Source of the DNA: Actinomycetota bacterium
GTDB lineage: Bacteria; Actinomycetota; Humimicrobiia; Humimicrobiales; Humimicrobiaceae
DNA: 50,671 nucleotides
NCBI GenBank assembly: GCA_023487035.1
Contig: JAMDEN010000027.1
Span: forward strand, 1-50,671
Direction of reading: 5' to 3'
In this document: positions 1-50,671 of the stretch, piece after piece
Layout: the number at the start of each line of letters is the position of its first letter
Position numbering within the stretch: the stretch's first letter is position 1
Made by a program: the position numbers and the translations under genes
Notes under the pieces: model-generated
What the model saw: the letters and a program-made list of their open reading frames with translations, nothing else
Database searches by the model: none
What the model was told of the DNA's origin: nothing

Positions 1-885
1 GCCGAAAGAAATGTTGCTTTAGCTTTTGAATCTTATGCACTTTATTACCGAATGAATATTTATGAAAATATTGCTTTCCCGCTTAGGGCTAAAGGCATGA
101 AAAATAAAGATGTAGATAAAAGTGTAAAAGAGATTGCTGAAGCTCTCAATTTAACATCTATTTTAAAAAAGAAACCTGCAGAATTAGCAGGAGGTCATCA
201 GCAAAGAGTTTCTTTAGCAAGAGCACTTGTTAGAAAACCAAACCTAACTCTTCTTGATGAGCCACTCTCTCATATGGATCAGCGTATTAGAGGAGAAATT
301 AGAGCACAAATTCGAAGAATTCATGAGTTATTTGGTAATACTACAATCTATGTTACACATGATCAAGCGGAAGCGATATCTTTATGTGATAGGCTTTTAA
401 TTTTAAATAATGCAGAATTACAACAAATTGGAACAGTTAATGAAATTTATAATAAACCTGAAAATAAATTCGTTGCATATTTTGTTGGTCAACCAGGTAT
501 GAATTTCATTAATGGTAAAATAGAATCGATAGATCATATTTTCTTACAAACTGATGATGGAAAAATTTCTTTTAAATTTAATGGTGAGATAAATCCAAAA
601 TATATTGGTTCTAATATTACAATTGGCATACGACCACAACAAATAAAAACTGCTCAAAGTAAAGAAACTAATTCAATTATTTCTGGAGTAGTAAAAATTG
701 TTGAATTTCAAGGAGATAATGACGTAATTACTTTACAGCTAAATGATATAAATAAGACTCAAATTAAAGTTGTTATTCCTGCAGGAGGATATAGGTATAA
801 ACGTGGCAATATATGCTGGTTAGAATTTGATCCTAATTTTATTCATTTATTTGATGAAGATGAAAAGTCTATAGTAAAAAGATGA
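1..885 (+). CDS. Sugar ABC transporter ATP-binding protein (MalK/UgpC-like), 5'-truncated by window edge
   Basis: Frame is open from base 1 (AERNVALAFESYALYYRMNIYENIAFPLRAKG...); degenerate signature LAGGHQQRVSLARAL, Walker B LTLLDEPLSHMD, C-terminal TOBE-like region. Confidence 0.9.
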   Translation, partial: AERNVALAFESYALYYRMNIYENIAFPLRAKGMKNKDVDKSVKEIAEALNLTSILKKKPAELAGGHQQRVSLARALVRKPNLTLLDEPLSHMDQRIRGEIRAQIRRIHELFGNTTIYVTHDQAEAISLCDRLLILNNAELQQIGTVNEIYNKPENKFVAYFVGQPGMNFINGKIESIDHIFLQTDDGKISFKFNGEINPKYIGSNITIGIRPQQIKTAQSKETNSIISGVVKIVEFQGDNDVITLQLNDINKTQIKVVIPAGGYRYKRGNICWLEFDPNFIHLFDEDEKSIVKR

Positions 886-1021
886 TATCTATTATTTTGT
901 TTTATGAATAATTTTATATAAAAATATATTAAATAATTTATTCTAAAGAATTTTTATATTTATTTTTTATATTTTTTATCAATTTTTATATAAACCTGAT
1001 TAATAATAAATAATTAAAATA

Positions 1022-1807
1022 ATGAAAATGGAAAAAATAAATAATATTTTATCATTATTTAAATTAGATGGTGAGAAAGCAATTGTAACTGGTGGCGGTA
1101 GAGGACTTGGTAGAGCGATTTCAATAGCCCTAGCTGAAGCTGGTGCGGATGTAGCTATAGTGGATAAGCTTACTGAAGAAGTAAAAGAAACTGTGAGTAT
1201 AATTGAAAAGTTTGGCAGAAAGGTTATTGCAATTAAAGCGGATGTATGTAAAGAAGAAGAAGTAAAAAAATCTGTTCAGATAGTAATCAGGGAGTTTGGG
1301 AAAATAGATATTCTTGTTTGTAATGCTGGTATTGTCAGCTGGATTCCTGCAGAAGAAATGACACTTGAAGAATGGCAGAAATTAATGGATGTAAACCTTA
1401 ATGGTGTTTTTTTGTATTGTAAATGGGTAGGGCAGGAAATGATTAAAAAAAAGAAGGGAAGCATTATAAATGTTTCTTCCATGTCAGCTTATATAGTTAA
1501 TGTTCCTCAAAAGCAATGCCATTACAATGCTTCAAAAGCAGCTGTTGTTCAATTGACTAAATCTTTAGCAGTTGAATGGGCTCCTTATAATGTTCGTGTA
1601 AATGTTGTTTGTCCTGGTTATATAATGACCCCACTTTTAAAAGAAGCTGATAATAAACTTTTAGATGAGTGGACTTCTATTTCTCCACAAAAAAGGATAG
1701 CAGATCCCTCTGAACTAAAAGGCATTTTCGTTTTTTTGGCTTCTCAGGCTGCAAGTTATTTTACAGGTAGTGCCATTATTGCAGATGGTGGCTACACACT
1801 TTGGTAA
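1022..1807 (+). CDS. SDR family oxidoreductase
   Basis: TGGGRGLGRAI nucleotide-binding motif, NAGI, YNASKAAV active site, C-terminal FTGSAIIADGGYTLW. Confidence 0.93.
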   Translation: MKMEKINNILSLFKLDGEKAIVTGGGRGLGRAISIALAEAGADVAIVDKLTEEVKETVSIIEKFGRKVIAIKADVCKEEEVKKSVQIVIREFGKIDILVCNAGIVSWIPAEEMTLEEWQKLMDVNLNGVFLYCKWVGQEMIKKKKGSIINVSSMSAYIVNVPQKQCHYNASKAAVVQLTKSLAVEWAPYNVRVNVVCPGYIMTPLLKEADNKLLDEWTSISPQKRIADPSELKGIFVFLASQAASYFTGSAIIADGGYTLW

Positions 1808-1867
1808 TAAAAAATTAAATTAATATTTTTTTGAATTTAAATTTTAATTTTATATAAGGGGGGAATT

Positions 1868-3211
1868 ATGACAGCAAATTTTAGAAAATTAAAATTTGGT
1901 TTTGTAAATTTAACTTTAGATTTCTTGGAAGAAGATGATCTTAAAACAGCAACAAGATATGCATCTGATGTTAAGAATTATCTTCAAAATGAATTTGATA
2001 TATCAATTGTGGAATCATCACCTTCAATTAATAATAGAGCAATGTCTAATGCTGCATGGAAATTATTTAAATCCGAGAATGTCGATGCAATTATAATTTT
2101 TAATGGCACATTTAGCACAGGAGAAGTCACAACCGAAATAGTAAGAAATATTGAAGTTCCTTATCTTATATGGGGAATTGAAGAATTTGCAATTAATAAA
2201 CATAACTTTACAGGTTCAATGGTAGGTGCTTTACCACAAGGTTCAATATTTAAAAACTTTGAACAGAAATTTAGTTTTGTTTATGGAAATATTTCTAAGC
2301 AATCTGTAAAAGAAAAAGTAAAAATATTTGTTAATGCTGTCAGGGCGATATCTTATCTTAGAGAAGCAACAATAGGAGTTATTGGTATGAGACCCGATGG
2401 TTTTGAAATCTCTGATTTCGATGAACTGACTATTAAGAAAAAATTTGGTACTAGTATTACAAAAGTCTCAATGTATTCATTTGTAAATACTATAAGAAGC
2501 ATAACTGAAAAAGAAATAAATGAAGATATAGTAACCCAGGAAAAAATTTTCGATATTCCAAAAGAGAATCTTTTAGAGTCAAGAGGTCTTTCAAAAATAT
2601 ATCTTGCAGTAAAAAAAGTTGTTAATGAAAGAAAATTACAGTCTTATGCACCTGATTGCTGGCCTGAACTAAGAGACCAGGATAAAACGCCTATATGTCC
2701 TGCAAATGGCAGAATGAATTCTGAGGGAATTATGGCATCTTGTGAATGTGATGTTAATGGTTCTTTGACTTTACTAATGGAATATGCTATTTCTCAATCA
2801 ACTCCATGGCTTGCTGACCTTGTAAATTACATTGAAGAAAAAGATGCAATATTATTTTGGCATTGTGGTAATGGACCATTTAATCTTTCAAAAAATAAAC
2901 CTGAAATTCATAGAATATTTGGAGGACTTGCAGAAATTTCTTTATTTAAAAAAGGAATTGCAACAGTTTGTAGGCTAAATTCAATTAAGGGAAATTACAT
3001 TATTCATGCGGCAGTAGGGGAAGTGATTGATAGTGATTTTTACCTTAAAGGCAGTAATCTTACAATAAAAATGAGAAATGGAAATATGGAATTTATTGAA
3101 TCTCTTATGAATAATGGAATCCCTCATCATAATGGTATAGTATATGGCGACATTCTTGCAGAAGTAAAAGAATTTGGAAAGTTAATGGATATACCTGTAA
3201 TAATTTCTTAA
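1868..3211 (+). CDS. L-fucose/L-arabinose isomerase-family-like protein
   Basis: Overall pattern of fucose-isomerase-like proteins (GMRPDGFEISDFDE, FWHCGNGPFNL near C-terminus); RBS aggggggaatt upstream. Confidence 0.75.
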   Translation: MTANFRKLKFGFVNLTLDFLEEDDLKTATRYASDVKNYLQNEFDISIVESSPSINNRAMSNAAWKLFKSENVDAIIIFNGTFSTGEVTTEIVRNIEVPYLIWGIEEFAINKHNFTGSMVGALPQGSIFKNFEQKFSFVYGNISKQSVKEKVKIFVNAVRAISYLREATIGVIGMRPDGFEISDFDELTIKKKFGTSITKVSMYSFVNTIRSITEKEINEDIVTQEKIFDIPKENLLESRGLSKIYLAVKKVVNERKLQSYAPDCWPELRDQDKTPICPANGRMNSEGIMASCECDVNGSLTLLMEYAISQSTPWLADLVNYIEEKDAILFWHCGNGPFNLSKNKPEIHRIFGGLAEISLFKKGIATVCRLNSIKGNYIIHAAVGEVIDSDFYLKGSNLTIKMRNGNMEFIESLMNNGIPHHNGIVYGDILAEVKEFGKLMDIPVIIS

Positions 3212-3303
3212 TAAGAAATAATAATTCATTAACTAATGCATATTAAAACTAAAATAATAAATTTAATTAAATATTATTTAAAAAATAGCAATGTGGAGGA
3301 GCT

Positions 3304-4782
3304 ATGAAAAAATTAAAATTATTTATTGATAATGAATGGGTTGAACCAGAAAATAATGAATACTTTACTTCTTATTGTCCTGCTACTGGAGAGCCTTTGG
3401 CAGAATTAGCGCTTGCTTCAGAGAATGATGTTGATAAAGCTGTTCAAGCAGCAAAAAGAGCCTTTTCTGAATGGTCAAAATTAGATGGTGATGTTAGAGC
3501 AGATTTAATGATGAAAGCACTTGAAATTTTTAAGAAAAGAAAATTAGAGTTTGCAGAATGGGAAGCTAAAGATGTTGGTAAACCTTTAAATGAGGCAATA
3601 AATGTAGATTTACCGTACACATTTCGTGCCATGGAGTATTTTTCAAATTTAGGTAGGCAAATAAGAGGAAATGTTATTCCTTTACCAGGGAGAACTGCTT
3701 TTTGTTATGAAACATATGAACCTTATGGTGTTGTTGGTTCAATAGTGCCTTGGAATTTTCCATTACATATTGCAACAAGAACTATTTGCCCTGCTCTTTC
3801 TGCTGGTAATACGGTTGTTTTAAAAGCTTCTTCTTTAGCTCCAATAACATGTTCAATGATGGCAGAAATATTTTTAGAAGCAGGATATCCTAAAGGTGTA
3901 ATTAATATTGTTTCTGGCTCAGGAAATGTTACTGGTGAAGCTATTTTAAGACACCATGATGTTAGTATGGTATCATTTACGGGATCAACAGCAGTAGGTA
4001 GAAGATGTCTTAAAGCTTCATCTGAAACTAATCTGAAAAAAGTTTTACTTGAACTTGGTGGGAAAGGCCCATTTATAGCTGAAAAAGATTGCCTGGTTGA
4101 TGATGCAGTTAATTCATTAATAATTGGTTTTGCTTTTATGCAAGGCGAAGTTTGTTGCGCATCTACAAGGGCTTATATTCATAAAGATATATATGATGAA
4201 TTTGTTACAAAGCTTGTAAAGAGATGTAACGCCATTAAACTTGGAGATATTATGGATATGTCAACTCAAATGGGTTCTCTTATTGATAAAAATCAGTTTG
4301 AACAAGTGAATGGCTATGTTAAAAGAGCTGTTAAGGATGGAGCGAAACTTCTTTGTGGTGGCTTTAGAGAAATGACCCCACCACTGAATAAAGGTTATTT
4401 TTATAGACCAACTGTTCTTGAGGTTGATAATAATAAATTTGAGTGCGTTCAACAAGAAATTTTTGGCCCAGTAGTTACTGTAAAAAGCTTTGATAATATT
4501 GAAGAAGCAATTGCACTTGCAAATGATTCGGTTTATGGACTTGGAGCTACTATATGGAGTGAAGATTATAGAACATTAATAAAAGGAGCAGAGTCAATAA
4601 ATGCTGGAATTGTTTGGATGAATACAAATGTTATGTCAAAAATTGAAGCCTCATATGGTGGCAATAAAATGAGTGGAATTGGACGAGAAGGTGGAGTAGT
4701 TGGTCTTATGGAATATTTAAAGTGTAAAAATAATGTATTATATATAGGTCCTGAAGATAATTATTATGGGTTTAAAGATTAA
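3304..4782 (+). CDS. Aldehyde dehydrogenase family protein
   Basis: GSIVPWNFPLH, VSFTGSTAVGRR, LELGGKGP, QGEVCCASTR (catalytic Cys), EIFGPVV; RBS ggagg. Confidence 0.95.
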   Translation: MKKLKLFIDNEWVEPENNEYFTSYCPATGEPLAELALASENDVDKAVQAAKRAFSEWSKLDGDVRADLMMKALEIFKKRKLEFAEWEAKDVGKPLNEAINVDLPYTFRAMEYFSNLGRQIRGNVIPLPGRTAFCYETYEPYGVVGSIVPWNFPLHIATRTICPALSAGNTVVLKASSLAPITCSMMAEIFLEAGYPKGVINIVSGSGNVTGEAILRHHDVSMVSFTGSTAVGRRCLKASSETNLKKVLLELGGKGPFIAEKDCLVDDAVNSLIIGFAFMQGEVCCASTRAYIHKDIYDEFVTKLVKRCNAIKLGDIMDMSTQMGSLIDKNQFEQVNGYVKRAVKDGAKLLCGGFREMTPPLNKGYFYRPTVLEVDNNKFECVQQEIFGPVVTVKSFDNIEEAIALANDSVYGLGATIWSEDYRTLIKGAESINAGIVWMNTNVMSKIEASYGGNKMSGIGREGGVVGLMEYLKCKNNVLYIGPEDNYYGFKD

Positions 4783-4896
4783 AAAATAATAAATAATATT
4801 TATAATTTTTTAATCTTATTAAAGTGAAATTTAAAAATTTAATTAGGAGATAGTAATAGTTAAATTTATTTATTTTTATTAAAATTATGTTTCATG

Positions 4897-4932
4897 TTCT
4901 GGAGGTTATTAATAAAATAGTAGCCTCCGGAA
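4897..4932 (+). promoter_or_regulatory. Intergenic hairpin (ttctggaggtta / tagcctccggaa) without an obvious U-tract
   Basis: Direct reading: TTCTGGAGGTTA ... TAGCCTCCGGAA, complementary with G-U wobbles; followed by aagtataaatt rather than a T-run. Confidence 0.6.
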
Positions 4933-4978
4933 AGTATAAATTAATTAAAATTAAAAAATTTTGTTGAAAGCTTAGATA

Positions 4979-5947
4979 ATGACAGATAAAAAATTCAAAA
5001 TAGTTTTTACTGATTTTGATTTTCCAAGTATAGATATTGAAAAGGATATTTTAAGTGAGATAGAATGCGAATTTGTTACTCCGCAGACAAATAATGAGGA
5101 AAAATTAATAGAAATTTGCAGAGATGCCGATGCATTGTTTGTTCAGTATGCACAAATAACAGAAAGAGTAATAAATAGCATGACAAAATGTAAAGTAATA
5201 TCAAGATTTGGCATCGGTGTAGATTCAATAGACTTAAAAGCTGCAAAAGCAAAAGGTATTTATGTATGTAATGTTCCTGATTATTGTATAAATGAGGTTG
5301 CTGATCATAGCCTTGCTATTATTCTCAGCTTGGGTAGAAAAATTGTCCAATTTTCAAACTCTGTCAGGGAAGGTATATGGGATACACTCAAAGTGGGCAA
5401 ACCAATTTATAATTTACAAAATCAAATTTTAGGATTAATTGGCTTTGGTAAAATTCCTCAAAATCTTTTTAAGAAAGCTTCTAATTTATTTAAAGAAATA
5501 TTAGTATATGATCCTTTTATTTTACAAGAGATAATTAAAAAATTTAATGTTAAAACTGCAACTTTTTATGAAATTTTAAGATATAGTGATTTTATTTCAA
5601 TTCATTGCCCTTTAAATGGAAATACAAGACATATGTTTAGCTTAAGAGAATTTCAAATTATGAAAAAAACAGCTTATATAATAAATACATCAAGAGGAGC
5701 AATAATTAATACTGCCGATCTTTATCAAGCTATAGTTAATGGTCTTATTGCAGGTGCTGGACTTGACGTTCTTGAAGAAGAGCCACCTGGAATAAATTTT
5801 GAACTTGCAAAATTAAATAATGTAATTATTACACCACATGCAGCTTTTTATTCTGAGACTTCTTTAGAAGAATTACATAATAAATGGGCTATAAATGTTT
5901 TAAAGGTTCTTAAAGGAGAAGAACCAGTAAATGTTGTTAATAAATAA
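4979..5947 (+). CDS. D-isomer-specific 2-hydroxyacid dehydrogenase (CtBP-like)
   Basis: GLIGFGKIPQ Rossmann motif, INTSRGAIINT, LDVLEEEPP, ITPHAAFYS. Confidence 0.92.
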   Translation: MTDKKFKIVFTDFDFPSIDIEKDILSEIECEFVTPQTNNEEKLIEICRDADALFVQYAQITERVINSMTKCKVISRFGIGVDSIDLKAAKAKGIYVCNVPDYCINEVADHSLAIILSLGRKIVQFSNSVREGIWDTLKVGKPIYNLQNQILGLIGFGKIPQNLFKKASNLFKEILVYDPFILQEIIKKFNVKTATFYEILRYSDFISIHCPLNGNTRHMFSLREFQIMKKTAYIINTSRGAIINTADLYQAIVNGLIAGAGLDVLEEEPPGINFELAKLNNVIITPHAAFYSETSLEELHNKWAINVLKVLKGEEPVNVVNK

Positions 5948-6059
5948 TATATTTATGTATTTAAAGTAAATTTATATTAAATATACGAAAATTTTATTTA
6001 TTATGCACATTATGAAATATTAAATTATTAAAACTTAAATAATTTTTTAAAGGAGTAAT

Positions 6060-6953
6060 ATGACTATAAAAGAGAAATTAAGCGGAGTTTTTGTGCCAGC
6101 AATTACACCTTTTATTAATGATGAAATTCGATATGATAAATTAGAATATAATTTAAAGAAGTTAAATGAAACAGATATTAAGGGTTATTTAGCTTTAGGT
6201 TCAAATGGCGAAAATAAGAGTCTGACATATACAGAAAAATTAAAAGTACTTGAAATATTTATAAAAAATAAGGGAAATAAAATTATCATGGCAGGTACAG
6301 GTTGTGAATCTACTAGAGAAACAATTAGTTTTAGTAAAGAAGCTGCTAAGATCGGTGCTGATTTTGTTAGCGTTTTAACTCCAAGTTATTTTGCTAAACA
6401 AATTAAAGATGAAATACTGATTGATTATTATACTGAAATCGCTGATAACGTAGATATTCCGGTTCTTATTTATAATGCTCCTGGATTTACTGGAGGTGTA
6501 AAAGTGTCACCAAAAGTAATAAGTAAACTTGCCAATCACCCTAATATTGTAGGTATGAAAGATAGTTCAACTGATGGAATCATGAGCTTTTTGAGTGCAT
6601 CTAAGGGCATTGATAATTTTCATGTAATTGCAGGTTCTGCTAATTTTTTCCTTACTGGATTGATTTGTGGTGCAACTGGTGGAATACTTTCGTTAGCAAA
6701 TGCTTTTCCAAATATATGTTGTGAACTTTATAACTTTTTTATTGAAGGTAAGATAAAAGAAGCAACTGATCTTCATTTTAAAATTTTTAAATTGAATTCC
6801 AAAGTTTCTGGAAGTGGTGGGGTAAGTGCTGTTAAAGTTGCAGCAACATTAGCTGGGTTTTTTGGAGGAGAGCCAAGAAGACCTTTAAAGCCATTAAATG
6901 ATGTTCAGATTGGAGAAATGCGAGAATATTTAAAAGGAGAGGGAATAATTTAA
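6060..6953 (+). CDS. Dihydrodipicolinate synthase (DapA)-family lyase/aldolase
   Basis: GVFVPAITPF, GSNGENKSLT, PVLIYNAPGFTG, IVGMKDSS (Schiff-base Lys), GSANFFLTGLICGATGGI. Confidence 0.9.
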   Translation: MTIKEKLSGVFVPAITPFINDEIRYDKLEYNLKKLNETDIKGYLALGSNGENKSLTYTEKLKVLEIFIKNKGNKIIMAGTGCESTRETISFSKEAAKIGADFVSVLTPSYFAKQIKDEILIDYYTEIADNVDIPVLIYNAPGFTGGVKVSPKVISKLANHPNIVGMKDSSTDGIMSFLSASKGIDNFHVIAGSANFFLTGLICGATGGILSLANAFPNICCELYNFFIEGKIKEATDLHFKIFKLNSKVSGSGGVSAVKVAATLAGFFGGEPRRPLKPLNDVQIGEMREYLKGEGII

Positions 6954-7928
6954 ATGGTAAAAATTTTATTAAGCCAGGAAATTCATAAGGATGCAATAGA
7001 ATTTATGAAAAGTAGAGATTTTGAAATACAAATATCTCCTAATCCAAAAGATGAAATAGTGAGAAAATATGCAATTGATGCTGATGCTATGATTGTAAGA
7101 ACTGCTACAAAATTAAGTAGAGATACGATTTTTGCAGCTAAAAAATTAAAAATTATAGCAAGAACTGGTGCTGGAGTTGATAATGTGGACGTAAATGCTG
7201 CATCTGAAAGGAATATTCTTGTTTGTAATACGCCAGAGGCTAATATTGATAGTGTTGTGGAACATACTATAGCTTTTATATTTGCCTTGTCTAAATATTT
7301 ATTTAAAATGGATACAGCAGTAAGAGAAAATAATTTTATAATAAGAAACAGTTATCTTCCCATTGATTTGCAAGGTAAAGTCTTAGGAATTATTGGATTT
7401 GGTAAAATTGGTAGAAAGGTAGCTGAAAAATGCTGTAAATGTTTTAACATGAAGATATTTTATTATGATAAATTTTTGCCTGATGATGTTCATGTAGATT
7501 TTCCTTGCAAAAGAATAAAAGATTTTTATGAAATATTTTTAATCTCAGACTTTGTAAGTGTTCATATACCATATACTGAAGAAAATCATAATATAATTAA
7601 TAAAGAAATTTTAAAAAATATGAAAAAAGATGCTTTTATTATAAATACATCAAGAGGCGGCATAATTGATGAAAATGCTCTTGCTGATGTCTTATCTGAA
7701 AATAAAATATCTGGAGCAGCACTCGATGTTTTTGAAAACGAACCACCTAAACCGGATAATCCTATATTAAAATTAAATAATATTATCTTAACACCACATT
7801 CTGCTGCATTAACCATAGAAAGCTCAAGAAGAATGGCAATGCATGCGGCAGAATGTGTAGTCGATGCTTTAGAAGGAAGAAAACCTAAATGGATTTATAA
7901 TAAAGATAAAATTAAATTTATTGTGTAA
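6954..7928 (+). CDS. D-isomer-specific 2-hydroxyacid dehydrogenase
   Basis: GIIGFGKIGRKVAEK, INTSRGGIIDE, ALDVFENEPP, LTPHSAAL; starts immediately after the upstream stop codon. Confidence 0.93.
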   Translation: MVKILLSQEIHKDAIEFMKSRDFEIQISPNPKDEIVRKYAIDADAMIVRTATKLSRDTIFAAKKLKIIARTGAGVDNVDVNAASERNILVCNTPEANIDSVVEHTIAFIFALSKYLFKMDTAVRENNFIIRNSYLPIDLQGKVLGIIGFGKIGRKVAEKCCKCFNMKIFYYDKFLPDDVHVDFPCKRIKDFYEIFLISDFVSVHIPYTEENHNIINKEILKNMKKDAFIINTSRGGIIDENALADVLSENKISGAALDVFENEPPKPDNPILKLNNIILTPHSAALTIESSRRMAMHAAECVVDALEGRKPKWIYNKDKIKFIV

Positions 7929-7989
7929 GTAATTTTATTAATAAATTATTTTTGATTATTTTAATAATCTTTTAGAATAGGAGAGATTT

Positions 7990-9177
7990 ATGCATATCCC
8001 TAAAGGTACAGTTGTAGCAATGCTAACGCCTTTTGATGGTAGAGGAAAGATAAATGAGGTTGAAGTGAGGAAAATGGTTAATTTTTTCATTGCTAAAGGA
8101 GTAGATGGAATATTCCCAGTAGCTTCATGTGGTGAATATACTCATTTAGATTTAGCAGAGCGAAAATTTTTAATAGATATAGTAGTTGATGAAAATAGAG
8201 AAAGAGTTGACATTATTCCTGGTAGTGGTGCAACTTGTTATCACCAATCTATAGAAATGGCAAATTATGCAAAAGAAAAAGGTTGCTCAGCAGTTGTCTT
8301 ACATGGACCTTATTTTTTCCAAAATACTAAAGAAGTAGTAGAGGGGCATCTTCGAAAAGTAGCAGAATCTGTAGATATCCCAATATTTTTATACAATATT
8401 CCTTTTTTTGCTAATGAAGTTACACCAGCTATGGCAGAAAGATTATGTTCTTTACCAAATGTAGTAGGCATAAAGGAATCTTCAGGGAATATGATAAATG
8501 TTATGAATATATTGGAGATGACTAGAAAAATAAATCCAAATTTTAGAGTAATGTTAGGAGCTGAAGAAATATTTCTACCATCTTTGATGATGGGTGCTCA
8601 GGGATGTATGACTGCAACTACAGGAGTGTTACCAGAATTTATGGTAGGGATTTATAAGGCTTTTTTGGATGGTAATATTAATTTTGCTTATAATCTACAA
8701 ATGGCAATTCTACCAATAATTAGAGAGATGAAAAGTGTAAATTTTCCTCAAGGTTTTAAAGAGGCTCAATCTTTAAGAGGAATAGACATGGGGATTCCAA
8801 AAATGAATTATCCTCCCGCGGCATTAGCAAAGATTGCTGATTTAAAGGAAAGATTAAAGTTAATAATGGGGTCAGTTTTAAAAACATATTTTCCTAATGA
8901 AGAATTAAAATTTAATTTTGATATAAAAACGGCAAAATTTAAATACCCTGTCTCATCTTATAAAACAACAAGCATAAAAAAATATGATGATTGTACTTTA
9001 TGCGGGATGTGTAATGGTGATAATTGCAGAAATGAAAGTCAAGAGGTAGAAAAATCAAAAGAAAAAGGTAATTTTTATAATGATTATCAAAATTTTGATG
9101 GTAATAAGGAAATTCCTAAAGATGAAATAGATAAAATTGTATCTGAAATTGTTAAACAGATAATAAATTACAAATAA
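7990..9177 (+). CDS. DapA-family lyase with ~100-aa C-terminal extension carrying CTLCGMCNGDNC
   Basis: GTVVAMLTPFDGRG, PVASCGEYTHL, FLYNIPFFAN, VVGIKESSG; C-terminal KYDDCTLCGMCNGDNCRNE extension. Confidence 0.9.
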   Translation: MHIPKGTVVAMLTPFDGRGKINEVEVRKMVNFFIAKGVDGIFPVASCGEYTHLDLAERKFLIDIVVDENRERVDIIPGSGATCYHQSIEMANYAKEKGCSAVVLHGPYFFQNTKEVVEGHLRKVAESVDIPIFLYNIPFFANEVTPAMAERLCSLPNVVGIKESSGNMINVMNILEMTRKINPNFRVMLGAEEIFLPSLMMGAQGCMTATTGVLPEFMVGIYKAFLDGNINFAYNLQMAILPIIREMKSVNFPQGFKEAQSLRGIDMGIPKMNYPPAALAKIADLKERLKLIMGSVLKTYFPNEELKFNFDIKTAKFKYPVSSYKTTSIKKYDDCTLCGMCNGDNCRNESQEVEKSKEKGNFYNDYQNFDGNKEIPKDEIDKIVSEIVKQIINYK

Positions 9178-9462
9178 TTTTTAAAATATTAAAACTTCAA
9201 TTTAAATTATATAAATTCTTAAAAGTTTAAAATAAAAAATTTATTAAGTTAAGATATATTAATTATAAAATAATTAATATATCTTAATTATTAATGTAAT
9301 AAATTAATAAAAATATTTATTTAATAATCTTTTTTAATCTAAAACATAAAGCTGACAATTCAGTTAATAATTTGTTTTAAAATATCTTTAAATTACAAAT
9401 CATACTACATCAAGTATAAAAATTTGAGTAGCTGTAGATGATATTATTTATAAATTATGTTA

Positions 9463-9600
9463 TTGACAAAATAATTATAGTGTAATAAATTATATTTACA
9501 TTAAAAAATCGTTTTTTATCCAAACTTTAATAATAATATTTTTAGGAAGTAATTTTATACATTGTAAATATATAATTAAATAAAAAAACGTTTTTCAAAA
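9463..9600 (+). promoter_or_regulatory. Candidate promoter/operator region of the sugar transporter (TTGACA plus two CG-centred A/T palindromes)
   Basis: TTGACA at 9463-9468; TAAAAAATCGTTTTTTA at about 9502-9518; AAAAACGTTTTT palindrome at about 9584-9595. Confidence 0.45.
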
Positions 9601-9816
9601 ATCTTATAATAATTTACCTTTTAAAATCTTATTAAAAAATTTTAATTTATTTTGTAAATAGTATATGAAGGGAGGCAAAAAGAAAGTAATATAAAGACAA
9701 AAGATGTTGTAGAATTATAAAACATAAAAAGTATCAAAGTATTTAGTCAAAGTATTTAGTAAGTAAAGTATACTGTAAAAACAGTAATTAACAAAAAAAG
9801 GAAGGGTGTTAAAAGT

Positions 9817-10977
9817 ATGTCAAAAACAAAATTATTATTAATTTTGATGTTAGTTGTAGCAGTAGTTACAACCTTAGCTATTTTGCCAGGTTGCAAAACT
9901 ACTTCAACTGCAACTACAGCAGCAGCTACTGAAACAACAGCTGCAGCAGAAACTACAGCAGCAGCTACTGAAACAACAGCTGCAACAACAGAATCTACAG
10001 AACCTGCAGGAGGTTATCCATTTTATGAAAAAATGAGAGAAGCTGCAAAAGCAAATAAAGAATATCCTGATGCTCCTGCAAAAGATTTTTCACTTGCTTT
10101 TACAAACATTATGGGTGGAATTCCATTCTGTGAAAATGTCTGGAAAAGTGTTCAAGATCAGTGGAAACTTGCTGGTGGAGATCCTAATAAACTTTACTAT
10201 GCTGACAACCAGTATGATGCAACTATAGGACTTAAAAATGCTGATATTATGTTAGCTAAAAAGCCAAATGTTTTAATTAATTTCCAGTTTGACTCAAAAG
10301 TTAACAGTATAATAGCTACAAAATTTGGTGCAGCTAATATTCCTATTATAGCTGTTGACGTTCCAACTCCAGGTGCGCCATTCATGGGTGTAAATAACTT
10401 TAAAGTAGCTTACATGGCAGGTCAGGAAGCTATTAAAGATGTTGAAGCAATGGGTGGAATTGATAAAATTGACAATATAATTTTAATGCAAATGCCGTCA
10501 GGTGGAGAAGTAACAATGCTTCGTTCAGAAGGTTTTTATCAGGCATTTGTTGATAAATATGGTGCTGATAAAGTTGATCCCAAAACAATTAGAGCAGATG
10601 GTGGTGCTGGTGAAGCTGAACAAGCTAACAAAGCTATGACTGATGTTTTATCAAAAATACCTAATGCTAAAACTTGTGTTTTAACTTCAATTAATGAAGA
10701 AACAATGAGTGGGATTATTTCAGCTATTCAAACTGCAGGAAGATGGGATCCTGAAAAATGGATTATTATCACCCAAGGTGTAGATGCTGTTGGTCAGCAA
10801 CAAATTCGTGACGGTTTAACAGATGCTGGTATTGCTTACTTCCCGGAACATTATGGTGAATACTTAATTCCTGGAGCTGTAGCATTAATGCATAATCAAC
10901 CAGTTCCAGCATTTATGTATGTTGAAAACGCTGTTATTACAAAAGACAATATTGACCAGTATTATCCAAAAAAATAA
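9817..10977 (+). CDS. Sugar ABC transporter substrate-binding lipoprotein (RbsB/RhaS-like)
   Basis: Lipoprotein signal LAILPGC; Thr/Ala/Glu-rich linker; periplasmic binding protein fold patterns (LINFQFDSKVNSIIATKF, IPIIAVDVP); followed by the cognate ATPase and permeases. Confidence 0.9.
   Translation: MSKTKLLLILMLVVAVVTTLAILPGCKTTSTATTAAATETTAAAETTAAATETTAATTESTEPAGGYPFYEKMREAAKANKEYPDAPAKDFSLAFTNIMGGIPFCENVWKSVQDQWKLAGGDPNKLYYADNQYDATIGLKNADIMLAKKPNVLINFQFDSKVNSIIATKFGAANIPIIAVDVPTPGAPFMGVNNFKVAYMAGQEAIKDVEAMGGIDKIDNIILMQMPSGGEVTMLRSEGFYQAFVDKYGADKVDPKTIRADGGAGEAEQANKAMTDVLSKIPNAKTCVLTSINEETMSGIISAIQTAGRWDPEKWIIITQGVDAVGQQQIRDGLTDAGIAYFPEHYGEYLIPGAVALMHNQPVPAFMYVENAVITKDNIDQYYPKK
9916..9987 (+). 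repeat. 39-bp tandem repeat (about 1.8 copies) encoding TAAATETTAAAET linker
   Basis: acagcagcagctactgaaacaacagctgca at 9916 and again at 9955, a 39-bp offset. Confidence 0.8.
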
Positions 10978-11033
10978 CAGTTTTAAATTAGTTAAGAATA
11001 ATTAAAAATGATAATCTGAAAAATTATTAAAAA

Positions 11034-11075
11034 ATTGAGGAGGCTAAGAATTATAAAAAGATTAGTCTCCTCAAT
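11034..11075 (+). terminator. Intercistronic hairpin between SBP and ATPase genes (attenuator / RNA-stabilising stem-loop)
   Basis: ATTGAGGAGGCTAA (11034-11047) pairs with TTAGTCTCCTCAAT (ending 11075); loop about 14 nt. Confidence 0.75.
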
Positions 11076-11099
11076 TAAATATATACAGGTGGTGATAAG

Positions 11100-12593
11100 G
11101 TGGCCAATAATAATGGTATAGTTTTAAAAATGGACAATATTACTAAAACTTTTCCAGGAGTTATAGCGCTTGATGATGTTTCCATAGAGCTTTACAAGGG
11201 CGAAGTTTTAGGTATTTTAGGTGAAAATGGTGCAGGTAAATCAACACTTATTAAAATTTTAGCAGGTAATTATATTAAAGACTCAGGTTCTATTTTTGTA
11301 GATGGCCAGAAATTTGAAATAAAAAATCCTTCTGAAGCAATGGCTTCAGGTATTAGAGTAATTTATCAGGAGCTGAATTCCTTAAATAATTTAACAGTTG
11401 CAGAAAACATTTTTGTTGGTGAGCAGCTTGTCAAGAGTCCTTTTAAAATTGTTGACTGGAAAGCAATGAATAAAAGAGCTGCTGAAATTTTAAATGAGTT
11501 AAATGTTGACTTAGACCCTAATGCTATAATCGGTGATTTATCTATTTCTGAAAAACAGGTTGTAGAAATAGCAAAAGCAATATCAAAAGAAGCAAAAATA
11601 CTTGTAATGGATGAGCCGACTGCTGCTTTAAGCGAAGAAGAAACTCAATCATTATTTAAAATAATAAATACTTTAAAAACAAAAGGCGTTTCAATAATTT
11701 ATATCTCCCACAGATTAAAAGAAATTTTTGAAATAACTGACAGAGTTGTAATACTTCGTGATGGTAAAAAAGTAGGTTTAAGAAAAACTGTTGAGACAGA
11801 TGCTAATGAACTGGTTACTTTAATGGTTGGACGTGATATTAAGGAAATGTATCCTAAAAGGGAAGTGCTAATTGGAGAAACGGTACTGGAAGTTAAAAAT
11901 CTTAATGCTGAAGGTTTTAATGATATAAGTTTTAATTTGAGAAAAGGTGAAATTCTTGGAATATTCGGACTCCTTGGTTCTGGAAGAACTGCTCTTGTCA
12001 AAGCTTTGTTTGGTGCTAATAAAATTCATAGTGGAGAAATAATCATAAATGGTAAAAAAGCTAATATCAAAAGCCCGAAAATAGCAAGAGATGAAAAAAT
12101 AGGGCTTGTCCCGCTTGATAGAAAAGTTGAAGGACTTGCACTTCATCTGGGAGTTAAAGAAAATGTTACCCTGGCTAATATAGAAGACTTAGGTAAAGGA
12201 TTCTTAATAAATAAAAAACTTGAGAAAATAAAAGCTGGAAAATGGGTAAAAGAGATGGGAATAAAGACCCCTACTTTAGAGCAGGAAGTTAATAGTTTAT
12301 CAGGTGGTAACCAGCAAAAAGTGGTACTTGCAAAATGGCTTGAAAGCGGTTCAAAAATAATAATATTAAATGAACCTACAAGAGGAATAGATGTTGGTGC
12401 AAAAATTGAAATTTATAAACTTATGCAAAATTTGTGTGAAGAAGGTTCAGCAGTTATAATGATAAGTTCAGAACTTCCTGAAATATTGTCCATAGCTGAT
12501 AGAATATTAGTAATGAGTAAGGGAAGAATTACAGCACAATATTCGAGAACAGAGGCAACTGAAGAAAAATTGTTACAATCCGCATGTATTTAA
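11100..12593 (+). CDS. Sugar ABC transporter ATP-binding protein (RbsA/XylG-like, two ABC domains)
   Basis: GENGAGKSTLIK, LSISEKQVVEIAKAIS, second signature LSGGNQQKVVLAKWL; GTG start. Confidence 0.95.
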   Translation: MANNNGIVLKMDNITKTFPGVIALDDVSIELYKGEVLGILGENGAGKSTLIKILAGNYIKDSGSIFVDGQKFEIKNPSEAMASGIRVIYQELNSLNNLTVAENIFVGEQLVKSPFKIVDWKAMNKRAAEILNELNVDLDPNAIIGDLSISEKQVVEIAKAISKEAKILVMDEPTAALSEEETQSLFKIINTLKTKGVSIIYISHRLKEIFEITDRVVILRDGKKVGLRKTVETDANELVTLMVGRDIKEMYPKREVLIGETVLEVKNLNAEGFNDISFNLRKGEILGIFGLLGSGRTALVKALFGANKIHSGEIIINGKKANIKSPKIARDEKIGLVPLDRKVEGLALHLGVKENVTLANIEDLGKGFLINKKLEKIKAGKWVKEMGIKTPTLEQEVNSLSGGNQQKVVLAKWLESGSKIIILNEPTRGIDVGAKIEIYKLMQNLCEEGSAVIMISSELPEILSIADRILVMSKGRITAQYSRTEATEEKLLQSACI

Positions 12594-12614
12594 TTATTTT
12601 AAGAGGAGGAAATA

Positions 12615-13598
12615 ATGCCCGAAATCAAAGCTTCTTCAATGGAGCCGGGGAAAAAAGCTAAAATTAGCAATACCGGAATTTTATTTATAGTTCTTGTGGT
12701 TTTATTTGCTTTATTTTCTTATGTTGGAAGACCTTTCTTTTTTTCTGTTTTAAACTTAATTCCCATGCTTAACAACCTTTCATTTATTGGCATAATAGCA
12801 GCAGTATTAACAATGGTTATGGTTACAGGAGAAATTGATTTTTCAATAGGAGGAAATATAGGATTAACAGCCTGCCTGGCTGCATTTTTATTATCAAAAG
12901 GGCTTCCTGGATGGCTGGTAGTAGTAATTGCATTATTTGGTGGAGCTGTAATGGGTGCTTTTAACGGATTCCTGGCAACTGTTGTCGGAGTAAATTCAAT
13001 GATTGCTACTATAGGCACCATGTTTATATGGAGAGGGATTGGATATACATTATCAAATGGCGAATCGATGCTTGCAATTAATCCTGTTATTGATTTTATA
13101 GGAAGAGGATTTATTTTTAAAGTAATTCCATTTCCAATTGTAATATTTATTATTATATTTGCGCTAACTTATGTTGTGATGAATCTTTCAAAATGGGGAA
13201 GAAGCATTTATGCAATTGGTACAAATCCTATGGCATCATATCTTTCAGGAATTAATGTTAAAAAAGTAAAATTTATTAATTTTTTGCTATGTGGTATTAC
13301 TGCATCTTTAGGAGGATTAATTTTAACTTCTCTTTCAGCTGTTGGTATGCCGCAGCATGGACAGGGACTTGAGCTTGTTATTATTTCAGGGATAGTATTA
13401 GGTGGAACTGCGCTTGGTGGTGGAAAAGGACAGATACTCGGAACCTTAGCAGGAACTTTAATTTTAAGCCTGTTATATAATTTTTTAACAATAATGAATG
13501 TTTATTATTATTACATTCAGATTGTTCAGGGAGCAGTTTTAGTACTTGTTGTTGCTACTTATGAAATAAGACAGTCAAGGGCTTTAAAAAGAGTTTAA
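12615..13598 (+). CDS. Sugar ABC transporter permease (RbsC-like)
   Basis: GEIDFSIGG motif, multiple TM segments, GGTALGGGKG. Confidence 0.93.
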   Translation: MPEIKASSMEPGKKAKISNTGILFIVLVVLFALFSYVGRPFFFSVLNLIPMLNNLSFIGIIAAVLTMVMVTGEIDFSIGGNIGLTACLAAFLLSKGLPGWLVVVIALFGGAVMGAFNGFLATVVGVNSMIATIGTMFIWRGIGYTLSNGESMLAINPVIDFIGRGFIFKVIPFPIVIFIIIFALTYVVMNLSKWGRSIYAIGTNPMASYLSGINVKKVKFINFLLCGITASLGGLILTSLSAVGMPQHGQGLELVIISGIVLGGTALGGGKGQILGTLAGTLILSLLYNFLTIMNVYYYYIQIVQGAVLVLVVATYEIRQSRALKRV

Positions 13599-13647
13599 TG
13601 ATTTAATTTTGCGCTTTTTCAATAAATTTTATAGTTTTGGAGGTTAA

Positions 13648-14628
13648 ATGGCAAAACCAGAAAAACAATACTCAGGTTTAAGGAATTTTTTAAGAACACC
13701 TACGCCAACGCTGATAGGGTTATATATTGTAATGATAATAGTCTTTACGATTGCCGATAAAAATTTTTTAACTGTACAAAATTTCAGAGGAATTTTTAAT
13801 AATCTTGCAGTCTTTGGAATTTTAGCCTCAGGAATAACAGTTGTTATGATTGCGGGTGGTTTTGATCTTTCAATTGGTTCAATCTCGGGGCTTGTAGGTA
13901 TCGTAAGTGCAGTTTTAATGATGGATCAGTATGGTGTTCCAACCCCGTTAATTTTTATAATTGCAATAGCAATAGGCTGTGCTGTCGGATTAATTAATGG
14001 ACTTATAATTACAAAAATTGGAATTAACCCTATTATTACAACATTAGGTACTCTGGCAATTATCAGAGGTGTATGTTATTTTTGGGCTGATAAAAATCCA
14101 AGAATTTATAATGTTTTTATTCAAAATTTAGGGAGAAAATTTATCGCAAATGCTATTCCTTATACTACTGTCTATATAATTGTGTTTTTTGTAATTATCG
14201 CGTTAATTTTAAAATTTACAAGATTTGGAAGAAATTTATATACCATTGGTGGTAATGAAACTCTTGCAAGACTGGCAGGTATTCAAGTTGACAGAATAAA
14301 AATAATAACTTATGTAATATCCGGATTTTTTTGTTCTTTAGCTGGTCTTCTTTTAATTTCACAGTTAGGTTCAGGAAGGCCTGAATATGGAACAGGTGCA
14401 GAGCTTGAAGTATTAACCATAGTTGTTCTTGGCGGTGTTGCAGTTGGGGGAGGTAAAGGAAACCTTCTTGGCGTATTTGTAGCATTAGTTATAATTGGAT
14501 CCATTTCAAATGGTATGGTTATGCTGGATGTTCCGATATTTTTAAGACAGGTTGTAAAAGGTGCTTTACTTGTACTTGTAATATCAATTGATGCTTTAAG
14601 AAACAGACGTAATTTACAGCTTTATTAA
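13648..14628 (+). CDS. Sugar ABC transporter permease (RbsC-like), second
   Basis: GGFDLSIGSISG, GGNETLARLAGI, VVLGGVAVGGGKGN; paralogous to the preceding ORF. Confidence 0.93.
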   Translation: MAKPEKQYSGLRNFLRTPTPTLIGLYIVMIIVFTIADKNFLTVQNFRGIFNNLAVFGILASGITVVMIAGGFDLSIGSISGLVGIVSAVLMMDQYGVPTPLIFIIAIAIGCAVGLINGLIITKIGINPIITTLGTLAIIRGVCYFWADKNPRIYNVFIQNLGRKFIANAIPYTTVYIIVFFVIIALILKFTRFGRNLYTIGGNETLARLAGIQVDRIKIITYVISGFFCSLAGLLLISQLGSGRPEYGTGAELEVLTIVVLGGVAVGGGKGNLLGVFVALVIIGSISNGMVMLDVPIFLRQVVKGALLVLVISIDALRNRRNLQLY

Positions 14629-14646
14629 ATTAATATAATAATTTAT

Positions 14647-14757
14647 TAATTAGTTTGTGCTGAATAATTCAGTTATTTTTAGCATTTTTTAACATTATCA
14701 GGTTAAATTTTTAAAAATTTGTTTGATCTTTATCTATTATTCAGCAAATTCTAATTA
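14647..14757. repeat. ~111-bp inverted-repeat element, copy 1
   Basis: Arms TAATTAGtttgtGCTGAATAAT (14647-14668) and ATTATTCAGCaaattCTAATTA (14736-14757); related element at 33138-33247. Confidence 0.7.
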
Positions 14758-14837
14758 GTTTTTAATTTTTTATAAAATTAGTTATTAAAATTAGTTATTA
14801 AAATTATAATTAAAAATTAGTTTTACAGGGAGAATTT

Positions 14838-16319
14838 ATGGCTTCTAAGAACTATCTTATTTTTGATTTTGGTGCAAGTAATGGAAGAGCAATAGTAGCA
14901 AAATTTGATGGCAGCAAATTTGGACTGGAAGTAACTCACAGGTTTGACAATATTCCTGTATTTGCTACCGGGATTTTATATTGGGATATTTTAAGACTGT
15001 ATTCTGAATTAAAAAACGGAATCCTGGCATCTCATAAAATTTTTAAAAATATAGAATCACTTGGGATAGATACCTGGGGAGTTGATTTTGGTTTTATTGA
15101 TAAAAACGGTCATTTGCTGTCAAATCCGCATCATTACCGTGATGAAGCCAGAACTGCAGCTGCACAGGCAGTTCATAAAGATTTTCCTCCTGAAAAATTA
15201 TTTGAATTAACCGGCGGCCTTATAATGAGCATCATGTCTGTTTATCATTTGTATAATTTAAAAATTAATAATGCAATTGAACTTCCTAATGCATATAAAT
15301 TTTTAATGATGCCTGATTTGTTTAATTATTTTCTTACAGGAAATGCCTATAATGAATTTACAGAGGCAACTACTTCCATAATATATGATCAGAAAAACAA
15401 AAAATGGTCAGATGAAATATTGGGTAAGTTAAATATTTCAAAAGACATTTTCCCTCAAATCATTCAGCCGGGAAGTAAAGTTGGAGATCTTCAAAGTTCA
15501 GTTTTAAAAGAACTTGAAATTCCAAATATTCCTGTTATTGCACCTGCGTCTCATGATTCAGCTTCAGCTGAAACAGGTATACCCGTAATTGATTCAAAAA
15601 AAGTGTGGGCATTTGTGAGTATGGGTACCTGGCTTGTGGCTGGAGTAGAAACTTCTGAGCCAATAATAACTCCTGAAGCTTTTAAATTTGGATATGGAAA
15701 TGAGGGCGGTTGTGAAGGAAGAAATTTATTTGTAAAAAATATAAATGGTTTATGGATAATTCAGCAATGCATGGGAAAATGGAGAAAAGATAAAGGAGAA
15801 AATATACCCTGGCCTGAAATTGATAAAGTTTATCCCTTAGCTAAACCTTTTTACTCATTTATAAATGTTGATGATCCTGTTTTTATACCACCTTCATCTG
15901 ACATGCCTAAAGTAATTGCAAATTATTGTAAAGATAAAGGGCAGAATATACCTGAAGGTATGGCACAAATTTCAAGAAGTTTTTATGAAAGCCTTGTCCT
16001 TAAAATAAGGTTTAACATTGAGCAGACCCAAAAATTAATTGGTAAAAAAATAGAGCTTCTTCATCTGGTTGGTGGAGGTACAAATAATAAGCTGATATGT
16101 CAGTGGATTTCCAATTCTCTTGGTGTTCCTGTTGCTGCAGGCCCTACTGAAACTACAGCTGTAGGTAATCTTCTCATGCAATTAAAAGGAACAGGTGAGA
16201 TTAAGGATGTAAATGAGGGAAGAATGATTTGCAGAAATTCATCAAATGTTTTGTTATATGAGCCAAAAGAAAAAGAAATCTGGGATGCTGCTTATGAAAA
16301 ATATTTAAAAATTTTATAA
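14838..16319 (+). CDS. rhaB: Rhamnulokinase-like FGGY kinase
   Basis: FDFGASNGRAIV, SLGIDTWGVDFG, APASHDSASAETGIP, LHLVGGGTNNKLICQWISN. Confidence 0.9.
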   Translation: MASKNYLIFDFGASNGRAIVAKFDGSKFGLEVTHRFDNIPVFATGILYWDILRLYSELKNGILASHKIFKNIESLGIDTWGVDFGFIDKNGHLLSNPHHYRDEARTAAAQAVHKDFPPEKLFELTGGLIMSIMSVYHLYNLKINNAIELPNAYKFLMMPDLFNYFLTGNAYNEFTEATTSIIYDQKNKKWSDEILGKLNISKDIFPQIIQPGSKVGDLQSSVLKELEIPNIPVIAPASHDSASAETGIPVIDSKKVWAFVSMGTWLVAGVETSEPIITPEAFKFGYGNEGGCEGRNLFVKNINGLWIIQQCMGKWRKDKGENIPWPEIDKVYPLAKPFYSFINVDDPVFIPPSSDMPKVIANYCKDKGQNIPEGMAQISRSFYESLVLKIRFNIEQTQKLIGKKIELLHLVGGGTNNKLICQWISNSLGVPVAAGPTETTAVGNLLMQLKGTGEIKDVNEGRMICRNSSNVLLYEPKEKEIWDAAYEKYLKIL

Positions 16320-16555
16320 ATTTTATAGATAAATTATAGATAAAAAAATAATTAAAAATTATTAAAAAATTAATATATTAAAAAATCAATATTTATATTG
16401 TGTTTATATTATTTTATATTAAATCTTAAAGTTAAATTAAAAATTAATATTTTTAATTTAAGAAAATTAAAATAGAAAATTTTAAAAAACTTTTTTAAAA
16501 AAAATATTTTTTACAACTGTTTGGTAATCAATAATAATTGTTAAAAAAATGTTTA

Positions 16556-16580
16556 AAATAAAAAAACGATTTTATTTACC
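16556..16580. promoter_or_regulatory. Candidate operator upstream of isomerase, matching the site upstream of the SBP gene
   Basis: AATAAAAAAACGATTTTATT; reverse complement AAAATCGTTTTTTTA matches AAAATCGTTTTTTA at about 9505-9518. Confidence 0.4.
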
Positions 16581-16608
16581 ATTTTTATAAAAAAGGAAGG
16601 AGATTTTA

Positions 16609-17586
16609 ATGAAACTTAATGTGGACGCTCATTTATGGTGTCTTGGAACTTATGCTGAAAGATATGTCCCTGGAGGTTATTTTGATGAACTTACTGCAGA
16701 TCAGCAACTGGAAATTATGTCAAAAATAAAAGGTCTGACAGGTCTGTTTACATTTTATCCAACAGCCCCACTTCCAAATGATCCTGATAAACTTGTAAAA
16801 AAAGTTGAAAGTTACGGGCTTAAAGTGTCAAATATTGCTGTTGAATGCTGGGGAGACAGAAAATGGAAACATGGTTCTTTTTGCACTAATGATGATAAAA
16901 TCAGGAAAGAAGCAATAAAACTGTTTAAAGATGCAGTTGATTTTGCAAAAGCAGTAAAAGCTGATAGTGTTTTATTATGGCCTGCTCATGATGGTTATGA
17001 TTATACTTTCCAGGTAAATTATGTTGAAGGTTGGAAAAATATGGTGGAGGCAGTTAGAGAAATTGGTGAGTATGCTAAAGATATGAAGATTGCCATTGAA
17101 GCTAAAAGTAAAGACCCGAGACAAAAAGAATATATAAATGACACTGGAAAAGCCATGGCTTTTGTTCGTGAAGTTAATTTAAAAAATGTAGGATGTGCTT
17201 TAGATATCGGGCATGCTTTAATGGCAGGTGAAGGAATTGGTGAGTCAGTAGCGTTACTTGATTACTGGGGAAAATTATATCAAATCCATATTAATGAAAA
17301 TTATAAAGATGCAGATCCTGACATGATATTTGGAACAGTTAATTTCTGGGAAATTCTTGAATTTTATTATTATTTAAATAAAACAAATTATGAAGGCTGG
17401 TGTGCCATTGATATAATTTCTCCTCGAGATGATAGAGCAAAATCTCTTGCCTTAGGTGTTAAACTTATGTGGAAATATCAGGAAATGGCACAAAAACTTT
17501 TAAAGCATGAAAAAGAAATTGACAAAAATTTAAAAGGTTATCATTTTGTTGATAATATTGATTTAATTTCTGGTTTATTATTTTAA
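16609..17586 (+). CDS. Sugar isomerase/epimerase TIM-barrel protein (probable rhamnose-pathway isomerase)
   Basis: Xylose-isomerase-like TIM-barrel patterns (VALDIGHALMAGEGIGES, IHINENYKDADPD); location between rhaB and rhaM. Confidence 0.8.
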   Translation: MKLNVDAHLWCLGTYAERYVPGGYFDELTADQQLEIMSKIKGLTGLFTFYPTAPLPNDPDKLVKKVESYGLKVSNIAVECWGDRKWKHGSFCTNDDKIRKEAIKLFKDAVDFAKAVKADSVLLWPAHDGYDYTFQVNYVEGWKNMVEAVREIGEYAKDMKIAIEAKSKDPRQKEYINDTGKAMAFVREVNLKNVGCALDIGHALMAGEGIGESVALLDYWGKLYQIHINENYKDADPDMIFGTVNFWEILEFYYYLNKTNYEGWCAIDIISPRDDRAKSLALGVKLMWKYQEMAQKLLKHEKEIDKNLKGYHFVDNIDLISGLLF

Positions 17587-17801
17587 ACTAAAGTTATAAT
17601 ATTAAATTTAAATCAAAGAATTAATTAAATTGTTTATTATTTTTAAATTTGTTTATTAAATGTAATTTATTGGGATTTATTGTAACTATAATAACGAAGA
17701 ATAAATTATATAAAAAATTATGTTAATAAATTACTACATTAAATAAATAATTTTTATAATATTATATAATTACATAAATATTTATTTAAAGGAGGCACCC
17801 T

Positions 17802-18905
17802 TTGATAGAAACAGCTAAAATACTTCCCTATGAAGGTGATATAGATAAAAACAGACTTCTTAGTGCTTTCAGAAGAGAAAAAGTAGATAGAGTTCCTAAT
17901 TTTGAAATATTAATTGAAGACAGTCATGTTGAAAAAATATTAGGCCGCTATGCAGGAAATACCTTAGCAGTTGGAGGAGATCCTGCAAAAGGAGCTAATG
18001 CTCCGGCTGGCAGGCCAATGTATCCGGCTGATTATATAGAACTTTGCAAAATCATAGGCCAGGATGCAATGATGTTTGATGGAGGACTCTGGACCCCGTT
18101 TAAAAAACAGGATGAAAATGGCAACTGGGTTAATGCTTTTGATAGATCAGTTAGAACAAGAAAGGATTTTGAAAGCTTAAAACTTGATTCAGAAAATGCA
18201 ATACAAAATACCGTAAATTATATTCGTGAATATAAAGAAGAGGTTAAAAAACAGAATATAAACTTGGGTGTAACAGCCCTTTACGGATGTCTTATCCAGA
18301 CATTATATGAATTTGTTGTAGGCATGAATGATTTTATGATGATGATTTATGAAGACAGAGACCTTGTTGAGGATATGCTTGAAGTTTCAACAGTTCATTT
18401 CGTTAATTTAACCAAAGCAATGGTAGCTGAAAAAGTAGACTTTATATTCCCGGCAGATGACGTTGCATTTAAAACAGGACTCTTTATCCCTCCTAAACTT
18501 ATGAAAGAAATGTGGATTCCAAGAATGGCTCGTATATTTGAACCTGCCCTTAATGCAAATATTCCAATAATGTTTCATTCTGATGGTAAAGTAGATGATA
18601 TAGTAGAAGACCTTATAAATATAGGCTTAAATTGCTTGAATCCGATGGATCCTTATGGAATAGATTATCGTGACTATAAGAAAAGATTCGGTTCAAGACT
18701 GTGCTTATCAGGAAATATTGATGTTGAATTTCCACTCTCAAAAGGGACACCTGAAGATGTTGAAAAAGATGTAAAAGAACACATGGAAGTACTTAAACCG
18801 GGATACGGTTATGTAGCAACATGCTCTCATTCAATAGTAAATTACATACCTCATGAGAACTATATAGCCTACATTAATGCGATTCATAAATACGGCAGGT
18901 ATTAA
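17802..18905 (+). CDS. Uroporphyrinogen decarboxylase-family protein, probable corrinoid methyltransferase
   Basis: UroD/MtaA-family pattern (FRREKVDRVPNFE, IPIMFHSDGKVDDIVEDLINIGLNCLNPMDP, CLSGNIDV); TTG start after ggaggc RBS; adjacent corrinoid protein. Confidence 0.85.
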   Translation: MIETAKILPYEGDIDKNRLLSAFRREKVDRVPNFEILIEDSHVEKILGRYAGNTLAVGGDPAKGANAPAGRPMYPADYIELCKIIGQDAMMFDGGLWTPFKKQDENGNWVNAFDRSVRTRKDFESLKLDSENAIQNTVNYIREYKEEVKKQNINLGVTALYGCLIQTLYEFVVGMNDFMMMIYEDRDLVEDMLEVSTVHFVNLTKAMVAEKVDFIFPADDVAFKTGLFIPPKLMKEMWIPRMARIFEPALNANIPIMFHSDGKVDDIVEDLINIGLNCLNPMDPYGIDYRDYKKRFGSRLCLSGNIDVEFPLSKGTPEDVEKDVKEHMEVLKPGYGYVATCSHSIVNYIPHENYIAYINAIHKYGRY

Positions 18906-18944
18906 TAAATATTTATAAATCTTTTATCTAAAAGGAGTTACTTT

Positions 18945-19592
18945 ATGGCAATACTTGATGATATTTACAGCACAACAGTAAAAGGAGCATACAAAGAAAT
19001 AGAGCCCTTAATTCAAAAAGCACTCGGTGAAAATATTGATATAAATGACATAATAAATAATTCTCTTTCAAAGGCAATGATATATGTTGGAGATAAATTC
19101 TCAACAGGTGAGCTTTACATGCCTGATATGCTGCTATCTGCTAAGACAATGAAAGCTGCAATGGAGGTACTTAAGCCGCACATGAAGAAAAATAGTCACA
19201 TAGCAGAAAAAGGTACAATTGTAATAGGCACTGTTAAAGGTGATCTTCATGATATAGGTAAAAACCTGGTTATTACAATGGCTGAAGGTCAAGGCTTTAA
19301 AGTTATAGATTTAGGTATAGATGTGGATTATTCTAAATTTGTTGATGCAATAAAAGAGAATAATCCTGATATAGTTGCATTTTCAGGTCTTCTTACAACT
19401 ACACTTGCAAATATACCAACTCATATAAAAGCAATAGCTGATGCAGGTCTAAGAGATAATGTAATACTTGCAGTAGGAGGTGCTCCTGTTACAAGACATT
19501 TTGCAGACATGTATAATATAGAAATATATGCTCCAGATGCTTCAGCTGCTGCCAAGGAGTTTGTAAAAGCTGTGGAAAATAAGAAGAAATAG
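18945..19592 (+). CDS. Corrinoid (B12-binding) methyltransferase-associated protein
   Basis: GTVKGDLHDIGKNLV (DxHxxG cobalamin-binding motif), N-terminal helical cap (YVGDKFSTGELYMPDMLLSAKTMKAAMEVLKP), VAFSGLLTTTL, GGAPV. Confidence 0.95.
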   Translation: MAILDDIYSTTVKGAYKEIEPLIQKALGENIDINDIINNSLSKAMIYVGDKFSTGELYMPDMLLSAKTMKAAMEVLKPHMKKNSHIAEKGTIVIGTVKGDLHDIGKNLVITMAEGQGFKVIDLGIDVDYSKFVDAIKENNPDIVAFSGLLTTTLANIPTHIKAIADAGLRDNVILAVGGAPVTRHFADMYNIEIYAPDASAAAKEFVKAVENKKK

Positions 19593-19799
19593 AAATATCA
19601 GATAAATAATAGATATGGCAAATATATAAAAGCAAAATAAATAGAAAATTTTTTGATTTAAATTATAATGTTTGCAAAATATTATTTTCTGTTTAAGTTA
19701 ATTTTCAGTTAATTTATCTGAATTAGTTTTATTTTAAAATTATAAAAAAATACTGATATTTTTAAAAATAATTTTCAAAAATAAACAGGAGGAAATAAA

Positions 19800-20120
19800 A
19801 TGGCAAGATATGGCATGATTTGGAAAATAAAACCTGAATTAAAAGAAGAATACAAAAAAGATCATGATAATATTTGGCCTGATATGAAAAAAGCATTAAA
19901 GGATTGTGGATATAGGAATTATTCAATATATTTTAGAAAAGACGGCACAATGTTTGCTTATCTGGAACATGATAATTTAGAAGAAGGCAGCAAAAAAATG
20001 GCAGCTACTGAAGTTAATACAAGATGGCAGAAAGCAATGGCTAAATATTTTGTAAACAGTGATCCCACGATTCTTGGACCTGAAATAGAAATGCTTGAAG
20101 AAGTTTTTCATATTGATTAA
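19800..20120 (+). CDS. rhaM: L-rhamnose mutarotase
   Basis: MARYGMIWKIKPELKEEYKKDHDNIWPDMKKALKDCGYRNYSIYFR...; typical ~105 aa RhaM pattern. Confidence 0.93.
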   Translation: MARYGMIWKIKPELKEEYKKDHDNIWPDMKKALKDCGYRNYSIYFRKDGTMFAYLEHDNLEEGSKKMAATEVNTRWQKAMAKYFVNSDPTILGPEIEMLEEVFHID

Positions 20121-20122
20121 TT

Positions 20123-20168
20123 ATGTCACGGGGACGTATAATTTGACATGATTACCAAAGAGATGTCA
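20123..20168. repeat. Probable REP/RAYT-associated palindromic remnant (ATGTCACGGGGACGTATAATTTGACAT)
   Basis: ATGTCA...GGGGACG...TGACAT inverted motif, with a further ATGTCA at 20163; no transposase gene nearby. Confidence 0.5.
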
Positions 20169-20474
20169 AGTTAATAGTTTTCCTGCAATCTCAACTCATG
20201 CTTCTGCGTATAATTTGATAAATAATATTTTATAAAAATAATATAGTTAGAATTATTCCTGCTGGTTTAAAAGATATTTATAAATATCATAAATATCATG
20301 TTTATATTTTTATATTTACATTTTATACTATATAAAAATTCAAGTCTTGTATCCATTTTAGGCTCATTTCTCGCTATGTAAAAGAAGTAAAGCAAATATT
20401 TACAAATCACCGAAACTATTAACTCGCCTTAACGTCTTTTTATTAAACCGTATTTAAAATTAATTGGGGGATTT

Positions 20475-21626
20475 ATGAGATATTTATTAACAGAAGAACA
20501 AAAAATGATAGTTGAAATTTGTAGAAGAATAGTAGAAGAAAGAATTATTCCTGTAAGAGCTGAATTAGATGAGAAAATGATTTTTCCTGCAGAAATAATA
20601 GCTGAAATTGGCAGAAGTGATCTTTTCAGATTATTTATTCCTGAAAAATATGGGGGAATGGGAACAGGTATTTTTGAGGTATGTCTTGCAACTGAAGAAT
20701 TAAGCAGGGGTGATTTAAGTGTAGCGACAACGTATGCTGCAAGCGGCCTTGGCTTTATACCAATAATTTTAATGGGCAGCGAAGAACAGAAAGAAAGATA
20801 TCTTCCGCAACTTGCAAGTGGAGAAAAGCTCGCAGCTTTTGGACTAACCGAGGCGGATGCTGGAAGTGATGTAAGTGCAATTAGAACAACAGCAGTTAAA
20901 GATGGTAATTATTATATTTTAAATGGAACAAAACAATGGATAACAAACGGTGGAGAAGCAGATATTTATACTGTTTTTGCTAAAACTGATCCCTCAAGAG
21001 GAGCAAGAGGGGTTAGCGCTTTCATAGTTGAAAAAGGAACAGAAGGTTTCGAATTTGGAAAGAAAGAAAATAAACTTGGAATAAGAGCTTCTGCAACAAG
21101 AGAATTAATATTTAATGATTGTAAAGTTCCAAAAGAAAATCTTATATCTAAAGAAGGTATGGGTTTTATCATAATAATGAAAACCTTTGATCAATCAAGA
21201 CCTGCTGTTGGGGCTCAAGCTGTTGGAGTAGCACAAGCAGCATTAGAAGAAGCGTTAAATTATTCAAAGATAAGATTTCAGTTTGATTCTTCGATATCAT
21301 CTTTTCAGGCAATTCAGCATATGCTTGCTGATATGGCAACCAATGTTGAAGCAGCAAGATCACTTGTTTATTATACTGCACAAGCAATTGATAATGGTGA
21401 GAAAGATATTTCAAGATTATCTGCAATGTCTAAATTATTTGCTTCAGATATGGCAATGAAAGTTACTACAGATGCAGTGCAAATATTTGGAGGCTACGGA
21501 TTTATGAAAGATTACCCGGTTGAGAAAATGATGAGAGATGCAAAAATAACTCAGATATATGAAGGAACCAATCAGATTCAGCGAAATATAATAGCACTTG
21601 ACCTTATAAAAAAAGGTTTTATTTAA
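20475..21626 (+). CDS. Acyl-CoA dehydrogenase
   Basis: AFGLTEADAGSDVSAIRTTA, KQWITNGGEADIYTVFAKT, QIFGGYGFMKDYPVEKMMRDAKITQIYEGTNQIQRNII. Confidence 0.96.
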   Translation: MRYLLTEEQKMIVEICRRIVEERIIPVRAELDEKMIFPAEIIAEIGRSDLFRLFIPEKYGGMGTGIFEVCLATEELSRGDLSVATTYAASGLGFIPIILMGSEEQKERYLPQLASGEKLAAFGLTEADAGSDVSAIRTTAVKDGNYYILNGTKQWITNGGEADIYTVFAKTDPSRGARGVSAFIVEKGTEGFEFGKKENKLGIRASATRELIFNDCKVPKENLISKEGMGFIIIMKTFDQSRPAVGAQAVGVAQAALEEALNYSKIRFQFDSSISSFQAIQHMLADMATNVEAARSLVYYTAQAIDNGEKDISRLSAMSKLFASDMAMKVTTDAVQIFGGYGFMKDYPVEKMMRDAKITQIYEGTNQIQRNIIALDLIKKGFI

Positions 21627-21785
21627 AATTTTAAAATTATAATTTTTATAAGAATTATAAAATTTATTATCTTATTTTCTAAGAGGTAATCAGGATTATT
21701 AATAAAAAGGTAATATTTTTTTAATAAAAATTATATGCAGGAGTTTTAAAAATATTAACAATAAATAACAGGATTATTAAATATA

Positions 21786-22610
21786 ATGGCCGATAAGTTA
21801 ACAATTATAGTATGTATAAAACAAGTACCAGGTATAACTGAAATTAAAATAAATCCAGAAACGAACACTCTTATAAGAGAAGGGATTGAAAATATAATAA
21901 ATCCGTTTGATACATATGCGATAGAAGAAGGTGTTAGACTAAAAGAAAGATTTTTATCTGATACTAATAATATTAATTCAGATATTCAGGTTATTGCTAT
22001 CAGCATGGGTCCGCCCCAGTCAAAAGAAATTTTAAAAGAGGCAATTTCACTTGGAGTTGATAATGGGATTTTACTCTCTGACAGGGCTTTTGCCGGTTCA
22101 GATACATGGGCAACTGCTTATACTTTGTCAAAGGCAATTAAAAAAATTGAAGGCTGGAAAATCATAATTCTTGGCAAGCAAACACTTGATGGCGATACAG
22201 GTCAAGTTGGTCCGGAGCTTGCTCAAATTTTAAATATACCTTTTTTAGGATATGCAAGCAAAATTGTAGAAATTGATAAAAATAAAATAATAATAAAAAG
22301 GCTTATGGAAGACAGATATGAAACATTTGAAATGAAGCTTCCTGTTGCAATATCTGTTGGCAAGGACATAAATATTCCCAGAATTCCTTCGCTTAGAGGA
22401 AAAATGAAAGCTAAAAGTGCAGATATACCTGTTTGGGATAATAAACACCTGGGTTTGGATGAAAAAGAATGCGGACTTAATGGTTCTTATACTCAGGTAA
22501 TAAAAATATTTACTCCTGAACATAAACATGAAATTAAAATCATAAAAGGGACACCAGAAGAACAAGTTAATGAGATATATTCTAGATTAAAAGAATTAAA
22601 TTTAATTTAA
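21786..22610 (+). CDS. etfB: Electron transfer flavoprotein beta subunit (FixA/EtfB)
   Basis: CIKQVPG, INPFDTYAIEEGVRLKE, GKQTLDGDTGQVGPELAQILNIP. Confidence 0.95.
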   Translation: MADKLTIIVCIKQVPGITEIKINPETNTLIREGIENIINPFDTYAIEEGVRLKERFLSDTNNINSDIQVIAISMGPPQSKEILKEAISLGVDNGILLSDRAFAGSDTWATAYTLSKAIKKIEGWKIIILGKQTLDGDTGQVGPELAQILNIPFLGYASKIVEIDKNKIIIKRLMEDRYETFEMKLPVAISVGKDINIPRIPSLRGKMKAKSADIPVWDNKHLGLDEKECGLNGSYTQVIKIFTPEHKHEIKIIKGTPEEQVNEIYSRLKELNLI

Positions 22611-22731
22611 TTTATGAATTTAGTTTATGAATTGGCTTTTTAAAGAATTTATTATTTTTTTGAATCTAATTTAATAAGAATCTAATTTAATAAGAATTTA
22701 ATTAAATAAGAAATTGGAGAATTTGTTTTAA

Positions 22732-23985
22732 ATGGAAATAAAAGTTGACATTCAGAAATGCACTGGTTGTGGAATATGCAAAAATTATTGTATGTATGAT
22801 GCAATAGAAATAATTAATAAAAAGGCAATAATAAATGAAAATTGTATTTATTGTGGAGCATGTGTAGAATCCTGCAAATATAATGCAATTGAAATTACAA
22901 GCGATAATAAGATTGAAAAAGATTTTTCTGATTACAAGGGTGTATGTGTTTTTCTTGAAACACATGATAATAAAATTATTGATGTAGGTTTTGAACTTTT
23001 AAGTACTGGTAAAATTCTTGCAAATAATCTTGGAGTTAATTTATCTGCTGTTTTGATTTGTGATAACGAACCATTGAATTTGTATGATGTTTTTAAATTC
23101 GGACTGAACGAGCTTTTTTTTGTAAAAAGCAATATTTTTATAAACAATACAGATGATATTTTTGCAAAAGCATTAGTGCAAGTTATAAATAAATATAAAC
23201 CGGAGATTTTTCTTGCTGGTGCAACAATGTTTGGAAGAACATTAATTCCAAAAGTTGCTGCAATAATTAAAACAGGCTTAACTGCTGATTGCACAGCATT
23301 ATCCATTGATAATGATAAAAAAATTCTCCTTCAGACAAGACCTACATTTGGAGGAAATATTCTGGCAACCATTGTTACTAAAAATTCAAGACCCCAAATG
23401 GCAACTGTAAGGCCTCATGTAATGGAAATTAAGTATGAAAACAAAACTAATGATACAGATAACAATCAGAATAATAATAATGAAAAAGGTTTATCACTTT
23501 CTGATTATCGAAACAAAATAAAATATATAGAAATTGATGAATCAAAATTTAAAACAAAATATAAATTAATCAGCAAGGAAAAAGAAACAGAAGAAAAAAT
23601 AAATTTAAATGATTATGATGTAATAGTTTCAGGCGGAAGAGGTCTTGGTGGTGCAGATAAATTTAAAATGTTAAAGGAACTTGCAGAGCTGCTGGGTGGG
23701 GTAGTAGGAGCTTCAAGAGCAGCAGTTGATTCTAACTGGATATCATATCCTCATCAAGTCGGGCAAACCGGAAAAACAGTTAATCCGAAATTATATATTG
23801 CAGTAGGAATTTCAGGGGCAATTCAGCATCTTGCAGGTATGCAAACTTCAGATATGATAATTGCTATAAACAAGGATCCCAATGCACCGATATTTAAAGT
23901 TGCTAATTATGGTATTGTGGGGGATATGTTTGATATTATACCTAAGCTTATTAACAAAATTAAAGCTGGCAAACCCATAATTTAA
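22732..23985 (+). CDS. etfA: Electron transfer flavoprotein alpha subunit with N-terminal 2x[4Fe-4S] ferredoxin domain
   Basis: CTGCGICKNYC and CIYCGACVESC clusters, then EtfA with VSGGRGLGG, GASRAAVDSNWI, QVGQTGKTVNPKLYIAVGISGAIQH. Confidence 0.95.
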   Translation: MEIKVDIQKCTGCGICKNYCMYDAIEIINKKAIINENCIYCGACVESCKYNAIEITSDNKIEKDFSDYKGVCVFLETHDNKIIDVGFELLSTGKILANNLGVNLSAVLICDNEPLNLYDVFKFGLNELFFVKSNIFINNTDDIFAKALVQVINKYKPEIFLAGATMFGRTLIPKVAAIIKTGLTADCTALSIDNDKKILLQTRPTFGGNILATIVTKNSRPQMATVRPHVMEIKYENKTNDTDNNQNNNNEKGLSLSDYRNKIKYIEIDESKFKTKYKLISKEKETEEKINLNDYDVIVSGGRGLGGADKFKMLKELAELLGGVVGASRAAVDSNWISYPHQVGQTGKTVNPKLYIAVGISGAIQHLAGMQTSDMIIAINKDPNAPIFKVANYGIVGDMFDIIPKLINKIKAGKPII

Positions 23986-24048
23986 AAAGTTGGTAAAATA
24001 ATTTTAATTTAAAATTTTTTTTAAAATAAAAAATACTTGACTATTTAC

Positions 24049-24070
24049 TACTAAATCAATAGACTTAGTA
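24049..24070. promoter_or_regulatory. 22-bp palindromic operator candidate upstream of DoxX-like gene
   Basis: TACTAAaTCaataGAcTTAGTA; overlaps a possible -35 (TAGACT, 24060-24065) spaced 17 bp from TATAAA (24083-24088); Rrf2-family gene lies ~1 kb downstream. Confidence 0.5.
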
Positions 24071-24145
24071 ATAATTATAGTGTATAAATAATAATTCAAA
24101 ATATTAATAAAATATTAATAAAAGAAAAAGAAAGGGAGGTATTTT

Positions 24146-24661
24146 ATGGGCAAAGATGTTTCTATTGAAGAAAGCAAGGGTTTAAAAATTGTTCTTGCTA
24201 TTGCAAGATATGTTATGGCATTTCAATTTCTTTGGGCATTTATTGATAAGTTATTTGGTCTTGGATTTGCTACTCCTTCAGGAAAAGGTTGGATTTCTGG
24301 TGGCTCTCCAACATTTGGTTTTTTAAAAAAGGGTGCAACAGGACCATTTACTCCAATTTTTAATGCAATTGGTGGAACAGGTATCATAGACTGGTTATTC
24401 ATGTTAGCACTTTTATTTATAGGGCTAGCTTTGCTTTTAGGAATCGCAATGAAGATAGGAGCAATTTCAGGTTCGATTTTAATGTTTTTTATGTGGGCTG
24501 CAACACTTCCAAAACCAAATAATATTCTTCAAATTGATGAACATGTTGTATATATATTAGTGTTATTAATATTGATGTTTTTAAAAGCAGGCCAAATTGC
24601 AGGTCTTGGAAAATCATGGTCTAATACCAGACTTGTTAAAAGATTCCCGGGATTTGAATAA
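24146..24661 (+). CDS. DoxX-family-like membrane protein
   Basis: About four TM segments, ARYVMAFQFLWAFIDKL, LGIAMKIGAISGSILMFFMWAATLP. Confidence 0.75.
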   Translation: MGKDVSIEESKGLKIVLAIARYVMAFQFLWAFIDKLFGLGFATPSGKGWISGGSPTFGFLKKGATGPFTPIFNAIGGTGIIDWLFMLALLFIGLALLLGIAMKIGAISGSILMFFMWAATLPKPNNILQIDEHVVYILVLLILMFLKAGQIAGLGKSWSNTRLVKRFPGFE

Positions 24662-25077
24662 TAATTAAATATTTTAAATGCCAGATTTTAATAATTAAAT
24701 AATTTAATGATTAAATAAAAATAATTTGCTTTTTGAAAATTAAAGAAATCAGTTTTAATATGCGATGTAATTTCAATGAATTTAAATTTTAAAAAATCTT
24801 TTTTATATATTTTATTTTTTATATAATTATACTAATAGCAATGATAGCTGTTTAATTTTATTGTTTGGTTTCAGATTTTATATTTTTTTTAATTTTTTTA
24901 TTTATTTAAATTAATTTTTAAAAAAATTAAAATAATATAAAGAGCACGAAGATCATAAAGAGCAATAAATCAAAAAAGAACAAGATATATTATATTGATA
25001 TATAGAACGAAACAGTTATTAAAGCTATGATATAACAAATATATAAAAAAAATATATTAGTAATTTTTTTATAAGCA

Positions 25078-25500
25078 ATGAAATTATCAACCAGAGGCAG
25101 ATACAGTACAAGGTTTATGATAGAATTGGCTCTTTATTATAATAAAGGGCCAATTCTTTTAAAAGAAATATGCAAGTCACAACAAATTTCTTTAAAATAT
25201 CTTTCTCAGCTTGTAATTCCTTTAAAAATTGCAGGACTGATTAAAACTTCACGTGGAGCACATGGTGGTTATTTTTTAGCAAGACCTCCTGAAGAAATAA
25301 AATTAAGTGAAATAATTACTGCAGTTGAAGGGTCATTAAACCCGGTAGAATGCATTGACAACCCTGAAATTTGTGAAAGGTCCGATAATTGTGTAACAAA
25401 AGCTATTTGGGCTGAAGTTGGAAAAAAATGCCTTGAAACACTTAGCTTTTACACATTAAAAAAGATGATAGAGCTTCAAAAAGAAATGTCAGGAAAGTAA
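25078..25500 (+). CDS. Rrf2-family transcriptional regulator with cysteine cluster
   Basis: MKLSTRGRYSTRFMIELALYY, LKYLSQLVIPLKIAGLIKTSRGAHGGYFLARPPEEI, CIDNPEICERSDNC. Confidence 0.95.
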   Translation: MKLSTRGRYSTRFMIELALYYNKGPILLKEICKSQQISLKYLSQLVIPLKIAGLIKTSRGAHGGYFLARPPEEIKLSEIITAVEGSLNPVECIDNPEICERSDNCVTKAIWAEVGKKCLETLSFYTLKKMIELQKEMSGK

Positions 25501-25717
25501 TATAATATAAATTATTCTCATATAAATTTTTCAACTGGAATTTATTTTAAAAGTGCAGGAAATCCAAATTGCGCAACGAAAGAATTTGGGGAATCTATTC
25601 ATAAAATGACTGTTAATGGGCTGGTTGATGTAATTAAGGAGTTTTATAAGGTGCAGGTTAAGCTTGAGAAAAGAACACTTCACAGGAAATGCCAGAAATC
25701 TTAAATTCATAAAGGAT

Positions 25718-26140
25718 TTAATTAACCTTGAAGGGAATTGATTTTATTTGTAAGCCATTCATGAATACTTTGACTTCATAGTTACCATAAGGAAAACCTT
25801 GTGATATTTTTATTTTAAATATCTTGTTTCCGCTGAATTTGTTCTCGGGCATAAAACTTTTATTATCTATCTCAAGTCCCTTATCAAGGTAAGTCCACTT
25901 AACAGAAATGTTATCTGTTTTTTGCATGTTTTTTACTTTTATTACAAGATAAATTTCTTTAGTTCCTTCTTTAAATGTATCTGTTTGTGCTGTCGGGTTT
26001 CCATTTGCATCCAGATTAGCTGTAAGAATTATTCCGTCTATGCTTACCGGTTCTTCTTTAAGGCAACCATTAGCAAAAATTAACGAAATTATGCTTATTA
26101 CTAATATTAAAATTAAAAGCAGTGTTTTTAAAAATTTCAT
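25718..26140 (-). CDS. Hypothetical lipoprotein
   Basis: Signal peptide with lipobox-like LIFANGC; remainder unrecognised. Confidence 0.7.
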   Translation of the reverse strand: MKFLKTLLLILILVISIISLIFANGCLKEEPVSIDGIILTANLDANGNPTAQTDTFKEGTKEIYLVIKVKNMQKTDNISVKWTYLDKGLEIDNKSFMPENKFSGNKIFKIKISQGFPYGNYEVKVFMNGLQIKSIPFKVN

Positions 26141-26420
26141 ATTTTTTTAAAAGTTAAATAAAAGTAAATTATTAAAAATAAATAAAAAAGTTTAAAAAAG
26201 CATAAATATGAAAAAATATTAAATTTTTAATCTCTTTTTTATTATATTATACTTAAAATTTAAATTATTAACATAAAATAAAATTTAAATTAGAAAAATA
26301 TTTTAAATTATGTTTTTATGTATAAAGATTTTACTTATATAATTATATTTCAGATATGTTTTGATTACCTTTAAAAAAAGTAATTTTAATAAGGTAGCTT
26401 TATTATTATTTAAATAGTAG

Positions 26421-27161
26421 TTGCTGTATTCAAATTTTATGGAAACAGAAGATAAAAGGGAAAAATTAAAGCAGTATTATTTTTTAATTAAGGGCTGCAG
26501 CAAATGTAATCTTGCTCAAACAAGGACAAATTTTGTTTTTGGTAGTGGTAATGCAAATTCAAAAATATTGTTTGTTGGAGAAGCTCCAGGTAAAAACGAA
26601 GATTTGCAGGGTAAACCTTTTGTAGGTCCGGCTGGTAAGCTACTTGATGAGTTATTGAGTATAATAAATTTAACAAGAAACGAAGTGTTCATTGCTAATG
26701 TTTTAAAATGCAGACCACCTCAAAACAGAGATCCAAAGCTTGAAGAAATAGATGTATGTAAAAATTATTTATTTAAGCAGATAGAAATAATAAATCCAAT
26801 TATAATATGTACTTTGGGAAAATATTCCACGCAGTTGCTTTTAAATACTGATGAAGGAATAACCGGGCTTAGAGGCAGGGTTTTTAAAATTGATGGCAGA
26901 TATATCCTTCCAATAAATCATCCTGCTGCAGCACTTTATACACCTTCAAGATTTGAAATTTTAAAGCTGGATTTTAAAAGAATTTCAAAAGTAATAAAAA
27001 TTATTGAATCAGGTTGTGACGATGCTTCAATTACTGTTGAATATGATTATGGATTTCAGAAGAACATAAGTAAAAGTAATGTTATTAATGATGATAATAA
27101 AAATATTAATAAAAATGACAAAAATGACGATTCTTCAGCCACGCAACTGGGGTTGTTTTAA
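26421..27161 (+). CDS. Type-4 (Fe-S) uracil-DNA glycosylase with Asn/Asp-rich C-terminal tail
   Basis: CSKCNLAQTRTNFVFGSGN, FVGEAPGKNEDLQGKPFVGPAGKLLDELL, NVLKCRPPQNRDP, INHPAAAL. Confidence 0.93.
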   Translation: MLYSNFMETEDKREKLKQYYFLIKGCSKCNLAQTRTNFVFGSGNANSKILFVGEAPGKNEDLQGKPFVGPAGKLLDELLSIINLTRNEVFIANVLKCRPPQNRDPKLEEIDVCKNYLFKQIEIINPIIICTLGKYSTQLLLNTDEGITGLRGRVFKIDGRYILPINHPAAALYTPSRFEILKLDFKRISKVIKIIESGCDDASITVEYDYGFQKNISKSNVINDDNKNINKNDKNDDSSATQLGLF

Positions 27162-27694
27162 TGAAGCTGGAAATTTTATCTTTATCACCTGAAAATACAA
27201 AAAAAATTGGAAATGAACTATCCCGGCTTTTATCACAAGGTGATATTGTTTTTTTGCTTGGGGAACTCGGTGGTGGTAAAACTACTTTTATTTCTGGTGT
27301 AGCAGAAGGGCTTAAAATAAAAAATAGTATTTCAAGTCCAAGTTTTACCTTAATTAATGTATATGATTTTATTAAAGACAACATAGAAAACAGGCTTGTT
27401 CATTGTGATCTTTACAGAATTGATGGTTTTAAAGATATACCCGATATTGGCATAGAAGATTATATTTATGATAAAAAATCTATAGTCTTTATTGAATGGG
27501 GGATTTTTTTAAAAGAAAAAATATCAAAAAATTATTTTGAAATAAAATTTGAATATTTTTTTGAAAACTCAGATTCAGAAAATGAAACACAAGATTTAAA
27601 CCAGAAAAGAAAAATAACATTTATTGCAAATAATTCATACTGGAAACAAAAACTGGAAGTCTTTAAGAAACAAATTAACAACGATATTATTTAG
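27161..27694 (+). CDS. tsaE: tRNA threonylcarbamoyladenosine biosynthesis ATPase TsaE
   Basis: GDIVFLLGELGGGKTTFISGVAEGL, SSPSFTLINVY, HCDLYRI, FIEWG. Confidence 0.94.
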   Translation: MKLEILSLSPENTKKIGNELSRLLSQGDIVFLLGELGGGKTTFISGVAEGLKIKNSISSPSFTLINVYDFIKDNIENRLVHCDLYRIDGFKDIPDIGIEDYIYDKKSIVFIEWGIFLKEKISKNYFEIKFEYFFENSDSENETQDLNQKRKITFIANNSYWKQKLEVFKKQINNDII

Positions 27695-27799
27695 TATCAA
27701 ATTTTTTAATTGTATTAATTATTGCATTATTTGTTGTAGTGCTTGTTACAGTACTTTTTATTTATTATATATGAATAATTATAACTACAAATAAAATAT

Positions 27800-28906
27800 A
27801 TGAGCACAATTTTAGCAATAGACAGCACAACTGAATTATTAAGTATTAGCGTAAGTGAAAATGGCATTATTTTATCAGAGCTAAAAGATGATAAAAGCCG
27901 GAAACATATGGTTAATATTATTAATGATATTGATACTACTTTAAAGAAGGCAAAAAAAACAATTAAAGATATTGACTTATTTTCTGTTAATCTGGGGCCT
28001 GGTGATTTTACTGGTGGAAGAATTGGTATAAGTGTTGTAAAAATATTTTCAATGCTTTCAGATAAACCTGTTTTTGGTTTTAATTGTCTTGATATTTTTT
28101 CAGTAGGTTGTGCTATTACAAATATAGAAGCAATAAAAAATGTTAAGAAAAAATCTAACAATACTATCAATAATATAAATAATAATGTAAACAATAATTC
28201 GAGCGATGAAGTAAATAGCAGTTTTAATGACAATGATTATTTTAATAATAATGGCAATAAGAATAATGAAAATGATGGCTCTGTTTATATTATGCCTTTA
28301 AAAGATGTAAGAAATGATGAAATTTATTTTAGTATTTATGAAGTAAGAAATTTGACGACTAAAAACGACTCGGATAACTTAATTTTTAAATTTGATTATG
28401 ATAACACTCAATATTATATATATAAAAAATTCGGGAATTTTTTAATAAAAAGTGGAGAAGCCAGCAAAAAATTAATTCAGGTTATTAATCAACTTATTAA
28501 TTTTAAAAATTTTTCCTGTTCAACATGCGGTAAAATTTTTAATAAAAATGAAGATGACCGAGATGTTATAAATAATGATTTTTATGATATAAATAATATA
28601 AATGAGAAAAATGTTGATGATAATTTTAAGAGAAATTTAAATAAAGAAGAATTTAAAGGTAAATTTAAAATAATTTTTACAGCTGATGCTGTTAAAAATT
28701 ATAAAGAATTGCTTCAAAATATATCTTTAAATATCAGGATTTTAGATAAAAAAACAAATGTCACTGTCGATATTGATGAAAATAATCTTAATCCTTCTTC
28801 AAGGTATCTTAATTTTTTAGCATATTTTAACTTTACCAGCAATTTGAAATCTCTTCCAATAGCACCTGTGTATGTAAGAAATTTTATTACATTTGGCAAA
28901 AAGTAA
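27800..28906 (+). CDS. tsaB: TsaB-like protein with long Asn-rich insertions
   Basis: ILAIDSTTELLSISV, LFSVNLGPGDFTGGRIGISVVK; located between tsaE and tsaD; insert SNNTINNINNNVNNNSSDEVNSSFNDNDYFNNNGNKNNEN. Confidence 0.88.
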   Translation: MSTILAIDSTTELLSISVSENGIILSELKDDKSRKHMVNIINDIDTTLKKAKKTIKDIDLFSVNLGPGDFTGGRIGISVVKIFSMLSDKPVFGFNCLDIFSVGCAITNIEAIKNVKKKSNNTINNINNNVNNNSSDEVNSSFNDNDYFNNNGNKNNENDGSVYIMPLKDVRNDEIYFSIYEVRNLTTKNDSDNLIFKFDYDNTQYYIYKKFGNFLIKSGEASKKLIQVINQLINFKNFSCSTCGKIFNKNEDDRDVINNDFYDINNINEKNVDDNFKRNLNKEEFKGKFKIIFTADAVKNYKELLQNISLNIRILDKKTNVTVDIDENNLNPSSRYLNFLAYFNFTSNLKSLPIAPVYVRNFITFGKK

Positions 28907-29072
28907 AAATTTAAAGAATAAAAAAATAAAAAATAAAATAAAATAAATAAATTAAAGTAAAAAAATAAAAAAGAATTATAAAATCAGGATTAAAAAAAAT
29001 ATATATAAATAAAATAAAGCAAAAAAATATTAAAGTAAGAAAAATATTAAGTTAAAAAAATAAGAATTAAAA

Positions 29073-30146
29073 ATGATATTTCAAGAAAATAACAAATTTA
29101 ACAATGAAAATGTTAATTTAAATAAAGATACTAGCATAATACTTGGAATTGAAACTTCATGTGATGATACCTGTGCTGCAATTGTGAAAAATGGCAAGGA
29201 AATACTTTCCAGTGTAGTATCTTCACAAAATGAGATCCACGAGAAATATGGCGGGGTTGTTCCTGAAATAGCATCACGAAAACATATAGAAATGATCGAT
29301 GTAGTTATAAGCGAAGCTCTTTCTTTGGCTAAAATTACGCCTGACGATATAAATGCAGTTGCTGTTACAAACAGACCGGGTCTTTTAGGCTCACTTTTAG
29401 TGGGAGTTGGAGCAGCAAAGGCATTCAGTTATTATAATCAGATTCCTTTAATTGCAGTTAATCATCTTAAAGCTCATATTTTTGCAAATGCGCTGGCAAA
29501 TGATGAAATAAATTTTGATTTACCTCAAAAATACATAAGTCTTATTGTTTCAGGGGGACATTCAAGCCTTTATCTTTTAGATAAAAACCTTGTTATAAAG
29601 GAAATAGGACATACTGTAGATGATGCAGTTGGCGAAGCATTTGATAAAATAGCAAGATATCTTAATCTCGGTTATCCAGGAGGTCCAGTTATAGACAAAA
29701 TATCAAAAAATGCTAACCCTCATTTTATTGAATTTACTCGTCCCATGATAGAAAGTGGTGATTTTAATTTTAGCTTTAGCGGGATTAAAACTGCTCTTAT
29801 ATATAAGACAAAAAAATTTCCTGATCTTATGAAAGAAGAAAATATTGCTGATCTTGCTGCAAGTTTTCAAGCTGCAGCAGTTGATGTTCTTGTTCAAAAA
29901 ACAATAAAGGCTTGTAAAAAGTTTAAAGTAGATAAAGTTCTTGTAAGCGGTGGAGTAGCAGCAAATTCAAAATTAAGAGAAGAATTTAGTTATGCAGCAG
30001 ATAAGGAAAACATAAAAGTTTATATTCCACCCATAAAACTTTGTATGGATAATGCAGCAATGGTTGCAAGTCTTGGTTATTTTGAATTTAAAAAAGGAAA
30101 TATTTCAAATCCTGATATTGATGTTTATTCAAGAACTGATTTTTAA
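29073..30146 (+). CDS. tsaD: tRNA N6-adenosine threonylcarbamoyltransferase TsaD
   Basis: ILGIETSCDDTCAAIV, GVVPEIASRKHIE, VNHLKAHIFAN, SGGHSSLYLL, VSGGVAANSKLR. Confidence 0.97.
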   Translation: MIFQENNKFNNENVNLNKDTSIILGIETSCDDTCAAIVKNGKEILSSVVSSQNEIHEKYGGVVPEIASRKHIEMIDVVISEALSLAKITPDDINAVAVTNRPGLLGSLLVGVGAAKAFSYYNQIPLIAVNHLKAHIFANALANDEINFDLPQKYISLIVSGGHSSLYLLDKNLVIKEIGHTVDDAVGEAFDKIARYLNLGYPGGPVIDKISKNANPHFIEFTRPMIESGDFNFSFSGIKTALIYKTKKFPDLMKEENIADLAASFQAAAVDVLVQKTIKACKKFKVDKVLVSGGVAANSKLREEFSYAADKENIKVYIPPIKLCMDNAAMVASLGYFEFKKGNISNPDIDVYSRTDF

Positions 30147-30212
30147 ATTGAAATTTTAAATAAAAACTTGATTATTTGTCAGGCGCAGTTTGTTTTCCGG
30201 TGGAGAAAAAAT

Positions 30213-31667
30213 ATGCAAAAAAAGAAAAATTTAAAGCTGTTTTATATGGCTTACATTATTTTAGGCTTGACAATTCCGATATTTGACCCCCTTTATCCAT
30301 ACTTTTCTAAGAATTTCAATGTCGGATATGATAAAATCGGCATTTTATTTTTCTTTGGTTCGCTTACCGGGATAATATCGATTATTATTGCAGGAAGAAT
30401 TTCAGATAAATTCCCCTTAAGAAGAATTTTTTTGTGGTCTTTTGCCATAACTTTTGCAGGATTTGCAGTTTTTAATATATTTCAGAATTTTGCCGGGTTG
30501 ATTGTGACAGTAATAATAGTAAATGTCGGTACTATTATTTTCTGGCCTGCTGTTTATGCTAAAGTTTTTTATGATCACAACGATAACTATTCGACAATGT
30601 ATGTTAAACTTGACAGATTTTATTATCTTGCCACGGCACTAGGGCCATTATTAATAAGTTTATTGTTATATTTAAAATTATCTCCACGTTATGTCTTTAG
30701 CTTACTTCTTGTGCTGTTTTTAATGTTATTTATTGCTTTTTATATAAATTATAGTGATAAGACATCAAATACAAATAACCCGACTCATTCAAATTATTAT
30801 GAAAATTCTTCTTTAGTACCAAAGCAAATTAATTCAAGAAGACATATTGCCAATGATAAAGAAGGTGATAGCGACAGTATAAATGTTGAAAATGATGCGG
30901 ATAATATTATCGGCAATATTAAGAATACAGGTAATACAGAAGCTTCTGAAGGTTATAAAAATCATGATAATGATTTAGATAATGAAAAAAATATAAATGC
31001 CGAAGATGTCATATTAACACATGTAAATAATAAATTAAAAGACAAACCTCATAAAAAGAAAAAATTTAAACAAATAATAAAAAGGATAAGAAAGTTTTTT
31101 ACTCCTTCTGTTATTTTTGCAAATATATTATTAATGCTTTTTGCGGGTGTGTTTTCCGGGACTTCATCATGGCTTACGACATATTTTACTTCTTTTAATA
31201 TTGCTGTTTCATTTAGCTCCATTTTTGTTTCAATTTACTGGATTTTTACTTTTGTCGGATTGCAAATAACATCGAAATTACTTGCTTATTTGAATGAAGA
31301 AAAAATTCTTTTTTATGGTGGAATTTTATGTGTTATTAGCCTGACTTGTTTTAGCCTTTTTGGTATTATTTTTGTAAAAATAATATTTTTAGCTTTTGTG
31401 GCAATTTCAATTTCGGGAATTTATGCATTATGTGGAGCAATAACTGTAAGAGAAAATCCTAAAGTTGCAGGAACTGCTTCAGGATTTTCAATCGGGATGG
31501 GATTAGCTGGCGGGCTAATAGTGCAACCCGTAATGGGATTTGTTGCTCAGTATCTTAGTAAAAGTTATGTTCCTTATGTTTTAATAATACTGGCAATACT
31601 CGGAACGACAATGGCTGCATTTTTATTAAGAATTTATTTTAAAAAAGTTAAAGAAATCCAGATTTAA
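30213..31667 (+). CDS. MFS-type transporter with Asn/Asp-rich central loop
   Basis: Multiple TM segments, GRISDKFPLRRIF after second TM, long central hydrophilic loop; ATG at 30213 preceded by ggtggag. Confidence 0.85.
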   Translation: MQKKKNLKLFYMAYIILGLTIPIFDPLYPYFSKNFNVGYDKIGILFFFGSLTGIISIIIAGRISDKFPLRRIFLWSFAITFAGFAVFNIFQNFAGLIVTVIIVNVGTIIFWPAVYAKVFYDHNDNYSTMYVKLDRFYYLATALGPLLISLLLYLKLSPRYVFSLLLVLFLMLFIAFYINYSDKTSNTNNPTHSNYYENSSLVPKQINSRRHIANDKEGDSDSINVENDADNIIGNIKNTGNTEASEGYKNHDNDLDNEKNINAEDVILTHVNNKLKDKPHKKKKFKQIIKRIRKFFTPSVIFANILLMLFAGVFSGTSSWLTTYFTSFNIAVSFSSIFVSIYWIFTFVGLQITSKLLAYLNEEKILFYGGILCVISLTCFSLFGIIFVKIIFLAFVAISISGIYALCGAITVRENPKVAGTASGFSIGMGLAGGLIVQPVMGFVAQYLSKSYVPYVLIILAILGTTMAAFLLRIYFKKVKEIQI

Positions 31668-31944
31668 CTAATAATTTAGTATAAAGATATAAACAGTTAA
31701 TAAAAAATATTTTTATTTTATAATATAATAATTTAACAGTTTGTTGTTTTTTATTTATATTTTATTAAAGCTTAAAACTAAAAATTTAAGCTAAAAGAAT
31801 TATTTAGCTTTTTATAATGCACTTTTAATATTAACATATTTTTAGCTATTAATAATTGGCAATTAATAATATTGGTATGTACCTGTTTAAATATTTAATT
31901 ATAATTATAAGAATTAATATAATTTAAAAAAATTGGAGGAAGAT

Positions 31945-33024
31945 ATGAAATTATTCGGGAAAGAATATTCAGAAACTGAACTATTAAAAAAAACTGGTGA
32001 TATTTCTCAGCTTGGCGGAGTAAAACAGTATGAGTTTTCTGACGGGGTTGCAAAAAATTTAAGAGCAGTTGATCTTAAAAGTCCAAATGGCATTGAAATG
32101 ACTGTAATTTTAGATAGAGCCATGGATATTTCTTCCTTTACTTATAAAAACATTCCAATTGCCTGGAAATCAGCTTCAAGAGAAGCATCTGCAATTTATT
32201 ATGAAAGCAAAGGACTTGAATGGTTAAGAACTTTTTTTGGAGGATTGCTTACAACTTGCGGGCTTACTTATTTTGGTTCACCAACAACGGACAATGGAGA
32301 AGAATTGGGGTTACATGGTAGAGTAACGCATCTTCCTGCAAGTAATGTTCTTGCAGACTGCAAATGGGAAAATGATGATTATGTGATGTGGGTTGAAGGT
32401 AAGGTAAGAGAAGTTAAAGTTCTTTTTGAAAAACTGGAGCTTAAAAGAAAAATTACAACTTTTATGAGTCGACCTGCAGTTATAATTGAGGATACAGTAG
32501 AAAATATCGGTTTTAAAAAAAGCCCTTTAATGATTTTATATCATATGAATTTCGGGTTTCCTCTACTTGATTCAACCACAGAATTATTATTGCCAAAATC
32601 AACAAAAACGGTGCCTTTTAGTGAAGAAGCTAAAAAAAATATGGATAGCTTTAATAAGTTTTGTGAACCTGAAGATGATTTTGAAGAACATGTATTTTAT
32701 CATGAAATAAAAGAAGATAAAGATGGTAATTGTAATGTTGCTTTAGTAAATAAGGAATTTAACAATAATGAGGGTCTTGGAATTTCTATTAAATTTAATA
32801 AAAATAGTTTACCCTATTTAATTCAATGGAAACATGCTGCAAGCGGAGAATATGTTTGCGGTCTTGAACCAGCAAATAGCTTGCTTGGCGGAAGAAATGT
32901 GGAAATAAAAAATAAAAATGTAAGATTTATAAATCCAGGTGAAAAAATTGATTTTAAAATTGAGGTAAACATATTAAGCTCAATAAAAGAAATTGAAGAT
33001 TGTATTAAGTGGTACAATAAATAA
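31945..33024 (+). CDS. Aldose-1-epimerase-like (DUF4432-type) protein
   Basis: TVILDRAMDISSFTYKNIPIAWKS, GGLLTTCGLTYFGSP, LGLHGRVTHLPA, YHMNFGFPLLD; RBS ggaggaag before ATG 31945. Confidence 0.85.
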   Translation: MKLFGKEYSETELLKKTGDISQLGGVKQYEFSDGVAKNLRAVDLKSPNGIEMTVILDRAMDISSFTYKNIPIAWKSASREASAIYYESKGLEWLRTFFGGLLTTCGLTYFGSPTTDNGEELGLHGRVTHLPASNVLADCKWENDDYVMWVEGKVREVKVLFEKLELKRKITTFMSRPAVIIEDTVENIGFKKSPLMILYHMNFGFPLLDSTTELLLPKSTKTVPFSEEAKKNMDSFNKFCEPEDDFEEHVFYHEIKEDKDGNCNVALVNKEFNNNEGLGISIKFNKNSLPYLIQWKHAASGEYVCGLEPANSLLGGRNVEIKNKNVRFINPGEKIDFKIEVNILSSIKEIEDCIKWYNK

Positions 33025-33137
33025 CAAACAACTTATTAGTTTTTGGTAAACAATTTACTGGAGTTTAAAAAATTATAAAATTTTTAGCTTATAAAGCTGG
33101 AAAATTTATATAAAAACTTATATTAATCATCAATAAC

Positions 33138-33247
33138 TAATTAGTTCCTGGTGAATAATTCAAGTTTTAGTAAGTTATCTGTTTAAATTAATCTTAAAAT
33201 TTTCTAAATTTGGTATATTTAATCAATTATTCACCAGAAACTAATTA
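33138..33247. repeat. ~110-bp inverted-repeat element, copy 2
   Basis: Arms TAATTAGTTCCTGGTGAATAATT (33138-33160) and AATTATTCACCAGAAACTAATTA (33225-33247): 22 of 23 complementary. Confidence 0.85.
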
Positions 33248-33270
33248 ATATATTTTCATAAGGAGACATT

Positions 33271-34260
33271 GTGAATGATATATTTAAATCTGCTTTAATC
33301 AATTTTCCTCTTGGTATAATTATTCTAAACGAAAAAAATGAAATAATATTCGTAAATGAAATCGCAGAAAGCATTAGGCATATAAAAGGTGAAAGAATTA
33401 TAGGTAAAAGTGTATTAGACTGTCACCCGTCAAAAATTCATGATAATGTAAATAGGGCGTTAAGTACATTAAGATCATCCAAAAATTCATATTTTAAAAG
33501 AATAGTAACCGATAATATACATAGTAAGCATTATGAAAATATTTATTCATCAATTTTTGATAAGGACAATAATTTTTTAGGCTCAATGATTATATCCAGC
33601 GATGTATCAAAAAAAATTAGCGATAATCATAAAAAAGCTACTAATATTCAAGATTTGGAAGAAAGAATAAATGACCTTAATAATAAAATGAATGAAACAT
33701 TTATTTCTTCTATGGACAGTTTAATAAATGCTCTTGAAGCAAAAGATATATATACCAGTGGTCATTCCAAGAGAGTCTGGGATAATTCTAAGAAACTGGC
33801 AGAATATATTTGGGGGATTTCACCAAAATCTAAGGATACTGAACTGGCTGCAAAATTGCATGATATAGGTAAGGTTGGGATTTCAGAGATTATTTTAAAT
33901 AAAAAAGAGAAACTGACTGATTATGAATTCGAGCATATAAAAAATCATGTATTAATAGGGGGGAAAATATTAAAACCTTTCAAGAAGTTAGAAAATATAT
34001 CTAAAATAATAAGACATCATCATGAAAAATATGATGGAAGTGGCTATCCTGATGGTTTAAAAGGCGATAATATTCCCGAAGAATCAAGAATTATTACAAT
34101 TTTAGACTGCTATGATGCTATGACTTCCGATAGACCTTATAGAAATGCGATGGATCCAGAAGAGGCAATAATAAAAATGAAACCTTTGTTAGGAAATCAG
34201 CTGGATCCTTTTTTCGGGGAAACATTTTTTGATTTATTTTATACGGGAAGCATATCTTAA
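33271..34260 (+). CDS. PAS-HD-GYP domain protein (putative c-di-GMP phosphodiesterase)
   Basis: PAS-like N-terminus (IIILNEKNEIIFVNEIAE), HDIGKVGISE, HHHEKYDGSGYPDGL, DRPYR. Confidence 0.93.
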   Translation: MNDIFKSALINFPLGIIILNEKNEIIFVNEIAESIRHIKGERIIGKSVLDCHPSKIHDNVNRALSTLRSSKNSYFKRIVTDNIHSKHYENIYSSIFDKDNNFLGSMIISSDVSKKISDNHKKATNIQDLEERINDLNNKMNETFISSMDSLINALEAKDIYTSGHSKRVWDNSKKLAEYIWGISPKSKDTELAAKLHDIGKVGISEIILNKKEKLTDYEFEHIKNHVLIGGKILKPFKKLENISKIIRHHHEKYDGSGYPDGLKGDNIPEESRIITILDCYDAMTSDRPYRNAMDPEEAIIKMKPLLGNQLDPFFGETFFDLFYTGSIS

Positions 34261-34405
34261 ATAAAAGTCAAACTCTATACTTACTGTCTATTAGATATGC
34301 AAAAAACTAAGGTTCTTTTACCCGGATTCAGCAAGGAACATAAAGACTTTGTATAAAATATTTATAAATATAGATTTTGATAAAAATATATTTAAACTCG
34401 GGCAT

Positions 34406-35695
34406 TCAAGAAGTTTTATAATATTGCTTAAATTCTTTATATTCTTTTAAAGATTCTTTTTGAGCAACCATTCTGGCAGAGTTGATCTCATCATAATTAA
34501 GCTTTAAAATTTCAACTACATTCCAATCAATTTTTTTATTTCTTGCCATTGATTCCAATACTTTTAAGCTTTCAATTTTATTCATTCCTTTTCTATATGG
34601 CCTGTCTTCAGTAATTGCTGTAAAGATATCTGAAACGGCCATAATTCTTGAACCTAACGAAAGATCATCTTCTCCTAGATGAAAAGGATAGCCTTTTCCA
34701 TCAAGACATTCATGATGAAATGATGCCCAGGTATTTATAATATCCAAATTTGCAACATTACTTAAAATTTTATATGTAAAATAAGTATGGCCTCTTATAA
34801 TTGCAAATTCATCTGTATTAAGTTTGGCCGGTTTTTCTAATATTTCTGCTGGAACGGATAATTTACCTAAATCATGTAAGTATCCGGCAATTTCCATCAT
34901 TTTACACTCAGTGTTCGAAAAATTATTTAATTCTGCAAGTTTTATTGAAGTAGCTGTAACCCCTCTGGAATGAGTAGCTGTAAATGAACTTCTAAAATCG
35001 ATAATATAGCTAAACATTTTTGCAAAATCCAGAATTTTATCTAAACTGAAATCTAACGGCAAATAACCAAGTAACCTTGAAAATGTTTGGATATGAGGAC
35101 TGGTAATTGTATCTAACCAAAAATATTCTTTTTCTTTTAAATGATTAAATAACTTCACCAGGTCTGGATTAAAATAATCTCCCGAGTACTCTGTAATTAT
35201 ATCACTAATATTGCTAACTTGTTTTAATATTTCTATATCTTTTTTAATTAATATATCAATCCTGTCAGCAAGATGAATTATTTGGCTAAATAATAAAACA
35301 TCTTTATCAACATTAATTAATTTCTTTGCTTCTTTATAAATGTAATGGTGGTATCTTATAATTTCTGCTATTTTCAACAATGGCTTAAATTTTTTTAACA
35401 GCATATATCCTACTTCAGCATGTTGATTTATTTCATTTGAATTATATTTAAATTCAAATTCAAAATTAGCTGCTTTTAATTTTTCCTGGAGAGAAAAAGC
35501 GCCTATATCATGTAATAGGCCTGCGATTACTATGCTATGCTTGTCTGATGAATTTATTTCTAATTCGTTAGCAATGTTTAGCGCGATATAGGCAACCCTT
35601 TTCCCATGATTATTAATATTTGAATCAATTAAATCTGTTGCTTCCGATATGCTTAAAATTAAATCTAAAAAAGGTATAGGTCTATTTACTAACAT
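34406..35695 (-). CDS. Tandem HD / HD-GYP domain protein
   Basis: First HD (LLHDIGAF), second HD-GYP (YLHDLGKLSVP, HHECLDGKGYPFHL, DRPYRKGM). Confidence 0.92.
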   Translation of the reverse strand: MLVNRPIPFLDLILSISEATDLIDSNINNHGKRVAYIALNIANELEINSSDKHSIVIAGLLHDIGAFSLQEKLKAANFEFEFKYNSNEINQHAEVGYMLLKKFKPLLKIAEIIRYHHYIYKEAKKLINVDKDVLLFSQIIHLADRIDILIKKDIEILKQVSNISDIITEYSGDYFNPDLVKLFNHLKEKEYFWLDTITSPHIQTFSRLLGYLPLDFSLDKILDFAKMFSYIIDFRSSFTATHSRGVTATSIKLAELNNFSNTECKMMEIAGYLHDLGKLSVPAEILEKPAKLNTDEFAIIRGHTYFTYKILSNVANLDIINTWASFHHECLDGKGYPFHLGEDDLSLGSRIMAVSDIFTAITEDRPYRKGMNKIESLKVLESMARNKKIDWNVVEILKLNYDEINSARMVAQKESLKEYKEFKQYYKTS

Positions 35696-35987
35696 GTAAA
35701 ATTTCTTATTGGTATTATTAAAATATTTTATAAACTATATAGGCAATTAATATAAATTATAACATGAAATATTTTTATAAAAAGTATTATCTATAAGAAA
35801 TCATATCCTATACTTTTTTAAATCAAAAAGTACTCCACTTGGTGAAAAAATAATATTTTTTCCCTTTTGTTTGTGTTAACCTAAAACTACCCCACTGTTT
35901 CAGTTGAAAAGTACACCACTTAAATTAATAATTCTATGTAATAAAAATAATATTTATTTAAATTACATAGAAGGTGGTAAAGGGAGG

Positions 35988-37574
35988 ATGATTAAATTGA
36001 TAGACAAGCAGAAGATGATAATAAGGTATTTTAATGAAGGGCTTTCCAGAAGGCAGATAGAAAAAGAACTTCACATAGGCAGAAAAACAATCAGCCGGTA
36101 CTTAAAGGAATATGAAGAAAAGAGAAACATATTGATAGAAACTAAAACGGCCGGCAGTGACAGTTCTGCTTTAATTGCCGATATTTGCCAAAAACCAAAA
36201 TATGACTCTTCAGGCAGAAAGAAGATAAAATTAACTGAGGCAGTAATAAGCAGAATCAAATTTTTCTTAAAGGAAAATGAGGATAAAAAAGCCTTAAACA
36301 GATCAAAGCAAATGAAAAAGAAAATTGACATCTATGAGGCTATTGCAGATGAAGGTCATGATATCGGCTATACCACCATTTGCTGTGCCATAGCCGATAT
36401 TAAAAGACGTGAGAAAGAAGCATACATCAGGCAGGATTATATGCCGGGACAAGTATGCGAATTTGACTGGGGAGAAGTAAAACTAACAATTGCAGGAAAG
36501 AATAAAGTATTTCAGATGCCTGTATTTACTACAGCCAAAGGTAACTACAGATCTGCTGACTTGTACCATAACCAGAAAACAGAGTCATTTCTTGACAGCC
36601 ACGCTAATTTCTTTGAAGAGGCTGGCGGAGTGTATGGTCAAATGGTATATGACAATACACGAGTTCTTGTCGCTAAGTTTGTTGGTTTAAATGAAAAGGA
36701 GCCGACAGAAGAACTTTTAAAACTTTCCATTTACTACGGATTTGCCTTCCGTTTCTGCAATAACTACAAGGCCCATGAAAAAGGCCACGCAGAACGTAGC
36801 GTCGAGTACATCAGAAGAAAAGTGTTTTCAAAAAAAGATAATTTTGATTCTTATGATGAGGCGAGATATTACTTAAAACAGGAACTTAAAATATTAAACT
36901 TAAAGCCACAGACTCTTCTTAACGGCAAAAATGCTACAGAGATGCTTGAAATGGAAAGAGAATATCTTGCCTTAAAACCCCCAAGATATGACTCTGCAAG
37001 GATACTGGATGCAAGAGTAAGCAAGTATTCATGCGTAACTGTAAACAGCTGCTGCTATTCTGTTCCGGATAGCTTAGTTGGAGAGTTTGTTTTAACTAAA
37101 GTTTATCCTGACAGGATAAACTGCTTTTACAAGGGTCAAAAGGTAGCAGAGCACAAAAGAGCCTATGGAAACCATGAATGGTGCCTAAACATAAATCACT
37201 ATTTAAAAACATTAAAGCTAAAACCGGGTGCACTACCGGGTAGCACAGCATTTAGCCAGCTGGAGCCCAGGTTAAAGAACATCTATGACAGGTATTTTGT
37301 GGGCAGTGAAAAGAGCTTTATTGAACTACTTGAACTTTCAGGCAAAATTGGCCTTGAGAAAATAGAAGAGGCAATAGCCGAGCTTGAGAAAATAAATCCC
37401 GGCTCTGTTAGCATGGATAAGATAATAGTTATCTGCTCAAGAAAAAATACTGACCTAAATGATTTTAAAGACAGAAGCAACTGCCAAATAGAAGAAACAT
37501 CAAGAGAGATGCTTTCCCTTTACGGGCAGATGTTAAGGCAAGATTTCCATAATTTAAGCGAGGTGAAAGCTTAA
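35988..37574 (+). CDS. istA: IS21-family transposase IstA
   Basis: N-terminal HTH (IIRYFNEGLSRRQIEKELHIGRKTISRYL), GQVCEFDWGEVKL catalytic region, VEYIRRKVF; ATG 35988 chosen over the TTG in the end repeat. Confidence 0.9.
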   Translation: MIKLIDKQKMIIRYFNEGLSRRQIEKELHIGRKTISRYLKEYEEKRNILIETKTAGSDSSALIADICQKPKYDSSGRKKIKLTEAVISRIKFFLKENEDKKALNRSKQMKKKIDIYEAIADEGHDIGYTTICCAIADIKRREKEAYIRQDYMPGQVCEFDWGEVKLTIAGKNKVFQMPVFTTAKGNYRSADLYHNQKTESFLDSHANFFEEAGGVYGQMVYDNTRVLVAKFVGLNEKEPTEELLKLSIYYGFAFRFCNNYKAHEKGHAERSVEYIRRKVFSKKDNFDSYDEARYYLKQELKILNLKPQTLLNGKNATEMLEMEREYLALKPPRYDSARILDARVSKYSCVTVNSCCYSVPDSLVGEFVLTKVYPDRINCFYKGQKVAEHKRAYGNHEWCLNINHYLKTLKLKPGALPGSTAFSQLEPRLKNIYDRYFVGSEKSFIELLELSGKIGLEKIEEAIAELEKINPGSVSMDKIIVICSRKNTDLNDFKDRSNCQIEETSREMLSLYGQMLRQDFHNLSEVKA

Positions 37575-38025
37575 ATGAAAGAGGGTAAAAATAATGAAAT
37601 AGTAGAAAAGATAATAACGTATTCAAAGGAAATCCATCTTCCTGCTATTAGAAAATATTTAAGTGAGGAACTTGACACAGCAAGAAGCAAAAATTTAAGC
37701 TATGAAGAGTTTTTATGCAGTATTTTAGAAAAAGAATATGATATGCGGCAAGATAACGGTAAGCTTGCCAGGATAAGAATTGCAGGCTTTCCATGCAAGA
37801 AATACATTGAAGATTTAAAAATTGAAGAGCTTCCTGTAGACGGCGCCAACAAACTAAAAATGCTTACAAGTCTTGAATTTATTAAAAGCGGCACCAATGT
37901 AATACTTGCAGGGTCGACCGGGACCGGTAATTATGTAAAGTTTTTGTTTATGGAAAGAAATTCACAAAATAAGCACAAAGTTATCATACCTATTAGTGAA
38001 ATCTTTCCATAATATTTACCAGTTT

Positions 38026-39048
38026 TTATCTACAAAAATTGTTAAGCCAATTTAAAAGATCAGTATCTTCCTGCCAGACAGGAATATCCTGTTTTACAAC
38101 TTCCATATAAACAGATTCCAATGCCTTTCTTTTTGTTTCAGTATCTGCTCTTAAATAAATTTCAGTTGTAGTAACATTTACATGTCCTAGTAAATCCCTT
38201 ATATAAATAAGATTTACTCCTGCCTCAAGTAGATGCATTGCTTTCGAGTGTCTTAGCATATGAGAATGAAGGCTCTCTGGAAAGAGAACTTCCGGATGGG
38301 ATTTTTTAGCCTGTTGTAAATACTTATTTAAAATATATGTTATGCCGGGTCTTGTAAATGGGTGCCTGCTGCCATTGTAAAACAGAGGATGACTTTGTCT
38401 TTCGTTTTTAAGTAAACAATTTTCCAAAATATAACTCTCCAAAAGACTTTTGGTTTTCCCCATGATAGGAACACATCTTTTTTTGTTTCCTTTTCCTGTT
38501 AATGTTATAGTGGCAGGTCTTGTAAGTCTTACGTCACCTGCTTTTAAATCGATTAATTCCTGTACCCGTGCTCCAGTATCATAGAGAGTAGTCATTATTG
38601 TTAAATCACGGCGCCCTCTTTTATTTGAGGTGTCAGGTTGTTCCAATATACACTTTAAGCTTTCCTGCAGTAGATAGCTTACTGTCTTAGTGGAGCGCTT
38701 TTTAAAGCAAATACCTAAGATTCTTTGACATTCCAGTAGAATTTCCGGTTTTTCTGACTGACTGTAACGATAAAAGCTATGAATTGCTGCAAGCCTCTGG
38801 TTACGGGTGTTAATGCCAACGCTGCGCGTTTTTTCAAGCCAGGCAAGAAAATCTCTGATTGCAACTACCTTTAATTTATCAAATGTAAGGTGCTGTGGCT
38901 TGATATTTAGTTTTAAATCACAAAATAACAGCAGTTGCTTAAACGTATCACGGTAGGACTTTATTGTATTGGTGCTTAAGTTTCGCTGTCCCGGTAAGTA
39001 ATTTGAGAGAAATTTTGTCAGCACTCTTGCAAAATCAGTCTGCTTCAT
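38026..39048 (-). CDS. Tyrosine recombinase (third gene of RIT-type trio)
   Basis: YDTGARVQELIDL, HSHMLRHSKAMHLLEAG, LLGHVNVTTTEIYLR catalytic R/H-R/H/Y. Confidence 0.93.
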   Translation of the reverse strand: MKQTDFARVLTKFLSNYLPGQRNLSTNTIKSYRDTFKQLLLFCDLKLNIKPQHLTFDKLKVVAIRDFLAWLEKTRSVGINTRNQRLAAIHSFYRYSQSEKPEILLECQRILGICFKKRSTKTVSYLLQESLKCILEQPDTSNKRGRRDLTIMTTLYDTGARVQELIDLKAGDVRLTRPATITLTGKGNKKRCVPIMGKTKSLLESYILENCLLKNERQSHPLFYNGSRHPFTRPGITYILNKYLQQAKKSHPEVLFPESLHSHMLRHSKAMHLLEAGVNLIYIRDLLGHVNVTTTEIYLRADTETKRKALESVYMEVVKQDIPVWQEDTDLLNWLNNFCR

Positions 39049-40042
39049 GGGGCGTCACCTCCGGAATTAAATATGAAAATTTGTCTTCAACAGAAGCAAT
39101 AATTTTTGGATATAAATCAGCAGTAAGCCTTAAATAATGCTGCGTGCCTCTTAAATCGTTATGCCCCAGATATACGCTAAGATAGGGAAGAAGATTTGTA
39201 ATATCCTCTTTGTTTAAAACCCATTTCTTTAAGCAGTGAACAGAATGCGAATGACGAAGATCGTGGAGTCTTGGACCCTTTCCGCTATGGGAAATACCGG
39301 CCTTCCAAAGCACTTTTCTAAAAAGCTTGTAGGCAGTGCTACTTTTGTAACTTCCTCCATACGGAGAGGGAAAGAAGAATGTGCCGGGGGTGCTGTATTT
39401 ATGTACTTTATCTGCATACAGGCGGCAGTGCTCAGTTAAGTTTTCTGCCATTGGAACAATGCGCTCTTTGTTAAATTTTGTATTCCGTATAAATAAAGTT
39501 TTACTTTTAAAATCAACATCAGCAAGTTTTAAATTAAGTGCTTCTGAAATTCTAAGTCCGCATCCATATAGCATGCGCAAAAGAAGGGAAATCACCAGAT
39601 GCCGGTTGGGGGAGGAGTCTGATACAGGATAGCCATCGCATATGATAAAAATTCTTTTTAACTCTTCTTTTGAAAAAATGTAGGGCACATACGAATACCT
39701 ATCAATGCTGACAGCGCAAGCCGGGTATATGTATGCCCCATATCCAAGGCGAAGCATATATCTTGCTAGACCACGCACTGCTGAAATCCTTGCGTTTCTT
39801 GTACTTTCTGTTTCATTTGGCCTTTTTTTAGTCCAAGCAAGTACCAGCTTTTTTGGAAGTTTAGTATCTGCCAAATGTTTTTTGGCAACCAGAGCATCAA
39901 ACTGTTTTAGTAGAGATGCACATTTTGTATATTTATAGCCCGCAGCTCTATTTTCTTCAATATATCCGGCAATAAGCTTGCCAAGAATACTTTTAAAATT
40001 AATAGTTATTTCAGACATTTTCAAACACCTCCTCAGGATCAA
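39035..40042 (-). CDS. Tyrosine recombinase (second gene of RIT-type trio)
   Basis: YGCGLRISEALNL, RLHDLRHSHSVHCL, LGHNDLRGTQHYLRL; overlaps both neighbours. Confidence 0.93.
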   Translation of the reverse strand: MILRRCLKMSEITINFKSILGKLIAGYIEENRAAGYKYTKCASLLKQFDALVAKKHLADTKLPKKLVLAWTKKRPNETESTRNARISAVRGLARYMLRLGYGAYIYPACAVSIDRYSYVPYIFSKEELKRIFIICDGYPVSDSSPNRHLVISLLLRMLYGCGLRISEALNLKLADVDFKSKTLFIRNTKFNKERIVPMAENLTEHCRLYADKVHKYSTPGTFFFPSPYGGSYKSSTAYKLFRKVLWKAGISHSGKGPRLHDLRHSHSVHCLKKWVLNKEDITNLLPYLSVYLGHNDLRGTQHYLRLTADLYPKIIASVEDKFSYLIPEVTPHEAD

Positions 40043-41252
40043 GTGTGCACTTTCTTAATCCTTCAATTTCTGTGCGAAGATATACTATTGTAGACCTGGA
40101 ACTTATATGGCCAAGAATTTCAGATATTACCGGCAGAGGTGTTCCTCTCTCAAGCAAGTTGCTTGCTAAGGTGTGTCTTAGGGAATGCAGTCCGTGTCGG
40201 TTTCCCTTCGGTATTAAAATTCCTGCCTCTCTCGTATATTTAGTGATTATATTGTGAAGATTGGCATCTTTTCCAAAAGCCTCATAGGGTGCTCTCATCC
40301 GTATAAAAACAAATGGCAAGCTGCTGACAGGACGTGCATTTTTTAAATAATCAATAAGTGCCCAGCCAACATCATTTAAAATGGGATAAGTTACAGTATT
40401 TTTTGTTTTATTCTGCCTTATTTGTATTGTTTTTTTGTCCCAGTTTAAATCTGATAAATTAAAAGATTTAATATCGCCTGCCCTTATGCCAAGCTTGGTA
40501 ACTAAAAGAAGTATTGCATAATCTCTTTTTCCGGTTGGACTGCCCCTGTCAATATTTTCTAGCATATTTACTACATCTTCTTTGTTCCAGACCGAAGGAA
40601 CAGGGGGGTAATAATACTTATTCTGTTTTGGCACTTTTAATGAAAGATCCTCATCGGTATATTGGTTAAGGTATAAAAACCTTAAAAATACCCTGAGTGT
40701 TGTAAGTATTGAGAAAATACTTTTTTCATGATGGGAATAGATTGTTTTTACATAATCAGATATTATACCTGCGCTAATATCATTTACATTTAAAACTCTT
40801 CTAGAATCAAGATAGTCAATGAAGAAAAAAAGTCTTTGCATACGTGTACGCATGCCTCTTTTAGAATATTCATTATTTTCGCATTCCTTTTCATATGCAG
40901 TCAGTTCTCTTTCAAACTGTGACGGCTTTACATACCCCGGCTTTTTTACAATCCTTCTAACTATTACACCATGAAGCTGCCAGTCACCTAAAACCCTTAT
41001 AAACCTAATAGGTGCTTTAAAGGATTTCGTCATGGCTTGCGCGTAGTAGTTAATCCTGCAGCCATACTTTTCATTTAAGAAGCTTCTTCCCAATTCTTCC
41101 GAAAAATAGAATTCTTTTTTCTCGTTGGCAAAGGCTATAACTCTTTTGTAAAAGGCTCTAAATCCGCAAATTGAGTTGTAGGAATAATTTAGCCTTTCAA
41201 GTTCTGCCAGCACTTTAGCGACGAGCTCTTTGATAGGTAGTTTTGTTTCCAT
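40011..41252 (-). CDS. Tyrosine recombinase (first gene of RIT-type trio)
   Basis: TKLGIRAGDIKSFNL, HGLHSLRHTLASNLLERG, ILGHISSRSTIVYLR. Confidence 0.93.
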   Translation of the reverse strand: METKLPIKELVAKVLAELERLNYSYNSICGFRAFYKRVIAFANEKKEFYFSEELGRSFLNEKYGCRINYYAQAMTKSFKAPIRFIRVLGDWQLHGVIVRRIVKKPGYVKPSQFERELTAYEKECENNEYSKRGMRTRMQRLFFFIDYLDSRRVLNVNDISAGIISDYVKTIYSHHEKSIFSILTTLRVFLRFLYLNQYTDEDLSLKVPKQNKYYYPPVPSVWNKEDVVNMLENIDRGSPTGKRDYAILLLVTKLGIRAGDIKSFNLSDLNWDKKTIQIRQNKTKNTVTYPILNDVGWALIDYLKNARPVSSLPFVFIRMRAPYEAFGKDANLHNIITKYTREAGILIPKGNRHGLHSLRHTLASNLLERGTPLPVISEILGHISSRSTIVYLRTEIEGLRKCTLDPEEVFENV

Positions 41253-41291
41253 ATAACACCTCCTGAATAAAATTAATAATTAATCTATTTT

Positions 41292-42704
41292 TGAGATATA
41301 ATCAAAAGTTGTGGATTTAAAGATGGAAAAGGAGCATATCCTCCGTTAAAATATTATTGTTATCAAAAAACATAATAAGGAGAATATGCTCTATGGAAAA
41401 GTGTACAGTACAAACACAAATTATTAAAGAAGAAAATAGCTGGTCGGTACTGGAACAAGTAGCCAGAGAAGGTGCAAGAAAAATGCTTCAGTTAGCATTG
41501 GAAAATGAAGTAGGAGAATTTATACAAAGATATTCAAATCTTACAGATGATAACGGAAAGAAAGTTGTGATAAAAAACGGTTATATGCCTGCAAGGGAAA
41601 TAGTAACAGGAATGGGTCCACTTGAGATAAAGCAACCAAGAATTGATGATAGAAATCTTAAAGGATATTCAGGTGAAAGATTTACAAGTAATATCCTTCC
41701 AAGATACTTAAGGTGTATGCCCAGCATAGATAATCTGATTCCTGTCCTATATCTTAAGGGAATATCAACCAGTGATTTCCCCACCGCTCTATCAGCCATA
41801 TTGGGTGAAAAAGCTGCAGGGCTATCTGCAGCAAATATAGTGCGTCTTAAAATTAGCTGGGAGAAAGATTACATAAACTGGAAAAGTAGAGACTTAACTC
41901 ATAAGAATTATGTATATTTCTGGGTGGACTTAAATATATTTTAATGTAAGACTTGATGACAGTAAATCCTGTATTCTTGTAATAATTGGTGCAGATAAGG
42001 ATGGAAATAAAGAACTTGTTGCCGTATCTGATGGATATCGTGAAAGTAAACTTGGCTGGAAAGAGATCCTTCTAGATTTAAAACAAAGAGGATTATCCTT
42101 TGCCCCTAAGCTTGCAATAGGAGATGGAGGTCTTGGCTTCTGGGCAGCCTTAGATGAAGTTTTTCCGGAAACCAAGAGCCAGAGATGCTCATGTTCATAA
42201 AACTTCAAACATTTTAGATAAAATGCCAAAGGCTATTCAGCCAAAAGCAAAGAGCATGATTTATGAAATGTATATGGCCCCTTCTAAAGAAAGTGCACTA
42301 AAAGCATATGATCATTTTATTAAAACATTTGAACCCAAATATCCAAAAGCTATGGAGTGCCTTGTAAAAGACAAAGAGAGTCTATTTACTTTTTATGATT
42401 TTCCTGCAACCCACTGGATTCACATACGTACCACTAATCCCATTGAATCAACTTTTGCAACAGTTCGTTTAAGAACTAATAAGACAAAAGGATGCGGGAG
42501 TAGAGCTGCTACTCTGTCTATGGTTTTTAAGCTTACAATGGAGGCTTCTAAAAACTCATTTAAAACTTAAAGGTCACAAGCTAATACTGCTTGTACTTGA
42601 AAACAGGAAATTTGTTGATGGGGAACTTGCTGAGGAGGTGGCTGCATAATGGTGTTCTGGAGGATGTGTAAAATTTCTCATCCACAACATTTGACAATAT
42701 CTCA
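41292..42704 (+). mobile_element. IS256-family-like insertion sequence (1413 bp) inside the RIT-type element
   Basis: Imperfect terminal inverted repeats TGAGATAtaaTCAAAaGTTGTGGAT / rc TGAGATAttgTCAAAtGTTGTGGAT; 9-bp direct repeat ATCTATTTT at 41283-41291 and 42705-42713. Confidence 0.9.
41393..42649 (+). pseudogene. IS256-family mutator-type transposase, frameshifted (at least three frame changes)
   Basis: NGYMPAREIVTGMGPLEIKQPRIDD..., IGADKDGNKELVAVSDGYRESKLGWKEILLDLKQRGL, HIRTTNPIESTFATVRLRT in successive frames; breaks near 41928, 42185 and 42555. Confidence 0.92.
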
Positions 42705-42810
42705 ATCTATTTTGATATGTTATGGAAAGAAATAAAAATATATTTGAAAATATTAAGCTTAAAATAAAAATATATGCTTATTTCTTTCCATAAACAAAAA
42801 CTTTACATAA

Positions 42811-42842
42811 TTACCGTTATGGAAAGCTTTCCATAACGGTAA
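42811..42842. repeat. Perfect 32-bp palindrome at the RIT/istB right junction
   Basis: TTACCGTTATGGAAAGCTTTCCATAACGGTAA equals its own reverse complement. Confidence 0.95.
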
Positions 42843-43672
42843 GACCCATATTTCAATAGGGCTTGGAATAAAGGCAGCTATAGCAGGATACAGGGTTCTT
42901 TTTACGACAGTTCCACTGCTTATTAACCAGCTAAAGGAAGCAAGAGGAGCATCTACTCTTCGTTCATTTGAGCTTAGGTTTGAAAAATATGACCTTGTAA
43001 TAGCTGATGAGCTTGGTTATATATCATTTGATAAAGAAGGTTCAGAGCTTTTGTTTACAAACCTCTCCCTTAGGGCAGGAAGAAAATCAACAATAATTAC
43101 AACTAACCTTTCATTTGAGCGGTGGGATGAGATATTTCTTGACCCCGTAATTACTGCAGCGATGATAGACAGGCTAACGCATAAATCCTATATGGTTAAT
43201 ATGAACGGGCCATCTTACAGGATGAAGGAAACAAAAGAGTGGCTGGCAAAACAAAAGGAGGCGGCAGAGTTTTTGATTGAAGAAAAGGATGAAGAAATCA
43301 ATTAAGATTTAAAGCAGGATATTTTTTTTACTTAAAGGCAAAAATGACCTTTTACAATCGATTTTAAGACACGATAATTTATTATCTATAGATAAATGTA
43401 CGGCAAATTTAAGGATAGAAAGTGAGGAAAATGATGGTTTAGTATTTATTATTTTTTTAGGTAAGTGGGGTACTTTTCGACTGAAATATGGTGTACTTTT
43501 CGATTGTAAAAAACACCTTTCATTTTAAAACTGCTCTGATTTTAATTCTCTTTTTTAAGCCATTCTTTTATATGTTAATAATAAATATTGACACAGGAAT
43601 ATCAATGATGTATACATATATCATTAAGATTAAAATTATAAAAGATTATAAAGGTTTAAGGATTACTAATAT

Positions 43673-43927
43673 TTGATTATGAAGAGAACACAAATATATA
43701 TAGACGAGAATATTTATAGTGATATTGAAAAAGAAGCAAAACATGAGAGAAGAACTGTGTCTGATCTTATAAGAGAGATGCTTTCAAGAGAGTTAAGGAT
43801 AAGAAATAGAGAAAAATCTGTTAAGTCTGCAGAAATTCTCATAAAACTGATTAATCTCGCAGCAGAAGGTCCGGCAGATCTGTCTGTTAAAGGTGAGGAT
43901 TATCTTATTGAGGAGTTAACAAAGTGA
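43673..43927 (+). CDS. CopG/RHH-type antitoxin (VapB-like)
   Basis: KRTQIYIDENIYSDIEKEAKHERRTVSDLIREML ribbon-helix-helix pattern; overlaps PIN toxin start. Confidence 0.85.
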   Translation: MIMKRTQIYIDENIYSDIEKEAKHERRTVSDLIREMLSRELRIRNREKSVKSAEILIKLINLAAEGPADLSVKGEDYLIEELTK

Positions 43928-44361
43928 GTGTCTTTATTGATGCGAGTGCATTTTATGCGTTATTAAATAAAAATGATAACTTTCATAATGAAGCTATAAT
44001 TATAAGCAGTATTTTGTCTAAAAACAATGAACATCTTATAACTTCAAATTATACGCTTGCTGAAACATATACTGTTCTAAGAAGTAAAATGGGCTATGAT
44101 ATTGCATCAAAATTTGCAAATGAGATTAAAAAGAATCTGATAGAGATTATCTGGGTTGACGAAATTATTCATAATAGGGGACTTGAAGTATTTCTGGAGA
44201 AAAAAGAACCTGAAGACTTAAGTTTTTTTGATTGTATAGATTTTGCATTAATGGAAAGCGCAGGAATAGAAAAAGCTTTCAGTTTTGACAGGCATTTTAA
44301 AATCCTTGGGATTACACTGGTTGAATCCCAAATTCATCTTAATTCTAAAACTTCAAACTAA
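43924..44361 (+). CDS. PIN-domain toxin (VapC-like)
   Basis: VFIDASAFYALLNKND, SNYTLAETYTVLRSK, LSFFDCIDFALMES, AFSFDRHF. Confidence 0.92.
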   Translation: MSVFIDASAFYALLNKNDNFHNEAIIISSILSKNNEHLITSNYTLAETYTVLRSKMGYDIASKFANEIKKNLIEIIWVDEIIHNRGLEVFLEKKEPEDLSFFDCIDFALMESAGIEKAFSFDRHFKILGITLVESQIHLNSKTSN

Positions 44362-44370
44362 ACCAAAGTA

Positions 44371-46674
44371 CTAATTCTTGCTGTTGTAAATAATACGGCG
44401 GCATTTTAAACATTTTTCTTTGTTAACATTGAATTTATTAGAATAAATAAAAATATCCATATCATCTCCCTTAAGTAGCGTTATAGAAATTTCTTTTTTT
44501 GATATTGATATAGAAAGCAACCTTTCTCTAAAAATAACTCTCACTTTTAATAATTTCCACTCAGGTGGCAGATAAGGTGAGATTTGTATCTTATCGTCCT
44601 TGACTTTTAATCCTATAAATCCTTCCAGGATTGATAAACATGTACCGCCCATTGAAGTAATATGCAAACCATGTTCCGTATTATTATTTATATCCTCTAA
44701 ATCATATAGTGCAGATTTTTTAAACAATTCAAAAGCCTTATCGTATAAACCTATATGAGAAGCTAATATTGAATATATGGATGGAGATAATGATGATTCA
44801 TGCAATGTTCTTAATTCATAAAAAATAAAATTTTCTTTTTTCTCATTTAAAGTAAAATGGTCACTTAATAAATACAGACCAAGAATTACATCTGCTTGTT
44901 TAATTAAGCTCACCCTATTAATCCTATCCCAGGACCAGTGCTGTACAACAGGCAATTGGTCATGTGGAACATCATATATTGTTAACTGTTCTTTTTCAAA
45001 AAAACCATCAAATTGTACGAAAATATCACCTTTTCTGTTAAGAAATATTTTTTCTGAAATTTCCTGCCACTTTTTAAACTCTTCCTTTTTGAAATTATAT
45101 TTTTTACAAATTTCATTAAATTTTTCTTCATTTTTATTTTTCAGCCAGGCAGATTGCTTATAGGCATAATTTAAAACCCATTTTGCCATTAAATTTGTAT
45201 ACCAATTATTATCAACATTATTATGAAATTCATCAGGCCCAGTTACTCCTAATATTGTATATACCTTATTTTCAGAATTATAAATAACCCTGTCAGCCCA
45301 GAATCTTGCTATATTTGCTATGACCTCAAAGCCAAAATCAACCATATAATTTGTATCACCTGTTGCTATTATGTAATTATAAATAGCAAATGCCATCGCG
45401 CTATTTCTATGGATCTCCATTAATGTTATTTCCCACTCTGCATGACCTTCATTTCCATCTAAAGTTATCATTGGATATAGTGCACCTTTAAGCCCTAATA
45501 GTTTTGCATTGTTTATAGCTTGTGGTAAAAAGTTGAATCTGTATAATAAAAGATTTTTAGCAATCTGCGAATCTAAATATAGAAAATAAGGTAGGCAATA
45601 AATTTCTGTATCCCAATAGGTAGAACCATTATACATTTCTCCAGTAAAACCTTTTGGACTAATATTAAGAGATTTATCTTCTCCTGTATAAGTTGAATTC
45701 AACATAAATAAATTAAATCTTATTGCCTGCTGTGAATAAACATCTCCATCAATTTTTATATCAATTTTCTTCCAAATTTTTTTCCACTTTTTTTCAGAAG
45801 CCAGCAATAAATAATCGAAATCATATTTTGAATTATTGGCAATATCTGATTTTGATAATTTTAAAATTTCATTTTTTTCAATATTTCTTGAATTAAAACT
45901 TGATACAAATTTTTCAATTTTAAGTGCTGTCCTCTTAGGTAAATTTATGATATATTTTTGACCTATATATTTACCTTTTTTAACTGATATATATTCAGAA
46001 TTTAAAGGTTTATTATCTAAAGATATTTTTACTCTCATTGTTGAAGCTATATGAAAATCAGTACTTTTAGTTTTAACAACCAGAGATTCCTCATCCTTAT
46101 AAACCTCTTTCCAGAAACAATCAGTTTTTTCTCCTGAGTCTGAATTAGTGACATTACCATCAATATAAGGTTCAAATTCTACTATTGCAGAACGGTCAAT
46201 AGGTACAATACTATATGAGATAGCCAGCAAATTCTTGTTATGCATTGATAAAAATCGCTTAACAATTATATCTGATTGCATTCCGTCTTTATCAATAAAT
46301 ATAAAAGATCTTTTCAGCAAACCATTTTTCATATTTAAAATTCTTTTAAAATTTTTAAAACTATTTTTAAATAAATCTAATTTTGAGCCATTAATTTTTA
46401 TTTTTATTCCAATTATATCCGGAGAGTTAATTACCTTGTTATTTTTTAAAGGATATCCGATTTTATACCAGCCATATTGTGCTTTATCAGGATAATATAC
46501 TCCAGCATGAAAAAAGGATCTTAAAGTTTTACCACCATATCCTTCTTCAAAATTACCTCTTCCACCCATATATCCATTTGCAAGGCTGAAAATACTCTCC
46601 GAAAATAAAGAATTTTCATCATCAAAGCATTCTTGTACAATTGTCCACTCATCTCCACTTAAAATTCTTCTCAA
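44371..46674 (-). CDS. Glycoside hydrolase family 65 disaccharide phosphorylase
   Basis: SLANGYMGGRGNFEEGYGG, STYWDTEIYCLPYFLY, TGPDEFHNNVDNNWYTNLMAKWVL, PVVQHWSWDRINRVSLIKQADV. Confidence 0.93.
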   Translation of the reverse strand: MRRILSGDEWTIVQECFDDENSLFSESIFSLANGYMGGRGNFEEGYGGKTLRSFFHAGVYYPDKAQYGWYKIGYPLKNNKVINSPDIIGIKIKINGSKLDLFKNSFKNFKRILNMKNGLLKRSFIFIDKDGMQSDIIVKRFLSMHNKNLLAISYSIVPIDRSAIVEFEPYIDGNVTNSDSGEKTDCFWKEVYKDEESLVVKTKSTDFHIASTMRVKISLDNKPLNSEYISVKKGKYIGQKYIINLPKRTALKIEKFVSSFNSRNIEKNEILKLSKSDIANNSKYDFDYLLLASEKKWKKIWKKIDIKIDGDVYSQQAIRFNLFMLNSTYTGEDKSLNISPKGFTGEMYNGSTYWDTEIYCLPYFLYLDSQIAKNLLLYRFNFLPQAINNAKLLGLKGALYPMITLDGNEGHAEWEITLMEIHRNSAMAFAIYNYIIATGDTNYMVDFGFEVIANIARFWADRVIYNSENKVYTILGVTGPDEFHNNVDNNWYTNLMAKWVLNYAYKQSAWLKNKNEEKFNEICKKYNFKKEEFKKWQEISEKIFLNRKGDIFVQFDGFFEKEQLTIYDVPHDQLPVVQHWSWDRINRVSLIKQADVILGLYLLSDHFTLNEKKENFIFYELRTLHESSLSPSIYSILASHIGLYDKAFELFKKSALYDLEDINNNTEHGLHITSMGGTCLSILEGFIGLKVKDDKIQISPYLPPEWKLLKVRVIFRERLLSISISKKEISITLLKGDDMDIFIYSNKFNVNKEKCLKCRRIIYNSKN

Positions 46675-47333
46675 ATAAAACCTCCCATTGCCTGAATTTC
46701 CTCTAAGTTAAATTCTTTTAAATCTTTAATACAAATATTGGCCATATACAACACTTCTTTTTTACCAATACCTATTGAAAACATCCCGCAACTGTTTATA
46801 GCAATAATACCTGCAACCGAATCCTCAATCCCTATACAATTGCAAGGCTTTATTCCAATTCCTTCTGCAGCTCTAATAAATATCTCAGAATCAGGTTTAC
46901 CTTCCTTTATTTCTTTTGGATTTACAATAAAATCAAAATAATTTTCAATATTCAAAAGTTTCATTACTAAATTTGCATTACTGCTTGCAGATGCCAAAAC
47001 AATCTTAATATCTTTTTCTTTCAACAGATTAAAACATTCAAGAACACCTGGAAGTAAATTTGCATCTGTAATTGCTTTAACATAATTAAGATAATAATTG
47101 TTTTTTTTATCAGCAAGCATGCTTATTTCCAGGTCTGAACACTTGCATTTGCCAAATTGTAATATTAAATCAAGAGATTTCATTCTACTGATACCTTTTA
47201 ACTTCTCATTAAACTCTTTTGGCAATTTTATACCAATTTCTTTTGCCAGTTCTTCCCATGCCTTAAAATGCATAGAAGAAGTATCAGTAATTACTCCATC
47301 CAGATCAAATATCGCTGCCTCTAATACTCTCAT
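46671..47333 (-). CDS. pgmB: Beta-phosphoglucomutase (HAD superfamily)
   Basis: AIFDLDGVITDTSSMHFKAWEELA, KGISRMKSLDLIL, LASASSNA, KPDSEIFIRAAEGIG, GIEDSVAGI. Confidence 0.93.
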   Translation of the reverse strand: MRVLEAAIFDLDGVITDTSSMHFKAWEELAKEIGIKLPKEFNEKLKGISRMKSLDLILQFGKCKCSDLEISMLADKKNNYYLNYVKAITDANLLPGVLECFNLLKEKDIKIVLASASSNANLVMKLLNIENYFDFIVNPKEIKEGKPDSEIFIRAAEGIGIKPCNCIGIEDSVAGIIAINSCGMFSIGIGKKEVLYMANICIKDLKEFNLEEIQAMGGFI

Positions 47334-47359
47334 TTAATTTAAAAAAGTCATTTTATTTT

Positions 47360-48778
47360 TTATCTTCCAAATGTCTGTACAGGTTTTAAAACATAACTGG
47401 TATATCTGGTTATATTTTTCAAAATCAATCTATTACTTAAAACTTCAAAATATTTTTCTGAAAGAATATCAACCCATATCTTATTAGCGTTTAATTTATT
47501 GGGCAAAGGGATCTCCAAATCCGGTTGTCTTTCTCCTGCATTGATGACAACAATTATGTTGTCTGAGGAATCACTTCTTAAATATGAATAGAATCTGTTA
47601 AAAACCAGCAAGGTTACAAATTCACCGGTTCTTAATGAAGAATGATTTAATCTTAAATCAATCAGCTTCTTATAGGTATTGTTTATTTTTTTATTCCAAA
47701 GTGATTCATCCCATATCATAGTCCTCCTGCAGTCCGGGTCATTGCCACCCTCCATTCCAATTTCATCACCATAGTAAATCATCGGCACACCAATATACGT
47801 CATTAAAAAAGTTATAGCTAAAATTACCCTGCTAACATCATTATTTGCTAAAGTTAATATTCTGGGAGTATCATGACTGCTAAGAAGATTTAACATAAAA
47901 TAAATTTTTTGACCCATTATTTTTGAAAGATATTTTAATTCATAATCAAAATCTTCTGCATCTAGAGAATCTCTAATGCAAAAATCAATTATCAAATCTC
48001 TTAATTTATAATTCATTACTCCGTCAAATGTATCACTATGAATCCAAAATTCAGGGTCTCGCCAAATTTCTCCTACCAGATACGATTCAGGATTAATTAT
48101 TTTTACTAATTCTCTAAAATTTTTCCAGAAATCAAAACTTATCTTCCAGGGAACATCCAGTCTCCAACCATCTATTTTTGCATTTTTAGTCCAATAACTA
48201 ACTGCCTCAAATATATACTTTCTTGTCTCCTGGTTATTAACATTTAACTTAGGAAGATATTCACATCCCCCAGCTGTCTGATAGTTAACAGGGTCTTTGA
48301 TAATCTTGTCTCCTAATATAAAAAACCAATCATAATATTTTGATTTTTTACCTTTTTCCAAAACATCTTTAAAAGCCCAGAAACCATCACCACAATGATT
48401 AAAAACACCATCCAGAATTACCTTTATATGAAGGTTATGAGCTTTATTAACAAGTTCTATTAATTCTGACTCACTGCCGAATGCAGGATCTATAGAAAAA
48501 TAATCCCAGGTATCATATTTATGATTTGTGCCAGCCTTAAAAACAGGATTCAAATAAATTGCATTAATTCCCGTTTCTTTAAGATATAGTAATTTTTTCT
48601 TTATCCCTTCCAAATCACCGCCAAAGAAATTATTCCTCGTTGGTAAACTTTCCCATTGAGCAACACCGGGCGGATCATTTTTCAAATTACCATTATAAAA
48701 TCTATCCGGAAAAATTTGATAAAATATAGCATCTTTAACCCAATTAAGTTCTATGTAATTTTTACTCATTATAATCAA
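47360..48778 (-). CDS. GH13 alpha-amylase-family protein (cyclomaltodextrinase/neopullulanase-like)
   Basis: FYQIFPDRFYNG, VILDGVFNHCG, DGWRLDVPW, VGEIW, LLSSHDTPR; first ATG at 48778, alternative start MSKNYIEL at 48769. Confidence 0.93.
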   Translation of the reverse strand: MIIMSKNYIELNWVKDAIFYQIFPDRFYNGNLKNDPPGVAQWESLPTRNNFFGGDLEGIKKKLLYLKETGINAIYLNPVFKAGTNHKYDTWDYFSIDPAFGSESELIELVNKAHNLHIKVILDGVFNHCGDGFWAFKDVLEKGKKSKYYDWFFILGDKIIKDPVNYQTAGGCEYLPKLNVNNQETRKYIFEAVSYWTKNAKIDGWRLDVPWKISFDFWKNFRELVKIINPESYLVGEIWRDPEFWIHSDTFDGVMNYKLRDLIIDFCIRDSLDAEDFDYELKYLSKIMGQKIYFMLNLLSSHDTPRILTLANNDVSRVILAITFLMTYIGVPMIYYGDEIGMEGGNDPDCRRTMIWDESLWNKKINNTYKKLIDLRLNHSSLRTGEFVTLLVFNRFYSYLRSDSSDNIIVVINAGERQPDLEIPLPNKLNANKIWVDILSEKYFEVLSNRLILKNITRYTSYVLKPVQTFGR

Positions 48779-48807
48779 AGATCTCCTGTTTATATTTTTA
48801 TTTCAAA

Positions 48808-49566
48808 CTATTGTTTTAAACCACCAATTGTAAGACCACTTTTTAGATATCTTCTTCCAATAATAAATAAAATAAGCATCGGTATCGCATATATTAGAGC
48901 CATAGCTGAAAAGTGATTCCATGGTGTCTCCCATCTACCCTGAAGTGTCACTAATCCAACAGGCATTGTGAATTTATCAGAATTTAACAATATTCCTGCC
49001 AAAACCCATTCACTCCATACAATTATCGAAATAAAAATCAATGCTGTATAAATTCCAGGTTTTGCAAGAGGTAATATTACCAACCTCCATATCTGATTAA
49101 AACTTGCTCCATCAATTAATGCAGCTTCATCAAAATCCTTTGGGATTGTATCAATAAATGTCTTTAAATACCATGTAATATAAGGAATTAAAGAAGCAGT
49201 ATAAACTAATGCTAAGATAACCAGTGAATTTATTAATTTTAGTCTTACCAATATTGTATAAAGTGGTATCAGTGCTACAATTCCCATACCACTCATGAAC
49301 TGGGATAATATAAAATAGCTATTAAGGAGTAACCCTTTCCCTAAAAAATTAAACCTTGAAAAAGCATAAGCCGCAGGAATAGTAATAAACAAAGTAACTA
49401 TAACTGTAATAATATATACTATTAAACTGTTTTTTAACCATATAAAAAAATCAGACTCTAAAAATACCCACTTAAATGATTCAATATTCGCATTCTTTGG
49501 TATAAAGCTTATGTCTGTAGTAAATAAAGTACTGTATGGCCTAAAAGCACTAGATATTACCCACAT
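48808..49566 (-). CDS. Carbohydrate ABC transporter permease (MalG-like); N-terminus probably extends to about 49640
   Basis: EAALIDGASFNQIWRLVILPLAKPGI EAA motif; upstream in-frame INIRKTISIFFLTLLVIIITLLLIFPL makes the missing first TM helix. Confidence 0.9.
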   Translation of the reverse strand: MWVISSAFRPYSTLFTTDISFIPKNANIESFKWVFLESDFFIWLKNSLIVYIITVIVTLFITIPAAYAFSRFNFLGKGLLLNSYFILSQFMSGMGIVALIPLYTILVRLKLINSLVILALVYTASLIPYITWYLKTFIDTIPKDFDEAALIDGASFNQIWRLVILPLAKPGIYTALIFISIIVWSEWVLAGILLNSDKFTMPVGLVTLQGRWETPWNHFSAMALIYAIPMLILFIIGRRYLKSGLTIGGLKQ

Positions 49567-49649
49567 TAGGGGAAAAATTAGAAGTAGTGTAATTATAATA
49601 ACTAATAAAGTTAAAAAAAATATTGAAATGGTTTTTCTAATATTAATTT

Positions 49650-50543
49650 TTAATTCTCCTCATTCACTTTTGTTATTTTTGCGTATAAAAATACTAATAA
49701 TGATAGAATAAAAAATACCAATACCATAAATGCTGCAGCATACCCATATCTACCCTGACTAAAAGCTTCCTGATAACCATAAATCATCAGAAATTCATTA
49801 ATCCTTGCAGGTCCACCTTTATTTAATAAAAATGGAACACCAAATATCATATAAGAAGCCATGATTTGTATTAATGTAACCCATATCAGAGATTTTTTTA
49901 GCATCGGTAATGTAATAAATTTAAAACTATTCCATTCATTAGCACCATCCATTTTAGCTGATTCGTATAACTTATCAGGGATACTTTGCATTGCAGACAA
50001 GATAACAGACATTACAAATGGGTAAGTTAACCAAACCTCTACGATATTATAAGTTAAAAACGAAGTCCAAACTCCATTAAGCCAATTAACTGCTGGTAAA
50101 CCCACTTTTTGTAGTATTTGGTTAATAATACCAAAATCAACATTCAGCATTCCTCTCCAAACCATAACAGATAGAAACCAGGGGAGTGCCCACGGAATTA
50201 ATATAACTGGATATAATATTTGTTTTAGTTTTACCAACTTCAAATTAAAAAAAGCTGATAATATCAATGCAAAAATAATTTTTAGCGGAACGCTTGTTAA
50301 TATAAATAAAAATGTTTTTAATAAGGGCAGGAAAAATTTTGCTTCAAAGATTAATTCTTTGTAATTTTTTAATCCTATAAATTCAGGTCCTTTTATAAGA
50401 TTAAAAAAGCTAGCATCAGTTAACGAAAGTTTAACCGAATAAATAATGGGATATAAAAAAAACAAACTGAAAAATAAAATTCCAGGCAATATTAATAATA
50501 GGCCTCTTCTGGAATCCCAGATTGTTCTTTTCTTTGTAAGCAT
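49650..50543 (-). CDS. Carbohydrate ABC transporter permease (MalF-like)
   Basis: YESAKMDGANEWNSFKFITLPMLKKSLIWV EAA motif, six TM segments. Confidence 0.92.
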   Translation of the reverse strand: MLTKKRTIWDSRRGLLLILPGILFFSLFFLYPIIYSVKLSLTDASFFNLIKGPEFIGLKNYKELIFEAKFFLPLLKTFLFILTSVPLKIIFALILSAFFNLKLVKLKQILYPVILIPWALPWFLSVMVWRGMLNVDFGIINQILQKVGLPAVNWLNGVWTSFLTYNIVEVWLTYPFVMSVILSAMQSIPDKLYESAKMDGANEWNSFKFITLPMLKKSLIWVTLIQIMASYMIFGVPFLLNKGGPARINEFLMIYGYQEAFSQGRYGYAAAFMVLVFFILSLLVFLYAKITKVNEEN

Positions 50544-50572
50544 CTTTCCTGCCCTAAAATCAATAATATTTA

Positions 50573-50671
50573 TTACTTTTTTAACTTATTAATTTTTTGC
50601 TGTATCTCAGCCTGTGCATCGTCTAAAGCTGTACTTGTATCTTTTACACCGGACCATATAGCATTTAATGC
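50573..50671 (-). CDS. C-terminus of extracellular sugar-binding protein (truncated by window edge)
   Basis: Minus-strand frame open from window end: ALNAIWSGVKDTSTALDDAQAEIQQKINKLKK*; precedes the MalF/MalG-like genes. Confidence 0.8.
   Translation of the reverse strand, partial: ALNAIWSGVKDTSTALDDAQAEIQQKINKLKK

Follow-up and report, generated by a model that had tools for sequence, protein, structure and literature searches.

UROD and CORR, a UroD-superfamily protein and its corrinoid partner: a probable sugar-linked methyltransferase system in Humimicrobiaceae

The locus and its genes

The window, by which we mean the whole stretch of 50,671 nucleotides that was analysed, belongs to a 2.2 Mb MAG of an uncultured anaerobe in the Humimicrobiaceae (Actinomycetota), here called the host genome. 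A gene for a UroD-superfamily protein (UROD) is followed after 39 bp, on the same strand, by a gene for a corrinoid carrier (CORR). A sugar importer, a RhaB-like kinase and a xylose-isomerase-like protein are encoded upstream of this pair and rhaM lies downstream, all on the plus strand (Table 1). An earlier note, made from the DNA letters alone, had described co-directional genes for a UroD-family and a DxHxxG corrinoid protein in a sugar locus. Both open reading frames are intact, and the profile matches agree with that description. The UROD gene starts with TTG, which is preceded by AGGAGG, a good ribosome-binding site. Scanning the AT-rich region for promoters and terminators gave results near the shuffled expectation.

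Table 1. Genes of the UROD-CORR locus, with positions in the window.
Feature	Position	Strand	Remarks
Sugar-binding lipoprotein (Peripla_BP_4), CUT2-type importer	9817..10977	+	kept with UROD in relatives
Sugar ABC importer ATPase (AraG/RbsA type)	11100..12593	+	profile matches
Importer permease 1 (BPD_transp_2)	12615..13598	+	profile matches
Importer permease 2	13648..14628	+	ORF and translation; homologues with 71-90% identity in relatives' loci
RhaB-like FGGY kinase	14838..16319	+	best family TIGR02627, 365 bits (below equivalog cut-off 528)
Xylose-isomerase-like protein	16609..17586	+	PF01261; best solved relative 3ktc, 152 bits
UROD, UroD superfamily, proposed methyltransferase I	17802..18905	+	367 aa; PF01208 (URO-D) 96.5 bits (cut-off 23.9)
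CORR, corrinoid carrier, B12-binding_2 + B12-binding	18945..19592	+	215 aa; PF02607 + PF02310; DLHDIG motif (DxHxxG) at residue 100
RhaM-like mutarotase	19800..20120	+	PF05336 98.5 bits (cut-off 23.4); TIGR02625 72.7 bits (below cut-off 99.6)

Two neighbouring regions deserve a remark of their own. The DHDPS-family protein encoded at 7990-9177 has an unusual C-terminal tail: after a stretch rich in Cys (CTLCGMCNGDNC) comes a helix-like end similar to a microcompartment targeting peptide. At 20475-23985 a gene for an acyl-CoA dehydrogenase (acryloyl-CoA reductase-like, below cut-off) is directly followed on its 3' side by an EtfB-like gene and an EtfA-like gene with ferredoxin domain; these genes are kept beside the locus in two of the collected loci (L042 and L043).

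Fold and candidate active site of UROD

The AlphaFold model of UROD (mean pLDDT 84.5) is a UroD-type barrel, for which Foldseek returned UroD and the methylcobalamin:CoM methyltransferase 4ay7 as best matches; the identity to MtaA/MtbA over the barrel is about 18%. Against the MtaA/CmuA model TIGR01463 the protein reaches 79.9 bits, below the curated cut-off of 235.4. The earlier note had pointed to HSDG in place of the HxC of MtaA, and the alignment indeed places His259-Ser-Asp261 and Y337 (HxD...Y) where MtaA-type proteins carry their HxC...C zinc ligands. As this thiol-activating site is not kept, CoM-type second methyltransferase (MT2) activity of UROD is unlikely, and an MtaA-type MT2 role was rejected for the missing thiol-binding site.

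Other positions are strongly conserved. D219, D220, S260, D261, H343 and S344 are invariant across 50 UROD homologues, and H259 is found in 49 of them. H343 aligns with a conserved His of UroD. From its conservation, the set D219/D220, H259, D261 and H343 (DD/HxD/H) could form an alternative metal site. The methyl ether of an aldose is, like methanol, a poor leaving group, so that an activating metal would be expected, for which this set is the natural candidate. Alkyl methyl ethers are poorer substrates than aryl ethers, a point against an aldose ether as substrate, and would require a strong activating site in UROD. The motif E-x14-E-x20-H, which we take to be the zinc motif of acetogen methyltransferase I (MT1) proteins, was also considered and dropped, as the candidate glutamate E236 is kept in only 37 of the 50 homologues.

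UROD and CORR in other genomes

UROD orthologues and their flanking genes were gathered from 60 relatives and by searching through 84,980 species genomes (loci L081-L103 mostly duplicate loci already collected and were counted once). The close UROD clade of the tree comprises 19 members, all from Humimicrobiaceae, and in 18 of them a corrinoid gene is linked. In 17 of the 19, the window included, CORR lies at most 235 bp from UROD on the same strand. In one further member (L057) the distance is 4 kb, and the locus of the last one (L056) stops at a contig edge. An adjacent pair with a truncated UROD (L072) was omitted from the tree. Altogether, UROD and CORR are encoded side by side as separate genes in 17 Humimicrobiaceae relatives besides the window, with gaps of 12-235 bp, and they stay adjacent despite an altered order of the surrounding genes.

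Outside the Actinomycetota, CORR is encoded directly upstream of UROD in two Ardenticatenia (L106, L107). Three spirochaete MAGs (L104, L109, L111) encode a single fused chain with UROD at the N-terminus followed by CORR, and a Chloroflexota MAG (L110) has a fused chain in the opposite order. URO-D, B12-binding_2 and B12-binding were all found by Pfam in the fusions of L104, L110 and L111; the L109 fusion was read directly and matched by tblastn. The tree places fused and adjacent groups apart, and the opposite orders in separate branches indicate at least two fusion events. The recurring adjacency and the fusions speak strongly for joint action of UROD and CORR, whose pairing is not due to chance. 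Conservation of this neighbourhood had been proposed earlier as a check, and it holds both across Humimicrobiaceae genomes and across phyla.

Not every UROD relative has such a partner. There is no corrinoid gene near UROD paralogues at 54-68% identity, nor near the UROD of one spirochaete and of Planctomycetota and Acidobacteriota; the paralogues may use a shared carrier or have another activity. The host genome encodes 43 UroD-family matches versus three B12-binding_2 corrinoid proteins, each of the latter adjoining a UroD gene. Many of the inspected UroD-family genes of this genome, including clusters on contigs C142 and C171, have genes for sugar importers or sugar enzymes at a distance of no more than 6 kb.

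The excess of UroD-family genes suggests that many of them act without a dedicated carrier, and UroD itself is a decarboxylase with a conserved His to which H343 of UROD aligns. The pair could carry out a different sugar reaction, e.g. decarboxylation or the cleavage of a C-O bond, in which no methyl group is transferred. We regard this as very improbable, since two-domain corrinoid proteins of the CORR type are methyl carriers in the characterised cases, and since the activase and second methyltransferase described below fit methyl transfer.

Sugar context

The protein encoded upstream of UROD had been called a rhamnose-type isomerase in the earlier note. This label is wrong: L-rhamnose isomerases score only about 34 bits, against the 152 bits of the 'xylose isomerase' 3ktc, and the L-rhamnose isomerase model TIGR02635 yields 71.4 with a cut-off of 531. 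The kinase stays below its rhamnulokinase cut-off, and the mutarotase matches the L-rhamnose mutarotase family PF05336. A class II aldolase, as expected for rhamnulose-1-phosphate cleavage, was found nowhere on the window's contig; the host genome encodes four of them on other contigs, one of which (on C99) lies near an orthologue of a second UroD protein, UROD2.

In 13 of the 17 relatives RhaB-like, RhaI-like or RhaM-like genes lie within 12 kb of the pair, in most cases together with an importer. Among the remaining four, three have the pair beside a second UroD gene and a class II aldolase, and one is a contig of 3.4 kb. In Chloroflexota the neighbours of the pair are a DeoR regulator with a fused sugar-binding domain, a RhaM-like protein (PF05336) and importer genes. 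The fused proteins of the Spirochaetota (L104, L111) lie beside LacI-type regulators and importer genes. In an acidobacterial locus (L115) UROD alone follows RhaB-like and RhaI-like genes. The surroundings of UROD-CORR are sugar-catabolic in three phyla.

The same picture emerges from gene content. By genome, 21 Humimicrobiaceae encode both UROD and the isomerase-like protein, two only the isomerase, none only UROD and 12 neither (Fisher p = 1.1e-7, a figure inflated by shared ancestry). By genus the corresponding numbers are 11, one, none and three (p = 0.009).

These data bear on the possibility that UROD and CORR are a corrinoid methyltransferase system whose methyl donor is not a sugar but methanol, a methoxy-aromatic, a quaternary amine or a methyl halide. 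Such a system would merely share the operon, for instance if donor and sugar were set free from one and the same polysaccharide. Characterised MT1 proteins of the UroD superfamily do use methoxy-aromatics and halomethanes. CORR matches the NCBIfam models of MtgC/MtbC/MtaC-type corrinoid proteins, all below cut-off, and its best match is the glycine-betaine MtgC model. However, the independent sugar contexts in three phyla and the near-perfect co-occurrence of UROD with the isomerase-like gene argue against such a donor, as does the weak, partial similarity of UROD to the chloromethane protein CdmB (25.5 and 31.8 bits). We consider a non-sugar donor unlikely.

Which sugar is handled is harder to say. 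UROD orthologues also occur in loci with FucI-like instead of RhaI-like isomerases (L051, L052, L057), so the clade is not tied to one isomerase. A methyl group at O-2 would block an aldose-ketose isomerase and one at O-3 would hinder the aldolase; demethylation before isomerisation would therefore make sense for rhamnose. The earlier proposal, that the pair demethylates O-methylated 6-deoxysugars, is partly supported: the conserved neighbourhood, the activase and the second methyltransferase favour a corrinoid methyl transfer tied to sugar catabolism. O-methyl-rhamnose is a plausible substrate only, as the isomerase is not of the rhamnose type by sequence, kinase and mutarotase stay below the rhamnose-specific NCBIfam cut-offs, and FucI-like contexts occur.

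Several further observations were made around these loci. On contig C99 of the host genome there is a second locus (L154:780-12166), made up of genes for the UROD2 orthologue (76%), a CUT2 importer, the class II aldolase (67%) and two Amidohydro_2 proteins. This aldolase and UROD2 adjoin the UROD-CORR pair in other genera. In Chloroflexota, genes next to UROD/CORR (L106:6259-8019 and L110:208-2103) encode DeoR regulators with a fused sugar domain that resembles periplasmic binding proteins. In Actinomycetota, Spirochaetota and Acidobacteriota, UROD and RhaB/RhaI-like or importer genes repeatedly have as neighbours a gene for a RuBisCO-like protein (MtnW/OiaX-like) and genes for E1-alpha, E1-beta and E2 of a complex similar to 2-oxoacid dehydrogenases (L054:201-4881, L104:720-5381, L115:5859-15553); perhaps these represent an unknown sugar pathway. 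On contig C161 of the host genome a UROD relative (32%; L078:13172-14284) is interrupted by TAG; close by are a CUT2 importer and an apparent glycyl-radical enzyme with its activase. This TAG, like another in the genome of a relative (G012), is taken as gene decay or sequencing error. MTTB-family methyltransferases, apparently non-pyrrolysine (no internal stop), are encoded along with a second corrinoid protein within sugar loci or next to them (L053:14202-15650, L055:2921-4381, L051:12178-15692 and L057, as well as C6 and C142 of the host genome, L074 and L075). This setting is unexpected, since characterised MTTB relatives act on methylated amines.

Activase, second methyltransferase and one-carbon enzymes

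The earlier note had suggested searching the genome for an activase and an MtrH-like protein. One RACo-type activase is indeed encoded, away from the window locus on contig C95, with the domains PF14574, PF17651, PF17650 and Fer2 of an ATP-dependent reductive activase. A pterin-type second methyltransferase was found as well, on contig C165, but it is AcsE/MtgA-like, a MTHF:corrinoid methyltransferase (NF005719, 277.7 bits, cut-off 259), and not MtrH-like: the only MtrH match of the genome is below cut-off and is this same protein. The sole other PF00809 match (C43) is much stronger (285.8 bits) and probably a dihydropteroate synthase. MetF and formyl-THF synthetase (FTHFS) are encoded too, so that methyl groups could be oxidised.

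Neither activase nor MT2 is linked to the window locus. In a relative from another genus (G020, L138) the activase, a corrinoid protein and an MtgA-like protein are encoded by neighbouring genes on one strand, which supports the roles of the C95 and C165 proteins. No RACo match was found in one relative with the UROD-CORR pair (G029, 98% complete). The activase gene of the host genome lies in a run with a BMC shell gene and LarA-like, GlcF-like and GcvH-like genes, and in another relative (G016) it closes a run that encodes BMC shell proteins, PduL, a class II aldolase and a PduP-type aldehyde dehydrogenase; fucose/rhamnose microcompartments are known to have this composition. Activase genes with BMC shell, LarA-like, GlcD/GlcF-like and GcvH-like genes were seen at L076:124-8924, L141 and L155.

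With a candidate MT2 at hand the roles within the pair can be weighed. UROD might itself be the MT2 that unloads CORR, and CORR would then receive its methyl group from a different enzyme of UroD or MTTB type, encoded in the locus or elsewhere; MtaA-type UroD proteins are MT2s, and UROD2, UROD3 and MTTB-family genes recur in the loci of relatives. Such a division of labour appears quite improbable to us: UROD lacks the HxC...C site, the window locus encodes no other MT1, the partner of CORR in the spirochaete and Chloroflexota fusions is UROD and none of the other paralogues, and the genome already holds an AcsE/MtgA-like MT2.

Proposed pathway

That the pair is a sugar-linked corrinoid methyltransferase system is well supported, while its substrate is unproven. 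The explanation that we favour, and hold to be fairly probable, is that UROD and CORR are the methyltransferase I and the carrier of an oxygen-independent O-demethylase for an O-methylated aldose handled by the locus. The substrate would most likely be a methylated 6-deoxyhexose, e.g. an O-methyl-rhamnose; methyl-rhamnose specifically is plausible but unproven. All components of such a system are present in the genome, and what we infer is the reaction, the metal, the sugar and the following order of steps. The importer would take in the methyl sugar, and the RhaM-like mutarotase would interconvert its anomers. UROD would bind it, polarise the ether oxygen, probably via a metal on D219/D220, H259, D261 and H343, and hand the methyl group to Co(I) of CORR. 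From there the AcsE/MtgA-like enzyme encoded elsewhere would transfer it to tetrahydrofolate, where it would be oxidised via MetF and FTHFS, and the RACo-type activase would rescue corrinoid oxidised to Co(II). The freed sugar would be isomerised and phosphorylated before a class II aldolase cleaves it.

Only tentatively do we extend this to a wider picture: corrinoid-dependent, oxygen-independent sugar demethylation with a UROD-CORR core might exist in at least three phyla, with a DD/HxD/H metal site unlike that of known UroD-fold methyltransferases; the UroD radiation of the Humimicrobiaceae (43 genes in 2.2 Mb) might be a repertoire of sugar methyl-ether demethylases, and the activase might be linked to a deoxysugar-type microcompartment.

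Polysaccharides of plants, algae and microbes commonly contain methylated sugars. Our literature search found no corrinoid demethylation of methyl-rhamnose or other methyl sugars; as far as the literature searched shows, their anaerobic demethylation is undescribed, and the sole route found depends on a P450. If true, a corrinoid sugar demethylase would connect the breakdown of sugars with one-carbon metabolism in anaerobes of the subsurface. It would also offer a testable function for some of the UroD proteins found beside sugar transporters, in a superfamily that is very large and for the most part uncharacterised.

Comparison with known systems

In marine bacteria, P450-dependent demethylation of 6-O-methyl-D-galactose precedes normal sugar catabolism (PMC10033563). 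The proposed pathway shares with this route the removal of the methyl group ahead of ordinary catabolism; unlike it, the P450 reaction is oxygen-dependent, yields formaldehyde and involves no corrinoid.

With MtaA/MtbA, the methylcobamide:CoM methyltransferases, UROD has the fold and the low barrel identity in common, but their HxC...C zinc site is HxD...Y in UROD. CmuA combines MT1 and corrinoid protein in one chain, as the fused spirochaete and Chloroflexota homologues do; in contrast, the window proteins are separate and stand in a sugar context, and UROD falls short of the TIGR01463 cut-off. The chloromethane dehalogenase CdmBCA of Acetobacterium dehalogenans likewise consists of a UroD-fold MT1, a separate corrinoid protein and a THF-directed MT2. 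Its CdmB is metal-free and hydrophobic, whereas the UROD family, only weakly similar to it, keeps the invariant DD/HxD/H set.

The three-component anaerobic O-demethylases MtvABC, Odm, Vdm and MtoABCD are set beside the window system by their components; at the level of sequence, UROD was compared with the related CdmB. As here, they comprise a UroD-superfamily MT1, a small corrinoid protein, a pterin-type MT2 and an ATP-dependent activase, and the pairing of a UroD-superfamily MT1 with a two-domain corrinoid protein, typical of Mtv/Odm/Mto systems, is found physically and genetically for UROD and CORR. Their substrates are methoxy-aromatics, whereas the window locus is sugar-catabolic and its MT2 and activase are unlinked. 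The system would work like such a three-component O-demethylase; we place it outside the MtaA/CmuA family, since UROD fails both the cut-off and the metal site of that family.
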